A stretch of DNA of 64,000 bases. Origin: Akkermansia muciniphila (GTDB lineage Bacteria > Verrucomicrobiota > Verrucomicrobiia > Verrucomicrobiales > Akkermansiaceae). Location of the stretch: assembly GCA_945890645.1 (NCBI GenBank), contig CAMDCV010000009.1:1-64000 (forward strand). Reading direction: 5' to 3'. This document shows, piece by piece, positions 1 through 64,000 of the stretch. The position numbers and the translations under genes were made by a program. Every line of letters starts with the position of its first letter. The stretch's first letter is position 1. A model generated the notes under the pieces. That model did not search any database, had not been told where the DNA came from, and saw only the letters and a program-made list of their open reading frames with translations.

Positions 1-2
1 AC

Positions 3-143
3 GGACTGATTCGACAATATCTGCCCAAAGGCATGTGCCTGAACAATCTGACTCAGGCTAAGTGTGATCGCATCGCCCAAAAATTAAACACCCGACCCAG
101 GAAACGCTATGGATACAAGACTCCTGAAGAGCTTTTTAACTAA
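3..143 (+). CDS. IS30-family transposase, C-terminal fragment (cut by window edge)
   Basis: The frame starting at base 3 is open from the window edge to a TAA and gives 46 residues. The end contains the segments LPKG, LTQ, CDRIAQKLN, RPRKR and GYKTPEELF. This is the characteristic C-terminus of IS30-family DDE transposases, after the last catalytic Glu. Only the tail is visible, so activity cannot be judged. The window therefore begins at the right end of an insertion element lying just outside a stress-gene cluster. A reading as any other integrase type is unlikely because the RPRKR-GYKTPEE ending is very specific. Confidence 0.85.
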   Translation, partial: GLIRQYLPKGMCLNNLTQAKCDRIAQKLNTRPRKRYGYKTPEELFN

Positions 144-152
144 ATATCATTC

Positions 153-178
153 TGTTGCACTTCGCTCTTGAACCTGAG
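153..178. repeat. Putative right terminal inverted repeat of the IS30-like element
   Basis: Ten bases after the transposase stop lies TGTTGCACTTCGCTCTTGAA followed by CCTGAG. IS30-family elements end a short way downstream of the transposase with a terminal repeat that often has this GTTGCACTTCG-TCTTGAA pattern. The left repeat is outside the window, so the pairing cannot be checked here and the exact outer boundary is uncertain. Confidence 0.4.
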
Positions 179-266
179 TGCACTGTTTTGCATCACACAG
201 CAGAACTTTTACTCCTTCCTCCAAGGATAACGGGGTGTCCGGTTGATTCTCTTGATCGTTCATAAA

Positions 267-848
267 TTACCAAAATTTGAGATTATGTGCAGCGCGACCA
301 ATACGATTGGACAACGATTCAACAGTCCGCGTGGGACGTAATCGATGCACCTGATCCATCGCTTTTCCGACACCTTCACGCGCCGTGTCATATCCTTCAT
401 GGACACGGTGAGCAACAGGAGCAAATGCACCCCGGATTGCGTCGCGCATCGAGAGCATGGGCTCGTCTGCAAAACGTTCACCGAAAGTTGGCTTTCTTCT
501 CGCATTGATGATCATGTAGCCGATGGCCGCTCCTAAAACAACGGATCCCAAAACGAAGGTCATTGGATTGCGACGCACATACTCCTGTGAAGTAGCGAGT
601 GTGTCTTCGGCTTTAAGCACCGCCGAGTGATACATTTCCTTTGCACTGTCGGAAACGCGCTTAGCTACATCTTTGTTTGCAAGAGTGATGTCTCCCGCCA
701 TTTCTTCGACTTCCTGAGCTGTGTGTTTTGCGGCATTATAGACGACTTGCGCCGTTTCATTAGCTTCATCAGATGCTTGACGAGCAAAATCCTTGGCTAC
801 TTCCGGTAATTGAGGAATTGGTGGTACTGTTTGGATATCTGCGCTCAT
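267..848 (-). CDS. YqjD/ElaB-like (DUF883-type) membrane-anchored stress protein
   Basis: This is a 193-residue protein. Its first ~95 residues are Ala-, Glu- and Lys-rich and look helical/coiled-coil. One hydrophobic segment follows near residues 97-115 (TFVLGSVVLGAAIGYMI), then a basic tail. The layout matches the DUF883 (ElaB/YqjD) family, which in E. coli is tail-anchored in the inner membrane and binds ribosomes in stationary phase; the tail here is longer than usual. Its ATG overlaps the TGA of the upstream yciF-like gene by 4 bases (ATGA), which implies one transcript and coupled translation. Its role in stress physiology is inferred from the family. Confidence 0.65.
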   Translation of the reverse strand: MSADIQTVPPIPQLPEVAKDFARQASDEANETAQVVYNAAKHTAQEVEEMAGDITLANKDVAKRVSDSAKEMYHSAVLKAEDTLATSQEYVRRNPMTFVLGSVVLGAAIGYMIINARRKPTFGERFADEPMLSMRDAIRGAFAPVAHRVHEGYDTAREGVGKAMDQVHRLRPTRTVESLSNRIGRAAHNLKFW

Positions 849-1366
849 GATTTTGCTGCGGTTAATGTTTTCTCCGTAGTTTCTTCCAGAGCATCTTCAT
901 TGCTGCTGGCACGTGCTAAGATCGTCAGGGCTTTGTTGGTGGAGCCTTCTTCATCAAGAATTTCCTGCAACAACGTCGCTGCTTTCTTGTTTCCAAGCAA
1001 TGTAGCCCACTCGTGAAGACAACCGTAAGTCGCCATTTCATAGTGTTCGACTTTTTGTGCAGTGGCAATCAATGCGGCATTGATTGCGGGTGAACCTAGG
1101 AAGGAGGTGGCCATTTCATCGCCTTCTTTTAACAAGCCAACTGTGGCCTCACAAGTTTTCGCTTTCGCTTTGCGATCGAAGCATGCGAAAACCTCCTCGA
1201 CTTTCTTCGCATGCTCTACGGTTTGTTTAAGATGGAGTTCAAATGCCTTTTTCAGAGGTGTGCTAGTAGCGGCTTTTGCCATTTTGGGAAGCGCTTTAGC
1301 AATACGGCGCTCTGCATCGTATATATCGGCTAATTCGTTTAAAAATAAATCTTGGAGCGTTTTCAT
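845..1366 (-). CDS. YciF/YciE-type ferritin-like stress protein (DUF892)
   Basis: A 173-residue all-helical protein beginning MKTLQDLFLNELADIYDAE, the typical DUF892 opening. Later carboxylate/His motifs (VEHYEMATYGCL and LDEEGSTNKALT) fit the ferritin-like four-helix fold. The ATG at 1366 is preferred over the 20-residue in-frame extension upstream because family members start at MKTL. E. coli YciE/YciF are induced by osmotic and general stress; the biochemical role is not settled. It is the first gene of a two-gene unit with the YqjD-like gene. It faces away from another stress gene at 1705, so the intervening region probably carries both promoters. Confidence 0.8.
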   Translation of the reverse strand: MKTLQDLFLNELADIYDAERRIAKALPKMAKAATSTPLKKAFELHLKQTVEHAKKVEEVFACFDRKAKAKTCEATVGLLKEGDEMATSFLGSPAINAALIATAQKVEHYEMATYGCLHEWATLLGNKKAATLLQEILDEEGSTNKALTILARASSNEDALEETTEKTLTAAKS

Positions 1367-1704
1367 TAGTATAGTTTCTGTTTGTTGAAATGGGGCCGCG
1401 ATAGATTCGCAGCGTTCGATTGGCAAACTAGAATGTTACACATGCAATGGCTATGGGGTCTAACCCTACAAGATGCGGCTATTCGATAATTATAGAAAAG
1501 CAGGGTTTTACCCTATAGAAAATTTGAGAAATTCCGCCATGATGTTCCAACAGCAAGATGGAAAAATAGCTAACAAAAATTAACGAACTTTTTCTCTTAC
1601 AGAAAATCACATTATAATCATTGTATAGCACTATTCATTCGTATCTCTCCTTCAAAACTATATTCTTCACTGTCTCCAGTCAAAAAATCCCACCAACTAA
1701 AAAT
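1367..1704. other. Divergent intergenic region between two stress units
   Basis: A stretch of 338 bases without a credible gene, AT-rich especially after 1490. It separates the leftward yciF unit from the rightward glycine-zipper gene and must hold both promoters. A TATAAT hexamer at 1613-1618 is the best -10 element for the rightward gene. A short inverted repeat (AGGGTTTTACCCT) lies near 1503-1515 and could be an operator, but it is too small to be convincing. Confidence 0.5.
1590..1618 (+). promoter_or_regulatory. Candidate sigma70-type promoter of the stress gene at 1705
   Basis: A perfect -10 hexamer TATAAT occupies 1613-1618. Seventeen bases upstream is a poor -35 match (TTTTCT, 1590-1595). 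The predicted start near 1625 leaves a leader of about 80 bases before the ATG at 1705. The weak -35 would suit an activated or alternative-sigma promoter, which is inference. Confidence 0.35.
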
Positions 1705-2241
1705 ATGAGCAATAAATCAGTATACGCAATCGCAACCTCGGAAAACCAAGCCAACCAAATCGTTGATCACCTCACACAGTCAGGCTTCTCTTCGAACGAC
1801 ATCTCTGTTCTCTTCCCTGATAAGGATACTAGCCATGAGTTTTCTCATGAAAAAAACACTAAAGCTCCCGAAGGCGCTATTACAGGAGTAGCAACAGGCG
1901 GTGTACTAGGGGGCACTCTCGGATTGCTTGTCGGCATCGGGGCACTAGCGATTCCTGGTGTAGGGCCGCTTATTGCCGCAGGGCCACTTCTCGCTGCACT
2001 TAGCGGTGCAGCAGCCGGAGCTACCGTGGGCGGCATTACCGGTGGACTGATCGGTCTCGGCATTCCTGAACTTGAAGCTAAGCGCTATGAAAACAGAATC
2101 GCTGAAGGCAACATTCTCATTTCTGTTGTTGCGATGAATGGCGAAGATGTTGACCGTGCCGAAGACATTCTCACGAAAGCTGGCGCAGAGGATATCTCTG
2201 TCACATCGATTGGTGAGATCGCATCCACTTCGAATGCCTGA
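1705..2241 (+). CDS. Glycine-zipper general stress / low-temperature-induced-like protein
   Basis: 178 residues. The N-terminal ~50 residues (YAIATSENQANQIVDHL and SGFSSNDISVLFPD) look like the small alpha/beta domain of GsiB/YflT-type general stress proteins. The middle (about residues 55-125) is a Gly/Ala-rich hydrophobic glycine-zipper segment with GTLGLLVGIGALAIPGVG. The C-terminus (ILISVVAMNGEDVDRAEDIL) repeats the alpha/beta type fold. Proteins of this layout are commonly annotated as low-temperature-induced or stress proteins and presumably associate with membranes. The ATG at 1705 is chosen over an upstream in-frame ATG at 1621 because the first 28 residues are not family-like and overlap the -10 region. 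Confidence 0.7.
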   Translation: MSNKSVYAIATSENQANQIVDHLTQSGFSSNDISVLFPDKDTSHEFSHEKNTKAPEGAITGVATGGVLGGTLGLLVGIGALAIPGVGPLIAAGPLLAALSGAAAGATVGGITGGLIGLGIPELEAKRYENRIAEGNILISVVAMNGEDVDRAEDILTKAGAEDISVTSIGEIASTSNA

Positions 2242-2270
2242 TCCGCATAGATTCATACGTCTTAAACTTC

Positions 2271-2304
2271 ATACAGTCCCCTTCTCTGGGGACTGTATTT
2301 TTTT
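2271..2304 (+). terminator. Rho-independent terminator after the stress gene
   Basis: An 11-bp perfect stem (ATACAGTCCCC at 2271-2281 with GGGGACTGTAT at 2288-2298) encloses a 6-base loop and runs into a T-tract to 2304. It lies 29 bases after the stop of the 1705 gene and separates it from the degradation block. Confidence 0.92.
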
Positions 2305-2369
2305 ACCCATAAATTTCAGTTAGTAACAGGTGGGAAAGAAACCCTATTGGCCCAACGTATGACTTGACG

Positions 2370-3374
2370 ATGATAAAGAATTTATTAGTTGCTTTTCTAA
2401 TCACTACGGTCACGCATGCCGCGCCTCTCAAGGTGTACATCCTATCCGGGCAATCAAACATGCAAGGTCACGCTAGTGTTACGACCTTTGATTACCTCGC
2501 CAATGATCCAAAAACAGCTCCCATGCTTGAGGAAATGCGCGATAAAAGTGGCAAGCACACCGTTTGCGACCGCGTATGGATCAGCTATCTTTCGCAAGAC
2601 AAAAGCGGCAAAAATACCGTCAAAGAAGGCAAACTCACCACTGGTTACGCGGCCCGTGAGGATACCATCGGGCCCGAATTCACCTTTGGCATCACCATGC
2701 AAAAACTCCACGATGGTCCCATTCTCATCATCAAAACGGCATGGGGCGGGAAAAATATCCACACCGATTTCCGACCACCTTCCTCATCTCCCGAAGGCGC
2801 AGGAGTTTACTACAAACTCATGATGGAACACGTGAAAAAAGTCCTTGAGGATCCGAAAAAAGTCGTGCCTTCTTTCGATGCCAAAGATGGCTACGAAATC
2901 GCTGGCTTCGTGTGGTTTCAGGGCTGGAATGACCTCGTCGATCAGGCCAAATATCCCAAGCGCGGTGAGCGTGGTGGCTACGATTCTTACACGGATAACA
3001 TGGCTCACTTCATCCGTGATGTGCGCAAAGATTTAAACGCCCCCAAGATGCCATTCGTTATTGGAGTGCTTGGCGTCAATGGTCCCGTCGATACCTTCGA
3101 TGGCCCGCGTTACAAAGGCATCTACCAGAATTTTCGCGATGCCCAAGCCGCCCCTGCGAAAATGCCGGAATTCAAAGGCAATGTTGCCGCCGTCCTAACG
3201 GAAAATTTCTGGGACCACAAACTCGCCGCCGCGCGCGATAAAAAAGACCGCAGCCCTGAAGAAGAAGAAATCGCCAAGGGCGCGTCAAACCAAGGCTTCC
3301 ACTACTATGGTGCCGCAAAATTTTTCGCTCCTGCTGGCAAAGAATTTGCAGAAGCTTTGCACAGTCTTAAATAA
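2370..3374 (+). CDS. Secreted SGNH carbohydrate esterase (sialate O-acetylesterase-like, CE6 type)
   Basis: 334 residues with a signal peptide (MIKNLLVAFLITTVTHA) followed at once by the catalytic block KVYILSGQSNMQGH. GQSNM carries the nucleophilic Ser of the DUF303/CE6 acetyl xylan and sialate esterases. Further family features are KTAWGGKNI and GFVWFQGWND; the last corresponds to the FQGWND block. A GFHYYGAAKFF segment near the end carries a candidate catalytic His. The likely role is removal of acetyl groups from exported polysaccharide. A TTG two codons upstream is in frame; the ATG at 2370 is preferred because it starts the signal peptide. It is the first gene of the degradation block. 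Confidence 0.85.
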   Translation: MIKNLLVAFLITTVTHAAPLKVYILSGQSNMQGHASVTTFDYLANDPKTAPMLEEMRDKSGKHTVCDRVWISYLSQDKSGKNTVKEGKLTTGYAAREDTIGPEFTFGITMQKLHDGPILIIKTAWGGKNIHTDFRPPSSSPEGAGVYYKLMMEHVKKVLEDPKKVVPSFDAKDGYEIAGFVWFQGWNDLVDQAKYPKRGERGGYDSYTDNMAHFIRDVRKDLNAPKMPFVIGVLGVNGPVDTFDGPRYKGIYQNFRDAQAAPAKMPEFKGNVAAVLTENFWDHKLAAARDKKDRSPEEEEIAKGASNQGFHYYGAAKFFAPAGKEFAEALHSLK

Positions 3375-3513
3375 TTCGCCAATTACCGCAGCTAATGCCT
3401 TTACCATCTTTGACCTTCACTGCCCCTACAGCATGGTTTTTTAGTAAAGAATGTAAGCACGGTATTGCTATCTATCTTTAGGAAGTTATTGTCGCACGCT
3501 CCGTCTATTCGTT

Positions 3514-6366
3514 ATGAAGAAGTCGTTTCTACTTACTATTACTCTTTTCAACCTGCATTCCCCTGCGCAGGCAAAAATCGATTTTTCCCGTGACGTCCGC
3601 CCCATCCTTAACGCCCATTGCACCGCCTGCCACGGCGGCGTCAAGGAAGCGGGCGAAGTTTCCTTCATCTACCGCGACCGCGCCCTCGGCAAGGGCGAAT
3701 CAGGAAAATTCGTCATCGTCCCTGGCAACCCTGCCGCGTCGGAAATGATCGCCCGCATCACCACCAGCGATCCGGACGACATCATGCCGAAACCCGAACA
3801 CGGTCCGCCACTCCAAGAGAAGGAAATCGCCATTCTTCGCCAATGGATCACCGAAGGCGCTGAGTGGGGGGAACATTGGTCCTTCGTCCCACCCGCCAAT
3901 CATCCGCTGCCTTCCGTTAAAAATACCTACTGGTCGGTTCAACCACTCGACCACTTCATTCTCGCTCGTCTCGAAGAAAAAAATCTCACGCCCTCCCCCG
4001 CCGCCAGCCCTGCTGCATGGCTGCGCCGCGCCTCCTTCGATCTCATTGGTCTGCCGCCTACGATTGAGGAACTCGATGCCTTTGAAAAAGCCGCCGCCAT
4101 CGATTTCAAAACCGCTATCGAAAAAGAAACCACCCGCCTTCTCGACTCCGCACGTTTCGGCGAGCGCTGGGCTTCTGTGTGGATGGATCTCGCTCGCTAC
4201 GCCGACTCCGCTGGCTACGCCGACGACAGCCGCCGCGAAGTCTGGAAATACCGCGACTGGCTCATCGATGCCTTCAATCGCGACCTACCCTTCGATCAAT
4301 TCACCATCGAACAAATCGCCGGCGATCTCATCCCCAATGCCACACTTGATCAACAAATCGCCACCACTTTCAGTCGCCTCTCCCAAGTGAACAGCGAGGG
4401 CGGCACCGACGACGAAGAATTCCGCGTCGTCGCCGTCATGGACCGCATGAATACCGCTTGGGAAGCGTGGATGGGTGTCAGTTTCGGCTGTGTGCAATGT
4501 CACTCGCACCCCTACGACCCGATCCGCCACGAGGAATTTTACGATTTCATGGAGTTCTTCAATCAATCCGCCGATGCCGATCTCATCGAAGATTTCCCTA
4601 AGCTCAGCGTCCCACTCGACAAGTCCCGATATCCCGAAGCCAACGCACTCAACAAACAAATTCACGACGCACAAAAATCTCTCTTCGCCACGCGCTCGCA
4701 GATCGACTCCGCCTCCACATGGCATCAGCCAAAGGCCATGACTGCCACAGCGAAAAAGGCCCTCCTCACAATCAGCGAAGAAAACGGAATTGCCGAGTTC
4801 CGTGCTGACCCGAACGTCGCTGCTGGTGCCGAATACATGCTGAATTTCGGTACCGATCTCAGTACCGTGACCGCCCTGCGTTTGCAACTTCTCCCGCTCG
4901 ATATCGAAAAAGCCAAGCACACACCCGAGTGGGGCGGCATCATTCGCAAAATTGTATTAGAGACCATCGCGCCCGATGGCAAAGCCACCGCCATCCCTTT
5001 ATTCGAAGGCATTGCCGATGAAGCCCACCCAATGTTCGACCCGAGTCTCTCGATCAAAGGAGCCGACCGCGCCTGGGGCACCTACTCAAAAATTCACACC
5101 CCACGACACGCCACCTTCGTCCTCACCGAGCCACTCACACTCGCCCCCGGCACCCAACTCCGCGTCACACTCCACAATGGTTTCATCTACGGCGCCAGCT
5201 ACCCGATGGTCGCCAAACGCGGACGCATCAGCCTCACCGATCAACCGCTGTGGATCACCCATCGCCAACTACCAGAAGTGACCACAGCGAAGCAACAAAT
5301 CGAGGACGCCCGTCAAAAACTCAAAGCCATCCCCTCCGTAGCCACGCCGACCATGGTCCAGCTCGATCCTTTCGTCCCCCGCGCCACCCACAAGTTTGAG
5401 CGCGGCAACTGGCTCGACAAAGGAGTGTTTATCAAAGAAGCCAACACGCCCAAACTTTTCCCGCCATTGAAAAAATCTGGCGACCGCGCCACCCGCCTCG
5501 ACCTCGCCCGCTGGGTTGCCGCCCCAGAAAATCCACTCACCGCTCGCGTCGCCGTGAATCGCCTGTGGCTCGAACTTTTCGGCACCGGCATCGTCCCGAC
5601 ACCCGAAGACTTCGGCTCAGCTGGTGAACCGCCAACTCATCCGGAATTGTTAGATCACCTCGCCCTTCGTTTCGTGAACGACAAAAAATGGAGCATCAAG
5701 GCCATGCTGCGCGAACTCGTCACCAGCGCCACTTACCGCCAAGATGCCACCATCCCCGAAGCCCTCGCCGAGAGTGATTCCGGCAATCGACTCCTCGCCC
5801 GCGGCCCACGCCAACGTCTCACCGCAGAGATGATGCGCGACCACTCGCTTACCGTCTCCGGCCTCATCAGTCATCAAATCGGCGGCATGCCCGTCCATCC
5901 CCCACTGCCACCCGGCGTCTGGAAACCCTTCACCCGCGATGACTGGAAAACACCCCCACCCGGCAACCCCGAGCGCTATCGCCGCGCCGTTTATATCTAT
6001 TTCAAACGCAGCCTACTCTATCCGCTTTTCAGTTCCTTCGATGTCCCCGCACGCGATCTTTCCTCCAAGCGACGCCTCGTTTCAAACACCCCGTTGCAAG
6101 CGCTCACCACCCTCAACGATGCCGCCTTCCAAGAAGCCGCCGAAGCCCTTGCCCAGCGCATGAGCACCGCCGCGCCAAACGATCTGAATGCCGCCATCGC
6201 CTACGGCTATCGCCTTACGACATCACGCCCCATCACCCCCGACCGCGCCACCGAGCTACACGCCCTCCACCAACGACTACTCACCGAATACCAGTCCGAT
6301 CCCAAAGCCGCCCTCACCGTCATCGCCTCCGTCCTCATCAACCTCGACGAAGCCCTCACCCGGTAA
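3514..6366 (+). CDS. Planctomycete-type cytochrome protein, PSCyt1-DUF1549-DUF1553
   Basis: 950 residues with a signal peptide (about residues 1-20). A PSCyt1 domain follows with heme motif CTACH at 36-40 and MPKP later as a possible axial Met region. A DUF1549 (PSCyt2) domain with second motif CVQCH at 326-330 comes next. A middle jelly-roll-like region leads to the C-terminal DUF1553 (PSD1) domain (NRLWLELFGTGIVPTPEDFG and the LSSKRRLVSNTPLQAL region). This architecture is hugely expanded in Planctomycetota and Verrucomicrobiota and is nearly always followed by a DUF1501 gene, as here 12 bases downstream. Its chemistry is unproven; oxidative steps in glycan breakdown and electron transfer have been proposed. 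Confidence 0.92.
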   Translation: MKKSFLLTITLFNLHSPAQAKIDFSRDVRPILNAHCTACHGGVKEAGEVSFIYRDRALGKGESGKFVIVPGNPAASEMIARITTSDPDDIMPKPEHGPPLQEKEIAILRQWITEGAEWGEHWSFVPPANHPLPSVKNTYWSVQPLDHFILARLEEKNLTPSPAASPAAWLRRASFDLIGLPPTIEELDAFEKAAAIDFKTAIEKETTRLLDSARFGERWASVWMDLARYADSAGYADDSRREVWKYRDWLIDAFNRDLPFDQFTIEQIAGDLIPNATLDQQIATTFSRLSQVNSEGGTDDEEFRVVAVMDRMNTAWEAWMGVSFGCVQCHSHPYDPIRHEEFYDFMEFFNQSADADLIEDFPKLSVPLDKSRYPEANALNKQIHDAQKSLFATRSQIDSASTWHQPKAMTATAKKALLTISEENGIAEFRADPNVAAGAEYMLNFGTDLSTVTALRLQLLPLDIEKAKHTPEWGGIIRKIVLETIAPDGKATAIPLFEGIADEAHPMFDPSLSIKGADRAWGTYSKIHTPRHATFVLTEPLTLAPGTQLRVTLHNGFIYGASYPMVAKRGRISLTDQPLWITHRQLPEVTTAKQQIEDARQKLKAIPSVATPTMVQLDPFVPRATHKFERGNWLDKGVFIKEANTPKLFPPLKKSGDRATRLDLARWVAAPENPLTARVAVNRLWLELFGTGIVPTPEDFGSAGEPPTHPELLDHLALRFVNDKKWSIKAMLRELVTSATYRQDATIPEALAESDSGNRLLARGPRQRLTAEMMRDHSLTVSGLISHQIGGMPVHPPLPPGVWKPFTRDDWKTPPPGNPERYRRAVYIYFKRSLLYPLFSSFDVPARDLSSKRRLVSNTPLQALTTLNDAAFQEAAEALAQRMSTAAPNDLNAAIAYGYRLTTSRPITPDRATELHALHQRLLTEYQSDPKAALTVIASVLINLDEALTR

Positions 6367-6378
6367 ATTCTTAACGCC

Positions 6379-7860
6379 ATGTCTCTCCATCAACACCTTC
6401 TCGAAGAACAACTTCGCCACTCGACTCGGCGCCATTTCCTCAAGGAATCGGCTTTCGGCCTCGGCGCTCTCTATCTCGGCGCTCAGCAACTGCAGGGTGC
6501 CACGGGAAAGCCCGCGATCCAGCGCGACACCGCCACGCCCCTCGCGACTCTCGCCCCCCCGTTCGCACCGAAGGCGAAACGCATTATTTTCCTCCACATG
6601 GCCGGTGCGCCCAGCCAGATGGAGCTTTTCGACTACAAGCCGATGCTCGCCAAGTATGACGGCAAGCTTTGCCCCCAGGAATACCTCGAAGGCCAACGGT
6701 TCGCCTTCATTCAAGGTGTGCCGAAATTGTTAGGTCCGCAGTTCGACTTCAAGCAACACGGCAAATCCGGTGCCTACATTTCCGATCGCTTGCCCTCTCT
6801 CTACAAACACGCCGATAAACTGTGTTTCATCAAGTCGATGGTCACCGACCAATTCAATCACGCTCCCGCTAAACTGCTGATGCACACGGGAAATCAGAAC
6901 CTCGGTTACCCGTCGATGGGTTCCTGGGTCACTTGGGGTCTCGGCAGCGAAAACCAGAACCTCCCCGGTTTCATGGTCTTGCTCTCCGGCGGACGCTCGC
7001 CACGCGCGGGTGCCGCATTGTGGGCAAATGGTTTCCTACCTTCTGTTTACCAAGGTGTGCAATGCCGTTCCGGCAGCGATCCTGTTCTTAATGCCGCCAA
7101 CCCCACCGGCCTCAGCCGCGATGTCCGTCGCGCCGCTCTCGATTCTCTCAACCGCCTCAACGCCAAAACACATGAAGAACTCGGCGATCCGGAAACCGTG
7201 ACTCGCATTTCTCAATACGAAATGGCCTACCGCATGCAGGTATCGGTGCCGGAAGTCATGAGCATCCGCAATGAACCGAAACCCGTGCTCAACATGTATG
7301 GCGCGGATCCTGACAAAGCCTCGTTTGCGAACAATTGCCTGCTCGCCCGACGCCTTGCCGAAAATGGCGTGCGTTTCATCCAGCTCTTCGATTGGGGTTG
7401 GGACACGCATGGCTCCAATGCCTCAGAATCACTCAAAGACGGCTTCGTGAAAAAATGCAACGACATCGATAAAGCCGTCGGCGCACTACTCAGCGATCTC
7501 GAAATGCGCGGCATGCTCGATGACACTCTTGTGGTTTGGGGTGGCGAGTTCGGTCGCACGCCCATGCATGAAAACCGCGGCGGCGGCGCGGCGAATGCCT
7601 TTGTCGGACGCGACCACAACCCGAACGCCTTCACCATCTGGATGGCCGGTGGCGGCGTCAAACCCGGCCTCACCTACGGCGAAACCGATGAACTCGGCTA
7701 TCGCGTCGCGACTAACCCGGTGCAAGTCCGCGATTTCCAAGCCACCATCCTCCACCTCCTCGGCTTCGATCACCACAAACTCTCCTTCCCCTTCCAAGGA
7801 CTCAATCAAAAGCTGACAGGGGTTAAACCTACGAAAGTCATTAAGGATATTCTCACGTAA
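6379..7860 (+). CDS. DUF1501 protein with Tat signal
   Basis: 493 residues. It begins with a twin-arginine signal (STRRHFLKESAFGLGALYLG), so it should be exported folded. The body has the DUF1501 alkaline-phosphatase-like pattern: IIFLHMAGAPSQMELFDYKP near residue 75, LFDWGWDTHG, VVWGGEFGRTP and GRDHNPNAFT. These are the equivalents of metal-binding blocks in the sulfatase/phosphatase superfamily. It lies 12 bases after the PSCyt gene and is almost certainly co-transcribed. The pair is one of the most conserved gene couples in the PVC superphylum. The substrate is unknown. Confidence 0.92.
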   Translation: MSLHQHLLEEQLRHSTRRHFLKESAFGLGALYLGAQQLQGATGKPAIQRDTATPLATLAPPFAPKAKRIIFLHMAGAPSQMELFDYKPMLAKYDGKLCPQEYLEGQRFAFIQGVPKLLGPQFDFKQHGKSGAYISDRLPSLYKHADKLCFIKSMVTDQFNHAPAKLLMHTGNQNLGYPSMGSWVTWGLGSENQNLPGFMVLLSGGRSPRAGAALWANGFLPSVYQGVQCRSGSDPVLNAANPTGLSRDVRRAALDSLNRLNAKTHEELGDPETVTRISQYEMAYRMQVSVPEVMSIRNEPKPVLNMYGADPDKASFANNCLLARRLAENGVRFIQLFDWGWDTHGSNASESLKDGFVKKCNDIDKAVGALLSDLEMRGMLDDTLVVWGGEFGRTPMHENRGGGAANAFVGRDHNPNAFTIWMAGGGVKPGLTYGETDELGYRVATNPVQVRDFQATILHLLGFDHHKLSFPFQGLNQKLTGVKPTKVIKDILT

Positions 7861-7914
7861 ATAAGATTGGTGTTGAAAAATCCGAGCGAACTGCGCCTGC
7901 AAAAATATTAGCAA

Positions 7915-8244
7915 ATGACGTCCTTCCCCACTCTCCTAGAAATATTCAAATCTCTCGCGACGCAACTGCCTCTCGTTCTCGTTTGCTTGATTGGCTTCAT
8001 CATCATTATGCTTCGAGCGCGCCATCTGGGGAAAGCGGCGTTGCCTGCCATGATGGGCTTCGGTTTGGCGATCATCATGACGGTTGTCGGCCCTATTATC
8101 TGGATTTTTTTGCCACAGCATTTGATCAACATTCAGCACACGGATATTCCCGGAGTATTCGCGGCGATTTCAACAATTCAATCCTTTTGCTGGGCCGGTG
8201 TTCTGGCGCTGTTACTGATGAGCATCCTAGCCAGACATTCATAG
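7915..8244 (+). CDS. Small three-helix membrane protein, unrecognised
   Basis: 109 residues with three clear hydrophobic segments: about 18-34 (LPLVLVCLIGFIIIMLR), 45-67 (MMGFGLAIIMTVVGPIIWIF) and 85-106 (STIQSFCWAGVLALLLMSIL). No motif is recognised. Codon use looks like that of the neighbours. It sits 54 bases after the DUF1501 gene and may be read through from it, but there is no functional link to propose. The ATG at 7915 is the only good start in the frame. Confidence 0.6.
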   Translation: MTSFPTLLEIFKSLATQLPLVLVCLIGFIIIMLRARHLGKAALPAMMGFGLAIIMTVVGPIIWIFLPQHLINIQHTDIPGVFAAISTIQSFCWAGVLALLLMSILARHS

Positions 8245-8354
8245 ACAAATCATTCAAGTTTCCCCCAAAAAAAATAAAGTATTGCCTAAAATCAAGGCGT
8301 GTGATTGACACTGGTAGCCGCATTAAAGAAGCTACTTCACAGCAAAACTGTCGC

Positions 8355-9176
8355 ATGAACAGACACACATCAAGTTCGACTGCCTTCACCTATCTCGTCG
8401 CAGTCATTTTTCTGAGTTTGCCTCCTTTAGCGAACGCTCAAGAACTCTACACCCAAAAAGGCACTGATCCCACATTCAAAGAATTGCTCGCGGACAAAAA
8501 AATCCCGCAAGGCGTCAACTCAAACGACGGTATCAAGGGATCAAAAATTGATGTCAACAATCGTCTCGTCGAAATGACTCCGGAAGCGAAACGCCGCATC
8601 CCTGAAGATATCAGTATTCACACCCTCGGCAATAGCGTAATCCGCCGCGAAAATTTCGATAAATGGTCGCGCTGGTACCAAGAAGACGGAAGCACACAAG
8701 TCTTCCGCCTTTTCACTGGCGAAGTAAATGTCCGCAATGAACGCGACAAAGCCGCTCGCATCGAAGCCTTCAGCAAACTCAGTTGGAAACGCGGTGATTG
8801 GCATGAGTGGAGTGGCACATATACCTTGGTCAAACCGCACGGCGCCGCCATTTTTCAAGCGAAAAACAACGAAAACGATTGGTCCGTTCAGCTTAATACA
8901 AATTCTAAAGGCGACGTCATTCTGAATCATCGACGCGATAAGGATAAAGTCATCGCCAAAGCCATGATTGGCAAACCTTTCCATATATTGGTGCGCGATA
9001 ACGGTCACGACTATGAAGTTTTCCTCAACGGTACCAAGGTCGGTTCCGGTTCCTACGCACGTCCCACTGGCACAACCAATTTCCGTTGGGGCATGTATCT
9101 CGGCGGCAATGATGTCACCCACGATGCCATCATCTTCGTGTCCGGTGCCACCATCGATGGCAAAGCAAAAAAATAA
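8355..9176 (+). CDS. Exported jelly-roll protein, possible polysaccharide lyase
   Basis: 273 residues. The ATG at 8355 gives a good signal peptide ending ...LSLPPLANA, then mature QELYTQKG. The C-terminal two thirds is rich in alternating beta segments: FRLFTGEVNVRNERDKAARI, WHEWSGTYTLVKPHGAAIFQ, FHILVRDNGHDYEVFLNG and TTNFRWGMYLGG. That pattern resembles the concanavalin/beta-jelly-roll fold of polysaccharide lyases such as PL7 or PL20. No catalytic residues can be assigned with certainty, so the lyase reading is an inference from fold and context. It lies between the DUF1501 unit and the peptidases. An upstream in-frame extension to 7983 overlaps the previous gene and was not used. Confidence 0.6.
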   Translation: MNRHTSSSTAFTYLVAVIFLSLPPLANAQELYTQKGTDPTFKELLADKKIPQGVNSNDGIKGSKIDVNNRLVEMTPEAKRRIPEDISIHTLGNSVIRRENFDKWSRWYQEDGSTQVFRLFTGEVNVRNERDKAARIEAFSKLSWKRGDWHEWSGTYTLVKPHGAAIFQAKNNENDWSVQLNTNSKGDVILNHRRDKDKVIAKAMIGKPFHILVRDNGHDYEVFLNGTKVGSGSYARPTGTTNFRWGMYLGGNDVTHDAIIFVSGATIDGKAKK

Positions 9177-9210
9177 CGCCCACTTTTCCCTACTCTACTC
9201 ACTCTGCATC

Positions 9211-11490
9211 ATGTCGAACAACCAAACCAACACCATCCCCCCCCCGGCTCCCCGCGCTACTACACCCGCACCGGCTCCGCAAAACTTACTCACCATCGAT
9301 CGTATTTTCGGTCCAGAGGCTGAGTTCAAACCAGAAGTATGGGGACCCGCGTATTGGTTGAAAAAAGGCACCGGCTACGCGACGCTGGAAGTCGCTCCTG
9401 AGTTTTCCCATTGCGAAAAAGCCAAGGAAATCAAGGACCTCGTGCAATACGATCCAGCCACAGGCGAACGCAGCATTCTCATCCCTGCCACCAGCCTAAT
9501 TCCTGCTGGCAAGGAGCTCCCCCTCATCATCGAAAACTACGCTTGGACCGACGATGCCGAAAAAGTCATCATCTTCACCAACACCAAGCGCGTCTGGCGC
9601 GAAAACACACGCGGCGATTATTGGTTGCTTCATCGCTCCACCGGTCAACTCCAACAACTCGGCGGCACCGCTCCAGAGGCAACGATGATGTTCGCTACAC
9701 TCTCGCCCGATGGCACCCATATCGCCTACGTTTGTGAAAACAATCTCTTCGTGCAAAAGCTCGATGATTTGCAAATCACTGCCCTCACCACCGATGGCGG
9801 ACCGACTCTCATCAATGGCACCGCCGATTGGGTCAACGAAGAAGAATTCTACCTCCGCAACGGCTTGCGCTGGAGTCCCGATAGCCAATCCATCGCCTAT
9901 TGGCAGTTCGACACCTCGGGCGTGCGCCAATTTCCGTTAGTCAACAATACAAAATCGAGTTATCCAGAGATCACCTACTACGCCTATCCCAAGGTCGGTG
10001 AAACAAACTCGGCCTGCCGTGTCGGTGTCGTCTCTGTGACCGGCGGAGCCACGCGATGGTTCGAGTCAAATACCGATCCACGCAATCACTACATCCCGCA
10101 CATGGAGTGGTCCAGCGATTCCCAGCGCGTCCTGTTCCAACAACTCAACCGCCTCCAAAATACCAACCACTTCATCAGCGGAAATCCACAAACCGCTGAA
10201 ACAGAAATCATTTTCACCGACCGCGATGACTGCTGGGTCGAGGTCATGCGCGAGTGGCGCTGGATCGAAAATGGTGCCCGTTTCCTCTGGCTCAGCGAGC
10301 GCGATGGCTGGCAACATCTCTACTCCGTTTCCATCGAAGATCAATCCGTACGACTGCTCACACCCGGCGACTACGATGTCATCAGCTTGGTCGGCGTCGA
10401 TGAAAAAGAAGGCTGCGCCTACTTCATCGCCTCCCCCGAAAATGCCACTCAACGCTACCTTTACCGCGCCCCACTAGATGGCTCGGGCAAGGCGGAACGC
10501 GTCACTCCCGCGTCACAACCCGGCACACATGCCTATCGCTTTTCCACTGATGGCCAATGGGCATTCCACGTCTACTCGTCATTCGGCCAACCATCCATCG
10601 TCGAATTGATTAGCCTCCCCGATCACAAAGTAGTCCGCGTTCTCGCTGACAACAAAGAGCTCCGCGCCAAGCTCGCCGCACTCACTCCCTGCCATAATGA
10701 GTTTTTCAAAGTCCCGCTCGAAGATGGCTTCGTGGCCGATGCTTGGTGCATCAAACCACCCGATTTCGACCCTGACAAAAAGTATCCACTCTTCATCCAC
10801 GTCTATGGCGAACCCGCCGCATCGACAGTACTCGATGTCTGGCAGGGCGATAATTTCCTCTGGCACTCGATGATGGCACAGCGCGGCTACGTCGTGATGT
10901 GCATCGACAATCGCGGCACCCCGGGCCCACTCGGTCGCGCCTGGCGCAAGAGCATCTATCGTCAAATCGGCAGCCTTGCTTCTCGCGACCAAGCCGCTGC
11001 CACTCGTGAAATTCTACGCACCCGCCCATATCTCGATGCCGCACGCGTCGGCATCTGGGGCTGGAGCGGCGGCGGTTCCATGAGTCTCAATGCCATCTTC
11101 CGTCACCCCGATCTTTATCACACCGCCATGGCCGTAGCATTCGTCGCCAACCAGCGCTTTTACGATACCATCTACCAAGAGCGCTACATGGGATTACCCG
11201 ATGATAACGACGCCGGCTTCACCCACGGCTCACCTGTGACCTGGGCGCACCAACTCGAAGGCAACTTATTGCTCGTCTATGGCACAGGCGACGACAACTG
11301 CCACTACCAAAACTGCGAAGTCATGGTCGATGCTCTCGTCGAACACAACAAACAGTTTTCCCAAGTCGCCTACCCCAACTGCGGTCACGGCCTCAACGAA
11401 GGAAAAAACACCAAACGCCATCTTTACGCCACACTCACGCGCTACCTAACGGAAAACATGCCCAGCATCCTCCCATACAACCATTCATAA
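9211..11490 (+). CDS. Dipeptidyl peptidase IV (S9B prolyl oligopeptidase family)
   Basis: 759 residues. The N-terminal half is the DPP IV beta-propeller, with DWVNEEEFYLRNGLRWSPDS carrying the Glu pair that binds the substrate amino terminus. The C-terminal half is an alpha/beta hydrolase with nucleophile S619 in GWSGGG, D694 in GTGDDN and H726 in CGHGLNEG. It should release Xaa-Pro dipeptides. No signal peptide is visible: the protein starts MSNNQTNT followed by a Pro/Ala-rich stretch, so it may be cytoplasmic. Codons near position 10 include a run of nine Cs (9237-9245). The gene is followed 27 bases later by an Xaa-Pro peptidase, a logical partner. Confidence 0.93.
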   Translation: MSNNQTNTIPPPAPRATTPAPAPQNLLTIDRIFGPEAEFKPEVWGPAYWLKKGTGYATLEVAPEFSHCEKAKEIKDLVQYDPATGERSILIPATSLIPAGKELPLIIENYAWTDDAEKVIIFTNTKRVWRENTRGDYWLLHRSTGQLQQLGGTAPEATMMFATLSPDGTHIAYVCENNLFVQKLDDLQITALTTDGGPTLINGTADWVNEEEFYLRNGLRWSPDSQSIAYWQFDTSGVRQFPLVNNTKSSYPEITYYAYPKVGETNSACRVGVVSVTGGATRWFESNTDPRNHYIPHMEWSSDSQRVLFQQLNRLQNTNHFISGNPQTAETEIIFTDRDDCWVEVMREWRWIENGARFLWLSERDGWQHLYSVSIEDQSVRLLTPGDYDVISLVGVDEKEGCAYFIASPENATQRYLYRAPLDGSGKAERVTPASQPGTHAYRFSTDGQWAFHVYSSFGQPSIVELISLPDHKVVRVLADNKELRAKLAALTPCHNEFFKVPLEDGFVADAWCIKPPDFDPDKKYPLFIHVYGEPAASTVLDVWQGDNFLWHSMMAQRGYVVMCIDNRGTPGPLGRAWRKSIYRQIGSLASRDQAAATREILRTRPYLDAARVGIWGWSGGGSMSLNAIFRHPDLYHTAMAVAFVANQRFYDTIYQERYMGLPDDNDAGFTHGSPVTWAHQLEGNLLLVYGTGDDNCHYQNCEVMVDALVEHNKQFSQVAYPNCGHGLNEGKNTKRHLYATLTRYLTENMPSILPYNHS

Positions 11491-11517
11491 TTCACTCTTC
11501 ACCATTCACTATTCAAA

Positions 11518-12678
11518 ATGTCCACCTCACCTGTAGCCCGCATCGCCGCCGGCGTTCCTCAACTCCACAGCAGCCTTTTTTGGCGCATCCGTTTTTCCGT
11601 AGGCGATCAAGTCGTCTTGTTAGAAATCCCTAACGGAAACACCACCGAGTCCACACTCCTCCTGCGCGATATCGAAATGGGTCGCGCTAAACAATACGCT
11701 CGCGTCGATCACGTCGGTTGCCCTCCCATGTTCGCCCCCGAAGGCGGTCTATCCGGCGACCGCGAAACCGCTAATGCCCAAGCCGCCGTCGAATGCCTGC
11801 GCCGCGCCGGTGTCACATACGCCCTCGGTGATCGCACACTGCCCTTGATCTTCGCCGACTTCGCCCGCAAAGCCGGCATCACCATCGAGTGCGATCCCGA
11901 TTGCTGGGTTGATGAACGCCGTCAAAAATCCGCCGAAGAAATCGAACACCTACAAGAAGCCCAACGCGTCACCGAAGGTGCCATCCAGCTCGCTTGCGAA
12001 ATGATCGCCCGCGCCGCCGTTCGCGCCGATGGAGTTCTCTTGCACGACAATGCTCCGCTTACCTCCGAGCGCGTGCGCGCCACTATCGAACACTGGCTGC
12101 TCGATAACAATTTTTCCAATCCCTCCTCCATCATCGCCGGTGGACCCATCGCCTCCGATTGCCACAACTACGGCACCGGGGAACTCCGCACCAGCGAGCC
12201 CGTCATCGTCGATATCTTTCCCCGCGATCGCCGCACCCGCTACAACGGCGACTGCACCCGCACCGTCGTCAATGGCGACATCCCCGATGAAGTCATCCGC
12301 ATGCACGCCGCCGTCCGCGCCGCTAAAGCTGCCGCCGAGAACACCATCCGCGTCGGCGTCACTGGCGAAGCTGTGCACCTTGCCACTATCCAATCACTCA
12401 AAGAATCCGGCTACCCCTTCGGCTTACCCGATGAAAACACACCGCTCTCCTATTGCGCCATGACCCACGGCACCGGCCACGGCATCGGTCTCGATGTTCA
12501 CGAGCCACCCTTGCTCGACAAAAAAGGCCCACCGCTTCTCGCTGGTGAAGCCCTCACCGTAGAGCCCGGTCTCTACCGCCGCGACCTCGGTGCCGTCCGC
12601 ATCGAAGACATGGTCATCGTCACCGAAACCGGTTGCCTCAATCTCAACAAACTCCACGACGAACTCACCTGGAAATAA
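11518..12678 (+). CDS. M24 metallopeptidase, Xaa-Pro aminopeptidase/dipeptidase type
   Basis: 386 residues with the creatinase-like N-domain (1-~150) and the pita-bread M24 catalytic domain. Metal ligands are visible in order: Asp in IVDIFPRD, Asp in GDCTRTVV, His in THGTGHGIGLDVHE, Glu in TVEPGLY and Glu in RIEDMVIV. It should hydrolyse bonds next to proline. No signal peptide, so cytoplasmic. It lies 27 bases after the DPP IV gene. Together they would free proline from peptides. Its stop is followed at once by a hairpin repeat (12679). Confidence 0.9.
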   Translation: MSTSPVARIAAGVPQLHSSLFWRIRFSVGDQVVLLEIPNGNTTESTLLLRDIEMGRAKQYARVDHVGCPPMFAPEGGLSGDRETANAQAAVECLRRAGVTYALGDRTLPLIFADFARKAGITIECDPDCWVDERRQKSAEEIEHLQEAQRVTEGAIQLACEMIARAAVRADGVLLHDNAPLTSERVRATIEHWLLDNNFSNPSSIIAGGPIASDCHNYGTGELRTSEPVIVDIFPRDRRTRYNGDCTRTVVNGDIPDEVIRMHAAVRAAKAAAENTIRVGVTGEAVHLATIQSLKESGYPFGLPDENTPLSYCAMTHGTGHGIGLDVHEPPLLDKKGPPLLAGEALTVEPGLYRRDLGAVRIEDMVIVTETGCLNLNKLHDELTWK

Positions 12679-12706
12679 CGTGGCGGCGCTTTCCAAGCGC
12701 CAAGCC
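12679..12706 (+). repeat. Post-stop palindromic repeat, module B
   Basis: Directly after the TAA of the M24 peptidase is a 28-base unit with a perfect 7-bp stem, GGCGCTT / AAGCGCC (12685-12701), and a 3-base loop. A closely similar unit occurs at 34945-34970. See the findings for the repeat family. Confidence 0.7.
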
Positions 12707-12748
12707 AATAAAAAAATCAAAAATCATCAATCAAAAATCAAATTTCCC

Positions 12749-13579
12749 ATGAAAACCATCATCCTCCTCACCCTCTCCATCACCACCGCCTTCTCCCAAA
12801 TCGCCATCAAATCTGGTGATAAAATCGCTTTCCTCGGCGACTCCATCACCCAGGGAGGAAAGAGCAGCCCCAGCGGCTACGTCAACCTCGTCAGCCAAGG
12901 CCTCGCCGCCAATGGCGTGACAGTAGAAGTCATCGGCGCCGGCATCAGCGGCCACAAATCCAACCAAATGCTGGCCCGTTTGGAGAAAGATGTGCTTAGC
13001 AAAAAACCCCAATGGATGACCCTCAGTTGTGGCGTCAACGATGTCTGGCACGGTCAGAACGGCGTGCTCATCGATGACTACAAGAAAAACATCACCGCCA
13101 TCGTGGACCAAGCTCAAGCAGCCAGCATCCAAGTCGTTATTCTCACCTCCACCATGATCGGCGAAGATCAAGCGAACCCTAACAATCAAAAACTCATTCC
13201 TTACAATGAGTTTCTCCGCACCCTCGCCAAAGAAAAAAACTGCCGCCTCGCCGACCTCAATACCCTCATGCAAGCGGAAGTCAGCAAAGCCAACACTCCC
13301 GGCAAAAACGCCCTCACCGGTGACGGCGTGCACATGGCTTTCCCGGGCAATAAAATGATGGCCACTGGCGTACTTCAGAGCCTGGGCCTCAACGCCGAGC
13401 AACTCAACAAAGCAAACGAAGTCTGGCTCGATATCCCCGCCACGACATCGCTCAAATTCGAAGCCAAGTTCACCCTCCGCGAAATGCAACAGCTCGAAAA
13501 AGCCGCCGCCACCCGCAACAGCACTCCCCAAAAACTCCTCGACGAAGAGTGCCAAAAATTCCTCAACTCCCTCAAGTAA
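12749..13579 (+). CDS. Exported SGNH/GDSL esterase
   Basis: 276 residues. The ATG at 12749 gives a signal peptide (MKTIILLTLSITTAFS). Block I is KIAFLGDSITQGG with the catalytic Ser. Block II Gly is in AGISGHKSNQMLAR, block III Asn in LSCGVNDVWHG, and block V in LTGDGVHMAFPGN gives the D-x-x-H pair. This is the family of rhamnogalacturonan acetylesterase-like and other carbohydrate esterases. It likely deacylates a glycan in the periplasm or outside. The C-terminal ~70 residues are a helical extension. Upstream in-frame residues from 12590 overlap the peptidase gene and were rejected. Confidence 0.85.
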   Translation: MKTIILLTLSITTAFSQIAIKSGDKIAFLGDSITQGGKSSPSGYVNLVSQGLAANGVTVEVIGAGISGHKSNQMLARLEKDVLSKKPQWMTLSCGVNDVWHGQNGVLIDDYKKNITAIVDQAQAASIQVVILTSTMIGEDQANPNNQKLIPYNEFLRTLAKEKNCRLADLNTLMQAEVSKANTPGKNALTGDGVHMAFPGNKMMATGVLQSLGLNAEQLNKANEVWLDIPATTSLKFEAKFTLREMQQLEKAAATRNSTPQKLLDEECQKFLNSLK

Positions 13580-13663
13580 CGTGGCGGAGGCGTCTCGCCT
13601 CCCAGCCCATGGCGCGCGGACTTTCTATGGCCTTCGTAGCCTCGGCGAAGTAGGCAGTCCGCC
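13580..13663 (+). repeat. Post-stop compound palindromic repeat (module A plus hairpin module C)
   Basis: Begins one base after the TAA of the esterase gene. Module A has stem GGAGGCG / CGCCTCC (13586-13602) with loop TCT and ends CAGCC. It is followed by a larger nested hairpin with outer arms GCGGACT / AGTCCGC and inner arms CTTCG / CGAAG around TAGCCTCGG. The same CTTCGTAGC...GCGAAGTAGG core recurs at 15321-15343. Confidence 0.75.
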
Positions 13664-13801
13664 AAAAAATTCAGAGGTCAAGAAATCAAAAATTCAAAAT
13701 CAACATTCATCAATCGTAAATCCATCTGCCTTTATGCCTTCATTGGTCCTCGCTGTATCAGAAGTGAAAATGCCGTAACCACCAAGTGAGCCCGCATCAC
13801 C

Positions 13802-15298
13802 ATGAAACTCCTCACCCTCCTCGCCCTAACATTTTCCCTAACCGCCCAGGAGTCCCCGAACATCCTCCTCATCCTCGCCGATGACCTAGGCTACGGCGAT
13901 GTCACTTGCTACAACACCACATCGAAAATCACCACACCCCACATCGATCAACTCGCACGCGATGGCATGCGCTTCACCGATGCCCACTCGCCCTGCACCG
14001 TCTGCACGCCCACCCGCTACAGCCTCATGACGGGTCAAATGGGATTTCGCATCCCCCGCGGCGGCACCGTCTTCAGCGGCGCTGGCGGCCCTTCCTTGAT
14101 CACCCCCGAGCGACTCACCTTACCTGAACTGCTACGCGAGAAAAATTACTCCACCGCCTGCATAGGCAAGTGGCACATCGGTCTCACCTTTTACGATAAA
14201 AACAACCAAGCGCTCCATGATGGCTCACCCGCTGCCATCGAGCGCATCGACTACGCTCGTCGCATTGATGGCGGACCACTCGACCACGGCTTCGATCAAT
14301 TTTTCGGCACCGCCTGCTGCCCCACCACCGACTGGCTCTACGCCTTCATCGAGGGCGACCGCATCCCCGTGCCGCCGACTAAAAAAATCGACCGCACCAA
14401 ACTTCCCAATCATCCGTATTCCCAAGATTGCCGCGACGGTTACATCGCCGATAATTTTCCCATGGAAGACATCGACTTAGTCTTTCTCGAAAAAAGCCGC
14501 GCGTTTTTACAAGCCCATGCCAAAGCCAAATCCGGCAAACCTTTTTTCCTCTTCCACTCCGCCCAAGCCGTTCACTTACCCTCATTTGCTGCGGAACGCT
14601 TCAAAGGAAAATCAAAAGCTGGTCCTCACGGCGACTTCATTCTTGAGCTCGATTGGATCGTCGGCGAGCTGATGAAAACACTCACCGAACTCGGCCTCGC
14701 AGAAAACACCCTCGTCATCTTCACCAGCGACAACGGCCCCGAAATCGCCAGCGCCGTTCACATGCGCGTCGATCACCAACACGATCCCGCCCACCCGTGG
14801 CGTGGCATAAAACGCGACCAATGGGAAGGCGGACACCGCGTGCCATTCATCGTACGCTGGCCGAGTAAAATCAAAGCCAACACCACCAGCGATCAACTCA
14901 TAAGCCACACCGATGTGATGGCTACCATCGCCGCCATTACCGATTCCAAGTTGCCGGACAATGCCGCCGAAGACAGCTTCAACATGCTCCCCGCGTACCT
15001 CGGCAACGCCCCCAAGCCCATTCGCCCCTATCTCCTGACCCAAGCATTTTCCCCAAAATTTTTATCCATCCGCAGAGGCCAGTGGAAATACATCGACCAC
15101 CCCGGATCCGGCGGCAACAACTACGAAAAAAATCCCGATCTCAAACCGTATCATCTCCCTGATACTTCACCCACCCAACTCTACGATCTCGCCACCGACC
15201 CCGGCGAAACCAAAAATCTCATCAACACCCAACCAGAAATCGCCAAAGAGCTCAAAACTCTGTTAGAACAAACCAAAGCCTCAGGAAGAAGTCGCTAA
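13802..15298 (+). CDS. Secreted type I sulfatase (arylsulfatase A-like)
   Basis: 498 residues with a short signal peptide. Metal-binding Asp pair is in NILLILADDLGYGD. The C-x-P-x-R motif is CTPTR with C68 as the residue to be converted to formylglycine. GKWHIG, FTSDNGPE and the WRGIKRDQWEGGHRVPF region supply the other active-site residues. All catalytic blocks are present. A Cys-type sulfatase needs FGE or an anaerobic maturase, neither of which is in this window. The closest general type is GALNS/arylsulfatase A, but the substrate cannot be read from sequence. Followed by a module A/C hairpin repeat. Confidence 0.93.
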   Translation: MKLLTLLALTFSLTAQESPNILLILADDLGYGDVTCYNTTSKITTPHIDQLARDGMRFTDAHSPCTVCTPTRYSLMTGQMGFRIPRGGTVFSGAGGPSLITPERLTLPELLREKNYSTACIGKWHIGLTFYDKNNQALHDGSPAAIERIDYARRIDGGPLDHGFDQFFGTACCPTTDWLYAFIEGDRIPVPPTKKIDRTKLPNHPYSQDCRDGYIADNFPMEDIDLVFLEKSRAFLQAHAKAKSGKPFFLFHSAQAVHLPSFAAERFKGKSKAGPHGDFILELDWIVGELMKTLTELGLAENTLVIFTSDNGPEIASAVHMRVDHQHDPAHPWRGIKRDQWEGGHRVPFIVRWPSKIKANTTSDQLISHTDVMATIAAITDSKLPDNAAEDSFNMLPAYLGNAPKPIRPYLLTQAFSPKFLSIRRGQWKYIDHPGSGGNNYEKNPDLKPYHLPDTSPTQLYDLATDPGETKNLINTQPEIAKELKTLLEQTKASGRSR

Positions 15299-15358
15299 CC
15301 GTGGCGGAGGCTGCTTGCCCTTCGTAGCTTCAGCGAAGTAGGGTCTCGCCTCCCAGCC
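15299..15358 (+). repeat. Post-stop palindromic repeat with nested module
   Basis: Starts at the base after the sulfatase stop. The outer parts match module A (GTGGCGGAGG ... TCTCGCCTCCCAGCC), but the loop is expanded by the CTTCGTAGCTTCAGCGAAG hairpin (15320-15338), the same core seen at 13632-13650. This looks like one repeat placed inside another. Confidence 0.75.
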
Positions 15359-15383
15359 TTCAATAAGATTAGTGAACAATCCC

Positions 15384-16217
15384 ATGAAAACTCTAACATT
15401 TCTTCTCGCCGCCCTCTTCCTGGCCAACGCCCAAGACATACCCACTTCCGGCCTCATCCTCGACCTCGATGCCGCCCACGGTATCACACTCGAAGACAAC
15501 GACAAAGTGAGCATCTGGCGCAATCAAATCCAAACCTCCCCCGCGAAAGATTTCATCAAACGCGATGAGGGCCGCAAAGAAGCGGGCAGCGGACGCCCCA
15601 CCTTGCGCAAAAATATCGCCATTCTCAACAACCATCCCGCACTCGTTTTTCGCCAGCAAGAACTTGTTTGCTTGGACGAAGATTTTTTCGATAGCCTCTC
15701 CACCGGCAAAGGCCACACGTGGATTACTGTCATCGCCATGCATCAACAACAAGTCGGACTCAAGGATGTGAATTCCTTTTTCGGCAACCTCCGCAACGGC
15801 GGAAAATACGAGGGTATCTGGGCCTGCGTTAACGACGACAACACCCTCTGGTGGGGTATTCGCAATGGTCTTACTTTCGGACGCTTCGATAAAAACAATC
15901 CACAACTCCTCGGACCAAAACTAGAGCCTAACAAATTTTACATCATCGCCGGACGCATGGCCGCAGGAACAGGCGAAGTGAAACTCGAACTCTTTGTCGA
16001 TCAACCGTCCGCCGTCGCCACTACAACATTTCCCGTCGATCCAAAAGCGAATCCCTCACGCATGAGCATCGGTCAAGAGCGCGATGCCATCCAACACCCC
16101 GGCTTCGAATCCTTCGATGGGGAAATCGCGCGCTTCCTCATCTGGGACAAGCCCCTCGACGACGAATCTCTCAAAATCGCCATGAGCGCCCTTCAAAAAA
16201 AATACTTCGCACCGTAG
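15384..16217 (+). CDS. Exported LamG/concanavalin-like protein
   Basis: 277 residues. The ATG at 15384 starts a clean signal peptide (MKTLTFLLAALFLANA). The mature part begins GLILDLDAAHGITLEDNDKV, then KVSIWRNQ, and ends FDGEIARFLIWDKPLDDESL. These are the opening and closing patterns of LamG-like jelly-roll domains in PVC proteins. Such domains bind carbohydrate or mediate adhesion and usually have no catalysis. A GTG four codons upstream is in frame but would spoil the signal peptide. It sits between two sulfatases and is likely part of the same glycan locus. Confidence 0.7.
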   Translation: MKTLTFLLAALFLANAQDIPTSGLILDLDAAHGITLEDNDKVSIWRNQIQTSPAKDFIKRDEGRKEAGSGRPTLRKNIAILNNHPALVFRQQELVCLDEDFFDSLSTGKGHTWITVIAMHQQQVGLKDVNSFFGNLRNGGKYEGIWACVNDDNTLWWGIRNGLTFGRFDKNNPQLLGPKLEPNKFYIIAGRMAAGTGEVKLELFVDQPSAVATTTFPVDPKANPSRMSIGQERDAIQHPGFESFDGEIARFLIWDKPLDDESLKIAMSALQKKYFAP

Positions 16218-16263
16218 TTTCAGGCAGGGACCGATCTCCGAGCGGTCAGATGGAGAGGACGCA
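16218..16263 (+). repeat. Post-stop palindromic element, GACCG type
   Basis: Immediately after the TAG of the LamG gene is GGACCGATCTCCGAGCGGTC, giving a 5-bp stem GACCG/CGGTC. The GGACCGATC part recurs in the palindromic element at 32740-32781. A T-run lies about 20 bases further on, so a weak terminator is possible. Confidence 0.45.
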
Positions 16264-16463
16264 GTTTTTTTCCCAAACGAAACTAACCTTCACCCTAGAC
16301 TTTGTTCGCGAAGAATGCGGATGGGTGCTAATGCTCTTATGTGATCAAACAAAGTATTTACCACCGCACGCCGCGGAGATCGTCCCTGCTTTTCGAGCCA
16401 CTCCAATCCTGTTGACACCCTATCCCGCTTGTCGCATCGTTTACCCGTCGCACGATTCCCATT

Positions 16464-18029
16464 ATGAAAACCCTACTATTTCTAATCATCAGCCTCACAC
16501 CCAGCCTGCTACTCGCCGAGCTAAGTGTTCCGCATTTCTTTTCCGATCACATGGTACTGCAAAGAGATCGCGCCGCCGCTCTTTGGGGTAAGGCCGATGC
16601 CAATGCCGATGTGAAAATTTCCTTTAAAGGCAAAACCGCCAGCACCAAGGCTGCCGCGGATGGCAAATGGCGCACCACCATCGAGACGGGCAAAGCCGAT
16701 AACAAGGGAGCCACTGTTACCATCAGCGCTGGTGGTAAAACCATCGAAATCAAAGACGTCCTCGTCGGCGAAGTCTGGTTTGCGTCCGGTCAATCCAACA
16801 TGGCCTTCACCATGCAAGCTTGCAAAATTTATGGTAAAGTCATTCAAGAATCCAACCATCCAGGCATCCGCATGTTCAATGCAGCTCTCGTCACAGCTGT
16901 TGAACCACAAGATGACATCAATGGTAACTGGGCGGTAGCAACTCCCCAAAACGTTCCGAGATTTTCCGCTGTCGCCTTCTTCTTTGCCCGCAAACTTCAC
17001 AACGAACTCGGCATCCCCGTGGGCATCATCAATAGCTCTTGGGGCGGCAAACCCATCGAAGCATTCACCAGCCGCGAGGCCTTAAACACCCTGCCCGGCA
17101 CGAAAGCGCTGGTCGATGCCGCACTGAAAGCCGATGCCGCTTACGATCCCGTCAAAGCCCAAGCCGAATACGAAAAAAATCTCGCGAAGTGGAAACAAGC
17201 GAACGAAAAAGCAAAGCAAAATCCCGCCATCAAACGCACTCCCGCTCAGCAAAAAATGCCAACCCTTGCCAGGCGCGCTCTCGACACCGAACGGCAACCT
17301 GGCGTGCTATTTCAATCGATGATCCATCCCTTCGTCGGTTACACCATGCGCGGTGCGATTTGGTATCAAGGCGAAGGGAACGCACAATTTACTGCTGTCC
17401 CCTACAATAAAACACTACCGTTGATGATCAATGACTGGCGCAAGCGATGGAATGATCCCTTCTCGTTCTACTACGTGCAACTGGCCAATTTCCGTAAACC
17501 TTCCACTAATCCCGGCACGCCCGATCCTTGGGCATTGCTGCAAGACCGCATGCGTCTCGTGCTCGATACCACTCCCAAAACTGGCATGGCGGTCATCAAT
17601 GAAGTCGGTGATACAGCAGACATTCATCCGAAAAACAAACTCGATCCCGGTGAGCGCCTCGCCCTATGGGCTCTTGCCAAGGACTACGGCAAAGACATCA
17701 CGTACTCCGGCCCACTCTATCAAAAAAATGAAGTGCTCAAGGATGCCATCCGCATCACCTTCGCCCAAACTGGCAAAGGCCTCAAAGTGCGCGATGGCGG
17801 ACCGCTGAAGCGATTCGAAATTGCCGGATCCGATAAAGTCTGGCACTGGGCCGATGCGAAAATCGAGGGCAAAGACAGCATTCTCGTCAGCAGCCCGCAA
17901 GTGAAAAAACCTGTCGCCGTTCGCTACGCATGGGCCGCCAATCCCGAGGGCGCGAACCTCATCAACAGCGAGGGGCTTCCCACTTCGGTCTTCCGCACTG
18001 ATGACTGGCCAGAGCCCGCCACAAAGTAA
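16464..18029 (+). CDS. Secreted sialate O-acetylesterase-type SGNH esterase
   Basis: 521 residues with signal peptide MKTLLFLIISLTPSLLLA. After an N-terminal beta domain (about 20-100) comes VWFASGQSNMAFTM with the catalytic Ser. Later blocks are IWYQGEGNA and VINEVGDTADIHPKNK, where D-I-H supplies the Asp/His. The C-terminus is a second beta domain. This is the long sialate-O-acetylesterase family (NanS/SIAE-like) common in Bacteroidota and PVC glycan loci; substrates are often acetylated plant or algal glycans rather than sialic acid. It is followed 10 bases later by a sulfatase and is probably co-transcribed. Confidence 0.9.
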   Translation: MKTLLFLIISLTPSLLLAELSVPHFFSDHMVLQRDRAAALWGKADANADVKISFKGKTASTKAAADGKWRTTIETGKADNKGATVTISAGGKTIEIKDVLVGEVWFASGQSNMAFTMQACKIYGKVIQESNHPGIRMFNAALVTAVEPQDDINGNWAVATPQNVPRFSAVAFFFARKLHNELGIPVGIINSSWGGKPIEAFTSREALNTLPGTKALVDAALKADAAYDPVKAQAEYEKNLAKWKQANEKAKQNPAIKRTPAQQKMPTLARRALDTERQPGVLFQSMIHPFVGYTMRGAIWYQGEGNAQFTAVPYNKTLPLMINDWRKRWNDPFSFYYVQLANFRKPSTNPGTPDPWALLQDRMRLVLDTTPKTGMAVINEVGDTADIHPKNKLDPGERLALWALAKDYGKDITYSGPLYQKNEVLKDAIRITFAQTGKGLKVRDGGPLKRFEIAGSDKVWHWADAKIEGKDSILVSSPQVKKPVAVRYAWAANPEGANLINSEGLPTSVFRTDDWPEPATK

Positions 18030-18039
18030 TTCACCTCTC

Positions 18040-19524
18040 ATGAAATCGATCTTTTTTCTACTCCTCACACTTACTTGCGCAACCGCAGAGGAAAAGCAGC
18101 GACCTAACATCTTATTCATCGCCATCGATGACCAAAACGATTGGATCGGTCACATGGGTGGTCATCCGATGTCTAAAACTCCCAACATCGATGCCCTAGC
18201 CAAACGCGGCACCACTTTTCTCAACGCCCACTGCCAGTCACCGCTGTGCAACTCCTCACGCGCGAGCTTGTTGTTAGGCAAACGCCCGACCAGCACCGGC
18301 ATCTACGGCCTCGCCCCCGCGCCACGCGAACATGCCGATCTTAAGAATCGCATTTCGCTGCCTCAACATTTCGCTGAGAACGGCTACCGCACTTACGCGA
18401 CCGGAAAAATTTTCCACATGGGCACGAACGCAGGCGGTGGAAAAAACGCACCAAAGGAATTCGACGTTACAGCACCCTTCGGCGGCGTCGGCACCTTTCC
18501 TCCCCAAAAACTCATCGGCGAGACGCCCATGGGTAATAACAAACTCATGGACTGGGGCGTCTGGCCACTCGATAACGACGACACCAGCAAGGGAGATTAC
18601 AAAGTCGCCACCTGGACCATCGAGCAAATCAAATCAGCACCGAAGGATCAGCCGTTTTTCATTGCTGCCGGATTTTTCCTACCCCACGTGCCCTGTTATG
18701 CCACGCAAAAGTGGTTCGATCTTTATCCCGATGACGATACCGTCCTGCCAAAAATTCTCGAAACCGATCGCGAAGACACACCACACTTTTCCTGGTACTT
18801 GCATTGGCAGTTGCCCGAGCCCCGATTGAAGTGGCTGAAAGAACACAAGCAATGGCGCAATCTCGTGCGCAGTTATCTCGCCAGCACCAGCTTTGTCGAT
18901 TCACAAGTCGGGCGCCTCATGACCGCACTCGAGGAAGCGGGCGTGGCTGATAACACCATCGTCGTCTTATGGAGCGATCATGGTTGGCACCTCGGCGAAA
19001 AAGGCATCAGCGGCAAAAACACTTTGTGGGATCGCGGCACCAAAGTTCCTCTTATTTTCGCTGGTCCCAGTGTCACGGGTGGTCAACGCTGCACACAACC
19101 GGCAGAGTTGTTAGACATGTATCCGACCTTGATCGATCTCACCAACGCACCCAAACGCGAAGGCATCGAAGGCCTCAGTCTCATGCCACAACTTAAAGAT
19201 GCCGCCACCAAACGCGAGCGCCCTGCGATCACCACACACAACCAAGGCAATCACGGCATCCGCAGCGAGCGTTGGCGCTACATCCACTATGCCGATGGCA
19301 CCGAGGAACTTTACGACATGATCGCCGACCCGAAAGAGTGGCACAATCTCGCCGCAAAACCAGAACACGCTGCCGTCATCGCCGAGCACAAAAAGTGGCT
19401 GCCATCTATCGACTTGCCACCCGCACCCAAAAGTGCCGCGCGCATTCTCACCTACGATATACAAACCGACCAAGCCACATGGGAAGGCAAACCCTTCAAA
19501 CGCACCGACCCGATACCTCAATGA
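18040..19524 (+). CDS. Secreted sulfatase, iduronate-2-sulfatase-like
   Basis: 494 residues with signal peptide MKSIFFLLLTLTCATA. Active-site motif is C-x-S-x-R (CNSSR, C70), within SPLCNSSRASLLLGKRPTST. Metal and substrate blocks include AIDDQND, GKIFHMG and WSDHGWHLGEKG. The last is typical of iduronate-2-sulfatase and related exo-sulfatases. The ATG at 18040 lies 10 bases after the esterase stop, so de-esterification and desulfation may be coordinated. It needs formylglycine maturation encoded elsewhere. Confidence 0.9.
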   Translation: MKSIFFLLLTLTCATAEEKQRPNILFIAIDDQNDWIGHMGGHPMSKTPNIDALAKRGTTFLNAHCQSPLCNSSRASLLLGKRPTSTGIYGLAPAPREHADLKNRISLPQHFAENGYRTYATGKIFHMGTNAGGGKNAPKEFDVTAPFGGVGTFPPQKLIGETPMGNNKLMDWGVWPLDNDDTSKGDYKVATWTIEQIKSAPKDQPFFIAAGFFLPHVPCYATQKWFDLYPDDDTVLPKILETDREDTPHFSWYLHWQLPEPRLKWLKEHKQWRNLVRSYLASTSFVDSQVGRLMTALEEAGVADNTIVVLWSDHGWHLGEKGISGKNTLWDRGTKVPLIFAGPSVTGGQRCTQPAELLDMYPTLIDLTNAPKREGIEGLSLMPQLKDAATKRERPAITTHNQGNHGIRSERWRYIHYADGTEELYDMIADPKEWHNLAAKPEHAAVIAEHKKWLPSIDLPPAPKSAARILTYDIQTDQATWEGKPFKRTDPIPQ

Positions 19525-19564
19525 AATCAACCTAAGGCCTTGGACTGCGCCCCTAAAGAACCAC

Positions 19565-21802
19565 ATGAAACTCTTAACTTTACTTTTCCTTTTCTTCACA
19601 TTCACCGCCCACGCCGCGCAAAAACCAAACATCCTCCTCATCATGGTGGATGATCTCGGCTTTTCCGACCTTGGATGTTACGGTAGTGAAATCGAGACTC
19701 CTCATCTCGACAAACTCGCGACCAATGGCCTGCGCATGTCGCAATTTTACAACACGGCCAAATGTCATTCCTCACGCGTCAGTTTGCTCACCGGACGCTG
19801 GTGTCGGCAGGCCGGCGACGAGAGCATGCGCCGTGCCGTTACCATTCCCGAGGTGCTAGCACCCGCCGGCTATTTCACCGCCATGACCGGAAAATGGCAT
19901 CTAACGAAACAACCGACTGACTTCGGCTTCCAACGCTACTTTGGCCATCTCTCCGGCTCGACCAACTACTACACCGGCGACAAAACTTTCCAACTGAATG
20001 GCAAGCCTTGGTCGGTGCCGAAAGAAGGATTTTACACCACCGTCGCCAATGTCGATCACGCCATCAACTTCCTCGGCGAAGCGCGCACAGAAAAGAAGCC
20101 GTGGTTTCTGTACATCGCCTTCAATGCGCCCCATGCGCCTTTACAACCGATGGAAGTGGATTACAAAAAATACCTCGGACGTTATGATGTCGGCTGGGAT
20201 GCCATTCGCGCGGCACGGGTCGAAAAGCAAAAGAAGATTGGTTTACTTCCGGCCGAACTTCCCATTCCACCGCGCCCTGATCACGTCCGCGCCTGGGACA
20301 AACTCACACCCGATCAACGGACGTGGGAGGCCAAGCGCATGACCGCCTATGCCGCATTGATTGATCGCATAGATCAAGAACTCGGCCGCCTGATCGCTGA
20401 TCTTGAAAAAGCCAACGATCTCTCAAACACCCTGATTGTCTTCGTTTCCGACAACGGTGCTTGCCCCTACGATCGATCGAACACGAACATCGACAAAGAA
20501 CCTTTTTCCCCCGATACCAAATGGACCGATAGCACCGGCTGGGCTTGGGCGCGCAATAGCCCATTCCGCTACTACAAACAAAATCAATTTGAAGGCGGCA
20601 TCGCTTCCCCTGCGATTCTTCATTGGCCCGCTGGCCTGAAAACCAAAGCGGGTACCATCAACAACAACCCCGCGCACTTGGTCGATGTGCTGCCTACCTT
20701 CGCCGCGGTTGCGGGTGCGAGCGTGCCTATCACATTTCCCGGTCGTGATCTCACGCCACTCGTCGGTATTTCACTCGCGCCGATTTTGGCAGGGGAAACA
20801 ATGACCAAACGTCCGCCGATTCATCTCCTCTATGGCAGCGATCGCGGCCTGCGCGATGGCGAATGGAAACTCGTGAGTTTTCAGAGTCAACCATGGGAGC
20901 TCTATCATATCCCGACCGACCGCGCGGAAACCATTAACGTCGCCGCGCAGCATCCGGAAATCGTCGAGCGCATGGCGAAAATTTGGCACGACATGAGCAA
21001 AGACGTATTGATGTCTCCGGCAGCCGAGATCAAGCCCGTCGGCATCGAATCCACCGAGCATCTCCATCGCGAGTGGACCAAGTATGATAAAACAGATTCC
21101 TCTAACAAAAAAGCCAAGGCAAAAGAACTAAAGCCCTTCACCCCCGCCGCTGATACCGCTGGCCCATGGGAAATGAAGCCCAACCCCAAGTTGCCAAACG
21201 TTCTCATCCTCGGCGATTCGATTTCCATCGGCTACACCCGCGATGCGCGCGCCATCTTACAAGGTAAAGCGAACGTCTATCGCCCGATGGCACCAAACAA
21301 CAAACAACCCGCCAACTGTGGCGATACCACCATCGGCCTCGCCAACATCGATGCTTGGCTCGGCCAACAAAAATGGGACGTCATTCACTTCAACTGGGGC
21401 CTGTGGGACCTATGCTACCGCAATCCCGAATCCAAAGAGCAAGGCAATCGCGATAAAGTTAACGGCAAGCTCTCGACCTCACCCGATGACTACCGTCGCA
21501 ATCTCGAAGCACTCATCGCAAAAATGAAAGCCACTGGTGCCAAACTCATATGGGCCAGCACCACCCTCGTACCCGAGGGCGAAGTCGGTCGCATCGTTGG
21601 CGATGATGCCAAGTACAACGTTATTGCCGCCGAAGTGATGAAAAAACACAACATTCCCGTCAATGATCTCCACACCACCACCAAAGCCTTCACGCCTGCG
21701 ATGTTCGTAAAACCCGGCGATGTTCATTACACGGATGAAGGTTCCAAAGCATTAGCAAAACAAGTCGCGGAACACATCAGCCGAGCACTAACAAAAAATT
21801 AA
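19565..21802 (+). CDS. Sulfatase fused to an SGNH esterase
   Basis: 745 residues with signal peptide MKLLTLLFLFFTFTAHA. Residues ~20-500 are a sulfatase with IMVDDLGFSDLGCYG, active-site CHSSR (C67), GKWHL and FVSDNGACPYD. A charged linker (about 500-540) leads to a second enzyme: an SGNH hydrolase with nucleophile in LILGDSISIGYT (GDS at 550-552), FNWGLWDL as the Asn block and GDVHYTDEG with D719/H721. One exported polypeptide therefore has both desulfation and de-esterification active sites. All motifs look intact. The ATG at 19565 is chosen because the upstream extension overlaps the previous gene. Its end overlaps the convergent GH128-like gene by 4 bases. Confidence 0.92.
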   Translation: MKLLTLLFLFFTFTAHAAQKPNILLIMVDDLGFSDLGCYGSEIETPHLDKLATNGLRMSQFYNTAKCHSSRVSLLTGRWCRQAGDESMRRAVTIPEVLAPAGYFTAMTGKWHLTKQPTDFGFQRYFGHLSGSTNYYTGDKTFQLNGKPWSVPKEGFYTTVANVDHAINFLGEARTEKKPWFLYIAFNAPHAPLQPMEVDYKKYLGRYDVGWDAIRAARVEKQKKIGLLPAELPIPPRPDHVRAWDKLTPDQRTWEAKRMTAYAALIDRIDQELGRLIADLEKANDLSNTLIVFVSDNGACPYDRSNTNIDKEPFSPDTKWTDSTGWAWARNSPFRYYKQNQFEGGIASPAILHWPAGLKTKAGTINNNPAHLVDVLPTFAAVAGASVPITFPGRDLTPLVGISLAPILAGETMTKRPPIHLLYGSDRGLRDGEWKLVSFQSQPWELYHIPTDRAETINVAAQHPEIVERMAKIWHDMSKDVLMSPAAEIKPVGIESTEHLHREWTKYDKTDSSNKKAKAKELKPFTPAADTAGPWEMKPNPKLPNVLILGDSISIGYTRDARAILQGKANVYRPMAPNNKQPANCGDTTIGLANIDAWLGQQKWDVIHFNWGLWDLCYRNPESKEQGNRDKVNGKLSTSPDDYRRNLEALIAKMKATGAKLIWASTTLVPEGEVGRIVGDDAKYNVIAAEVMKKHNIPVNDLHTTTKAFTPAMFVKPGDVHYTDEGSKALAKQVAEHISRALTKN

Positions 21803-22566
21803 ACTCCGGCATCACGGTAAAGTTCCCCCATTCGTGTTAGCGTGCCATCCTCTTTCAGTAAACTATGCGGCTTACCAGGAGCTGGATTGAAGTAGGCATA
21901 ACGCTCCACCACTGGATTCTTTTCGAGAAACTTCAGCGAATCCTTGAGAAAAGAAAAATTCTCTTTCTCATCACCGGCCCAGCCATTGAACTCGGTAATC
22001 CAAACTTTCCTACGGCCGTGAGTTTTCGACAGATCTTCGACAAATTCTTCGAAGGCATTGGCATCACGCGAGCGGTACCAATGCACGGCCACAAAATCCA
22101 TATGCAGTTCTTTCTCTTTCGCTTTCTCCATGAACTCTGCAAACCAGTCCATGCCTTTTTTATCAGAAGAACAGGCAGGAGAGCCTAACCGCACTTTCAT
22201 GCGTTCCGCTAACTTCACCAACTGCGGCCATAGATCGAGCACTTGATTGACAGTCAAATTGCCTTGATCCGCACGTTCCGGCTCATTGAATCCGAGTATG
22301 CTATCGATGCCACGCAACTTCCGCACAACATCAAAAGCATTATCATTGATGGTGCCACCCCCTTTGAACAGCGGCACAAATTGTTGTTTTTGTTCACCCG
22401 GTCTCACCATCCAGTTGTAGTACCAATGCGCATTAAATTGTGTAGGTAAATCCCCTTTACCTCCGGCCCAGCCCTTCTTGCCAATCGGCCCCTTTGGCGC
22501 AGCAAAAAGTGGGAACGAAGCGGTCGCGGCGAGTGAACCAGCTAGGAAATTGCGTCGTGTAATCAT
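21799..22566 (-). CDS. Tat-exported GH128-like glycoside hydrolase (Asl1-type catalytic domain)
   Basis: 255 residues starting with a twin-arginine signal (MITRRNFLAGSLAATASF). The fold signature is a TIM barrel with ILGFNEPE (E95, likely acid/base) and KVWITEFNGW (E192, likely nucleophile). VHWYR lies between them. This is the pattern of glycosyl_hydro_cc / GH128 endo-beta-1,3-glucanases. The ATG at 22566 is preferred over a TTG six codons upstream. It is the only reverse-strand enzyme inside the sulfatase block. If active on beta-1,3-glucan or a related backbone, it would complement the side-group removers around it; this is inference. Confidence 0.85.
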   Translation of the reverse strand: MITRRNFLAGSLAATASFPLFAAPKGPIGKKGWAGGKGDLPTQFNAHWYYNWMVRPGEQKQQFVPLFKGGGTINDNAFDVVRKLRGIDSILGFNEPERADQGNLTVNQVLDLWPQLVKLAERMKVRLGSPACSSDKKGMDWFAEFMEKAKEKELHMDFVAVHWYRSRDANAFEEFVEDLSKTHGRRKVWITEFNGWAGDEKENFSFLKDSLKFLEKNPVVERYAYFNPAPGKPHSLLKEDGTLTRMGELYRDAGV

Positions 22567-22658
22567 CGCTGGCAAACTGACCAATTACCCGAATTGGGTC
22601 AACCGCAAAATACTTGCCAAATCTGTATCGACTCGTTACTAGTGTTCCTCAACATTGC

Positions 22659-24035
22659 ATGAAACTCTTAGTTCTTCTCGCCTGCTTGTGCCTGCCGTCA
22701 ATCGCCGCACCACAGCCCAATTTTCTCTTTATCATTGCAGATGACCATCGCTGGGATGCCATGGGATCAGTCCAGCGTGAGCAAGGGGAAAAGGGCCGCT
22801 TCCCATGGATCGATTCGCCAGCCTTGGACCGACTCGCGGCAGAGGGCGTGCGCTTTCGCAATGCCTTTGTGGTTCACTCGATCTGTTCCCCCGGCCGTGC
22901 GGCGTTTCTCACTGGGCAATACAACCACGTCAATGGCATCATTAACAATAACAAGCCCTTTCCTACAGACGCCGTAACCCACGCCACTTTATTGCGCACT
23001 GCGGGATATACCACTGCCTACTTCGGAAAATGGCACATGGGAGAGCAAAAAGGCCAGCGTCCTGGCTTCGATCACTCGGCTAGCTTTATCGGACAGGGCA
23101 TCTACCAGAATTGTCCCTTTGAAATCAACGGCGAAACGAAGGCGACAACCGGCTGGGTTGATGATGTCAGCACCGATCTTGCCATCGACTGGATGAAACA
23201 AAAACGTGACAAGCCCTTCTCCATGGTCGTGGGTTTCAAAAGCCCGCACAACCGCCGCGGTGGTGAGAATTTACCGGAGCGACTTCTCTCCTTTTACAAC
23301 GGTAAAATCAGTCGCCCCGTACCCAATCTTACCACTCCCGCCATCTATCACAAACCTGATCCAGCCACCGGGCTTTATGGTCGTGGACTCGCCGATAACG
23401 ATGTCCATCTCGACTACCTCCGCCACGTGAAAGGCATCGATGAGAATCTCGGGCGCTTGTTAGATACACTCGACCAACTTAATCTAACAGAAGATACCGT
23501 CGTCGTTTACACCAGCGACAACGGCTATTTTCTTGGTGAACATGGATGCGGCGACAAACGAGCTCTTTACGAAGAATCCCTGCGTATACCTTTTCTTGTT
23601 CGATACCCGCGAATGTTCAAAAAAGGACAACTCATTGATGACATCGTGCTCAATATCGATTTGGCACCCACCTTCCTCGACCTCGCCGCACAGCCGATTC
23701 CCACAAAAATGCATGGCGTGAGTTGGAAGCCTCTCGCCACCGGGGAAAAACCAGCCAACTGGCGCACATACTTTCTCGCGTATTATTATAAAGAACTCGG
23801 CGATACGCCCACGTGCGTCGGGATTCGCACTGCGAGTGCAAAGCTCGTTCACTATCATGGCAAGCCCGAATTTACAGAAGCCTTTGATCTCAGCAGGGAC
23901 CCCTATGAAACGAACAACCTCGCCAAAGACGCGGCATTCACAACACCTCTGCGCACGTCAATGATCGAGCTCGCCAACAAGCTTGACTACAAGTTACCCA
24001 CTGAACTTTCGAGCGCTCCCGAAAAAAGCGAATAA
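22659..24035 (+). CDS. Secreted type I sulfatase
   Basis: 458 residues with signal peptide MKLLVLLACLCLPSIAA. The motifs are FLFIIADDHRWDAMG, active-site CSPGR (C76) in HSICSPGRAAFLTGQYNHV, GKWHMGEQ and YTSDNGYFLGEHG. They place it in the branch of sulfatases often annotated as N-sulfoglucosamine or arylsulfatase types. The C-terminus ends with the usual YYKELGDTPTCVGIRTASA and DPYETNNLAKD segments. The ATG at 22659 starts the signal peptide; the in-frame upstream start at 22614 does not. It is divergent from the GH128-like gene, with 92 bases between starts, and ends 14 bases before the convergent regulator. Confidence 0.92.
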   Translation: MKLLVLLACLCLPSIAAPQPNFLFIIADDHRWDAMGSVQREQGEKGRFPWIDSPALDRLAAEGVRFRNAFVVHSICSPGRAAFLTGQYNHVNGIINNNKPFPTDAVTHATLLRTAGYTTAYFGKWHMGEQKGQRPGFDHSASFIGQGIYQNCPFEINGETKATTGWVDDVSTDLAIDWMKQKRDKPFSMVVGFKSPHNRRGGENLPERLLSFYNGKISRPVPNLTTPAIYHKPDPATGLYGRGLADNDVHLDYLRHVKGIDENLGRLLDTLDQLNLTEDTVVVYTSDNGYFLGEHGCGDKRALYEESLRIPFLVRYPRMFKKGQLIDDIVLNIDLAPTFLDLAAQPIPTKMHGVSWKPLATGEKPANWRTYFLAYYYKELGDTPTCVGIRTASAKLVHYHGKPEFTEAFDLSRDPYETNNLAKDAAFTTPLRTSMIELANKLDYKLPTELSSAPEKSE

Positions 24036-24049
24036 CGTCCACAAGCGAC

Positions 24050-25123
24050 TTACATTCTACTTTTGGCTGCTACCGCAATCGTGCCGCCGTAGACAAATTC
24101 GGCAGGTGTTAAGGTTTGACGCAGATCTTTTTTGCCTCGGCTAATATTCGAAGCCCATCGCAAGATGCGGCGGATCACTGGCCGACTGTCCCATCGTATA
24201 TGCGAGATGGGTGGATCACACCAATTGAGCGAAGGAGAATGATCCGTGCAAATCAACGACACATCCTCAGGAACACGAATACTTTTACGTGCCAAATATT
24301 GCAGTGTTCCTACCAATTGCGGGATTTCATCCACAATCAAGGCTGTCGGCGGAGAAGAAGCAAATAGTGAGTCCAAGCGAGCAAGGTAGCTACCAATCGA
24401 CTCATCCCAACTCGGCAAATTGTAGTCGCTCACGGGCAATTGATGCGCGGCCAGCTCCATGAGAAACGCTCGCTCTAACGCACCCGGGGTAGGAATCCGC
24501 CGTGGCGGACGCACCATCATCACGATGCGCTTATGACCCAACGCGATGAGCTTGCGTGTTACCTCAGCTAACACCGGGATTTTATCCGGCCCTGCAGCGG
24601 CAATCGGCAGACCTCTGCGTCTTCCAAACAGAGAAAATACTGGCAACGGTTGCTTGGAAAACCACTGCAAGACATCGCGCGATGCGGCAACCACTAACCA
24701 CGCATCAGCTTCCGTTTGGAGCACTAAGCGTTTGACCAGTTTCACATTCATGCCCATTTCATTGAGAAAGCGTGGCGCGTAAAATGCTTTGTGGCCCGCT
24801 TCATTGAGTGCGAACATGAGATTCATGACATAGTCAACTTTGCAATCATCCTCTTCGTTGGCCAATATGGCGATACGCAAATTCGTTGGCGCGCGACGAC
24901 TGGGCAAGATGATTTTTCTTTTCCGACCCGCTCCCTGCGCTATCAATAATCCGTCTTCCTCTAGCAAACACATGGCCGCATCAATCGTCTTGCGATCAAT
25001 ACCCAGCGCTGCCGAAAGTTGAGGTGAACCTGGCATCATACCTATCCATGTTTCACGAAGTAACTCCCCGCGCAAATAGTCCGCTACTTGCTGCGATGGC
25101 GACAAAATCGCAAAATCTGACAT
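24050..25123 (-). CDS. GntR-HTH / LacI-type sensor transcriptional regulator
   Basis: 357 residues. The first ~70 form a winged helix of GntR type (SPSQQVADYLRGELLRETW, then IDRKTIDAAMCLLEEDGLLI). The rest is a periplasmic-binding-protein-like sensor of the LacI/GalR kind with LRIAILANEEDD, LIALGHKRIVMMVRPPRR and VPEDVSLICTDHSP. This hybrid is common in Verrucomicrobiota and typically senses a sugar. The ATG at 25123 is used; the longer reading begins with TTG. Its position at the end of the sulfatase block and upstream of malQ makes local sugar-responsive control plausible but unproven. A paralogue lies at 57044. Confidence 0.82.
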   Translation of the reverse strand: MSDFAILSPSQQVADYLRGELLRETWIGMMPGSPQLSAALGIDRKTIDAAMCLLEEDGLLIAQGAGRKRKIILPSRRAPTNLRIAILANEEDDCKVDYVMNLMFALNEAGHKAFYAPRFLNEMGMNVKLVKRLVLQTEADAWLVVAASRDVLQWFSKQPLPVFSLFGRRRGLPIAAAGPDKIPVLAEVTRKLIALGHKRIVMMVRPPRRIPTPGALERAFLMELAAHQLPVSDYNLPSWDESIGSYLARLDSLFASSPPTALIVDEIPQLVGTLQYLARKSIRVPEDVSLICTDHSPSLNWCDPPISHIRWDSRPVIRRILRWASNISRGKKDLRQTLTPAEFVYGGTIAVAAKSRM

Positions 25124-25183
25124 GAATGGATCCTGCCCATTTTCGGACAAGTTACGAGAAAATAATAAATTGCTGCGATAAAG

Positions 25184-25297
25184 TACAATCGCTAAGGGTG
25201 GGCGCGTCTGAAAGATTCCCTACGGGGTTGGATCATGTCTTCGGGCATGGTTCGGGCGAGAAGCATTAAGGGGTTTTTGCTTCTCGCCCATTTTTTT
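25184..25297 (+). ncRNA. Candidate structured small RNA with its own promoter and terminator
   Basis: Between the regulator and malQ lies a TACAAT -10-like hexamer (25184-25189). About 100 bases follow that form hairpins around CCCTACGGGG and CATGTCTTCGGGCATG. They end in a strong intrinsic terminator: GGGCGAGAAGC at 25254-25264 pairs with GCTTCTCGCCC at 25279-25289, followed by seven Ts. The transcript would run from about 25196 to 25297. No protein frame is credible here and it does not match SRP, 6S or tmRNA signatures that I can recognise. A leader attenuator for malQ is the main alternative. Confidence 0.5.
25254..25297 (+). terminator. Intrinsic terminator upstream of malQ
   Basis: An 11-bp perfect GC-rich stem (25254-25264 with 25279-25289) has a 14-base loop and a T-run at 25291-25297. 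It lies 82 bases before the malQ ATG. It either ends a small RNA or works as an attenuator. Confidence 0.88.
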
Positions 25298-25378
25298 GCC
25301 GTAGCTCAACCTCATGAAGACGGCTCATGCCGAAATATCGCTTGCCACGGGCCAGCGTATGTTGAGAATTCCGGCCAC

Positions 25379-27112
25379 ATGAAATTGCGAAACCAACGCC
25401 GTGCCGGCGTTTTACTTCCCGCGTTTTCTCCCCGACGCAAAGACGATCTCGGTATCGGTGACACGCGAGCTCTCGAAGAATGGATTCGCTGGGCGGCCTC
25501 TCATCATGTGGGCTTTTTGCAATTGCTGCCGATCAATGAAACAGGCGCTGACAATAGCCCTTACAATGCGATTTCCTCCGTTGCCCTTGATCCCGTTTAT
25601 TTGACCATGGATCCGCAGCTCATTCCCGGGCTGCACGAGAGCGACAGCACAGCCGCGCGCGCATTCCTCGGCAAAGAGGTGCTGGAGGCTCGTCTCGTCG
25701 ATTATGCCAAAGTAGGTATTTGCAAACGCACTTTGCTCGAGACAGCCTATTCGCGATTTCTCGCAGGAGATTTCGCTGCGGAAAAACAGGAACTTCGAAT
25801 CTTCCAACAGGAAGAAGCCTCTTGGTTAAATGACTACAGTCTATTTCGTTGGTTGATGGAACAAGCGGGCGGGCGAGAACATTGGGATCACTGGCCGAAG
25901 GCGTTTCACACACCAGCGTTAGCTCGCGAGTATTTTCATGCAGAGCGCCGCAAACGGGGAGACCTAGTCGTGCGAGAGCAGACGTATTTCTCATGGGTAC
26001 AGTGGCTCTGTTTCCGCCAATGGCGAGCCGTCAGAGCCCTCGCCGATCAACTCGGCGTCCAACTTATGGGCGATGTCCCCATCGGCATTTCTTACCATTC
26101 AGCTGATGTTTTTTTTCAGCCCGAACAGTTTGACCTCGAATGGTTCGGCGGCGCACCTGCAGAGACGATGTTCAAGCACGACCTTTTCATCCAACGCTGG
26201 GGACAGAACTGGGGCGTGCCACTTTATCGCTGGGACACCATGGAGGAAAACGGTTACACATGGTGGAAACAGCGCATCGGCAAACTAACGGAAATTTTTA
26301 ACATCTTCCGCATCGATCACATCCTCGGCTTCTATCGCATTTACGCCTTCCCCTGGCGACCCGAACGCAATCCGGAAATGATCGACCTCTCACCCGATGA
26401 AGCGAAACAACGCACTGGGGGACGCCTTCCCCAATGGGCCTGGCGCGATGACAACACGGAAGAAAACCGCAGAGCGAATCGCGACGATGGCGACCGCCGA
26501 TTGCGAGCGATCATCGCCGCCGCGGGTGACAGTGAAGTCGTGGGCGAGGACCTCGGCTGCGTTCCCGAATATGTGAGACCCCATCTTGAATCACTTGGCA
26601 TTGCCGGCTTCCGCATTCCTCATTGGGATTCTGATGACGGCCACGTAGTCAATGGAACTCGCTATCCGGAGTGTTCTTTCGCCACTTACGCCACGCACGA
26701 TCATGATACTCTCGCCTCGTTGTGGGAATCGTTTCGTTTGAATGCCATCGGTGCCACCTGCACCGCTGATGAGCAAGCAGGAGGACAATGGAATATCCGT
26801 ATGATGGCGGAATTCGGGGACATGGACATCGATATCGAAAACCCACCAGTGTACAATCACGATGTACAGTGGAAATTGTTAGACGCGCTGCTGGCCTGCC
26901 GTTCTCGTTATGCCGCTCTGATGATCACTGATCTCTTTGGCATGATCGATCGCTACAACATGCCTGGCACTGTAGGTGCAGAAAACTGGAGCTTCCGCCT
27001 TCCCTTCACACTCGAAGAAATGCTCGCAGATCCAGATAAACAAAAAGAACTGCAACAACTCGAAGCATCCATCAAACGCCATCGCCCACTGGATTCAGTG
27101 TCATCGCAATGA
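25379..27112 (+). CDS. malQ: 4-alpha-glucanotransferase (amylomaltase, GH77)
   Basis: 577 residues, usual for short-form MalQ. Signature segments are NETGADNSPYNAISSVALDP near the start, FRIDHILGFYRIYAFPW with the nucleophilic Asp, VVGEDLGCVP with the acid/base Glu, YATHDHDTLASLW with the transition-state Asp, and GTVGAENWSFRLP at the end. It transfers maltooligosaccharide chains in glycogen/maltodextrin metabolism in the cytoplasm. The ATG at 25379 fits the family start (MKLRNQRRAGVLLPAF). The frame continues upstream to 25235, but that part runs through the small-RNA/terminator hairpin and is not coding. Confidence 0.95.
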   Translation: MKLRNQRRAGVLLPAFSPRRKDDLGIGDTRALEEWIRWAASHHVGFLQLLPINETGADNSPYNAISSVALDPVYLTMDPQLIPGLHESDSTAARAFLGKEVLEARLVDYAKVGICKRTLLETAYSRFLAGDFAAEKQELRIFQQEEASWLNDYSLFRWLMEQAGGREHWDHWPKAFHTPALAREYFHAERRKRGDLVVREQTYFSWVQWLCFRQWRAVRALADQLGVQLMGDVPIGISYHSADVFFQPEQFDLEWFGGAPAETMFKHDLFIQRWGQNWGVPLYRWDTMEENGYTWWKQRIGKLTEIFNIFRIDHILGFYRIYAFPWRPERNPEMIDLSPDEAKQRTGGRLPQWAWRDDNTEENRRANRDDGDRRLRAIIAAAGDSEVVGEDLGCVPEYVRPHLESLGIAGFRIPHWDSDDGHVVNGTRYPECSFATYATHDHDTLASLWESFRLNAIGATCTADEQAGGQWNIRMMAEFGDMDIDIENPPVYNHDVQWKLLDALLACRSRYAALMITDLFGMIDRYNMPGTVGAENWSFRLPFTLEEMLADPDKQKELQQLEASIKRHRPLDSVSSQ

Positions 27113-27139
27113 TACACGTGAAGCAAGTCGGTGAGATCA

Positions 27140-29545
27140 TCACGCACGAATCAGCTCTGGCTTATCTTTGGACGCTTTGATTTTTTCAATCGCTTCGCGA
27201 ATCATGCGGACCTTGTCTTTGCTGAGGCGATTGGGGAAATTTCTTTCTCCATTGCGTTCGATGTCGTCGGCAAATTTTGCTAGCTCAGGAATGTATTTTT
27301 GTCCGTGAGCACCGTATTGCAGCAAAATCTCGATCAACTCGACGGTGCGATGTTCGCTGGCCCATTTTTGTTGATTTTGAATGTAGGCCACACACTCGAT
27401 GAGACCCTCTTCGATGCGGTGCTTGGCTAACAATTTCAAGCCATTATTGCGAACGCCAGCGGCAAACATTTCGCCACTCGGCGATTGCTCTTTGATGGCG
27501 AGAATGATGTCGGGCAGCAGTGGTTTGATTTGCTCTAAGGTGAGTTTGTCATAGACTCCGCTGATTTGCGAGCGGGCGTTGCCATCTTGGTTTTTCAGAC
27601 CTTCTTTGATGGCTTTCGCGAGCAATGTTGCATCAACCGTTTTGAGCGCTTCGCGATTGCGGAACATGTTGCCAAACACGGCAAAGGTCAGGCAGCGTTG
27701 TTCCATGCCGCGTGGGTCGGCAGCGGAAGGTCCGGCGGCGATGCGCTCCAAGAGCACCGGCAGAGAAGGAAGCGCGGCGTCACCCATTTTCGTTAGGGCA
27801 TCCGCGGCTTGCACACGCAACCACATGTCTTCATGGTTCAGAATGTTCAGCAATTTCGGCACGGCATCTTTTGCTTGGCTACCTAGATGCTGAATGGCTT
27901 GGCAGGCACCGAGGCGTTGATGGATGTTAGGAGAATCGAGCATATGAATGATCGCAGCAATGGGCTTGGGCCCCTGCTTGCGTTGAATCGCCATCGCCGC
28001 GCGCTCACGAATGATGGGTGACCAACTGCCGAGCAATTCTAACAGATGATCGACGCCGAGTTTGTTATAGGCAGTAAATTTATCCCCCTGCGACCAACCG
28101 CGTCCTTGCACGATCAAGGCCTCCGCCGCAGCGGCATCCAATGGCGGCACGACGCTCGGCACCATGCCCGTAAGCATGATTTTTTTGCCCGGCTGCGCAT
28201 AGGCTAACAAGATGGCACCTGTGTTATCCCAGCGTACACCGTAGCTATCCCATCCCGGCTCAGGCGGCCCTTGATGGCGGAAGGCTCCGTCCCAAGTGCG
28301 GGCAAGGTCGTAATACCAAGCACCGAATTCCTTCATCCATGCACCAGTGGCTTGCGGACCAGACAAGGCCACGCTGGGCATCGCCCAAAGCATGTTGGTG
28401 AAATTTCCCGTGTGCCCACAATCGCGCTCCGGACCATGCGCGGCGACACTCATTTTCGCAAAGAATTCCGCATGGTTTTTCTCGCCAAGGAAACTGAACA
28501 TCACCGCCGCCATGCCATTTTTGCCATTGTCTTCATGGCCTTCCATCCACGGTTCATGATCTCCATAAGGCACCGAGCCTTTGCCGGTGTAAAAGCGATA
28601 AAGTTTCGCACTGCGCTCGATCGCTTCTGCAACGACAGGCTCCTTGATGCCACAGCGTCTCGCCATGTCCATCGAGATGATCAACGGAAGACCCGGAGCA
28701 TTCATCATGCCGTAGCCGTCCAGACGACCATTCGGCAAGGCAAAGCCATGACCCCAGGAGCCAACGGCACTTTGCCCCTCCGCCGCTTCTACCACAAGCC
28801 GCTTAAGGCCCGGCAATACTGATGGATCGCCTGTCACCAGATGATACTCTGCGAGTAACATACAGACGTAGCTATAATACCAAGTTTGAAAGCTATCCGT
28901 TTTAAAATCCGCAGCCCATTCCGCTTCCTTGCGCACCAGCGGCAGATAGCTAGCATCGCCGCTCGCGAGCAAAGCCAAAGCATTGAGAGAACGTGTGATG
29001 GGATTTTGCGTGCGTGGATAATTGGCGTCACTCATGCGCTGGGCCAGTGCCTTGCATCCTTGTTCCAAAATGCGCTTTGATTTGGGACAATCGAATGGCG
29101 CGGTCGCACTGTAGGCACCGAGCGCAGTTAACTTGACTGACACCTCTTCACTTGCGCCAGCGCGCCAACGTTGGAGCTTGAGATTGCCGTCACCCGCTTC
29201 CGCCTTCGTGAGCGCCTTGCCAAATTCCGTGCGAGGATCATAGGCAAAGGGCATGCCCTCCACCCCAAGAATCACATCGCCCACTTCCATCACTCCATCC
29301 GCGGGCGAACGCTTTTCTACTTGTGTGATGAGAATTTGACGAGCTGTTGTCGTAGCGAAATTTTTCGTATAAATCCACCCACGCATTCCTGTCGCCCCCA
29401 GATTCCAATCGTGGGTGAAGCCTTCAGGAATCTTGTCGCCCTTGGTGAAATCCGGCACCGCAGCATTCGCAGCAGGAGACGCAGAATAGCCAAGTCCGAT
29501 GAGTGTCAACGACAAGCAGGAGCTGATGAGAAAAAATCGTTTCAT
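27140..29545 (-). CDS. Exported PDZ + alpha/alpha-toroid + HEAT-repeat protein (DUF6288-like)
   Basis: 801 residues with signal peptide MKRFFLISSCLSLTLIG. A PDZ-like region (about 65-140) contains EKRSPADGVMEVGDVILGVE. A long alpha/alpha barrel follows (about 150-470) with repeated motifs such as SWGHGFALPNGRLDGYGMMN and GHTGNFTNMLWAMPSVAL. HEAT-like repeats (about 500-780) include SPIIRERAAMAIQRKQGPKP and MWLRVQAADALTKMGDAALP. This matches large uncharacterised PVC proteins carrying DUF6288. It is presumably a periplasmic or surface scaffold or a binding protein; no catalytic residues are assigned. It converges on malQ with 27 bases between stops. Confidence 0.7.
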   Translation of the reverse strand: MKRFFLISSCLSLTLIGLGYSASPAANAAVPDFTKGDKIPEGFTHDWNLGATGMRGWIYTKNFATTTARQILITQVEKRSPADGVMEVGDVILGVEGMPFAYDPRTEFGKALTKAEAGDGNLKLQRWRAGASEEVSVKLTALGAYSATAPFDCPKSKRILEQGCKALAQRMSDANYPRTQNPITRSLNALALLASGDASYLPLVRKEAEWAADFKTDSFQTWYYSYVCMLLAEYHLVTGDPSVLPGLKRLVVEAAEGQSAVGSWGHGFALPNGRLDGYGMMNAPGLPLIISMDMARRCGIKEPVVAEAIERSAKLYRFYTGKGSVPYGDHEPWMEGHEDNGKNGMAAVMFSFLGEKNHAEFFAKMSVAAHGPERDCGHTGNFTNMLWAMPSVALSGPQATGAWMKEFGAWYYDLARTWDGAFRHQGPPEPGWDSYGVRWDNTGAILLAYAQPGKKIMLTGMVPSVVPPLDAAAAEALIVQGRGWSQGDKFTAYNKLGVDHLLELLGSWSPIIRERAAMAIQRKQGPKPIAAIIHMLDSPNIHQRLGACQAIQHLGSQAKDAVPKLLNILNHEDMWLRVQAADALTKMGDAALPSLPVLLERIAAGPSAADPRGMEQRCLTFAVFGNMFRNREALKTVDATLLAKAIKEGLKNQDGNARSQISGVYDKLTLEQIKPLLPDIILAIKEQSPSGEMFAAGVRNNGLKLLAKHRIEEGLIECVAYIQNQQKWASEHRTVELIEILLQYGAHGQKYIPELAKFADDIERNGERNFPNRLSKDKVRMIREAIEKIKASKDKPELIRA

Positions 29546-29669
29546 AAAAATTCAAGTGATTGAGCCACTGCATGACTCATGAAGGCACAGAGAGCTATCA
29601 CATAACGCACCATGAGACGAACATTTTTCGCCAAAGCCTACTTCGACGGGAAAATTCTCATTTTTGCGA

Positions 29670-29699
29670 TTGCAGAAGGTCATTTCCCTCCCCTATCTT
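29670..29699 (+). promoter_or_regulatory. Candidate promoter of tRNA-Thr
   Basis: TTGCAG (29670-29675) and TATCTT (29694-29699) are separated by 18 bases. They would place the transcript start about a dozen bases before the tRNA. Both hexamers have partial consensus matches only. Confidence 0.4.
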
Positions 29700-29718
29700 A
29701 CTCACGCGTCTGCACGAT

Positions 29719-29793
29719 GCCGCTGTAGCTCAGGGGTAGAGCAATTCATTCGTAATGAATAGGTCGTCGGTTCAATTCCGACCAGCGGCTCCA
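29719..29793 (+). tRNA. tRNA-Thr (anticodon CGT)
   Basis: A full cloverleaf is visible. The acceptor is GCCGCTG with CAGCGGC, the D-arm GCTC...GAGC, and the anticodon stem ATTCA/TGAAT around loop TTCGTAA, so the anticodon is CGT reading ACG. The T-arm is GTCGG-TTCAATT-CCGAC. The discriminator base is T and CCA (29791-29793) is encoded. It lies 18 bases before rnhB. Confidence 0.97.
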
Positions 29794-29811
29794 TCATCGT
29801 CACGATTTCCC

Positions 29812-30444
29812 ATGCCTGATCTCAGCTACGAAAACGAGGCACGTTCGCTCGGGCACACGATCATCTGCGGCATCGATGAGGCGGGGCGGGGACCTCTTGC
29901 TGGCCCGGTTTCAGTGGCTGCGGTGATTCTTCCTGTGGATTTTTCCCTCCCCGGTCTTGATGACTCGAAAAAAATTACTGCGAAAAAACGCGAGTATTTA
30001 TTCGAGCAACTCACCACCGACCCCCAAGTGCAATGGGCGCATTGCGAGGCCGATGCCCCCACCATCGATGCCATCAATATTCTCCGCGCGACCCACCACT
30101 GCATGGCCGCCGCCGCTCATGCCTTACAAAAAAAATATCAACTGTCCATCGACTACTGCTTGATCGATGGTTTACCGGTAAAAAATTTCCCAATCCCCCA
30201 TCAAGGCATCGTCAAGGGCGATGGAAAATCGCTCTCCATCGCCGCCGCCAGTATCATCGCGAAAGTCAGCCGCGACCGCCGCATGGCGGAGTACGCCCGC
30301 GAATTTCCACAATATGGCTTTGATCAGCACTGTGGATATGGTACCAAGCAACATCTCCATGCACTCCATCTTCACGGGCCTTGTCGCATCCACCGTCGCT
30401 CGTTTCAGCCGATTGCTCAACTCACCCTGCCATTTGATTCATAA
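29812..30444 (+). CDS. rnhB: Ribonuclease HII
   Basis: 210 residues. The family signature is present: GIDEAGRGPLAGPV near residue 20 with the D-E catalytic pair, DDSKKITAKKRE, KGDGKSLSIAAASIIAKVSR and the YGFDQHCGYGTKQHLHAL block. RNase HII cleaves RNA in RNA/DNA hybrids and removes single ribonucleotides from DNA. The ATG at 29812 is the natural start after the tRNA; an upstream extension would run through the tRNA. The next gene, a YraN-like nuclease, overlaps its 3' end; rnhB-yraN adjacency is seen in many bacteria. Confidence 0.95.
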   Translation: MPDLSYENEARSLGHTIICGIDEAGRGPLAGPVSVAAVILPVDFSLPGLDDSKKITAKKREYLFEQLTTDPQVQWAHCEADAPTIDAINILRATHHCMAAAAHALQKKYQLSIDYCLIDGLPVKNFPIPHQGIVKGDGKSLSIAAASIIAKVSRDRRMAEYAREFPQYGFDQHCGYGTKQHLHALHLHGPCRIHRRSFQPIAQLTLPFDS

Positions 30445-30814
30445 AGACGGCAGCGCGTGGACGCCGCAAGAAGTCGGCGAGTTCGGCGAGCGCGTAGCCT
30501 GCCACTGGCTTCGCAGCCAAGGGGAAAAAGTTCTCTATCGAAATTACCGCGCACCCCACGGCGGCGAGGTCGATATCGTCGCCCGGCGCGGCAAGTTATT
30601 ACTATTTATCGAGGTAAAAACGCGACGTTCCGGCGGGGTCGGTCGTCCACTCGATGCCGTTGATCGCAGCAAGCAGGAACTCATCGAACGCGGCGCAAAC
30701 TCATGGCTGAAATTGCTCAACACCCGCCGTATCCCTTGGCGATTCGATGTCATCGAGGTGATCCTCGAGGAAGGCAAACCACCCCATCTCAATCGCGTGG
30801 CAAACGCGTTCTAA
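30359..30814 (+). CDS. YraN/UPF0102 family endonuclease-like protein
   Basis: 151 residues from the ATG. The family core is GEFGERVACHWLRSQGEKVL, then YRNYRAPHGGEVDIVARRG and LLLFIEVKTRRSGGVG, which gives the E-x-D...E-x-K nuclease-like residues. The ATG at 30359 overlaps rnhB by 86 bases and adds a ~25-residue head that most family members lack. A TTG at 30434 (overlap of 11 bases) would give a normal-length protein and may be the true start. The role in DNA repair or recombination is inferred from fold and from the rnhB linkage. Confidence 0.88.
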   Translation: MHSIFTGLVASTVARFSRLLNSPCHLIHKDGSAWTPQEVGEFGERVACHWLRSQGEKVLYRNYRAPHGGEVDIVARRGKLLLFIEVKTRRSGGVGRPLDAVDRSKQELIERGANSWLKLLNTRRIPWRFDVIEVILEEGKPPHLNRVANAF

Positions 30815-30915
30815 AAGACTGACAGAGATTTTTTTGACGCGGGCTTGCCAAGTCGCCACTCACCTTGCACAATTTTGCCGATACTTCACAATTATCAAAA
30901 AAGAACCACACGATC

Positions 30916-32304
30916 ATGCCCGAAATTTCCGATAAAGAACTGCCGCAAAACGTGAAAGCATACTGGCTCAAGGCACTGAGCGCAGTAGAAGTCAAAAATC
31001 ACGCCTACGCGGTGAGTTTATTGCAGGCAATACTCAAAGACAATCCAGGTTTCCTCGCTGGGCGCGAAATGCTGCGCAAATGCGAAGGCATTCTCACAGG
31101 CGGTCCTAAGAAAAAACAAAAAATCTTTGGTATGGATTCTGGCGGTCCTGGCATGAAATTGCAGAGCACCGCGAAAAAAGAACCCATCGCCGCCGTGCCG
31201 CTGATTGAAAAAGAGCTCGAGAAAGATCCATACAGCGACAGCCTCAACGACCTTCTTCACGACTGCCTCGTCAAAATGGAACTTTTCGATAGCGCCGCTT
31301 TCGCCCTCGAAACCGTGCGCAGAAGCCACCCGGATAATACCAAGAATATGCACAAGCTCGCTCTCTTTTATCTAGAGCGCGGTAAACCCGACAAAGCCGG
31401 TGAAGTGTATAACGACATTCTCAAAGTTGAACCGACGGATGCGAAAGCGATCAAAGGATCAAAAGACTGTGCCGCACAACACTCAATGCAGCGCCAAAAC
31501 TGGAGCGAAAACACCAGCGTGCGCGACCTCATGCGAGACCAGAGTGAACTACAAGAACTCGAAGCCGCGAACCGGGCGGGCATGACCATGGATCAGATGC
31601 TCGAAAAACGCGATCGCCTCATCGGTCGCTACAACGAGGATCCCAACCACCTTGGAAACGCTAAGGAACTTGCCAACGTATTTGAACAACTAGAAGACTG
31701 GGAAAACGCCGCCACTTTTTACGACTGGGCATTTAGTCTCAGCAATGGCGACGCCGCCCTCAAAGCCAAAGGCCGTCAGATGTCGGACAAATTCATCGCC
31801 CAGCAAATCAAAAGTTTGCAAGCAGGAGTCGATGCCGACCCTAACAACGAAGAACTTCGCAGCCAACTCAATGAAGTTGTCAAAAGCCGTGCGATGGAGA
31901 TGGTGGCCAATGCGAAACAACGCGTCGATGAGAACCCCACCGACCCTCAATTACGCTTTGAACTTGGCGTCGCGCTCTACAATGCGGGCGATCACAGTGC
32001 CGCCATTCCGCACCTTCAACAAGCCAAGAGCAATCCGCACATCCGCACCAAAGTGCTGCTACTATTAGGCCGTACGTTCAAAGCGAAATCAATGTATGAC
32101 CTTGCTCTCAAGCAGCTTGGCGATGCTCTCGCCGATTTGCACGGGATGGACAACATTAAGAAAGAAGTGCTTTATGAAAAAGGCCTCATTCACGAAGAAA
32201 TGGGAGATAAAGCCGCAGCGCTTGATTGCTTCAAACAAATCTACGAGGTTGATTACGGCTACCGCGACGTCGCACAGCGAGTGGAATCTTCCTACGGCGA
32301 TTGA
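30916..32304 (+). CDS. TPR-repeat protein
   Basis: 462 residues, no signal peptide or membrane segment. TPR-like helices occur at both ends: AYAVSLLQAILKDNPGFLAG, LALFYLERGKPDKAGEVYND, FELGVALYNAGDHSAAIPHL and ALDCFKQIYEVDYGYRD. A charged middle contains a glycine-rich stretch (FGMDSGGPGMK). The ATG at 30916 is used because the upstream 17 residues lack TPR character. It is a cytoplasmic scaffold of unknown partners. The family is widespread in Verrucomicrobiota; no function is claimed. Confidence 0.8.
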   Translation: MPEISDKELPQNVKAYWLKALSAVEVKNHAYAVSLLQAILKDNPGFLAGREMLRKCEGILTGGPKKKQKIFGMDSGGPGMKLQSTAKKEPIAAVPLIEKELEKDPYSDSLNDLLHDCLVKMELFDSAAFALETVRRSHPDNTKNMHKLALFYLERGKPDKAGEVYNDILKVEPTDAKAIKGSKDCAAQHSMQRQNWSENTSVRDLMRDQSELQELEAANRAGMTMDQMLEKRDRLIGRYNEDPNHLGNAKELANVFEQLEDWENAATFYDWAFSLSNGDAALKAKGRQMSDKFIAQQIKSLQAGVDADPNNEELRSQLNEVVKSRAMEMVANAKQRVDENPTDPQLRFELGVALYNAGDHSAAIPHLQQAKSNPHIRTKVLLLLGRTFKAKSMYDLALKQLGDALADLHGMDNIKKEVLYEKGLIHEEMGDKAAALDCFKQIYEVDYGYRDVAQRVESSYGD

Positions 32305-32417
32305 GCAGGACTCGTCCCAAAGATACGATCACACTAACGCAACCCTTGTTGTTTTGTGGCGAATTTTTTATTCACTTGTCATTGCAAGGACCTCTAATGT
32401 TTGCTAATTTCTCGTTC

Positions 32418-32729
32418 ATGACAAACGAGCCTGACACCCGTGACTGGACAGACAATACCGCCTTGGCTTCCCCCGCGTTAATTGGAGCAGCGGCTGGATT
32501 ATTATTAGGTGAACTTATGCATCGCGGTGCGCGACGCGGAATTGCTTTCGGCTTACTAGCACTCGGCGTGGCAGCACTCGCGCCCTTTACCGTTAGTGAA
32601 ATCAGACAGCGCATCAACTCGCCTAACACCAATCGCGGATCCCGCCGTCGCCTGCGCTCCATCCGCGAAGCGGGTGTTTACGGCTTCGATGACGTTGATG
32701 ACGAGCTACGGGAACAAGGCTTGCTGTGA
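32418..32729 (+). CDS. Small membrane-associated protein, unrecognised
   Basis: 103 residues from the ATG at 32418 (an ATG at 32397 adds MFANFSF). A glycine-zipper-like hydrophobic region (SPALIGAAAGLLLGELMHRG) is followed by a second hydrophobic segment (GIAFGLLALGVAALAPFTV). The tail is basic, then acidic. It could be a membrane-anchored stress or envelope protein. There is no recognised family. Its stop is followed by a GATC-rich palindrome at 32740. Confidence 0.55.
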   Translation: MTNEPDTRDWTDNTALASPALIGAAAGLLLGELMHRGARRGIAFGLLALGVAALAPFTVSEIRQRINSPNTNRGSRRRLRSIREAGVYGFDDVDDELREQGLL

Positions 32730-32739
32730 CGCAAACTTA

Positions 32740-32781
32740 GGATCTGTCAGGTCGGACCGATCCGTCAGATCCGCTTGATCC
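32740..32781. repeat. GATC-rich palindromic intergenic element
   Basis: Ten bases after a stop codon, a 42-base block contains GGATCTGTCAGGTCGGACCG and GATCCGTCAGATCC, which fold back on each other. GGACCGATC is shared with the element at 16218. Such elements resemble REP-type repeats; only a genome-wide search can show the copy number. Confidence 0.5.
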
Positions 32782-32928
32782 TTAAAAATCAGTGCTTTCA
32801 GCGTTATCAGTGTTTCCGTGATTCAAATTTCGTTTCGCGGAATCATTGACTCTCCCTGATTTCGCACAAATCGCCGCTTGCCACACGCACCGATTCCTTT
32901 ATCATCCGCCGCTTTCCGAAATACGCTT

Positions 32929-34902
32929 ATGAATACCACAGTTCTCTCTGCCGCCGCCAATCAAGCCCGTGGACTCGCTATGGATGCGATTCACGCCTGT
33001 TCCTCCGGCCACCTCGGCCTGCCCCTCGGCTGCGCGGAAATTGGTGCCGTCCTTTTCGGCGAAACCATGCGCTTCTCGCCCACCACGCCGCGTTGGCTGA
33101 ATCGCGACCGGTTTATTCTCTCCGCCGGTCATGGTTCGATGTTCCTCTATTCCTGGCTGCACATGTCGGGCTACGCTGTTTCTCTAGAGGAAGTGAAAAA
33201 TTTCCGCCAACTTCACTCCATCACCCCAGGCCACCCCGAGTTCCATGAAACCCCCGGTGTAGAAGCAACCACCGGCCCGCTTGGACAAGGCATCGCCAAT
33301 GCTGTCGGTTTCGCCCTCTCCGGAAAACGCGCTGCCGCCCGCTTCAACACCTCTGCGCATACCATTTTCGATCACCACGTTTTCGCCCTCTTCGGCGATG
33401 GCTGCCTCCAGGAAGGTGTGGCGAAAGAAGCCATCGCTTTCGCCGGTCATAGCGGCCTCGACAACCTCGTTCTGATTTACGACTCCAATGACGTCACTCT
33501 CGATGCCATGGCTGATGTTACCCAAGGCGAAGATGCCGAAGCGTATTTCCACTCGCAACAATGGGACGCCGTCACCATCGATGGACATGACTTTGCTGCT
33601 ATCGCCAAAGCACTAGACTATGCCAAGTCAAACAACAACGGTCGCCCGAAAGTGATCATCGCCAAGACTCTTATCGGCAAAGGCATCCCTGAAGTGGCCG
33701 GCACTGCGAAAGCCCACGGCGAAGGAGGCGCGAAATTCATCGATGATGCTCGCAAAAACCTCGGCCTGCCCGCAGAACATTTCTACGTGTCCGACGAAGT
33801 GCGCGCGTTTTTCGCCGAGCGTGCCGCGCAAAGCAATACCGAGCTCGCCGCATGGCAAGCCACTTACGATGCATGGTCCACCGCGAATCCAGAACTCGCG
33901 CAAGAACTCACCGAAAGCATCGCCTCCGCTGTGCCTACGGACCTCAGCGCGCAAATCCCGACCTTCGCCGCCGACTACAAAGACGCTACTCGCAGCGCTG
34001 GTGCTAACGTCATCAACGCCGTTGCCAAAGCCATGCCGAACTTCATCACCGGCAGTGCCGACCTATTCGGCTCGACGAAAAACTACATCAAGGACGGCGG
34101 CGACTATTCCGCCACGAATCCGTTAGGCCGGAACATTTGGTTCGGCATTCGCGAGCATGCGATGGGTGCGATCAGCAACGGCATCGCCTACGATGGATTG
34201 TTCCGTCCTTCCTGCGCGACTTTCCTCGTCTTCGCCGATTACCTGCGTCCCTCGATCCGCCTCGCCGCTCTTGCGAAACTTCCCGTCACTTACATTTTCA
34301 CGCACGATTCCGTCGGCGTCGGTGAAGATGGTCCTACCCACCAACCTGTGGAAACCGTCAGCGGTCTGCGCGTTATCCCCGGACTCGATGTCATCCGCCC
34401 CGGCGATGCCGAAGAAACCGCAGGTGCCTTTATGGCCGCCATGCATCGCACCGATGGCCCTAGCGCTTTGATCCTCACCCGACAAGCGATTCCCTTAATG
34501 AATCATCTCAGCGTGGACGAGCGCCGCGAGGGCGTCGTGCGCGGTGCCTACATCGCCAAAAAAGAAACTGCCGCTCTGGAAACGATCCTGCTCGCCAGCG
34601 GTTCGGAATTGCAACACTGCATGGAGGCCGCCGCCGAACTCGGTGCCGGAGTTCGCGTTGTTTCCGTCCCTTGCTTCGAACGCTTCGATCGCCAAAGCCC
34701 CGCTTACATCGAAAGTGTATTGCCCTCCACCTGCACCAAACGCATCGCCATCGAAGCAGGCGTCGGCGGCTTGTGGTGGAAATACGTCGGCCTGCAAGGC
34801 AAAGTCATTGCCATCGATCGTTTCGGTATCTCCGCCCCAGGGAATACTGTCATGAAAGAACTCGGCATGACCAAAGACTCGGTCATCGCGGCTGCACAAT
34901 AA
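32929..34902 (+). CDS. tkt: Transketolase
   Basis: 657 residues. The N-terminal thiamine diphosphate domain has [35 protein letters not shown], and the GDG...N motif as [15 protein letters not shown] with DSNDVTLD. The pyrimidine domain has [19 protein letters not shown] and [18 protein letters not shown]. These are the standard blocks for transfer of two-carbon units in the pentose phosphate pathway. The ATG at 32929 is chosen over an upstream in-frame ATG at 32878 because [20 protein letters not shown] matches family starts. It is a single-gene unit bounded by intergenic repeats on both sides. Confidence 0.96.
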
Positions 34903-34903
34903 A

Positions 34904-34970
34904 GTGGCGGACGCGTCTCGCGTCCCAGCCCTCAAACCAACTCCTTGGCGGCTTTTCCAAGCGCCGAGCC
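34904..34970 (+). repeat. Post-stop repeat pair, modules A and B
   Basis: Two bases after the transketolase TAA is module A (GTGGCGGACGCGTCTCGCGT, ending CCCAGCC; stem GGACGCG/CGCGTCC). Fourteen bases later comes module B (GGCGGCTTTTCCAAGCGCC, 34947-34965, ending GAGCC). Modules A and B match the repeats at 13580/15299 and 12679; the stem of module A has compensating changes (GGAGGCG versus GGACGCG), which supports a selected hairpin. Confidence 0.75.
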
Positions 34971-35018
34971 CAACATTTTCAGAGGCAAAAGGATTGTCCG
35001 ATCCAATCTGCATCATTG

Positions 35019-35315
35019 TTATACCTCTGACCCAATCTTAGGCTTCATAAAGTAAATCACCCCAGTCAAAATCAAGTTCACCACAGGTATCACAAGCAGC
35101 CAACCCAAAGCCCTACTACGTCCCAGAAATTTCAGGCGAGCCACCGAAACCATAATTTCCAGAACAACGCATACCAACGCAATGACCAATAACCCAAGTC
35201 CCGTTGGGTTTCCACTGTCCACCAATTGATTGCCATTTATCATCGATAAAGCATGCAAGCCAAATAGAGATAGCATGACTCCGAGAAAAGCGTTTTTGTT
35301 TTTGTAGAAATTCAT
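35019..35315 (-). CDS. Small DUF805-like membrane protein
   Basis: 98 residues with three hydrophobic stretches: FLGVMLSLFGLHALSMI, GLGLLVIALVCVVLEIMVS and LGWLLVIPVVNLILTGVIYF. The pattern ...RLKFLGRSRALGWLLVIPVVN resembles the C-terminal part of DUF805 inner-membrane proteins. Full-length family members often have an extra N-terminal segment, so this may be a short form. No operon partner is evident. Confidence 0.6.
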   Translation of the reverse strand: MNFYKNKNAFLGVMLSLFGLHALSMINGNQLVDSGNPTGLGLLVIALVCVVLEIMVSVARLKFLGRSRALGWLLVIPVVNLILTGVIYFMKPKIGSEV

Positions 35316-35624
35316 GCTGACAAAATGTATAGGTGATTCACTAGCGCCAGTCGATAATTGCTTGAACTTTCAGTCTGCCTCTCGCGTGATACTTAAAAAC
35401 CACGTGCCGTTACGCCCATTAGCCATTGACGCAAACAGAAAATCAGTTATCTCAGTAGGTTTGCCTTATTTTTTGTAAGTAATTTGTTCTGCATTTCCCA
35501 TGTGCTCCGGTTGATGCTAAATACGCAGCGATTCCCCATGCTCATCCATGCCGATGTAACGGCACTCCCTGTTTTTTCTGTCTTGCTCGTGAGTCGGAAC
35601 TGTGATTGAATCACCTTTTCCCAC
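35316..35624. other. Intergenic region before purE, no gene seen
   Basis: 309 bases between the leftward DUF805-like gene and purE. The reverse strand stays open through 35447-35755, but most of it is the antisense of purE and its sequence resembles no family, so I do not call it. The purE promoter should lie here; no strong -10/-35 pair or purine riboswitch core could be identified by eye. Confidence 0.4.
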
Positions 35625-36122
35625 ATGAGCGCATCACCTGTCATCGGTATCATCATGGGCAGCACTTCGGACTGGCCCACCTTGGAACATGCGGCCCGCA
35701 CGCTAGAAGATTTCGGCGTCGCATGGGAGGCGCAGGTCGTTAGCGCACATCGCACGCCGCAAAAACTCTACGACTTCGCCCACACCGCTCTGGACCGTGG
35801 ACTGAAAGTGATCATCGCCGGAGCTGGTGGAGCCGCCCATTTGCCGGGCATGTGCGCTGCGATGACACCCTTGCCGGTTTTAGGCGTGCCCGTAGAATCG
35901 AAGACGCTTAAGGGCATCGATTCACTCCTTTCCATCGTGCAAATGCCCGCCGGTGTCCCCACCGCCACCTTCGCCATTGGCAAAGCGGGCGCGATCAATG
36001 CCGCGCTCTTCGCCATCGCGCAGCTCGCCACCACGGATGCCGCACTCGCGGAAAAACTCGCCGCGTTCCGCAGCAAACAAACCCAATCGGTGCTCGACGC
36101 CTCTCTTCCTCCTCTGGCCTAA
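35625..36122 (+). CDS. purE: N5-carboxyaminoimidazole ribonucleotide mutase
   Basis: 165 residues. Hallmarks are [55 protein letters not shown] and [20 protein letters not shown]. The SAHRTP and AGGAAHLPG blocks are the class I PurE active site converting N5-CAIR to CAIR in purine synthesis. It is directly followed by purK, one base after its stop, so the two are translationally linked. Confidence 0.96.
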
Positions 36123-36123
36123 C

Positions 36124-37278
36124 ATGACGCCTACTCCCTTTCCTCCTGGATCGACCATCGGCATCCTCGGCGGCGGTCAGCTCGCCCGCATGCTTTGCAT
36201 GGAAGCCAAACGCATGGGCTACCGCACTCTCGTCTGGACCGGTGGGCTTGAAGCACCGGCTACGGCACTGTGCGATGCTGTAATCGAGCTGCCCTTCGAT
36301 GACGTCATCGCGATCTCACAATTCACCACTGCTGCCGATGTCGCCACCGCCGAGTTTGAAAACATCCCACGCGCCACGCTCGATGCCGTCGCCGCTGGAG
36401 TGACCTTGCGTCCCAGCGCTTCTGCCATCGCGACCTGTGCAAATCGCGAGCAGGAAAAAACATTTCTCCGCGAACAAAACATCCCTTGCGCACCATTTTG
36501 GATCGTCACGAATGCAGAAGAACTCGCCCGAGCCATGCAGGAACTTAACGGCCCGGGAGTTCTCAAAACTTCCGCCTTCGGCTATGATGGCAAGGGTCAG
36601 CGAAAACTATTAGGCACCGAAAATGCCATCGTAGTATGGGAGGAATTCCAAGCCCCACGCGCAATTCTGGAAGGCTTCATTACTTTCCAATCTGAGCTAT
36701 CGGTGATGATTGCCCGCAATCCAGCTGGCGAAGTGCGCTGCTTTGACCCCGTGGAAAATCAGCACCGTCATCACATCCTTGACCTCACCATCGCACCTGC
36801 TGCGATCTCACTGGAACTCCACCAGCAAGCAATTGCCATCGCTACACGCATCGTCAGCGCCTTTGACTACGTCGGCATCATGGGTGTGGAATTTTTCCTG
36901 CAAGCGGGTGGCATCATCCTCGTTAACGAAATGGCACCGCGCCCGCACAACTCCGGACACCACACCATTGATGCCTGCGAGACCTCGCAGTTCGAACAGC
37001 AACTTCGTGCCGTCTGCGGTCTGCCGCTAGGTTCTACTAAGCTGCTTTGTCCCGCCGTCATGCTCAATCTATTAGGCGACATGTGGCCGGGCATCGATCA
37101 AGCGCCCGACTGGTCCATCGTTCTAAGCGATCCCTCTGCCGCCTTGCACTTGTATGGGAAAAAACGCGCGATAGAGCGCCGCAAAATGGGTCACGTTACC
37201 TTCCTCGGTACCCAGGCACACGACAGAGCAGAAAACATCAAAGCACGTCTCTTAGCCGCAGGCCTTGGACTGCGGTGA
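36124..37278 (+). CDS. purK: N5-carboxyaminoimidazole ribonucleotide synthase
   Basis: 384 residues of the ATP-grasp fold. The start is STIGILGGGQLARMLCMEA. The ATP-grasp part has GPGVLKTSAFGYDGKGQRKL and GIILVNEMAPRPHNSGHHTI, which hold the nucleotide and Mg ligands. It makes N5-CAIR from AIR, bicarbonate and ATP for PurE. The ATG at 36124 is one base after the purE stop. A perfect 14-base palindrome lies 20 bases after its stop. Confidence 0.96.
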   Translation: MTPTPFPPGSTIGILGGGQLARMLCMEAKRMGYRTLVWTGGLEAPATALCDAVIELPFDDVIAISQFTTAADVATAEFENIPRATLDAVAAGVTLRPSASAIATCANREQEKTFLREQNIPCAPFWIVTNAEELARAMQELNGPGVLKTSAFGYDGKGQRKLLGTENAIVVWEEFQAPRAILEGFITFQSELSVMIARNPAGEVRCFDPVENQHRHHILDLTIAPAAISLELHQQAIAIATRIVSAFDYVGIMGVEFFLQAGGIILVNEMAPRPHNSGHHTIDACETSQFEQQLRAVCGLPLGSTKLLCPAVMLNLLGDMWPGIDQAPDWSIVLSDPSAALHLYGKKRAIERRKMGHVTFLGTQAHDRAENIKARLLAAGLGLR

Positions 37279-37297
37279 GCATCGCCGCTTTGCTTAC

Positions 37298-37311
37298 GCT
37301 TATTAATAAGC
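37298..37311. repeat. Perfect palindrome after purK
   Basis: GCTTATTAATAAGC is a 14-base perfect palindrome 20 bases after the purK stop. With no T-run it is not a clear terminator; it could be a protein-binding site. Confidence 0.35.
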
Positions 37312-37466
37312 AATCACTTTCATCCGTGTAAGCCAACACTTAACCGACCGAAGAACGGCAACACTCGCGGCCGTCCAAAGCGGCATGCGCCACGCTTGTC
37401 TCATGCCCCACACAATTTCCACACCGCAGACTTGCCAAGCCTCAGAATTCTTCCCACTCTGTCTTC

Positions 37467-37829
37467 GTGTTGGAAATCGTTTTTAATGAAATCAGTGCCG
37501 CAGAAATGTCGCAGATGGGGACCATGGAGCAACTTGATCTACTCGATCAGTTCCATGTCAAAAAAGACGACCTCGAACACCTCGACGGCGATAAATTTGG
37601 CGTGATCGAGCGCGACAACAAAAAACTCTATCGCTTCCGAACCAAAGACTGGCGCATTTATTTCGAAGTGAAAGACGGAGCCGTGATCGTCCATCGCGTG
37701 TTTCATAAAGGCACACTCTCGGATTTCCTATTCCGTTCGAAGATGCCTGTCGCCGAGGACGAAGCACTAGCACAGTCTAAGCATTTTTGGAAACTGATCG
37801 ACGAAGGACGCAAGGCCAAGCGCCTGTGA
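37467..37829 (+). CDS. RelE/ParE-like protein, possible toxin relative
   Basis: 120 residues with GTG (37467) or TTG (37470) as start; no ATG is available near the front. The segment KLYRFRTKDWRIYFEVKDGA, then VIVHRVFHKGTLSDF, matches the central beta-sheet of the RelE/ParE fold (YRxRxGDYRIxF-type). No antitoxin-like gene lies directly upstream or downstream: the 188 bases before it hold no frame and the next gene is a TPR membrane protein. It may be a solitary, non-toxic relative. Confidence 0.65.
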   Translation: MLEIVFNEISAAEMSQMGTMEQLDLLDQFHVKKDDLEHLDGDKFGVIERDNKKLYRFRTKDWRIYFEVKDGAVIVHRVFHKGTLSDFLFRSKMPVAEDEALAQSKHFWKLIDEGRKAKRL

Positions 37830-37883
37830 TTTTGTATTGAAAACTGCTTGGTACATTCGCGTAATCTGCTAGAAAAAATACTC

Positions 37884-38669
37884 ATGAGAATCGTATTGCA
37901 CATCGTTGCTATCGCCGTGCTGTCTTACGCGTGGTTGAATCATTTTCAGAACAAAGCTAACGTAGCCGCTACGCGTGCCCTCGCTGACACCATTAGCAAT
38001 AAGGATCTCCGCAGCGATCTCTTGCCAGAATATCTCAAACAAAGCAAAGATTCTGCTGAACAGGAAGCCATTAAAGAGCTCATCACGTATCTCAAACAAC
38101 GCGAAACCGATGTGAGCGAAACCGTGGATGCCGCCAACGCACTTGCCGACGACAAAGACAACAGTTCGACATTCACCGGAATCCTCTACACCTTCCTCAC
38201 CGCTGGCTATGTCGGCATTTTGTTTGTCGCATACATCCTGCCCCTTATCGCCCACCGCGCCACGCACACCATTTACGACAGCGGTGAGATCTTGGAAAAA
38301 GACAACATGTCAGAAGCGCGTTCGAAGCTGGCACAGGGAGATTACGAGGGCGCCATGCTCGCCTTCCGCGAAGCGGCGGCGGCCGACCCAGAGAACCGTA
38401 TTCCTTGGGTCGAAATTATCAAAATCCAGCGTGAATCACTCCATGACCCAGCCTCCGCTGTTGCGACAATCCGTGAGATATTGGAAAATCTGACATGGGC
38501 GGAAAACGATGCCGCTTATTTCCTCTTCCGACTTGCGGAACTGTATGACGGCGATATGGGCGACCGCGAGGCCGCTGTAGAAATCATGAACCAGGTGCTG
38601 GAGCAATTCCCCGAAACACGCCACTCTGCCAATGCCCGTCACAAACTTCACGAGTGGGGCTTGGTCTAA
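37884..38669 (+). CDS. Membrane protein with TPR-like C-terminus
   Basis: 261 residues. There is an N-terminal hydrophobic segment (MRIVLHIVAIAVLSYAWL), a helical region rich in charged residues (~20-90), a second membrane segment (ILYTFLTAGYVGILFVAYIL) and a cytoplasmic TPR-like part (SKLAQGDYEGAMLAFREAAA and later repeats such as AAVEIMNQVLEQFPETRHSA). The ATG at 37884 starts the membrane helix. Its 3' end overlaps the comEC frame by 38 bases. Function unknown; the layout suits an envelope-anchored assembly factor. Confidence 0.7.
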   Translation: MRIVLHIVAIAVLSYAWLNHFQNKANVAATRALADTISNKDLRSDLLPEYLKQSKDSAEQEAIKELITYLKQRETDVSETVDAANALADDKDNSSTFTGILYTFLTAGYVGILFVAYILPLIAHRATHTIYDSGEILEKDNMSEARSKLAQGDYEGAMLAFREAAAADPENRIPWVEIIKIQRESLHDPASAVATIREILENLTWAENDAAYFLFRLAELYDGDMGDREAAVEIMNQVLEQFPETRHSANARHKLHEWGLV

Positions 38670-40929
38670 CAAAAAAGCCACATTGTTGCGCTGGCTTGCA
38701 AGGCATCGCCTATCATGCCTAGCCTTGTGTTGTTGCTTGGCGGTAATCGCTGTCGATAGCCTTCACTTCGGTAGTGCGCTTTTGTGCATCGGTCTGTTGC
38801 TTTGCCTCACTGCCTCTTCAAGAAGTTTTGCGCGATTCGCTCTCGCTCTATCATTGCTATGCGGTGGCCTACATGTACTGCGATTGAAGGAACTGAATCG
38901 TCAAGAAACACTCATCGAAGGTGGTATTCTGATGCAATTCCGAGCGAAGATCACCGACGCGCCTCATCTTTACCAAAGGTCATGGCAATGCCACGCAGAG
39001 ATCATCCACAGTCAACCTCTTCACTATGCCGGGAAAAAAATATTACTTTCTGGAACCGCAACCCCACCTCAATTAGGGCAGGAAATCGATGCCCATGGAC
39101 GTTGGGAAACCATCGCAGCGCCTCGCAACCTGGGTGAATTTAATCGAGCCGCTCATCTGCGCCGTCTGGGAATCGTAGCTGAATGCTATACACGTGAATG
39201 GCATGCTACTGCCAAGCCCGTGAGTCTCTTTTGGCGTATTACCGAGAAAGGACGCTTGGGTTTCCGCAATGCGATCACACAAGGAATTCCGTTAGAAAGT
39301 GATGAAGCGAAAGTAATTCTCGCCATGGTCATGGGGGAACAACCGCCCTATCAGGACCCGATCATTGATCCATTTCGCCAGAGTGGCACCCTGCATTTGT
39401 TTTCCGTTAGTGGCCAACACGTTAATCTTGTGGCGGTGATTTTATGGGCAGCTTTGCGATTGCTGCGGGTGCCGCGCCGCTACTCGATTTTACTGCTGAT
39501 CCCTGCTGTATTTTGTTATGCTTGGCTCACAGGAGCATCGCCTCCAGCCATGCGCGCTGCGTGGATGGCCGCTGTATTTCTGAGTGCGTTTCTTGTGCAA
39601 AGGAAAGCTGACATCATGCAAGCGCTGTCGATGGTGATCATCGTTGCCTTGCTGTTGGACAGTAACCTCCTGTTTCTCCCCGGAGTGCAACTCTCGTATG
39701 GCATCGTTGCCATGATCGCGATCGGTCTCGCTCTCTCACGCAAGCGCCTCGAACTGATGAACTGGAACGATCGCTATCTGCCGCGTGAGCTCTATACACC
39801 GTGGCAAATCCGTATCGGTGATGCTTGGAAAAAACTATGGCAGTCTTTGATCATCTCACTCTCTGCCTGTGTCGGCTCTGCACCGCTCACCATTCGATAC
39901 TTCAGCATGGTGACTCCGATTTCGATCATTACCAATCTGGTGCTGACGCCATTGGTTGCCGGATTGTTAGGCCTCGCATTGTTATCGACAGCGCTCGCTC
40001 CACTCTCGTCTTCGCTCTCGATCGGCTGCAACCGAATGAACGCATGGCTGGCGCGCGGTTGCATAAGCACCACACAATTGTTTGCCGGCGTCCCCGGCGG
40101 GCACGCTCTGATTTCTCCTCACGACTCATCCCACGATGCCATCCACGTCTATGACTTGCCACGCGGAGGAGCCGCGATACTTGTCCAATGCAAACGCGCC
40201 GATGTGTTACTCGACTGCGGCAACGAGCGCACGTTTCGTTCCATCGTATTTCCCTCGTTGCGCTACCTCGGCAGTGAGCCCGACACTTTGATCTTGAGTC
40301 ATCCCGAAGCCGCCCATATCGGTGGTGGTCTCTCCGCGCTGCAACAATTGCCGATTCATCAAATCATTTCCCCAGTCCCAAGCGCTCGGTCCGCTTCTTT
40401 TCGCAAACTACAGACCAGTGCCAGCGAGAAAAAAATTCCGTTTTTCTGTGCGCAAGAAAACGTTCGCGTCACCCAAGATCAGAACGTGGCATGGGATATC
40501 TTACAAACGCCCGAACCTAACGAAAAATACGAGATTGCCGATAATCGTGTCGCGATTTACTTGCTACACTTCCATGACTATCGCTTGCTTTTGTTGAACG
40601 ATGCCAGCGCGGTAGCGATAAGAAATCTGTGCCGCACTTATCCGGAATTGAGCTGTGATGTGATCATTTGTGGCAGGCATTCGCTCCATCCGCCAGAGAT
40701 TAACGATCTACTCGATCACACAGAGGCGGGTGCGGTGATCGCCACACACGCGGACTTCCCACAGACAGAACGCATCCCCTCAAATTGGGCTACTTCCCTT
40801 CCGCAACGCGTTGCCTTATTTCACCAAGGCAAGACCGGCATGGTTAGCCTCCTGTTGCAAAATGATGGTTCATTGCTTATGCAAGGTTTCATCGAGGGGC
40901 AGCATAGAATTTTGCCGTCAAGTCGCTAA
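38632..40929 (+). CDS. comEC: ComEC/Rec2-type DNA uptake channel protein
   Basis: 765 residues. Order of parts: N-terminal membrane helices and DUF4131-like region (~1-200); Competence domain with many helices and the LHLFSVSGQHVNLVAVILWA block (~265-500); and a C-terminal metallo-beta-lactamase-like domain (from ~510). ComEC carries single-stranded DNA across the inner membrane in natural transformation. The C-terminal domain has ILSHPEAAHIGGG where active versions have HPDADHIGG, and GRHS where HHGS is usual, so its nuclease-type metal site looks lost. The ATG overlaps the previous gene by 38 bases; a downstream TTG is possible. Confidence 0.88.
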   Translation: MPVTNFTSGAWSNKKATLLRWLARHRLSCLALCCCLAVIAVDSLHFGSALLCIGLLLCLTASSRSFARFALALSLLCGGLHVLRLKELNRQETLIEGGILMQFRAKITDAPHLYQRSWQCHAEIIHSQPLHYAGKKILLSGTATPPQLGQEIDAHGRWETIAAPRNLGEFNRAAHLRRLGIVAECYTREWHATAKPVSLFWRITEKGRLGFRNAITQGIPLESDEAKVILAMVMGEQPPYQDPIIDPFRQSGTLHLFSVSGQHVNLVAVILWAALRLLRVPRRYSILLLIPAVFCYAWLTGASPPAMRAAWMAAVFLSAFLVQRKADIMQALSMVIIVALLLDSNLLFLPGVQLSYGIVAMIAIGLALSRKRLELMNWNDRYLPRELYTPWQIRIGDAWKKLWQSLIISLSACVGSAPLTIRYFSMVTPISIITNLVLTPLVAGLLGLALLSTALAPLSSSLSIGCNRMNAWLARGCISTTQLFAGVPGGHALISPHDSSHDAIHVYDLPRGGAAILVQCKRADVLLDCGNERTFRSIVFPSLRYLGSEPDTLILSHPEAAHIGGGLSALQQLPIHQIISPVPSARSASFRKLQTSASEKKIPFFCAQENVRVTQDQNVAWDILQTPEPNEKYEIADNRVAIYLLHFHDYRLLLLNDASAVAIRNLCRTYPELSCDVIICGRHSLHPPEINDLLDHTEAGAVIATHADFPQTERIPSNWATSLPQRVALFHQGKTGMVSLLLQNDGSLLMQGFIEGQHRILPSSR

Positions 40930-41004
40930 TACGGGAAATCAGCCAGCGCTTGCAATTGTGCATAAGCCAACTACAGTGGCGCGCGACAACTGATACCCTA
41001 CCAT

Positions 41005-41292
41005 ATGCCTAATTACGATTACGAATGCGAAACCTGTGGAAAACGTTTTGAGATATTCCAAAGTATGAAGGACGCCAAGCTCGAAGTTTGCCCCACCAAA
41101 ATCTGCGATAAAGGAGGAAAAGTCCGACGCCTTCTCGGCACAGGCGGCGGCATCATTTTCAAAGGTGGCGGATTTTACCAGACTGACTACCGGTCGGCAT
41201 CCTATCAAAGCGGAGCAAAGAAAGACAGCGAAAGTAAACCTGCGGCACCTGCTCCCGAAGCCAAGCCCGCAACCCCCAAAAGCGACGCGTAA
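41005..41292 (+). CDS. FmdB-type zinc-ribbon protein
   Basis: 95 residues. The start MPNYDYECETCGKRFEIFQS is typical of the FmdB/putative regulatory zinc-ribbon family, with a first C-x2-C knuckle and a second pair in CPTKICDKGG. RRLLGTGGGIIFKGGGFYQT is the usual glycine-rich continuation. The tail is Pro/Ala/Lys-rich and disordered. Such proteins are linked to gene regulation only by old annotation; the function is not established. Confidence 0.85.
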   Translation: MPNYDYECETCGKRFEIFQSMKDAKLEVCPTKICDKGGKVRRLLGTGGGIIFKGGGFYQTDYRSASYQSGAKKDSESKPAAPAPEAKPATPKSDA

Positions 41293-41388
41293 CAGTTCGG
41301 CTATACTCAATAAATCTTAACAAATTTTCTAGCATCTACTGCTTGCAATATCCCCCATTTGCCTACAAAACTGGTTCAGAAATTACTT

Positions 41389-43068
41389 ATGAAATTCACT
41401 TCACTTTTTTCGCTCGCCTTCTTGCTGATGGTTCATTCTTCGCAAGCTGCCATTAGCTTAGATTCCCAAGAACAAACGCCAGCCGTACCCTCCGACGTAG
41501 AAGGTCCTATGAAGGAAGCACTGGCCGCTTTCAATGAAGGACGCCACGTCAAAGCCATCGATATCGCCACCCGCCTTGCAGATAAGGGCAATCCCGATGC
41601 TTTATTTCTTCTCGGTTATGCCCACGAAACAGGTCGCGGGCTCGAAACATCTCGTGAAAAAGCAATCGAGTTTTACAAAAAATCCAGCGACGCTGGACAA
41701 AAAGATGCCACGTATCGTCTCGCACTAATTCTTCTCAGTTCCAAAGAAAAAGCAGAACGTGAGCAAGGCAGAAAGAATCTAGAAGAAGCCGCGCTCAAAG
41801 ATCCCGCCAATGCCGGCCGCATCCTGGGCGAAGCTTATCTGAAGGGAATGATCGACGAAAAACCTAATTTCGACCAAGCTGTAGTCTGGTGGAATAAAGC
41901 TTCCGAAGCAGGTGATGTCGTGTCCATCATGGGCTTGGCACGTTTGTTCGAAGCGAGCAAAGAATTTCCCGACAAGGTCGATTATAAAAAGTCGTTAGAA
42001 CTTTACCAAAAAGCTGTCGTGCTTGGTGAAAAATCCGCGATGGTGGCCGCTGGTTCACGTATGCTCAATGGCGATGCCACAGTTCGCGATGAAGCCGCTG
42101 GTCGTGCAATGCTCGAAAAGGCAATTGAGGCCAAACAATACGACGCCTACCTCGCGCTGGGCGATTTCGAAGAAAACATCAAAAAAGATTTCAAAGCTGC
42201 GCTCACCCAATACGAATTGGGTGGAGCTAACAAGCAAGTGGAATGCGCATTGCGTGCATCGGACTTCTATTTGGCTGGTAAGGAAGGCACCGAGAAAAAT
42301 GATGTCAAAGCCACCGACTGGTTGCGCAAAGCAGCCGAGACGGGAAATCCAATCGGTGGCTATCGTTATGCCGCAAAGTTGTTGCAAGTTCCCGAGCCGG
42401 ACAATCGCAAGCCGGAAGAAAAAATTGACGCAGCGCGCCGCGCCTATGACTTTTTACTCAATGCCGCCATCGGAGGCATTCCCCAAGCTCAAAATGAAAT
42501 GGCGCTCTTCTACCTGTCGGGTGCCATGGGTGTAGCCGATCCTTCCGCCGCTGCTGGCTGGTTCCTTCGCGCCTCGCAGGCAGGCAATCTCGTCGCTACC
42601 GTCAATCTCGCCACCCTCTATGAGCGCGGACACGGTGTTGCACAAAACTTCGCCCAAGCAGGTCAACTCTATGAAGTCGCGGCACGACGGGGCAACGGCC
42701 AAGCTGCCGCTGCCATCGCTCGCTTCATGGCCGCAGGTGCAGGCACCACTAAAAATATTCCTAGCGCATGGGCATGGGCCAACGTCGCCATTCAAAATGG
42801 TGACAATGAAGCCAAAACCATTCTCGGTGAGATCTCCACCATCGCCACTTCTAAAGAACTGGAAGAAGGCAAAAAAGTACTCGATAAACTTCGTGAAGAA
42901 TTTGCCAAAGCTGCCGCTGAAGCGGAAGAGGCTGCTAAATCTTCCGGCACCACGCCAGCTGCAGGCACTCCACCTACTCCGGAAATTCCTAAAACCAGCT
43001 CTGCTACCTCCCCTCCCATCGGACCAACACCCGAAGATAAAAAAACACCCGCGGGCGATCAACCATAA
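41389..43068 (+). CDS. Exported Sel1-repeat protein
   Basis: 559 residues with signal peptide (MKFTSLFSLAFLLMVHSSQA). Sel1-like repeats run through most of the protein, for example ALFLLGYAHETGRGLETSRE, ATDWLRKAAETGNPIGGYRY, AAGWFLRASQAGNLVATVNL and ATLYERGHGVAQNFAQAGQL. The C-terminal ~60 residues are Ala/Pro/Thr-rich. It is probably a periplasmic protein-interaction scaffold. The ATG at 41389 starts the signal peptide; a TTG ten codons upstream is ignored. It lies 26 bases before coaB, perhaps as one transcript, without a known link. Confidence 0.85.
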   Translation: MKFTSLFSLAFLLMVHSSQAAISLDSQEQTPAVPSDVEGPMKEALAAFNEGRHVKAIDIATRLADKGNPDALFLLGYAHETGRGLETSREKAIEFYKKSSDAGQKDATYRLALILLSSKEKAEREQGRKNLEEAALKDPANAGRILGEAYLKGMIDEKPNFDQAVVWWNKASEAGDVVSIMGLARLFEASKEFPDKVDYKKSLELYQKAVVLGEKSAMVAAGSRMLNGDATVRDEAAGRAMLEKAIEAKQYDAYLALGDFEENIKKDFKAALTQYELGGANKQVECALRASDFYLAGKEGTEKNDVKATDWLRKAAETGNPIGGYRYAAKLLQVPEPDNRKPEEKIDAARRAYDFLLNAAIGGIPQAQNEMALFYLSGAMGVADPSAAAGWFLRASQAGNLVATVNLATLYERGHGVAQNFAQAGQLYEVAARRGNGQAAAAIARFMAAGAGTTKNIPSAWAWANVAIQNGDNEAKTILGEISTIATSKELEEGKKVLDKLREEFAKAAAEAEEAAKSSGTTPAAGTPPTPEIPKTSSATSPPIGPTPEDKKTPAGDQP

Positions 43069-43094
43069 TTGCCCAAGCGAGAACAGCCGCCCTC

Positions 43095-43745
43095 GTGAAA
43101 ATTCTCATCACTGCAGGGCCGACCCGTGAGCCCATCGACCCAGTTCGATTTCTTAGCAATCGATCTTCGGGTCGCATGGGATACGCGCTCGCGAAGGCAT
43201 TCCTGCGGCAGAAGGCGCAAGTCCTGCTCATCTCAGGTCCTACGACCCTCGAAATTCCCGATCATGTCGATTTTATTCCCGTGGAAACCGCACAAGATAT
43301 GCACGATGCCGTCGCTCGCGCTCTCTCACGCGTCGATATCGCAATTTTCTGCGCTGCGGTCGCCGATTATACACCGGAAGTAGTCGCAGCACATAAAATC
43401 AAGAAAAGCTCAGATACGATTACGCTCACGCTTAAAAAAACCGTAGACATTCTCGGAAGCGCCAGAAGCATTCACGGCTTCAAGGGTTACCTCGTAGGCT
43501 TTGCGGCAGAAACGGAGCACCTCGAAGGCCATGCCCGTGAAAAGTTGTCAGGAAAACAGTGCGATATGATTATCGCCAATGATGTTTCCCAACAAGGCAT
43601 CGGTTTCGATTCGACAGAAAATGAAGTGCTGATCGTCGAAGCCGAAGAAAATACCCAACTCCCGCGCGACAGCAAAGAACACCTTGCCCACCACATCGCC
43701 GAGATCATCTTGCAACGGGCTGCTCAAAAACACAGTCAAGCCTGA
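43095..43745 (+). CDS. coaB: Phosphopantothenate-cysteine ligase (stand-alone CoaB)
   Basis: 216 residues from a GTG start. The sequence KILITAGPTREPIDPVRFLS and NRSSGRMGYALAKAFL is the CoaB domain opening. AAVADYTP and the KIKKSSDTITLTLKKTVDIL region carry the nucleotide/Lys site (K-I-K-K), and DMIIANDVSQQGIGFDSTEN closes it. In most bacteria CoaB is the C-terminal half of a CoaBC fusion; here the decarboxylase half is absent next door, so CoaC is presumably separate. It joins cysteine to 4'-phosphopantothenate in coenzyme A synthesis. It overlaps the convergent pyrF by 10 bases. Confidence 0.9.
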   Translation: MKILITAGPTREPIDPVRFLSNRSSGRMGYALAKAFLRQKAQVLLISGPTTLEIPDHVDFIPVETAQDMHDAVARALSRVDIAIFCAAVADYTPEVVAAHKIKKSSDTITLTLKKTVDILGSARSIHGFKGYLVGFAAETEHLEGHAREKLSGKQCDMIIANDVSQQGIGFDSTENEVLIVEAEENTQLPRDSKEHLAHHIAEIILQRAAQKHSQA

Positions 43746-44512
43746 TAGGCAGAACGGATTTGCTGCGCCCATAGCGCGGCACGTTGCGCGTACGACTGAT
43801 CATCGCCCGCATACAAGATTCCGCGCGAGACATTGATCACATCAGGAGCCGAGCGCCCCGCTGCGGCCAAAGCCGCCAAGTCGCCACCTTGCGCACCGAG
43901 ACCGGGCACTAACAACGGGGCATCTGGCATTTTTGCCAAGACCCCCGCGGCATTCGTGAGTCCCACGACATATCCAACATCGGTCATTTGTCCTTCGTCT
44001 ATCGCGCGCTGCCCTAAAGCGGTCACTAACTCAAACACCGCGCGGCCGTCCGCCAGAGTTTGACGTTGAAAATCCGCCGAACCCGCATTGGAAGTCACTG
44101 CCAACAAGTAAATACCCTTCTCAGGCCATGCCAGAAATGGTTCAATCGAATCGTAACCGAGAAATGGATTGAGAGTCACAGCGTCCACATTCCAATGGGA
44201 AAAATAACTATGTGCATAGTACTTTTGCGTTTCGCCGATATCACTGCGTTTGGCATCGAGAATGATGGGAACCTCACGCGGCATCCATCCGAGAAGTCGA
44301 TCAAGTATTTCAATGCCTCGCAATCCCATGGCTTCGAAGTATGCCATGTTAGGTTTAAAAGCTGCCGCCTGTTGCCATGTTTGATCCACCACTGTCTTGA
44401 GAAAATCCTCCACGGGTGAGGCATCGCCATCCACGGGACGAGGATCCAAGCCCACACACAAGCGCGATCCAGTCACTTCAATTCGTTGAGCTAATTTTTC
44501 CACGTAACGCAT
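43736..44512 (-). CDS. pyrF: Orotidine 5'-phosphate decarboxylase (type 2)
   Basis: 258 residues. The signature IILDAKRSDIGETQKYYA holds the catalytic Lys/Asp tetrad. GSRLCVGLDPRP at the start, VTLNPFLGYDSIEPFL and LVPGLGAQGGD are further blocks of the longer type 2 PyrF subfamily. It catalyses the last step of UMP synthesis. Its ATG at 44512 is the best start. It is a single-gene unit on the reverse strand, tail-to-tail with coaB. Confidence 0.95.
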   Translation of the reverse strand: MRYVEKLAQRIEVTGSRLCVGLDPRPVDGDASPVEDFLKTVVDQTWQQAAAFKPNMAYFEAMGLRGIEILDRLLGWMPREVPIILDAKRSDIGETQKYYAHSYFSHWNVDAVTLNPFLGYDSIEPFLAWPEKGIYLLAVTSNAGSADFQRQTLADGRAVFELVTALGQRAIDEGQMTDVGYVVGLTNAAGVLAKMPDAPLLVPGLGAQGGDLAALAAAGRSAPDVINVSRGILYAGDDQSYAQRAALWAQQIRSAYQA

Positions 44513-44630
44513 GGCGCAAGATCAAATGATTTATCACCGCTTGGCAAGCATTAGTGAGCACTCTCAGTGCAGTGCGCATTACCGATTTATTTGCAGCCAC
44601 TCGCTTCTCACTATACGTTACTGAAGAAGG

Positions 44631-44703
44631 TGGCTCGAGCCGGGATCGAACCAGCGACACGCGGATTTTCAATCCGCTGCTCTACCAACTGAGCTATCGA
44701 GCC
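44631..44703 (-). tRNA. tRNA-Phe (anticodon GAA)
   Basis: On the reverse strand the cloverleaf is complete. The acceptor is GGCTCGA/TCGAGCC, the D-arm GCTC...GAGC with loop AGTTGGTA, and the anticodon stem GCGGA/TCCGC around TTGAAAA, so the anticodon is GAA. The T-arm is CTGGTTCGATCCCGG-like. The discriminator is A. CCA is not encoded (CCT follows), in contrast to tRNA-Thr in this window. Confidence 0.97.
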
Positions 44704-44847
44704 ATGCATTTCTGCATCTTGGTGTCCCACCGTGGTGGGGCGGGGATTATGGAAGCGTTGACCGGTTTGGCAATGCAAAAATGCATCATCTTCTAAAAAT
44801 ATTTCCCACGCATTGCCAAACCTTGCGACGGGCTCTAACCTACCGTC

Positions 44848-45672
44848 ATGCCTATCCTCGATCTCGGAACTCGTTGTCTTCTCTGCCTGCATGGGGCTGA
44901 TTCCGTTCGCTATCTCAACGGCCAGGTGACGCAGGATGTGCGCTTGCTCCTTGCTCATCCTCAATCCGCCTTAGCATCGTGCGTCACGGATGCTAAAGGT
45001 CGACTGCAGGCCTTTGTCACGCTCTATTTACAGGAAACACAACGGCCTTCGTTGTGGATCGAAGCCCCCATCGAGCTGCGAGAGGTACTGCTTGCGCGGT
45101 TATCTCGCTACCTCATCGCCGACGATGCGGAAATCGAGGACATTTCGGATCAATACCACCTCGCTCATCACCTCTCACACACTCCCACACCAGGTGATTT
45201 TTCTCACTCTCGCCTGGGTGTTCCGGGGTTCGACCGTTGGCTACCCGCGCAGGAAACACACTCCCATACGGACCTACTGAGTATCGAAGAAGCTGAGCGC
45301 ATTCGCATCGAAAACGGCATCCCTGCATGGGGACACGAACTGCAGGAAGGTATGCTGCCGCCCGAAGCAGGATTGGATGCCACCGCCATCTCCTATCAAA
45401 AGGGCTGCTACATCGGTCAGGAAGTCATTTCACGCATCAAATCCGCCGGTAAAGTCAACCGTCGCCTCTGTAAGTTTTCGTTAGAAGCGAGTGATGTCTG
45501 CGCATGTGCGATCCTACTTGATGAGAATGGCGGGGAAGTCGGCGAACTCACCAGCGTCGCACATCCCTTCGCCCTCGGCTATGTGTCCAAAAAAGCATTC
45601 GGGCAAACCAGGTTCACCCTGCGCTTGCCCGATGGTACTCTGCGGGGCGATGCGGCCCGCATTCGCGATTAA
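44848..45672 (+). CDS. ygfZ: YgfZ/GcvT-like folate-binding protein
   Basis: 274 residues. The family signature KGCYIGQEVISRI is present near residue 189, with the conserved Cys. The N-terminal part (CLLCLHGADSVRYLNGQVTQ) resembles the aminomethyltransferase fold. YgfZ proteins use tetrahydrofolate to support assembly or repair of iron-sulfur clusters in the cytoplasm. The start ATG at 44848 fits the family. It overlaps by 4 bases the end of the convergent retropepsin gene. Confidence 0.9.
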   Translation: MPILDLGTRCLLCLHGADSVRYLNGQVTQDVRLLLAHPQSALASCVTDAKGRLQAFVTLYLQETQRPSLWIEAPIELREVLLARLSRYLIADDAEIEDISDQYHLAHHLSHTPTPGDFSHSRLGVPGFDRWLPAQETHSHTDLLSIEEAERIRIENGIPAWGHELQEGMLPPEAGLDATAISYQKGCYIGQEVISRIKSAGKVNRRLCKFSLEASDVCACAILLDENGGEVGELTSVAHPFALGYVSKKAFGQTRFTLRLPDGTLRGDAARIRD

Positions 45673-47072
45673 CGTTGATAAAGGAAAATCTTTTTCTCGC
45701 TGTAGGTGATGACCGCGTCGAGCTCGCGCATGAAGTCCGCGCCGAACAAACCAACATAATCAAGATCGCGACCGCTGCGGGCGGACATATCGGTGGCCAA
45801 GGTGCGGCGATTCGTCAGTTGCACTTTACCCAACGTGATTTTTTTCATCACCGTCTCTCCCGCAGGTGCGCTGCCGCCGATGCCATAAACCAAATGTTCC
45901 ATTGGTCCTACCTCGCAGCCGCTCTTGTTCGCCTGTTTCAAGTCGAGCAAGGATGTATTCGCACCAGTATCGATCATCCATGTCACCGCGGCGTCATTGA
46001 GCGTGCCATCGACAAAAATGTGGTTGCCGCGACGCTCATAAAGGAAGGCGTTATACTTGCGCAAATTCAGTAACTCCTCAATGGTCAGCGCGCCGCAATA
46101 GCGGAGGAAAATATCGCCCGCTTCCGTCCAAGTATCCGCGTATTTTTGGTCTTCATCAGACAAATTTGCCACTGGCACTTGCTGGGTCTTGCCATCATTC
46201 AATTTCACCGTCAACACAGTCGGAGTTTTGGAAATGATGTTCGCCCGGAAGCTCTTGCCGTCGCGCGTTTTGAAAATGCGGAAATTGAGCGTTTCATCTT
46301 TGTTCTTCACCTCGCCCTCGACGCCGAGGTCAGCAGACTTGGCAGCATCGCCCTCGACTTGCGTGCGATCCGATTTGTCGGGTCGGAAAAAGATGCGGTT
46401 CTCTTTGTAGGAAATCACCGTGTCCAATTGCGCCAGCAAATCCGCACCGAAGAGGCCGGCGGTGTCGTTCGACTTGGCACCATCGGGCTTATCCTTATCC
46501 ATGTCGGTCGCAAGAATCTTGCGATTTTTGAACAATGACTCCCCTAACGAAAGAGTCGGCACGTCCACCCAGCCCGCAGGCACATCACCTGCCACGCCGG
46601 ATACAATTTCTGTCATCGGTCCGACAACAAGATCGCATTTTTCGGCAGTTTTGGTGTGCAAGAGACTGGTGCCAGCTCCGGTATCGACGATGAACTTCGC
46701 GTCTTTGTTGTTGAGTTTGGAAGTGACGATGATCGAGTTTCCTTGCAAGGTCATCGGGAAAGATTCGTAGCCACGCAATTCCAGCAACTGCCGCACGCTC
46801 AAGCCGAGGCATTTTTGCAGGAACAAGGCTTTTTCTTTGCTCCACTCCTTGATGTACTGCTGATCTTCTGCCGATAAATTGGTCAAGGGCACAATCGCGC
46901 GACGTTTGTTTTCGAGCAACAATGTCGCATTGGTGTCATCCTTATCGATGAGCGCCGCCTTGATTTCTTTGCCATTGGAACCTTTGAATACACGCAGCGC
47001 TTGCGTGGCATCCTGTGCCATAGCCGTCGAGGCGCAACACAGCGCCGTGATAAAAATACTGAATAATTTCAT
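45669..47072 (-). CDS. Exported tandem SHD1-retropepsin protein (two aspartic protease units in one chain)
   Basis: 467 residues with signal peptide MKLFSIFITALCCASTAMA. It has two consecutive copies of the same module. Copy 1 has an SHD1-like beta domain (RVFKGSNGKEIKAALID, then IVPLTNLSAEDQQYI) followed by a retropepsin-like domain with FIVDTGAGTSLL (D130) and GLFGADLLAQLD. Copy 2 has RIFKTRDGKSFRANIISKTP and VPVANLSDEDQKYA, then MIDTGANTSLL (D368) and GLFGADFMRELD. Retropepsins normally dimerise with one DTG each; this chain could form its own two-lobed active site. The gene downstream on the same strand's 5' side (47114) also has an SHD1-like domain. Substrate unknown. Confidence 0.85.
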   Translation of the reverse strand: MKLFSIFITALCCASTAMAQDATQALRVFKGSNGKEIKAALIDKDDTNATLLLENKRRAIVPLTNLSAEDQQYIKEWSKEKALFLQKCLGLSVRQLLELRGYESFPMTLQGNSIIVTSKLNNKDAKFIVDTGAGTSLLHTKTAEKCDLVVGPMTEIVSGVAGDVPAGWVDVPTLSLGESLFKNRKILATDMDKDKPDGAKSNDTAGLFGADLLAQLDTVISYKENRIFFRPDKSDRTQVEGDAAKSADLGVEGEVKNKDETLNFRIFKTRDGKSFRANIISKTPTVLTVKLNDGKTQQVPVANLSDEDQKYADTWTEAGDIFLRYCGALTIEELLNLRKYNAFLYERRGNHIFVDGTLNDAAVTWMIDTGANTSLLDLKQANKSGCEVGPMEHLVYGIGGSAPAGETVMKKITLGKVQLTNRRTLATDMSARSGRDLDYVGLFGADFMRELDAVITYSEKKIFLYQR

Positions 47073-47113
47073 GAGATAAAATGTGTCGAGTCGCTACAAA
47101 TTGATTCTGCGCC

Positions 47114-48382
47114 TCATTTAAAATCGTTACTTTTCAGATATGCGATCCAATCGGCTTCCATCGCAGCCACGGTATCAAAGCCATAAATTTTGGCCAACTC
47201 TTCCAGTTCAGGAATCGCGTTGTTTGACTCGACCCGCCGAATCGTGCGCGCAAATGCGCAGACGCGCTGTGGATTACTTTGCAGGTAATTTGCTAAGGAA
47301 TAAACCAGCACCAACTTCGCTGGATTCAAGGTATCAGCTTCAACGGCGAAAATCTCTTCAAGGTTCGGCTTGATCTTCTCGCGCTTCACTTCCGATTTCA
47401 AAATCTTCGGCCAGGCAGTGCCATCGTCGAATCCCGACTTGGAAGAAATTTCATCGCCGGCAGAGCCACCGACATCGAGCAAGTGGGTTTCCGTTTTTCC
47501 GGAGAGCTTGATCTCCTTGTAGTATGCGTGACCTGTAGCGATGGCGAAATAGCCTTTTTTGCCAACGCTACCGACACCACCCATTTGCTGGTTGAGCAAA
47601 TCACCGGCGATCACGTGGGTGGGAAACGGTGTGAAAACTTTTTTGAATTCACGATCGTTGTTCATATTGAACACTGTTGCCATGGCATGAAATTTTCTTT
47701 CTTCGCAAAGCTCATCGGGAAGCTCGATCGAAGTGCCTCCCACCTTGTCCCAAGTGGCAGCTTGTTTCTGGGCACGAAGTTGTCCGTCGGCGTCGGCGGC
47801 TTTTGCGCCTAAGATCTCACCATACCAATTACCCAGCCACTTGTAGGCCTCACGATCTTCGCAAACGAAAATGACGCGGCGTTTGTCACCCCAATCGCGG
47901 CGGAAGTTCATGTGATAAAACGCCATGCCATGCCAGAGGCGTTCGGCAATCTCGGCGACCACCTGCGGACGTACGTCACCCGCATAGGCGATCAGGAAAT
48001 GCTCCGTCTCCATTTGCTCGAACAGGCCTTCGGACTGATCTTTCGCCAACACCAATTTGCCATCCAGTTTTTTATAAGTGCCCGAATCGATTTTGACATC
48101 TTTTTCCGGCTCACTCAATTCACCAGCCGTGAGGATGGATTCGGGCGCTTGCACGTTTTCCACGAGATACTGACGATCCGCCAGCGATAGCTCGGTCACG
48201 GGAAGTTTGATTTCCTTGCGGTCCTTCGTCACTAGAGTCGCGGTTGCGCCCTCGAGCTTACCCAAGGTGGCATCCACAGTCGAACCCTTCAAAGAGGTCC
48301 AGGTGCGAACATCCTCCGCCATTGTCACAGCCGAAAGCGCGATACCAACGGCAACAGTTATACGATAGATTGTGCTTTTCAC
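47114..48382 (-). CDS. Exported SHD1-domain protein, possible degenerate peptidase
   Basis: 422 residues starting at GTG 48382, which gives the signal peptide VKSTIYRITVAVGIALSAVT. Residues ~25-75 (WTSLKGSTVDATLGKLEG and IKLPVTELSLADRQYL) form an SHD1-like domain like those in the adjacent retropepsin protein. The remainder has FLIAYAGDVRPQVVAEIAER and RVIFVCEDREAYKWLGNWYG, the layout seen in DUF1570-type secreted peptidase-like proteins. No HExxH is present, so catalysis is doubtful. It lies 41 bases upstream of the retropepsin gene, same strand, and is very likely co-transcribed with it. Confidence 0.65.
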   Translation of the reverse strand: MKSTIYRITVAVGIALSAVTMAEDVRTWTSLKGSTVDATLGKLEGATATLVTKDRKEIKLPVTELSLADRQYLVENVQAPESILTAGELSEPEKDVKIDSGTYKKLDGKLVLAKDQSEGLFEQMETEHFLIAYAGDVRPQVVAEIAERLWHGMAFYHMNFRRDWGDKRRVIFVCEDREAYKWLGNWYGEILGAKAADADGQLRAQKQAATWDKVGGTSIELPDELCEERKFHAMATVFNMNNDREFKKVFTPFPTHVIAGDLLNQQMGGVGSVGKKGYFAIATGHAYYKEIKLSGKTETHLLDVGGSAGDEISSKSGFDDGTAWPKILKSEVKREKIKPNLEEIFAVEADTLNPAKLVLVYSLANYLQSNPQRVCAFARTIRRVESNNAIPELEELAKIYGFDTVAAMEADWIAYLKSNDFK

Positions 48383-48461
48383 GTAAGCAGTCTCAGGACC
48401 ACGCACCGTGAAAGCAAGAAAAAAACGCTCGCGGCGTGTGGCAAAGCGTGTAGTTTTTCTC

Positions 48462-49055
48462 ATGGAATTTGATCTAACGGGGCCACATGCGGACGACGCC
48501 TATCGAATTTTAAGCTCCCTCGTGACGCCACGACCGATTGCATGGATCACCACTCTGAATGAGGACGGCAGTATCAATGCCGCGCCCTTTTCGCATTTTA
48601 ATGTCGTCGGTGACGATCCGCCGATGGTGATGTTTTGCCCCAGCAATCGCGATGATGGCACCCCCAAGGATACCGCACTGAACTGCCGCCGGAATGGCGA
48701 ATTTGTTGTCAATTTCGTCGATGAATCACTGTGTCCCATGATGGTGCGCAGCTCCGCACCCCTCCCCTACGGCGAAAGCGAAATCACCCGTGAAGGCCTT
48801 GCTACGGTCGCTAGCAACAGCGTCGCCGTGCCCCGCATTGCACTCGCCCCCGCTGCGCTGGAGTGCCAGGTGCACGATATTTTGGAGATGGGAAACAATC
48901 GACTGATCATCGGACTTGTGCAGCGCGTTCACGTGAGCGATGCCCTCATCGATCCGCTGACAAAGCGAATTCACTACCACCCGATTGGTCGCATGGCATC
49001 GCCCGATTGGTACTGCCGCACCACCGACCAATTTAGCATGCCGCGTCCGCGTTGA
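48462..49055 (+). CDS. Flavin reductase-like domain protein (FMN-binding split barrel)
   Basis: 197 residues. RPIAWITTLNEDGSINAAPF, then SHFNVVGDDPPMVMF is the standard flavin-reductase-like opening, with the S-x-F-N-x-V block. GEFVVNFVDESL and LECQVHDILEMGNNRLIIG, VQRVHV follow in order. The protein should bind FMN. The substrate is not deducible. The ATG at 48462 is used rather than an upstream ATG (48408) whose 18 extra residues are all basic. It is divergent from the SHD1 protein with 79 bases between starts. Confidence 0.87.
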   Translation: MEFDLTGPHADDAYRILSSLVTPRPIAWITTLNEDGSINAAPFSHFNVVGDDPPMVMFCPSNRDDGTPKDTALNCRRNGEFVVNFVDESLCPMMVRSSAPLPYGESEITREGLATVASNSVAVPRIALAPAALECQVHDILEMGNNRLIIGLVQRVHVSDALIDPLTKRIHYHPIGRMASPDWYCRTTDQFSMPRPR

Positions 49056-49085
49056 GTGCTGATATTGAAGAGCAAAAGTGGGAAA

Positions 49086-50498
49086 TTATTTCTTCCACCG
49101 ACCGTGCTGCAACACTTCCGCTGGCACAAGCGACTCCCATCGAGGATCACCATGCAGCCACATCTCGCGCACTTCATAGCTGCTGATGCGCATCAATTCG
49201 GCATCGCCTTCCGCGATCTCACGGATTTGCCCGATCTCGATCAGATACTCTAACAATTTTCTCTGCTCCACGGGTACACGAGCCGTGCGCGCAGTCGAAA
49301 TTTCATCGGTGCCCTGCCGCGCCATGGGATAAACATACAGCCGCAAGCCATGGCGAAGCATACGCCCGAACGACTCTAATAATCCGCCTGGAATTTCCTC
49401 ATACCATTTTTCTTGGAACAATTCTTCAAACAAAGGAACGCCCAAAACGATGCCCACCGGCTTGCGCGTGTGGCGCGTCACGAATTCACTGAGACGGAAA
49501 AAGCGGGCGTATTTGGACACAAGCACGTGCTTGCCCATTGCCTGCAAAACATCAGCACGCGCGAGAAAATCTTCTTTGTTCACCGTGCCTTCGTGTGTTA
49601 GCAGGTTGTTCATCGTCAGCTCCATCACTTCGAGACAGTCCTTCGCTTCGTCGCCGAAATCATCACGAAATGACTGCGCTCCCCGTGCGAGCATGTCCAT
49701 GTGCAAGCGCGTAACCGGATCAAAGCTGCCGCGTTTTAACAAAACCGACTTGCCATAAAACACATCCGAAGCCTGCTGAATGGAACCATCCGGACCAAAC
49801 AACGCGGCATCCGCAAGCCCTTGCTCCACCAGCGACAGCGCACACACCCTATCCTCAAATGCCGCAGAAGAAAACGCTGTGCCCTCGACGTGCAGCATGT
49901 CGATCTCCACACGACGACGATCCAGTCCCTCCATCAGTGCGTGCAGCATCTCCGGCAGCGCGTGGCGATGATAGAATGCCGCAGAAAGAAGATTCACCCC
50001 GAGCACTCCGAGAGCCCACGCTTGTTCGGCATTGGTGTCATCGAGCAAACGCACGTGCAGCACAATCTGCTGGATCTCACCGCGCGGCTCATCTTGAAAA
50101 CGCACGCCCATCCAGCCTTGGCAACAACTGCTATCCACATCGCGAAATCCCCTCGCCCGCACCGTATCGGCCAACGCGAAAAAAGTCGTGCGCTCGCCGC
50201 GCTTTTCATCGAGCCGTTGCTGCAAGATGCTGAACTCGTGATCGAGCATGGCCTTCAGCCGCTGCACGGATACATAGCGATCACAGCGACCATAAATTTC
50301 ATCGCTGAAGGTCATGTCATAGGCGGACATCGTCTTCGCCACCGTGCCTGCCGCGCCACCCGCGCGGAAAAACCAATTCGCGATTTCTTGGCCAGCGCCG
50401 ATTTCCGCGATCGTGCCATAGCGCAGCGGATCGAGATTGATGGCCAACGCTTTTTCTAACGTGCCCCTGCTTTTGGCGGCGATCAACTCGTCGTGCAT
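49086..50498 (-). CDS. Conserved protein of unknown function
   Basis: 470 residues, no signal peptide or membrane helix. Striking segments are ALAINLDPLRYGTIAEIGAG, QEIANWFFRAGGAAGTVAKT and SAYDMTFSDEIYG near the front, then MGVRFQDEPRGEIQQIVLHV and LTMNNLLTHEGTVNKEDFLA. I recall similar proteins in Bacteroidota and PVC genomes under weak nucleotidyltransferase-type names, but I see no HxGH or KMSKS-like motif that would justify this. The whole protein looks conserved and cytoplasmic. Downstream on the same strand direction, its 5' neighbour is the SH3-like gene 38 bases away. Confidence 0.6.
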   Translation of the reverse strand: MHDELIAAKSRGTLEKALAINLDPLRYGTIAEIGAGQEIANWFFRAGGAAGTVAKTMSAYDMTFSDEIYGRCDRYVSVQRLKAMLDHEFSILQQRLDEKRGERTTFFALADTVRARGFRDVDSSCCQGWMGVRFQDEPRGEIQQIVLHVRLLDDTNAEQAWALGVLGVNLLSAAFYHRHALPEMLHALMEGLDRRRVEIDMLHVEGTAFSSAAFEDRVCALSLVEQGLADAALFGPDGSIQQASDVFYGKSVLLKRGSFDPVTRLHMDMLARGAQSFRDDFGDEAKDCLEVMELTMNNLLTHEGTVNKEDFLARADVLQAMGKHVLVSKYARFFRLSEFVTRHTRKPVGIVLGVPLFEELFQEKWYEEIPGGLLESFGRMLRHGLRLYVYPMARQGTDEISTARTARVPVEQRKLLEYLIEIGQIREIAEGDAELMRISSYEVREMWLHGDPRWESLVPAEVLQHGRWKK

Positions 50499-50536
50499 GG
50501 CGGCAGGTTGCTAGATTTTCAAAATACGGGCAATAC

Positions 50537-50881
50537 TCAATCGACTGCCTTGAGCAAATAATCCGCCACCCAACCTTGTTCGCCACGATCATTCTGGCAC
50601 CAATGCCAGCGATGGATCTGGCGGGTCGATTGCAAGGCATCACCGCGCTTCAAGGTCAACACCGTGGGATCAAATGCCGTGATCGCACTGAAACGACCTT
50701 CACCCAGCGGTTCGAGAATCTCCTCCGGCACGTAGCCATTTTTCCCATCACGATTCTCCGCCCACACCCAGCCCGGCCAAGTCTGATCACAGAGGCCCGT
50801 GGTCACTTCATCACCCGGTTGCAAAAACAACGGGTCACTGTCCTTGTCCTCATAATCCGCATTCGCCACAAAATTCGTCAT
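50537..50881 (-). CDS. Tandem SH3-like domain protein
   Basis: 114 residues that read as two SH3-like units: YEDKDSDPLFLQPGDEVTTG, then GWVWAENRDGKNGYVPEEIL, and a second with ALQSTRQIHRWHWCQNDRGE, QGWVADYLL. The G-W-V-W and G-Y-V-P patterns are typical of variant SH3 folds. No signal peptide. It is probably co-transcribed with the 49086 gene, which lies 38 bases downstream. Its start codon is only 10 bases from the repeat that borders the accessory island, so its promoter lies inside or beside that repeat. Confidence 0.7.
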   Translation of the reverse strand: MTNFVANADYEDKDSDPLFLQPGDEVTTGLCDQTWPGWVWAENRDGKNGYVPEEILEPLGEGRFSAITAFDPTVLTLKRGDALQSTRQIHRWHWCQNDRGEQGWVADYLLKAVD

Positions 50882-50906
50882 GCAAGGACCATAGAAACGC
50901 CTACTT

Positions 50907-50926
50907 ACAAACGCAAGAATTTCCCG
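50907..50926. repeat. 20-bp direct repeat, left border of island
   Basis: ACAAACGCAAGAATTTCCCG at 50907-50926 is repeated exactly at 54461-54480. Similarity extends outward (ATAGAAACGC at 50891 versus ATAGAAATGC at 54446). It marks the left edge of the 3.5-kb accessory segment. Confidence 0.8.
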
Positions 50927-51000
50927 TTTTTTTGTAGAGTAAATCGTTCAAAAGTCATGAGGCCACACATGAAGGCAACACCGAATCTGCCCCCATTTAT

Positions 51001-51627
51001 TTATTCTCGATAAGGGTAATTGTAATCTGGACTTTTGTTAATTAATTTGTATTCATCAAGTGGAAATTGATTCCATTTGTTGCCGTTGTAATCAACGACT
51101 TGATGATGGCAAAAATGATAATTACTATCGTGAAACATTTGGTGTATATACACATTTTTATCCCAATCAAAGTCTTCACCAGTTGGCTTATACTCTCCAA
51201 AAGATTCAAAAGCAATAAATGTTCTCTTCGAGAATTTTTGATTTATAGTGTGGCAGTGAAGTAACATTCTGCATATATACTCTGATGTGGGCGTGCCATT
51301 GTTAATTTTTTTTATAACATCATTGATTAAATCACTATTAAGTATGTAAATTCCATGCATTCCATAATGATCATTTAATACGTGCGTGAAATAAATACTG
51401 CCAAGAGTATTGAAGATCGTGGCCAGATTAAATTGTTGATGCAGCTCCATTACAGGGCAACAGGGTTGTATGAAATCGTTTATGCCTAGATCATTAGAGT
51501 AGCAATCATAAAGGGAATCACTCTGTTCCTGACTTTCATTTTGAAATAAAAATGAGCTGAGTAGTACTTCTTGAAATTCCGAGTCTATTTTTTTTCCATT
51601 GAAACAAAACCGGCCCACAGAACGCAT
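51001..51627 (-). CDS. AT-rich orphan gene, unrecognised
   Basis: 208 residues, no recognised family. The base composition is clearly lower in GC than all neighbours, with many Asn, Ile, Lys, Tyr and His residues (for example ILNSDLINDVIKKINNG and QMFHDSNYHFCHHQVVDYNG). There is no signal peptide or membrane helix. A His/Cys-rich part (CRMLLHCHTINQ, HFCHHQ) could bind metal. The ATG at 51627 is the only convincing start. The composition points to recent gain from a low-GC source, and it lies inside the repeat-bounded island. Confidence 0.6.
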   Translation of the reverse strand: MRSVGRFCFNGKKIDSEFQEVLLSSFLFQNESQEQSDSLYDCYSNDLGINDFIQPCCPVMELHQQFNLATIFNTLGSIYFTHVLNDHYGMHGIYILNSDLINDVIKKINNGTPTSEYICRMLLHCHTINQKFSKRTFIAFESFGEYKPTGEDFDWDKNVYIHQMFHDSNYHFCHHQVVDYNGNKWNQFPLDEYKLINKSPDYNYPYRE

Positions 51628-51961
51628 CCATGTTTACTATTATTAAGCATAATCTAGTTGTTTTTTCTTAGAAAATGCACTACCGATAAGACCAGAATGG
51701 GCGACAATCCTGCGAAATGAGCATTTTTCATGCTTCGCTATCATTTTCTGCCCTGCTTCGCTCTCTTGATAAAATCTTACCACTTTGCTCATGCCAGCAG
51801 GATGACCCATTTCCTGGCGTATGGCAATCTCCTTTGCCACTGTCTATTTTTTGGTTACAAAGAAAGATCCACTATAGCCAATAGAAACGCCCTCAAAAGA
51901 AAGAATGTTTGACACAATAGCGACAAGCAGGGAGTTGTTGGTCGGAATCACTTTACCCAAT
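51628..51961. other. Intergenic region with repeat copy 1
   Basis: 334 bases between the orphan gene and the beta-helix gene. From ~51692 to ~51897 it is one copy of a ~200-bp repeat shared with 54257-54460. A 65-codon reverse frame (51643-51840) runs through it, but it is not treated as a gene. The promoter for the two exported proteins probably lies near its right end. Confidence 0.5.
51692..51897. repeat. ~200-bp direct repeat, copy 1
   Basis: This block aligns with 54257-54460 over about 200 bases. The best part is 51808-51890, where only about four bases differ from 54372-54454; it includes GATGACCCATTTCCTGGCGT and TTTTTTGGTTACAAAGAAAG. Both copies carry a reverse-strand frame encoding IRQEMGHP, QESEAG and KHEK in the same order, so it may be a decayed coding segment or an insertion-element remnant. 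Confidence 0.8.
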
Positions 51962-52975
51962 ATGAGAATACTCCGTTTCATTCTTCTCGCAGCCATCGGT
52001 CAAATCACGCAAGCAGCTGACATCACGGTCAATAATCAGCCCGGTGCTGTCGCTGATTTTTCTTCTCTCTCCGCAGCCTTGACCGCTGCGGAATCTGGCG
52101 ACCGTTTGTTGATTTCTGGTTCTGCCACCAGTTATGGCGCTGTGACGATTCCTAAATCTGGTTTGACCCTAGTGGGCATCGGCTATCTACGAAGCGCTAA
52201 TAACTTGCCCGCCGATGCGTCTGGCAACAATCATTCCGTAAAATTCAGCCTCTCGCTTGGAGTCGGATCCGCATCGATCAGCGATCTCACAGTGATCGGT
52301 TGCGAAATAGCTACTGTAAATTTGTCCGGCAGTCACAGCCGGGTACTTTTTGATCGTTGCTACATGGACGGATTTATTTACCTGGAACAGGAAAATCTTA
52401 CTCGATTCACGCGGTGTTATCTTGTCAATGGATTGTCAATATCCTCGAGCACGAATTGTTCGGTAGTAGGCTCCATCTTAGGCGGGCTGGCATTAAAAGA
52501 TTCCGCCATTGCTTCGCATTGTGTGATCCGCTCCACGGCTGTCCTCGGTTGGTCTGTTCCCAGTGGTGGAACGGTCCTTGGTATCGATGCGACATCTACC
52601 GCTTCAAATTTGATTGTGGACAGCACGTCTAGTTCTACAAACTATGCTCCATCGGTCTTTGGAAGCGTCACGCATTCTATTGGCTTTGGATCGATCGATC
52701 TACCCTCCGGCGCAGGAAATCAAGAAGGCTTGGTCAAAACCAGTGTCGTAACTGCAACAGGCTCTCTTGACGCGGCTTGGGTTCTAACGCCTACCAGTGC
52801 AGCCAAGGGGGCGGCATCGGACGCGACGGACATTGGTGCCTTTGGTGGTAGCTCACCATACGTGCTATCGGGAGTTCCCGGCGCGCCAAGAATCACCCGC
52901 CTCTTGGTTCCGGCTATGGCTTCCCCCACTACGGGACTATCCATCGAAGTGGATATCAATCAAGACACACCGTAA
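51962..52975 (+). CDS. Exported right-handed beta-helix-like protein
   Basis: 337 residues from ATG 51962, with signal peptide MRILRFILLAAIGQITQA. The mature part begins ITVNNQPGAVADFSSLSAAL with the PADFSSLSAALTAA-like opening of pectate-lyase-like beta-helix proteins. Short repeats with SGSHSRVLFDRCYMDGFIYL and TNCSVVGSILGGLALKDSAI fit helix coils. No catalytic residues are assigned. The frame runs upstream to 51905, but that part lies in repeat sequence. Its stop lies one base before the next ATG, so the two exported genes are coupled. Confidence 0.7.
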   Translation: MRILRFILLAAIGQITQAADITVNNQPGAVADFSSLSAALTAAESGDRLLISGSATSYGAVTIPKSGLTLVGIGYLRSANNLPADASGNNHSVKFSLSLGVGSASISDLTVIGCEIATVNLSGSHSRVLFDRCYMDGFIYLEQENLTRFTRCYLVNGLSISSSTNCSVVGSILGGLALKDSAIASHCVIRSTAVLGWSVPSGGTVLGIDATSTASNLIVDSTSSSTNYAPSVFGSVTHSIGFGSIDLPSGAGNQEGLVKTSVVTATGSLDAAWVLTPTSAAKGAASDATDIGAFGGSSPYVLSGVPGAPRITRLLVPAMASPTTGLSIEVDINQDTP

Positions 52976-52976
52976 G

Positions 52977-54227
52977 ATGATACGCTTGCTTTTATTTTTC
53001 TGCTGCACGGTCGCGCCCTTAATACAAGGTGCGCCAATCGTCTATGCAGAGTATGTCATATCAACTGGCAACCCTGACAACGATCCCGGCCTAGGAAATG
53101 GAACCGAGATTTCGCTCGCAGGAAATGTCAACTCAGCTACGCTCTCGGTTTCCATCCCGCCCTCGGCATTATCCCTGGACGTACCTGGCAGCTATCTTTT
53201 GTCGGTAAGGATCAAGGATTCATCCAATCTCTGGACGACACTGACGAGAACGTTCCAAGTTTCTGCTCCATTGCCCGTATTGCCGGAGCAGGGGGCCTTG
53301 ACTCATGTCGAGGCCTATGTGAGTGCTGCAGAAATTCCGAATGACGTGGAGACTGGTCTGGGCATCTCAGTGCTCTCCCCGCCCACAGCACCCCAACCGA
53401 GTGGTCATTATTCCCGGGTTTTTCTTCCATCAGATCTTGAGGGGCTAGCGCCGGGAATCTACCGATTGGCCATGCGTGCGCGTTCCGCTGACGGGCTTTG
53501 GAGTGCGCCAGTGTCGCGAACTTTCGCGATTCTAGCGAGAACCGAACCGCAATTTTATTATCCTCGTTGGAGGATGAAGAATAGCCAAGGAACGATTTTG
53601 CAATCCGGTGCATTGAGTGAAGCACCTTTGGAAACATTTCCCAGGCACTTTGCTGCTAGAATTCCGCTAACCGGCATGTTGCCAGGAAACCATACACTGG
53701 AGGTGTCTTTAGAGGATTTATTGGGAGCACCTGCGCGAGTGGTGGATAGTGATTTTGAAGTCGTGACTCATCGAACCTTATGGGACGAAATTTATTTCAA
53801 GGATCCTGTCATTCGCTCAAATCCCAGCTTATCGGGGCCTTCAGCGGATCCTAATGGTGATGGAGTCACCAACGCCATGGCTTTCGTTTTAGGTCTCGAT
53901 CCCGAGCAATCGCATGATTGGGTGTTGCGTGCATTGCAAGGTGCCGTGGGGTCTCCGCGCGCGAAGATCAAGCTCCCTCAAGAACTCCCTCCTGGCGCAG
54001 TGGTCAGAATCAAAGGCAACTCAGAGCTTTCATCCTCCCTATCCATCGTCACTGAGATTCTGCCACCTCTGAACATCAGCACAATACCGACATTCAGCTC
54101 GAATCTACAGAATGACGTGCAAGGAAATCCGCTGGCACTTTTTCTTACACCTCCCACAGGAGGAGTTTGGGATACACGTGGATTTTTCGGACTCGAAATA
54201 GAGTACTCGGGTCAATGGCCATGGTAG
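52977..54227 (+). CDS. Exported beta-rich protein with a calcium-binding-type repeat
   Basis: 416 residues starting at ATG 52977, one base after the preceding stop. Signal peptide is MIRLLLFFCCTVAPLIQG. Two or more Ig/fibronectin-like beta units are suggested by the paired segments SLDVPGSYLLSVRIKDSSNL and LAPGIYRLAMRARSADGLWS, each followed by a WTTLTRTF/WSAPVSRTF pattern. Near residue 295 SADPNGDGVTNAMAFVLGLD is the DxNxDG calcium-loop signature common in PVC surface proteins. Overall it looks like a surface or envelope protein acting with the beta-helix protein before it. No enzyme function is claimed. Confidence 0.7.
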   Translation: MIRLLLFFCCTVAPLIQGAPIVYAEYVISTGNPDNDPGLGNGTEISLAGNVNSATLSVSIPPSALSLDVPGSYLLSVRIKDSSNLWTTLTRTFQVSAPLPVLPEQGALTHVEAYVSAAEIPNDVETGLGISVLSPPTAPQPSGHYSRVFLPSDLEGLAPGIYRLAMRARSADGLWSAPVSRTFAILARTEPQFYYPRWRMKNSQGTILQSGALSEAPLETFPRHFAARIPLTGMLPGNHTLEVSLEDLLGAPARVVDSDFEVVTHRTLWDEIYFKDPVIRSNPSLSGPSADPNGDGVTNAMAFVLGLDPEQSHDWVLRALQGAVGSPRAKIKLPQELPPGAVVRIKGNSELSSSLSIVTEILPPLNISTIPTFSSNLQNDVQGNPLALFLTPPTGGVWDTRGFFGLEIEYSGQWPW

Positions 54228-54256
54228 CATAAATGAGTAAATGAAAAATGGAGGTC

Positions 54257-54460
54257 AAAAATGGGTGGCAGCCCATGGAAATAAGCGTTTTTCATGCTTC
54301 CCTACCATCAGATGCCCTGCTTCGCTCTCTTGAGATAGCCGTGCCACCTGACTCATACCGGTAGGATGACCCATTTCCTGGCGTATGGTAATCTCCTTTG
54401 CCACTGTCGATTTTTTGGTTACAAAGAAAGATCCACTATAGACAATAGAAATGCTCTCAA
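54257..54460. repeat. ~200-bp direct repeat, copy 2
   Basis: Same orientation as copy 1 (51692-51897), with close similarity over the right 85 bases and weaker similarity to the left. It abuts the right 20-bp border repeat. Confidence 0.8.
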
Positions 54461-54480
54461 ACAAACGCAAGAATTTCCCG
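54461..54480. repeat. 20-bp direct repeat, right border of island
   Basis: Exact copy of 50907-50926. Here the sequence AAACGC...GCGTTT (54463-54486) can form a small hairpin that is damaged in the left copy. Confidence 0.8.
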
Positions 54481-54504
54481 CGTTTTTGCAGTTGCCTCCC
54501 TCAA

Positions 54505-54521
54505 TCACACCGTTAGTGTGA
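54505..54521 (+). promoter_or_regulatory. Hairpin over the symporter ribosome-binding region
   Basis: TCACAC (54505-54510) pairs with GTGTGA (54516-54521) around loop CGTTA. It ends 7 bases before the symporter ATG at 54529, just where a ribosome-binding site would be. It could limit translation, but the stem is short. Confidence 0.35.
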
Positions 54522-54528
54522 GTGCCTG

Positions 54529-55794
54529 ATGCAATTGCTTACACGTTGGCAAAAACTGCCGCTCTACTTGCGCACACTCATCGGCATGATCCTCGGTGCC
54601 GCCGTTGGGCTTTGGTTAGGCGTTGACGCGGCAGCTCTCGCCAAACCGGGTAGCATTCTTATGGGATTGCTGCAAATGCTTGCCGCACCCGTCGCATTTT
54701 TTGCGATTGTTCACGCACTGGCGGGCGCAAAAATCGAGAAGGGCAAAACGCCGCAATTGATCACGTTGCTTATCACCAATACGGTCATGGCAATTCTCAT
54801 CGGCTTGTTGATCGCCAATCTCATTCAACCAGGCAAACGCAAGGCCTTACAAGAGTCAGAGCGTATTGGTATCGAGCAACAGGCAGTGCAGTTGCAAGAT
54901 ACCATCAGCGAAGCAGGCAAAAGCGCGAAGGAAACACAAGTGATCGATAGTTTTTATCACATTCTCGAAAAACTGCCAAAAACTGTACTCGGTCCATTCA
55001 CGGATGGCAATGTGCTGGGAGTCATCATCCTCGCGATTTTGTTAGGCTTAGCGCTGCGCAAGGTGTCGCCTGATATTCATGCCACCACTACCACCGTGAA
55101 AGTGTTCATGGATGCCTTTCTCGCGATTCTTCATTGGGTGGTGCAACTGGTTCCTTTCATCGTCTTTGGCGTGGTTGCGGCCGAAGTCGGCAAAAATGGT
55201 TTATCTTCCTTCATCAGTCTCGTCTGGTTGATTGTCGCCGTCCTCGCTGCCTTAAGCCTGCAATTCCTTTACTATATGATTCGCGTCAGCTTGCAGTCAT
55301 GGGTGAGTCCCCGGCTCTTGATTCACCATTGTCGCGATGCTCTAGTAATGGCATTTTCCACCGCCAGCTCCACGGCTACCATGCCCGTCACTTATGAATG
55401 CCTGCGCGCCAATCTGAAACTGCGAAAACAGTCGGCGAATCTCGGTGCCTTGGTGGGCGCCAATTTCAACAATGATGGCACCGCATTGTATGAAGCCATG
55501 GCAGCTTTATTCATCGCACAACTCATCGGCGTTGAACTGGGATTAACCCAACAACTGGTCGTCGTCATCTGCGCTATGGCCGCCTCGATCGGTGCGGCGG
55601 GCATTCCCTCATCAGGCCTGCTCACCATGACACTGGTGTTGACCGCGGTCGGTCTACCGCTCGAATTCAGCCTGCTGTTGATTCCCATCGATTGGTTTCT
55701 CGATCGCTTCCGCACGATGATTAACGTCTGCGGCGATCTCTGTGTCGCGTGTGTTATCGATGGCAAGCACCCCGAGTCCGAACATTTACCCTAA
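54529..55794 (+). CDS. Dicarboxylate/amino acid:cation symporter (DAACS family)
   Basis: 421 residues with about eight membrane helices plus two re-entrant hairpins. Family motifs are FSTASSTATMPVTYE (HP1 serine-rich), FNNDGTALYEAMAALF (the NMDGT-type site), GAAGIPSSG (HP2) and DRFRTMINVCGD (the substrate-binding Asp/Arg/Asn block). It imports glutamate, aspartate or C4-dicarboxylates with Na+ or H+. The DRxRTxxNV-x-GD motif is complete. A long polar loop near residues 105-145 is unusual in length. Its upstream region is the island border. Confidence 0.9.
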   Translation: MQLLTRWQKLPLYLRTLIGMILGAAVGLWLGVDAAALAKPGSILMGLLQMLAAPVAFFAIVHALAGAKIEKGKTPQLITLLITNTVMAILIGLLIANLIQPGKRKALQESERIGIEQQAVQLQDTISEAGKSAKETQVIDSFYHILEKLPKTVLGPFTDGNVLGVIILAILLGLALRKVSPDIHATTTTVKVFMDAFLAILHWVVQLVPFIVFGVVAAEVGKNGLSSFISLVWLIVAVLAALSLQFLYYMIRVSLQSWVSPRLLIHHCRDALVMAFSTASSTATMPVTYECLRANLKLRKQSANLGALVGANFNNDGTALYEAMAALFIAQLIGVELGLTQQLVVVICAMAASIGAAGIPSSGLLTMTLVLTAVGLPLEFSLLLIPIDWFLDRFRTMINVCGDLCVACVIDGKHPESEHLP

Positions 55795-55803
55795 CGGAAA
55801 AAC

Positions 55804-56898
55804 TTACGCATTGCGGATTTCATCCATCACTTCCATACAGCGACGGTTCTGTTCCATCGTGCCGACGGAAATGCGCACCCACTCGGGTAGCATGTAGCTG
55901 CTCATCGCACGAAGGATGATGCCACGTTGCAGCATCTTGCGGAACAAGCCATCGCCATCGCCCACTTTCACCAGGATGAAGTTCGCCACGCTCGGCACAA
56001 ACTCCAAACCTCGCTCACGGAAGGCTTGATGATAAAACGCGAGCCCTTCGGTATTGACCGCTTTGGTTTTCTCCATGTGGCTGTCATCGGTCAGTGCGGC
56101 CAAGGCACCGGCTTGCGCGATGGCATTGACGTTGAATGGTTGCCGGGCTTTTTGCAAAATCGTGGCCAGCCCTTTCGGCGCGAGTCCATAGCCCACGCGC
56201 AAGGCAGCGAGGCCGTGGATTTTTGAGCAAGTGCGCAAGACACAGGCATTGCGACCTTCGCGCACATACTTGAGTGTATCTGGCGCATCATCGAGAAATT
56301 CATAATACGCTTCATCGAACACCGCGATCACATGCTCAGGCAGTCGATCCATAAAACGATCCAGCGCTTCCTGTCCGACCATCGTGCCGGTGGGATTGTT
56401 CGGATTCGCCACGAACACCAAACGCGTCTGTGGCGTGATCGCATCCGCCATCGCATCGAGATCATGCACAAAGCCCGGATCGGCGACTTTGATGTACTTC
56501 GCGCCAAACAAAGTGGCCATCAGTTTATAAACGACAAAGGCGTGCTCGGCAGCGATCAGCTCAGAATCGCGATTAAGGAAACTGTGGCACAGTAGCTCGA
56601 TAATTTCGTTAGAGCCATTGCCGAGGATGACATTTTCGCGTTCCAGAGAAAACTTTTCCGCAATCGCCGTGCGTAGCTTATAGCCGCCGCCATCAGGATA
56701 AATGTGTGCCTCCTCGAGTGCGGCACGCATCGCCTCTTTCGCTTTCGGTGAGGGGCCCAGTGGATTTTCGTTCGATGCCAACTTGATGATGTCTTCAGGG
56801 CGCAAGCCGAGCTCGCGAGCGGTTTCATCAATGGGTTTTCCTGGTTCGTAAGCGACAAGATCACAGACGAAGCGATTTGCATAATTTTCTACAGCCAT
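55804..56898 (-). CDS. hisC: Histidinol-phosphate aminotransferase
   Basis: 364 residues, class I PLP aminotransferase. Motifs are IIKLASNENPLGPSP, LGNGSNEIIELLCHSF, FVANPNNPTGT, VIAVFDEAYYEF and the PLP lysine in TCSKIHGLAALRVGYG. WVRISVGTMEQNRRCMEVM ends the domain. It forms histidinol phosphate in histidine synthesis; relatives can also act on aromatic amino acids. It is not in a his operon here. It converges on the symporter and is divergent from the second GntR/LacI-like regulator. Confidence 0.92.
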   Translation of the reverse strand: MAVENYANRFVCDLVAYEPGKPIDETARELGLRPEDIIKLASNENPLGPSPKAKEAMRAALEEAHIYPDGGGYKLRTAIAEKFSLERENVILGNGSNEIIELLCHSFLNRDSELIAAEHAFVVYKLMATLFGAKYIKVADPGFVHDLDAMADAITPQTRLVFVANPNNPTGTMVGQEALDRFMDRLPEHVIAVFDEAYYEFLDDAPDTLKYVREGRNACVLRTCSKIHGLAALRVGYGLAPKGLATILQKARQPFNVNAIAQAGALAALTDDSHMEKTKAVNTEGLAFYHQAFRERGLEFVPSVANFILVKVGDGDGLFRKMLQRGIILRAMSSYMLPEWVRISVGTMEQNRRCMEVMDEIRNA

Positions 56899-57007
56899 GG
56901 CGCGGGGAAGATTTCACCGTTAGTCGATACCGTCAACAACCGATTCCTTGCACTGTGCTGATTTTGGTCACAAATTTCCCTTATACTTACACAAATCGAA
57001 TCTTTTA

Positions 57008-57035
57008 TTGTCAAATCGAATGAAATCTGTACTAT
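57008..57035 (+). promoter_or_regulatory. Promoter of the second GntR/LacI-like regulator
   Basis: TTGTCA (57008-57013) and TACTAT (57030-57035) are 16 bases apart, both close to consensus. The predicted start near 57042 coincides with the first ATG (57044), so the message is either leaderless or starts at the next ATG (57083). TTGTCA and TGACAA (57038-57043) form an inverted repeat around the core promoter, a possible operator. Confidence 0.5.
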
Positions 57036-57043
57036 TCTGACAA

Positions 57044-58204
57044 ATGCAAGTCACACGCAAACGAAAAAAGCGCGCTAATCCGATGGCGAATCTCTCGCAG
57101 CACCTCGCCGGTCCCGTCGAAAAAGACAGCCGCGTGCTACAGGCAGAAATTGCACTGCGCCGCAATTTACGCGCCGGCAGTTGGGAAAAATATATGCCCG
57201 GTATCCGCACACTTGCGAATTCCTTCGGCGTCAGTCCGGCGACGATGGTCAAGGCCGTGGAACGTGTGCGCGGTGATGGCTGGATCAGTAATGAAGGAGC
57301 ACGATGCCGCTTCTCCATCCATCGCGATGTGATTTTAAAATCCAAGGGCAAGGAGCAAGTCTTGCGAACACTGTTGCTGCTCGCTCCGAAAAGCGGTCGC
57401 AATGAACCCGCGCGCGGCACATCACAAATCCTCCTCTATCTTTGGGAAATGCTAGCACCACATGGCTGGAGCATTCGATTCCACCTTGATGATTACGCCT
57501 CGGGTAAGCGCCGCCAAAAACAATGGGATGAACTAGTGGAGATGGAAAAACCGCAAGCTGTGTTAGCTGTGCTCGGCACACCGGCCATGGCGGCATGGGC
57601 GCGCGATGCGAAAATTCCGATTTTTTTCTGCGGTGGTGCACTGGAAGATTTCCCTGTTCCGATCGCGGGTATATCAACCGGCATGATGTTGGAAGAAGCT
57701 CTCGATCATTTGATCTCTCTCGGCCATCACAAGATCACGTTGCCTCTGTGCCAACGCGCCAAATCATTTTCCACCTCTCTGAAAAAATCGATGAGCCATC
57801 GCTTGATTCAAGCGAATTACGATTTCATCTCGGAACTCAACACTCCGACCTCAGACGAAAACACGCCTGCCGCATTCCGCATGTGCCTCGACCGCGCCTT
57901 TGCCGCAGGCCCACCCACTGCGATCGTCTGTGTTGAGTGGCGGGAATTCATGGCGACACTCTGCTACGTGAAAGACAAAGGATTGCGCGTGCCACAGGAC
58001 ATTTCATTGGTCTCGCTGAGCTTCGATCACACAGTTGATTGGTTGTCGCCATCACCCACTTGCTTCCAGTATCCTATTGAAAAACTGGCGGCCACGCTCT
58101 GCGACTGGCTGGAAGATATGTCGACTTATTATAACTACAATTTAAACGCGCAACTTCGCGGCATCTGGGTTAAAGGTGAAACCATTGCAGCACCACGCGA
58201 CTAA
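57044..58204 (+). CDS. GntR-HTH / LacI-type sensor transcriptional regulator
   Basis: 386 residues from the first ATG; 373 from ATG 57083. The N-terminal winged helix has YMPGIRTLANSFGVSPATMV and KAVERVRGDGWISNEG. The sensor domain follows with LGTPAMAAWARDAKIPIFFC, AGISTGMMLEEALDHLISLG and VPQDISLVSLSFDHTVDW. The architecture is the same as the regulator at 24050. It lies 15 bases before potA, so it may be co-transcribed with, and control, the transporter genes. The promoter position argues for the 57083 start or a leaderless message. Confidence 0.82.
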   Translation: MQVTRKRKKRANPMANLSQHLAGPVEKDSRVLQAEIALRRNLRAGSWEKYMPGIRTLANSFGVSPATMVKAVERVRGDGWISNEGARCRFSIHRDVILKSKGKEQVLRTLLLLAPKSGRNEPARGTSQILLYLWEMLAPHGWSIRFHLDDYASGKRRQKQWDELVEMEKPQAVLAVLGTPAMAAWARDAKIPIFFCGGALEDFPVPIAGISTGMMLEEALDHLISLGHHKITLPLCQRAKSFSTSLKKSMSHRLIQANYDFISELNTPTSDENTPAAFRMCLDRAFAAGPPTAIVCVEWREFMATLCYVKDKGLRVPQDISLVSLSFDHTVDWLSPSPTCFQYPIEKLAATLCDWLEDMSTYYNYNLNAQLRGIWVKGETIAAPRD

Positions 58205-58219
58205 CAACTTTCGTGCATC

Positions 58220-59374
58220 ATGTCGTTCCTGCGCTTCGAAAACATCCGTAAGTCCTTCGGAGACTTCCGCGCGGTGGATGACGTGACTTTATCCATTGAA
58301 AAGGGCCAAGTCTTCTCGCTACTCGGCCCGTCGGGCTGTGGCAAGACGACTTTGCTACGTATGGCCGCCGGCTTCGAGCAACCCGATAGCGGACGCATTT
58401 TTCTCGATGGCATTGATATCACCACGCTGCCGCCCGAACAACGCAAGGTGAATACGGTGTTTCAAAACTACGCGCTCTTCCCGCATCTCAATGTGCGGGA
58501 GAATATCGCCTTCGGCTTGAAGATGGCGCGGCACGGAAATGATTTTATCCGCAGTGAAGTGGATCGCATGCTCACTCTCGTCGATCTCGAAGAGCAAGCC
58601 GACAAACGCATCAGCCAAATCTCTGGTGGTCAGAAGCAACGTGTTGCCATCGCCCGTGCACTGGTGAATCGACCTCAGGTTCTTTTGTTAGACGAGCCCT
58701 TGGCCGCTCTCGATTTAAAATTGCGCCAACGCCTGTTGGTGGAACTTGATGCCATTCACGATGAAGTTGGCATCACGTTCCTCTACGTCACGCATGACCA
58801 AAGCGAGGCGATGTCGATCTCCGATCAGATCGCGGTGATGAACCATGGCCAAGTCCAACAAATCGGAACACCGAACGAGATTTACGAAACGCCGCGCAAT
58901 TCCTTTGTCGCCGCTTTCATTGGCGATACGAATTTTCTCACCGGCACCGTCGAGAACTCGCTTGAGGCAAATACATCGCTGGCCCGCATCGATGATGACA
59001 TCACAATCATCGTAGAAAACGACCGTCCCTTGCGCGCGGGCGACCCGATCCATCTCTCGCTGCGCCCCGAAAAAATCCAACTCACTCGAAGCGAACCGCC
59101 GACCGCGCCCCAACGCAACAGGCTCACCGGCATCATCGAAGATGCGATTTATTACGGCTCCCACACACGCTACTGGGTTCGCTGTAGCTCGCTTAAACTT
59201 TGCGCGGAAGTTCAACATCGGAAATTTTCGTTAGAGGAAAAAGCACCGCATTGGGGTGATACGGTGTGGATCCAATGGCAAGCGGAGGATGGCTTTTTAT
59301 TGCACTCCTACAATGCGGAAGATGAATCGTTGCTGACTCTGCCCGAGGAAGAACTCATCGAGGAAACGCCATGA
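58220..59374 (+). CDS. potA: Spermidine/putrescine-type ABC transporter ATP-binding protein
   Basis: 384 residues. Walker A is LGPSGCGKTTLLRM, signature ISGGQKQRVAIARAL, Walker B VLLLDEPLAALDLKLRQRLL, and the switch His is in LYVTHDQSEAMS. The C-terminal TOBE domain includes LSLRPEKIQL. This is the PotA/MalK-type family; GTPNEIYETPRNSFVAAFIG is typical of PotA. It energises uptake of polyamines or a related solute. ATGA couples it to the next gene, a permease. Confidence 0.9.
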   Translation: MSFLRFENIRKSFGDFRAVDDVTLSIEKGQVFSLLGPSGCGKTTLLRMAAGFEQPDSGRIFLDGIDITTLPPEQRKVNTVFQNYALFPHLNVRENIAFGLKMARHGNDFIRSEVDRMLTLVDLEEQADKRISQISGGQKQRVAIARALVNRPQVLLLDEPLAALDLKLRQRLLVELDAIHDEVGITFLYVTHDQSEAMSISDQIAVMNHGQVQQIGTPNEIYETPRNSFVAAFIGDTNFLTGTVENSLEANTSLARIDDDITIIVENDRPLRAGDPIHLSLRPEKIQLTRSEPPTAPQRNRLTGIIEDAIYYGSHTRYWVRCSSLKLCAEVQHRKFSLEEKAPHWGDTVWIQWQAEDGFLLHSYNAEDESLLTLPEEELIEETP

Positions 59375-60189
59375 AACTGCAGGAACTCCGCGCAACATTT
59401 CCCAGTCTGTTGTGGCTGCTCGTCTTTGTCGCAGTGCCGACCTGCTTGATTTTTTACATCGCCTTCAAGCCCGCCACTAGCAATGGAGGGATTGGTGCGG
59501 GATGGTCGCTCGATGCGATGAAAGCTCTCGCTGATCCGCATTTCCCCGCGATCATTGCCCGCACCTTATGGATCTCTTTTGTCACGACAGCTCTGTGTTT
59601 GTTGATTGCGTTACCTGTGGCATGGACCATGGCGCGCGCGAACCCGCAGTGGAAACAACGCCTGCTGTTACTCGTCGTAGTGCCGTTCTGGACGAACTTT
59701 TTGATCCGCGTTTTTGCGTGGAAACAAATCCTTCATGCTGAGGGCTTTCTCGCTACGCTGTTGAAAAAACTTCAGCTCATCGATTCCAATGCCATGCTGC
59801 TCTATCAACCTTCCACGGTGCTCTTGGTGAGCATCTATAGTTTCCTACCCTTCGCGATTTTACCTCTTTACGCGGCAGCAGAAAAATTCGACTTCAGTCT
59901 GCTCGATGCCGCGCGCGATCTCGGTGCTTCACGCGCCCGTGCGATCCGACAAGTTTTTTTACCAGGCATCCGCCAAGGCTTGCTTACAGCGGCGATCGTG
60001 GTGTTCATTCCGATGTTAGGCTCCTACATCATCCCCGACCTGGTCGGCGGGAAAGAAAGCGAGATGATCGGCAATAAAATCGCCCAGCGCAATTTTAACG
60101 ATCGCAACCTTCCCCAAGCTGCCGCTATCTCTGCAGCGCTGACGCTTGCTGTGCTGTTGCCCTTTGCGCTGCGCCGTCGCCGAAGTTAA
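59371..60189 (+). CDS. potB: ABC transporter permease, PotB-like
   Basis: 272 residues with about six membrane helices. FPSLLWLLVFVAVPTCLIFY starts helix 1, and the EAA-type loop is DAARDLGASRARAIRQVFLP. The topology and length match PotB. Its ATG overlaps the potA stop by 4 bases. The expected potC and potD genes do not follow: the next gene is on the opposite strand only 26 bases away. A second permease and a binding protein must lie elsewhere, or this system is incomplete. Confidence 0.88.
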   Translation: MKLQELRATFPSLLWLLVFVAVPTCLIFYIAFKPATSNGGIGAGWSLDAMKALADPHFPAIIARTLWISFVTTALCLLIALPVAWTMARANPQWKQRLLLLVVVPFWTNFLIRVFAWKQILHAEGFLATLLKKLQLIDSNAMLLYQPSTVLLVSIYSFLPFAILPLYAAAEKFDFSLLDAARDLGASRARAIRQVFLPGIRQGLLTAAIVVFIPMLGSYIIPDLVGGKESEMIGNKIAQRNFNDRNLPQAAAISAALTLAVLLPFALRRRRS

Positions 60190-60214
60190 ATGAGAGAAAA
60201 GCTTCTTTTTTCCC

Positions 60215-61687
60215 TTAATGCGCCAGCAGCTTTCTCGCATCGCGCAGTTTCCTTTTCTCCCGCACCGAAAGATTTGGATCCAGTAGACTCGCGAAAAAGT
60301 CACGACGATCTTCCATCTCCGCAGATCGCATGCGCTGCTTGGTGGCCGGGTCTGTCAAACTCCAATTGCGACCATCGGTGCGTAGGAAAGTCGAAAGTTT
60401 AGCCGCCTCTCCTTCGGCTCGTGGGGCAATGTGATAGAAACTCGTATTGGTATCACCACAGTGACAACCGCAACAACTTTGCAGCGAAATTTCGCGTCTT
60501 AACCGGTCATCGCTCATACCCCTGCCATCCCAATGTGTCGTCTCATCCTTAGCGACCGACACAAATCCACTTACGGGTGTCATCACGCGGCTAATAAGGA
60601 TTTGTTCAGGCAGACCCACCGCCCGCTTCACAGGTGTGATGCTCGGATCTCGATTCAATCGCACAGCTTCTAACCATTCAATCTGCGCTTTTTGCGCGTC
60701 GTTTTCCAGCCACTTCACCAAGTGACGGTTCACCGGATCGTTGCGTTCTAAAAATTCCTCGCGCGGGGAACTTTTTAACACCGCCGCACGTAACTCATTT
60801 CCCACATATTCAAATTCACGAAACTCCCGCAGGGCACCACCGACTCCATCATTGCTGCGCACGCGCAACAAGGGCATGCGCTCTTTTGTCAACCGCGCCA
60901 TGAGATGATCGACAACCGTTTGCGGCTTCTTCTCTTCCGCACCCGCCACCTTTTCCACGCCACGGTCAGTGAAACAACGCGTGAGTTTCTGAAGCTCATC
61001 CCGATACTCTTGATCAAAGTTTTTCCTCTTTCCCAGGGCATGCCACGCCATCGCCCAATCGAGCCTTGTCGCTTCATTATTCCCATCCAGACCATACTCA
61101 AAAATCAAAGTAAGCCCTTTCTCGAACGGCTTGCCTTGCTCATCTACCAGACAAAAAATCAACCGCGCCTCGCCATTTTCTCTCGTAGCTAGTGACGCCC
61201 CACCGGAGTAGTAAGCAGGCGACGCTGCATTCGCAGTAAACTCCGGTAAGGCCAAATCCATGCGGTTCACGATCGCTAACAAACGAAATGGCGCATTTCT
61301 CCATTGCGGCTTCCAGGCCTCACCCGAATCCTCTCGATAGCCATCACGATTCTGCCATGGAAGGATGATCGCCTCACGCAAGCCGCGCCGAGACTGCACC
61401 GGAACTTTGCCGCCCGCCGCCACTTGCCCCCCTGCCCAGAGTTGCAACCACTGCTCCACTTTCACCGGTGCTTCTTCACGGCCAAAGGCTTGCTCCACCA
61501 AATGTCCGAACGACCAAGCCCCCGGATAACGAGCTTCCGTCGCATCCACCACCTCCGGGGCGGTGATCAATAATTCCTTATCGATCACAATCGCATGATC
61601 CTGAAAATCCGCCGCCGTCACCGGCAGCCAACCCAGAGACAATAACACAAACAAACGAGCAGACTGGACTAACAAGAAATTTTTCAT
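60215..61687 (-). CDS. Exported protein with CxxCH-type motif, uncharacterised
   Basis: 490 residues from ATG 61687, with signal peptide (MKNFLLVQSARLFVLLSLGW, ending ...VTA). Conserved-looking segments are FRLLAIVNRMDLALPEF, ARLIFCLVDEQGKPFEKG, LTLIFEYGL and SCCGCHCGDTNTSFYHIAPR. The Cys/His cluster (CCGCHC) could bind metal, or heme through its C-x-x-C-H. I recall similar secreted proteins in myxobacteria without an assigned function. No catalytic pair is claimed. It converges on potB with 25 bases between the stops. Confidence 0.55.
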   Translation of the reverse strand: MKNFLLVQSARLFVLLSLGWLPVTAADFQDHAIVIDKELLITAPEVVDATEARYPGAWSFGHLVEQAFGREEAPVKVEQWLQLWAGGQVAAGGKVPVQSRRGLREAIILPWQNRDGYREDSGEAWKPQWRNAPFRLLAIVNRMDLALPEFTANAASPAYYSGGASLATRENGEARLIFCLVDEQGKPFEKGLTLIFEYGLDGNNEATRLDWAMAWHALGKRKNFDQEYRDELQKLTRCFTDRGVEKVAGAEEKKPQTVVDHLMARLTKERMPLLRVRSNDGVGGALREFREFEYVGNELRAAVLKSSPREEFLERNDPVNRHLVKWLENDAQKAQIEWLEAVRLNRDPSITPVKRAVGLPEQILISRVMTPVSGFVSVAKDETTHWDGRGMSDDRLRREISLQSCCGCHCGDTNTSFYHIAPRAEGEAAKLSTFLRTDGRNWSLTDPATKQRMRSAEMEDRRDFFASLLDPNLSVREKRKLRDARKLLAH

Positions 61688-61833
61688 CGTCAAATAGAAT
61701 GGTTCGAGGGATCGACTCTTTTCCCAGCACAGTTATTCAATCAATTCTCCAATAGGCGAAAATATTGTTAGGTTACCGTTTATTTCCCAAAACCCACAGT
61801 GTGACTCTCACTCTCTCTGATTTGTCACCCGAA

Positions 61834-62193
61834 TTACGGCGTTGTGATCGAAGTCATCAAATTGGACCATGGGAGAAATATGGCCGTCAATAAAAGGCCC
61901 AAGCCTAACCCTTGGAATAGCAGACTCAATGAGGCAAGGATCGCGCCCTTATGATTGCACCAAGCGAAAAAAATCGTTGATACCATCATTCCCAGAAAAA
62001 ATATCAACGTCGCTAGGGGGTATTGCGATAGAAAGCGCGACAACCCCGGGAGTTCCCCACCAAAATCTGCTAACATCTCCACAACTCGCCCTAACATCCC
62101 CACTAAAAAAAGTATCGGCAAAAACAATAGGATCGCTAATGCGGTCATGAGGCATTGGTAACGAATATCACGCACTGGCATTTCAGGATTCAT
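61834..62193 (-). CDS. Small membrane protein, unrecognised
   Basis: 119 residues with three hydrophobic helices: LMTALAILLFLPILFLVGML, LATLIFFLGMMVSTIFFAW and LASLSLLFQGLGLGLLLTAI. The LPGLSRFLSQYPLATLIFF segment is loosely like the membrane part of type II secretion F proteins, but the match is too weak to name. It is divergent from the TonB-dependent receptor. Confidence 0.5.
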   Translation of the reverse strand: MNPEMPVRDIRYQCLMTALAILLFLPILFLVGMLGRVVEMLADFGGELPGLSRFLSQYPLATLIFFLGMMVSTIFFAWCNHKGAILASLSLLFQGLGLGLLLTAIFLPWSNLMTSITTP

Positions 62194-62350
62194 CGTTCCG
62201 TTAGCCTGACTACACCCCAGAAAATGACAAGTCGGATGATGGAAAACGAATCGTCCACTCTCCCAAGAAAACTTTTAAACGGGAAAAACTCCTTGATTTA
62301 CTGAGGTTATAGCCGAATCAAAAACTTTTCTCTCACTTTTTTCTTGCCTT

Positions 62351-62369
62351 ATTGAGACTGAGTCTCAAT
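62351..62369 (+). promoter_or_regulatory. Perfect Fur-box-like palindrome
   Basis: ATTGAGACTGAGTCTCAAT is a 19-base palindrome (9+1+9) ending 11 bases before the receptor ATG. It matches the inverted-repeat form of Fur boxes (TTGAGAATGATTCTCAA-type) in most positions. Its place at the start of a TonB-dependent receptor supports iron repression. Other Fur-family regulators are possible. Confidence 0.7.
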
Positions 62370-62380
62370 ATCGCCTTGCC

Positions 62381-64000
62381 ATGCTTTCCTCTCTTCGCTT
62401 CCCACTTCGTCCGTTCTGGCTACCCCTTAGTTTCGGTGCCGCTCTACTTCATGCTCAGGAAATCAATGCTCCAGAAAACTCGGAAACTCTCGATGCCGTT
62501 GTCGTTTCTGCAGAATCTGAATCCGATGCTTCGATCCAAGACCCCTGGCTGCCTCCTGTCGTAGGAGCTTCGATTTACTCCGGTAAAAAAACCCAAGTGA
62601 TCGACTTCGACAACCAACCGCGCATCGTCGGCAACAACTACCGCCAAGCTCTCAATCAAACACCAAGTCTCTTGCTCAGCGAGGAATCCACGCCCTTAGT
62701 CAGCATCGGCTACCGCGGCCTTAACCCGCATCGTGCCCAGTTCACTCAAATGCTTCGCGACGGACTGCCCATCCATGCCGATCAATTTGGTTATCCCGAA
62801 GCTTACTACACGCCACCGCTCGATACCGTGGACCGCATCGAGTTCCTCCATGGCGGTGCCTCACTGCAATACGGACCACAGCCCGGCGGCGCACTGAACT
62901 ACATCACGCACCGCCCCCGCACGGACAAGAAATTTTCTTTACGCACCCAACACGTGATCGGCGATGATGACCTTTATTCGACCTTCTCCTCCGCCGACGG
63001 CACGGTGGGCAAACTCGGTTACTACACCTACTTCAACCACCGTGAAACCGATGGCTTCCGCAGTTCTAACAGCGACTACGATCTCGATACCGGCGCGATC
63101 AAATTACTTTACACGCTCGACAATGGCGGCAACTTGATTTTCTCGCTCGATACCTATGAAGAAACCCACGGTGAACCTGGTGGACTGACGCGCGCGAATT
63201 TCAATGCCGGTGATCTCAGTGCTACACGGCTTTTCGACAACATGACCATTGAGCGGGATTCGGCAACGCTCACTTACGAGATCGAACCCAATGCCGATTC
63301 GTTTTTCACCAGCAGCATTTGGTGGTCGGACTATACGCGATTCAGCGCCCGCCAACGCGGTGGCGGCTTTGGCACATTGCCTGTTGGTGGCACAGCGAAT
63401 AGCAATACCATCGAAGACCAACGCTTTAAAACGTTCGGCTGGGATACCCGCTATCGTCTCAATTGGGGCACGGAAAAACAACACACCTTCACCAGCGGCG
63501 TGCAGCTCTATCATACTGACTCGCCACGACGCGACTACCGCGGTGCCACGGCCGATGCGATGACAGGAACCTTGCGCAATTATTCGGAGCGCGAAGTATT
63601 TTACGCACCAGTCTTCGCAGAAAACCGTTTCGAATTCGGAAAATTCTCAATCACCCCTGGCTTGCGCATCGAAAACTCGTGGCAAGATGTCGAGGAGATC
63701 GTTAACCTTGATAAGTCAAGTGTGGGCACGCCACTCGGCTCGAAGGATGAGCAAGCCACAGTTGTGCTGGGTGGTCTCGGTCTTGAATACGAATGGCAAG
63801 CAGGCTCAGCAGTCTATGCAAACATCTCGCAAGGCTATCGCCCGATGATCTTCTCAGAAGCAGTTCCAAGTGGCGGCACTACTTTCGTCAATGACGACCT
63901 CGAAGAAGGAAAGTCTCTCGAATACGAACTCGGCGTGCGCAGCCGTCCGACCGACTGGTTCTCGATCGATACCAGCATCTTCCTATTGCAGTTCACCGAT
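62381..64000 (+). CDS. TonB-dependent outer-membrane receptor, FecA-like (cut by window edge)
   Basis: 540 residues visible, no stop before the window edge. A signal peptide leads to mature QEINAPENSE, then a short N-terminal part with LDAVVVSAESE. The plug domain has NNYRQALNQTPSLLLSEEST, LVSIGYRGLNPHRAQFTQML and the PLDTVDRIEFLHGGASLQYG, PQPGGALNYITHRP stretch. Beta-strand barrel segments follow. The plug matches iron-siderophore receptors of the FecA/Fiu group. It lies under a Fur-like box, so iron uptake is the likely role. The exact ligand cannot be read from this part. Confidence 0.9.
   Translation, partial: MLSSLRFPLRPFWLPLSFGAALLHAQEINAPENSETLDAVVVSAESESDASIQDPWLPPVVGASIYSGKKTQVIDFDNQPRIVGNNYRQALNQTPSLLLSEESTPLVSIGYRGLNPHRAQFTQMLRDGLPIHADQFGYPEAYYTPPLDTVDRIEFLHGGASLQYGPQPGGALNYITHRPRTDKKFSLRTQHVIGDDDLYSTFSSADGTVGKLGYYTYFNHRETDGFRSSNSDYDLDTGAIKLLYTLDNGGNLIFSLDTYEETHGEPGGLTRANFNAGDLSATRLFDNMTIERDSATLTYEIEPNADSFFTSSIWWSDYTRFSARQRGGGFGTLPVGGTANSNTIEDQRFKTFGWDTRYRLNWGTEKQHTFTSGVQLYHTDSPRRDYRGATADAMTGTLRNYSEREVFYAPVFAENRFEFGKFSITPGLRIENSWQDVEEIVNLDKSSVGTPLGSKDEQATVVLGGLGLEYEWQAGSAVYANISQGYRPMIFSEAVPSGGTTFVNDDLEEGKSLEYELGVRSRPTDWFSIDTSIFLLQFTD

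Follow-up and report, generated by a model that had tools for sequence, protein, structure and literature searches.

The window analysed here, a 64,000-nucleotide stretch of DNA from Akkermansia muciniphila, carries a compact run of hairpins and a strong terminator between a regulator gene and malQ. Two explanations had been proposed from the sequence, a stand-alone small RNA and a sugar-controlled leader of malQ. The question raised by the locus is which of these the hairpins represent, and to which neighbour, if any, they belong.

Layout and folding of the element

The succession first described, a -10-like box followed by compact hairpins and a terminator, is present as TACAAT, the hairpins P1, P2 and P3, and a tract of seven U residues (Table 1). 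P3 and the U7 tract together form a rho-independent terminator of the element's own on the + strand; on the opposite strand no U-tract follows the hairpin. A simple terminator scan missed P3 because it permits loops of at most 8 nt and the P3 loop has 12.

Table 1. Coordinates of the element and its neighbours in the window, and of the candidate RNA of family f9
Feature	Position	Strand	Basis or remark
Regulator gene, GntR-type DNA-binding domain and Peripla_BP_3 sugar sensor	24050..25123	-	Pfam; divergent from the RNA
Operator-like palindrome AACTTGTCC-N6-GGGCAGGAT (minus strand)	25130..25153		Aligned sites in orthologues
-10-like box TACAAT	25184-25189	+	5/6 matches to TATAAT; weak, score at chance level
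Presumed RNA start	~25196 (alternative ~25183)	+	Guess from the weak -10-like box
Hairpin run P1-P2-P3 and U-tract	25216-25297	+	Sequence and fold
P1, short UACG-loop hairpin, here CCC-UACG-GGG	25216-25229	+	Centroid fold only; relatives, 83% of cells paired
P2, hairpin of 10 bp with UUCG loop	25230-25253	+	100% of cells paired; two-sided changes at 4/10 pairs
P3, terminator hairpin of 12 bp with 12-nt loop	25254-25289	+	100% of cells paired; two-sided changes at 3/12 pairs
P3 loop UUAAGGGGUUUU	25266-25277	+	Identical in 4/5 copies; single U-to-C change in G001
U7 tract, presumed transcript end	25291-25297	+	Sequence
malQ, 4-alpha-glucanotransferase, GH77	25379..27112	+	Neighbour of the window copy only
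Candidate RNA of family f9, ~100 nt	L161:~3935-4070, L162, L163:~3905-4015, L164, L195-L211 minus L197 and L205		Genera g68, g85, g348

The region 25184-25300 folds with a predicted energy of -47.5 kcal/mol, compared with -34.0 ± 3.3 kcal/mol for 200 dinucleotide shuffles (z -4.06), none of which folds as well, and z lies between -4.1 and -5.2 across all five copies of the element described below. Both P2 and P3 appear in the minimum-energy and the centroid folds of the window. The minimum-energy fold has no P1, GUGGG being paired with CCCUAC instead, which counts against a small RNA of this architecture; P1 is weak in the window and therefore rests mainly on the relatives, in which it reaches up to 6 pairs.

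The best sigma70-like score upstream of the window RNA is 10.0 (median of shuffled sequences 9.5, 95% level 11.3), the -10 box having no good -35 partner, and at all five copies the promoter scores fall below the 95% level of shuffles. The best sigma54 sites at the genus copies score 7-9 of 13, the same as shuffles. Over 1.1 kb upstream there is no credible + strand gene, only short open reading frames opposite the regulator gene, and the RNA is therefore not the 3'UTR of such a gene.

The initial annotation saw no credible gene over the element itself, and comparison bears this out. An open reading frame of 625 residues that begins at 25235 extends malQ upstream in frame, and the relatives of malQ align from residues 3-6 of the protein starting at 25379. 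Since the malQ frame is open through the RNA at 25235-25378, automatic gene calling could carry malQ back over the RNA gene. A leader peptide or small protein was considered and rejected: among three frames compared, no start codon and frame are common to the five copies. All five copies have an open frame running to a TAA within the P3 loop, with starts at -18, -20, -50 and -69 and none in copy G009a; a second frame has a start near +20 in four of the five (missing in copy G009b) and stops one codon further on in G003. The peptide-like ending GEKH, GGKH or GEKY that recurs before the TAA does so because P3 is conserved as DNA.

Relatives and covariation

In a BLAST search of 57 genomes, including that of the window, three further genus members matched strongly (E 4e-24 to 2e-12): G003, G001 and G009, the last with two copies. 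The alignments of these four homologues fall within the limits of the RNA. Matches with E up to 1 were found in 33 of the 57 genomes, but those beyond the strong ones are short; the matches at G000 C16, G002 C90 and G009 C20 were inspected and are other than the RNA. The element is thereby represented by five copies in four of 10 genus genomes, the six genomes without it including two that are only 82% and 88% complete.

In an alignment of the five copies (A3; 28 pairs, 140 pair cells), standard pairs occupy 96.4% of the cells, compared with 43-58% when the partners are slid. Two-sided changes occur at 9 of the 28 pairs, a number matched by 4 of 500 column shuffles. The P2 loop varies from copy to copy (UUCG in the window, and UUAG, CUCG, UCCG and GAAA). 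Because the structure was derived from the same five sequences, three of them from one orthologous site, this small alignment is good but not final evidence. Given homologues in 4 of 10 genus genomes and the two-sided changes, we conclude that the element very probably encodes a structured RNA; the compensatory changes among homologues from four genus members likewise support the stand-alone small RNA that was first proposed.

A covariance model, R1, built from the five copies scores them at 87-100 bits and everything else at 28.7 bits or less. It matched 16 of 195 genomes of the family at E ≤ 0.1, four of them strongly. Among 386 genomes of the order it gave seven matches at E ≤ 0.01 with the same four strong, and among 387 genomes of the phylum 11 at E ≤ 0.01, the two strong ones being the known carriers G000 and G001; the larger searches applied stricter filters, by which weak members may be lost. 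Weak matches in other genera (~20-29 bits) were dropped from the family count, and the weak matches inspected (11 and 8) are mostly other hairpins, several of them with GGGCGRGAAGC-like stems. A pattern search for P3 matched 18 records, four of which are the known copies (L057, L061, L067 and L074). The other 14 were set aside, with R1 scores of at most 20.4 bits, and three of them, from Firestonebacteria, are one conserved stretch that is coding in appearance.

Homologues with conserved structure exist within the genus, but in Rfam 15 no covariance model matches the window element at gathering score, the three matches reported having E values up to 5 and the best of them 16.4 bits against a cut-off of 55.8. 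Among the papers listed by literature searches none is on this RNA, which is not proof that none exists. The element very probably represents a narrow and new family of small RNAs, of a kind already familiar.

In a small and partly model-selected sample, related genomes repeatedly show terminator stems that are GGGCGRGAAGC-like, and G009 has a second copy of the element. Both would suit a lineage-typical terminator or insulator, or a small mobile palindrome, that has no function as an RNA. Such an element would not account for the conserved and covarying P2 upstream of the terminator (P1 is less clear), and the DNA ahead of it offers no credible gene to terminate. Hairpins with similar stems are mostly short-looped, moreover, whereas here a loop of 12 nt is identical in four of five copies. 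Mobility is not apparent either, as the P3 pattern has no match in viral contigs, 25180-25310 has none in phage and plasmid records, and no genome holds more than two copies. We therefore consider a terminator or palindrome of this kind unlikely.

Neighbouring genes: malQ and the divergent regulator

The short distance between terminator and malQ noted in the initial annotation is 81 nt, with P3 on the same strand as the gene, and in the best fold of the window GUGGG can compete with P1. On these grounds P3 could serve as a sugar-controlled attenuator in the leader of malQ, stopping transcription unless a signal allows read-through. Comparison with the relatives speaks strongly against this. 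malQ has one match in each of the 10 genus genomes, and in all nine others it stands without the RNA in the fetched flanks of ~1.5 kb; only the window copy has malQ beside it, and no conserved structure precedes malQ in the relatives. The gene that follows the RNA differs from copy to copy, being a 3-keto-disaccharide hydrolase gene in G003 and at G009 C10, a very long open reading frame at G009 C33 and a gene on the opposite strand in G001. Nor was a conserved alternative pairing that disrupts P3 seen by eye in the five copies. The malQ attenuator is rejected on synteny, and we hold it to be highly improbable.

A further reading is a more general cis-acting leader, an orphan element of riboswitch type serving any gene placed after it. 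A + strand gene does follow in four of the five copies, twice that for 3-keto-disaccharide hydrolase. The spacing, however, ranges from ~49 to 220 nt, the genes differ, the gene after the G001 copy faces the other way, and the most conserved stretch of the element is the terminator loop itself. A leader of this general type is very unlikely. Judged by its conservation and surroundings, the element is probably a stand-alone non-coding small RNA of ~100-115 nt, divergent from the sugar-type regulator gene and ending at its own terminator P3.

The adjoining sugar-type regulator, also remarked on at the outset, proves to be the recurring partner of the RNA. Its product matches Peripla_BP_3 (4.1e-23) and, below the cut-off of 27 bits, GntR (0.00071, 19.6 bits); in the orthologues from G009 and G001 the GntR domain is above the cut-off. 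Comparison with orthologues places its likely start at the ATG at 25123. At three orthologous sites, in the window, at G009 C10 and at G001 C6, the same GntR/Peripla_BP_3 regulator (57-60% identical to that of the window) adjoins the RNA divergently and lies beside sulfatase genes. At G009 C33 a different Peripla_BP_3 sensor, of AraC/XylR type, is divergent at 195 nt from the RNA. The exception is G003, in which the closest divergent regulator is of HxlR type and 724 nt away, which counts against linkage. An adjacent divergent regulator is thus found for the window copy and three of the four others; these represent three independent sites overall, with a sugar-type sensor gene directly divergent at two. 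Conversely, among 30 regulator loci scanned the RNA occurs at the three orthologous ones only, and G004 has the regulator orthologue and the palindrome but not the RNA. This pattern of gene order ties the RNA to the neighbouring regulator, not to malQ, by a link that is not obligatory.

The operator-like palindrome lies 6 nt before the regulator start codon, with its centre ~55 nt before the presumed RNA start. Its consensus, AACNTRNCC-N6-GGGYAGGWT, holds for the window, G009 and G001 and also for the site before the G004 orthologue. These sites themselves supplied the search patterns, so their recovery is by construction. Further sites within one mismatch number 0 in the window genome, 1 in G001, 3 in G004 and 4 in G009, compared with 0-1 per genome for a backward control, and the additional sites in the last three genomes may mark a small regulon. 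The position of the palindrome offers a place for putative autoregulation of the regulator, and control of the RNA by the same protein is plausible. The regulator would then control both itself and the RNA through this palindrome, and the RNA would be made in response to a sugar or glycan signal.

SgrR is a sugar-stress regulator, and SgrS, GcvB and OxyS terminate at intrinsic terminators. Many enterobacterial small RNAs are described as divergent from their own adjacent regulators, among them SgrS-SgrR, OxyS-OxyR and GcvB-GcvA (PMC4423775). The window RNA resembles these in being intergenic and divergent from an adjacent regulator gene. It differs in having no Rfam match and, Hfq not having been found in the genus genomes, is unlikely to be an Hfq-dependent pairing RNA; the likeness is one of gene arrangement, the targets and regulation of the window RNA being putative. 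A second parallel is Bns1 of Neisseria, which the same source places divergent from an operon encoding regulators of the DeoR and GntR families, an association it reports to be conserved among neisserial genomes (PMC4423775). Like the window RNA, Bns1 is a small RNA divergent from a GntR-family carbon regulator; it belongs to a different phylum and is likened by gene arrangement, not by sequence.

The PVC group comprises Planctomycetes, Verrucomicrobia and Chlamydiae. A 2022 review gives 8 annotated distinct small RNAs for this whole group, compared with 345 for Proteobacteria (PMC9029176). A probable structured RNA beside a sugar-type regulator, in genomes with no detected Hfq, offers a concrete test case for RNA-based control in this part of the tree, where annotated small RNAs are very few.

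The P3 loop and a second candidate RNA in another order

None of the 10 genus genomes has a match to the Pfam profile for Hfq; in a control set of known genomes, the same search detects Hfq in 5 of 14, E. coli and B. subtilis among them. Action with the usual help of Hfq is therefore unlikely, and any action of the RNA would be Hfq-independent. With less certainty, we suggest that the RNA might act in trans by way of the P3 loop UUAAGGGGUUUU, which would pair with C-rich mRNA sites or bind a protein.

As a target seed the loop complement AAACCCCTTAA was rejected, since it has one non-self match in four genomes, compared with 12 for the backward control, and this one falls in an open stretch of 577 codons. 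A scan of the window for the complement at two mismatches gave matches at chance level. Also set aside was a candidate pseudoknot in which CCCU of P1 would pair with AGGG of the P3 loop. The genus copies would allow it on paper, but no such partner was seen by eye in the RNA of another order described below.

A class-wide search for the loop in 384 genomes gave 23 matches with G or C six bases either side; the backward control pattern is commoner, so the 12-mer itself is not enriched. Full flanking stems of 6 bp occur at four of the 23 (one with a G-U pair), namely in the window and in three genomes of f9, a family in another order. A looser loop pattern gave 76 matches in 252 f9 genomes, of which 23, in 21 genomes, have five pairs flanking a loop of 12 or 13 nt; a single hairpin, from the genera g68, g348 and g85, accounts for 18 of the 23. 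We read 19 copies of this hairpin (15 of 17 stretches and four more, L197 and L205 being set aside as unlike); of the 22 genomes listed for the three genera, 19 have it, each in a single copy. The exact UUAAGGGGUUUU loop is found in 16 of the 19 copies, a constancy that is partly by construction because the f9 search was seeded with most of the loop.

In all 19 copies a sigma54-like site of the TTGGCAC...TGCT type lies 67-88 nt ahead of the loop. These sites score 9-13 of 13 against a consensus taken partly from the same copies; shuffled 200-mers from the window (n=500) mostly score 7-8, with 9 in 40 cases and 10 or more in 8. Ten aligned g68 and g348 copies share a conserved upstream hairpin, with two-sided changes at 7 of 28 RNAalifold pairs, and Rfam gave no gathering-score match in seven f9 loci. 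The candidate f9 RNA resembles that of the window in carrying UUAAGGGGUUUU on its last hairpin, with another hairpin just upstream, in its length of ~100 nt and in its single copy per genome read. It differs in its sigma54-like promoter, its other stems, the lack of a visible P1 and the frequent lack of a clear U-tract, and its best R1 score is 28.7 bits against 87-100 for the five genus copies, so that homology is not established.

One explanation of the shared loop is that at least two different small RNAs of the Verrucomicrobiae employ UUAAGGGGUUUU as a module for recognition, with a common conserved partner that could be a protein or an mRNA site; the other is chance. A common partner can be put forward only tentatively, the more so because the f9 search was seeded by the loop. 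Were it correct, two RNAs would address one partner, in the window's genus without Hfq. That this loop also caps a candidate RNA preceded by a sigma54-like promoter is the one unusual lead to come from the locus and is worth a specialist's time, and the loop could be used as bait in a search for the partner.

The loop might, alternatively, serve an RNA-binding protein as landing site or decoy, and not act as an mRNA-pairing seed. It is kept while the stems change, it recurs in a candidate RNA of another order that differs in other respects, and its complements are few in the genomes, all of which would fit a protein ligand. RNA decoys, however, usually bear several protein sites, whereas there is one per RNA here; a protein-binding role of this kind seems rather unlikely.

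Three further features were observed. In L163 and L164 the candidate f9 RNA is flanked by metH and by the gene of a LysR-type regulator. In most copies among L161, L162 and the g68 and g348 members of L195-L211 the last two hairpins are preceded by GGGGUUACAUGGAUG, which is close to the CsrA-binding consensus RUACARGGAUGU. In another genus, g16 (L048, L049 and L053), a long hairpin with a loop containing GGGUUUUUGC recurs at least in all three g16 genomes read.

Follow-up and report, generated by a model that had tools for sequence, protein, structure and literature searches.

A predicted exported double retropepsin of Verrucomicrobiales with an old SHD1-retropepsin duplication, and the probable pairing of its lobes

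Introduction

One gene in the window, the 64,000-nucleotide stretch of Akkermansia muciniphila DNA analysed here, encodes a chain with two retropepsin-like lobes. Do the two lobes pack together within that chain, or does each find its partner on a second chain, and how did such a chain arise? We put a probability of roughly 0.7 on the first reading, namely an exported aspartic peptidase in which cis pairing of the lobes would create one pepsin-like site; that pairing is what we infer.

Results

Layout of the gene and its domains

The open reading frame at 45669-47072, on the minus strand of the window, was confirmed as a real gene for a protein of 467 aa (Table 1). Its N-terminus, MKLFSIFITALCCASTAMA followed by Q, reads as a standard Sec signal peptide, A-x-A site included, which agrees with the original prediction that the protein is exported.

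Table 1. Features of the double retropepsin gene and its neighbour, in window coordinates
Feature	Residues	Position	Strand	Basis or remark
Whole gene, 467 aa		45669..47072	-	order: signal peptide, SHD1a, lobe a, tether, SHD1b, lobe b
Signal peptide (cut AMA/Q)	1-19	47016..47072	-	read from sequence
SHD1-like domain a	26-80	46833..46997	-	Pfam 22.2 bits, slightly below cut-off; 13/20 orthologues match
Helical connector a, holds FLQKCLGLSVRQLLELRGY	81-103	46764..46832	-	most conserved segment, mean identity 0.65
Cys88, possible disulfide partner of Cys326	88	46809..46811	-	orthologue alignment
Retropepsin lobe a	104-232	46377..46763	-	PF13650; superposes on Rickettsia retropepsin 5c9f, Z 6.9
Catalytic Asp130 of DTG	130	46683..46685	-	invariant 71/71
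Tether	233-262	46287..46376	-	poorly conserved, mean identity 0.21
SHD1-like domain b	263-318	46119..46286	-	superposes on 2hbp, Z 7.4
Helical connector b	319-341	46050..46118	-	conservation among orthologues
Cys326	326	46095..46097	-	orthologue alignment
Retropepsin lobe b	342-466	45675..46049	-	PF13650, second stretch; HIV-1 protease, Z about 5
Catalytic Asp368 of DTG	368	45969..45971	-	invariant 70/70 complete copies
Partner: exported SHD1 + about 300 aa domain without Pfam/PDB match		47114..48463	-	neighbourhood, co-occurrence

Two retropepsin domains had been predicted, and Pfam PF13650 (Asp_protease_2) indeed matches the protein over two stretches, with an E value of 4.5e-22 and 79 bits against a curated cut-off of 24.3; a Pfam retropepsin match was found in all 20 of the 20 orthologues searched. 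The NCBIfam model TIGR02281 (clan AA aspartic protease) scored 50.0 bits, under its cut-off of 57.95, and no profile of pepsin family A1 appeared among the Pfam matches up to E 0.1. The PF13650 match and the D-[TS]-G motif are those of a retropepsin-like (clan AA) peptidase. With pepsin A1 it shares two lobes on one chain and one Asp in each, a likeness in architecture only.

The predicted catalytic residues, D130 and D368, do lie in DTG motifs 238 residues apart. Both are invariant, D130 in all 71 aligned members and D368 in the 70 that reach the position, and so they are in a smaller orthologue set (20/20 for both). The T and G after them are present in all aligned members, except for one DSG, and D-T/S-G-A is strictly conserved in both lobes across three families. 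Seven further residues (R347, H351, D355, G399, R422, R449 and E450) are invariant in lobe b and absent from lobe a, a pattern that specialisation of the two halves would produce.

The assignment of the small domains as SHD1-like is held up by the relatives and the structural match rather than by the profile score of the window protein itself: SHD1 (PF03983) gives 22.2 bits, just short of the Pfam cut-off of 23.7, whereas 13/20 orthologues match at E <= 0.01. The top structural match of the modelled second copy is the Sla1 SHD1 domain 2hbp (Z 7.4, 56/66 residues, 2.4 A), in a stretch modelled at a pLDDT of about 60-76, followed by Hfq and other small SH3-like barrels at Z 5-5.6. Literature searches on PF13650 and on SHD1 found nothing relevant to bacteria. 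A strongly conserved helical connector precedes each lobe in both units; the sequence of the tether between the units varies freely (mean identity 0.21), and the tether therefore imposes little restraint.

An old internal duplication

The protein had been described as an exact internal duplication, which overstates the resemblance of its halves. When residues 20-228 are aligned with residues 258-463, 84 of the 206 positions (41%) are identical and one 3-residue gap is needed. The alignment score of 388, against a maximum of 56 among 500 shuffles, shows that the units share an origin. Nucleotide identity between them is 49%, and the same codon is used at just 35 of the 84 residues identical between units. 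Duplication of the SHD1-retropepsin unit is certain, far beyond chance, but at 41% amino acid and 49% nucleotide identity it is old and diverged rather than exact.

Structure prediction yielded models of low confidence. The AlphaFold model of the whole protein, built from a 3-row alignment, reached a pLDDT of 41, and that of residues 84-467, from a 4-row alignment, a pLDDT of 51; the arrangement of the lobes is unreadable in both. In the 4-row model, poor as it is, the lobes match 5c9f at Z 6.9 and HIV-1 protease at Z about 5. Foldseek alignments spanning both lobes, to 9iy9 and to tethered HIV-1 protease dimers, have an rmsd of 13-17 A, which reflects the poor model (pLDDT 51).

Distribution and relatives

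About 70 orthologues were collected from three families (f1, f2 and f3) of the order Verrucomicrobiales. Among 57 related genomes, the full-length protein is present in 8/10 of the genus, its own included; it also turns up in several genera beyond this one and in two further families of the order. At 1e-30, 77 of the 387 Verrucomicrobiales genomes searched gave a match; within the phylum, of which 289 genomes were sampled, full-length matches were confined to its own family, f1. Two related records come from Verrucomicrobial MAGs, and scans of viral contigs found no relative.

To place the two-lobed form we surveyed 81 retropepsin ORFs, mostly from Pfam matches in Verrucomicrobiales, a hand-picked and non-random set that includes a few truncated members of the SHD1-retropepsin family. 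Sixty were two-lobed, 19 one-lobed, one undecided and one four-lobed. D[TS]G stands in both lobes of 51 of the 60 two-lobed ORFs and the Asp itself in 56/60, the other four having truncated or degenerate lobes. Many ORFs of 290-370 aa in Verrucomicrobiales carry two retropepsin lobes; such ORFs also occur, without the SHD1 form, in a genus (g3) of the same family with small complete genomes. The four-lobed protein (L040, 1065-3752 on the minus strand, G018:C6) has 895 aa, with its lobes arranged as two pairs and D[TS]G in all. In Novosphingobium, L039 (4305-5798) has two lobes with DTG in both, behind a long N-terminal region. A two-lobed chain is therefore not an isolated oddity: judging by the 60/81 of the survey, the Novosphingobium protein and the Bacteroides fragilis structure 9iy9, double retropepsins on a single chain are common in bacteria, and one of them (9iy9) has a solved structure. 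A literature search turned up no publication that describes 9iy9 or any two-lobed bacterial retropepsin. What is distinctive here is the SHD1-like domain before each lobe, the one Cys per unit, the single-unit DTGA relatives and the conserved SHD1 neighbour.

The search for single-unit relatives that had been proposed as a check was rewarding. Five genomes of f2 encode proteins (L158-L162) with one SHD1 and one lobe with an intact DTGA, and the single-unit and double proteins occur together in G401, G434, G124, G132 and G447. Two other ORFs, L042 (381-1091) and L043 (896-1660), combine one SHD1 with a single lobe that lacks the catalytic motif (NPSA and DPSR, respectively) and are probably pseudoenzymes. 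From these two we had considered that all single-unit relatives have lost the motif, an idea dropped since intact DTGA ones exist. Loss of the motif in such SHD1-lobe relatives would fit a non-protease role, in which the lobes of the double protein serve as a binding scaffold. We regard this as very improbable, because the D-T/S-G-A motif is strict in both lobes over three families.

In a tree of the individual units, the a units and the b units each form one group in families f1 and f2. No a or b unit groups with the DTGA singles, which lie apart on a long branch; because of that branch the root of the tree is uncertain. Independent duplications in different families, suggested at first by an AU p of 0.03 in a test without an outgroup, were not upheld in a test that had single-unit outgroups and extra f2 rows (p 0.18), so one duplication is enough. 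A single duplication that takes in f3 as well is not rejected at this AU p of 0.18, and f3 may share it. The simplest account would be a single-unit ancestor and then a tandem duplication, most simply once, before the families of the order split.

Pairing of the lobes

Pairing in cis is supported by the conservation of both Asps (70/70), by the alignment of 9iy9 over both lobes and by the commonness of two-lobed forms. The main alternative is pairing between like units of two chains (a-a' and b-b'), giving two independent HIV-protease-like sites per dimer. The retropepsins RloA (PMC12239564) and RimB (PMC11957791) do work as homodimers, and since there are single-unit SHD1 relatives with an intact DTGA, one unit may homodimerise alone, which counts against the cis reading. 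With independent sites, however, occasional decay of a lobe would be expected, yet the Asps are kept in 70/70 orthologues and, in the survey, in both lobes of 56/60. Overall, we consider such homotypic dimers unlikely.

Two cysteines bear on the same choice. Cys88 and Cys326 occupy equivalent positions of units a and b, one Cys per unit; both are present in 61/71 members and neither in 9, all of family f3, whilst one orthologue (L207) keeps Cys88 and has Ala326. A Cys88-Cys326 disulfide is plausible in an exported protein. Because the expected pseudo-twofold axis would relate these positions to each other, the bond might link a with b (cis) or a with a' (trans). That the cysteines come or go together favours the a-b link and speaks against the homotypic dimer, although symmetric trans disulfides are possible, and the L207 exception weakens the cis reading. 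The evidence is only suggestive, because the split of 61 against 9 may be a single event.

A domain-swapped arrangement between chains (a-b' and b-a'), with two mixed active sites per chain dimer, would leave an identical pattern of Asp and Cys conservation, and the long flexible tether permits swapping. The same tether allows pairing in cis, which is entropically cheaper, and 9iy9 was deposited with a single chain; we judge the swap quite improbable.

A conserved neighbouring gene

The partner gene, immediately upstream and in the same orientation in the window, encodes an SHD1-bearing protein of about 420-449 aa; searches of Pfam and the PDB gave no match for the remaining about 300 residues beyond its SHD1. 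The partner protein at 47114-48463 (minus strand) has a conserved GH.YYKE motif. In almost every neighbourhood read, the partner adjoins the double retropepsin gene, although its orientation differs: same strand in f1, convergent in G055 and divergent in G050 and G056. Across 57 genomes it is present in 21/21 with the retropepsin versus 2/36 without (Fisher p 1.2e-13, kinship ignored), and this co-occurrence makes a strong case for a functional link between the two genes.

Discussion

We propose that, once exported, the chain would bring its own two lobes together, so that Asp130 and Asp368 would make up one catalytic dyad, much like that of pepsin or of a tethered HIV-1 protease dimer. In members that have both cysteines, a Cys88-Cys326 disulfide may hold the halves in place. 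The SH3-like SHD1 domains, two per chain, could dock the substrate or the product of the neighbouring gene; this product would be the leading candidate substrate or cofactor. The chain itself would go back to tandem duplication of an SHD1-retropepsin unit, most simply a single event that preceded the divergence of the families.

The original prediction saw in this chain a possible parallel to the gene fusion thought to have made pepsins. Two intact lobes, invariant Asps and surviving single units fit duplication and fusion, but the two-lobed form is not unique, and the parallel is a reasonable possibility. More tentatively, and with the odds somewhat against it, the family may stand between retropepsin and pepsin: a single SHD1-retropepsin that was duplicated and fused into an obligate intramolecular heterodimer, with a disulfide across the pseudo-twofold axis, and whose unfused unit survives in some of the same genomes. 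If this is true, the fusion hypothesis for pepsin becomes testable within one clade whose lobes are still 41% identical. Because the lobes can be aligned end to end, one- and two-unit forms share genomes and the Asps are invariant, fission, swap and single-Asp experiments are possible. The partner gene, in turn, gives a way into the role of these exported Verrucomicrobial proteases, which are a widespread class.

The closest known counterpart is PDB 9iy9, a putative endopeptidase of B. fragilis ('Exported protein', 420 aa), likewise an exported chain with two lobes and, by sequence, a DTG in each. Its second lobe matches weakly (6.9 bits), and its lobes adjoin (164-281 and 302-412), with no space between them for an SHD1-like domain. 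Other bacterial retropepsins have one lobe per chain. The RloA proteases of Pseudomonas, which form C2 homodimers (PMC12239564), resemble the present protein as exported retropepsin-like enzymes with DTG but differ in their single lobe. The same difference separates it from the APRc/ApRick protease of Rickettsia (5c9f; PMC4140852), which lobe a matches best in structure (Z 6.9), and from RimB (PMC11957791), both of which have the bacterial retropepsin fold that the present lobes would share. Tethered HIV-1 protease dimers (1hvc, 4eq0, 2o40) also place two retropepsin lobes on one chain, but they are engineered, with near-identical lobes and a short linker, and align to our poor model at 13-17 A. 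The small domains have the fold of yeast Sla1 SHD1 (2hbp, Z 7.4), which in contrast belongs to a eukaryotic endocytic adaptor. Pepsin A1 is bilobed, with one Asp per lobe and a proposed origin by duplication and fusion. Its bacterial homologues are said to be intracellular (PMC2761423), whereas the window protein has an export signal. How retropepsin dimers and pepsin are related is an old question because the two lobes of pepsin retain next to no resemblance in sequence (PMC2761423), in contrast to the 41% identity found here.
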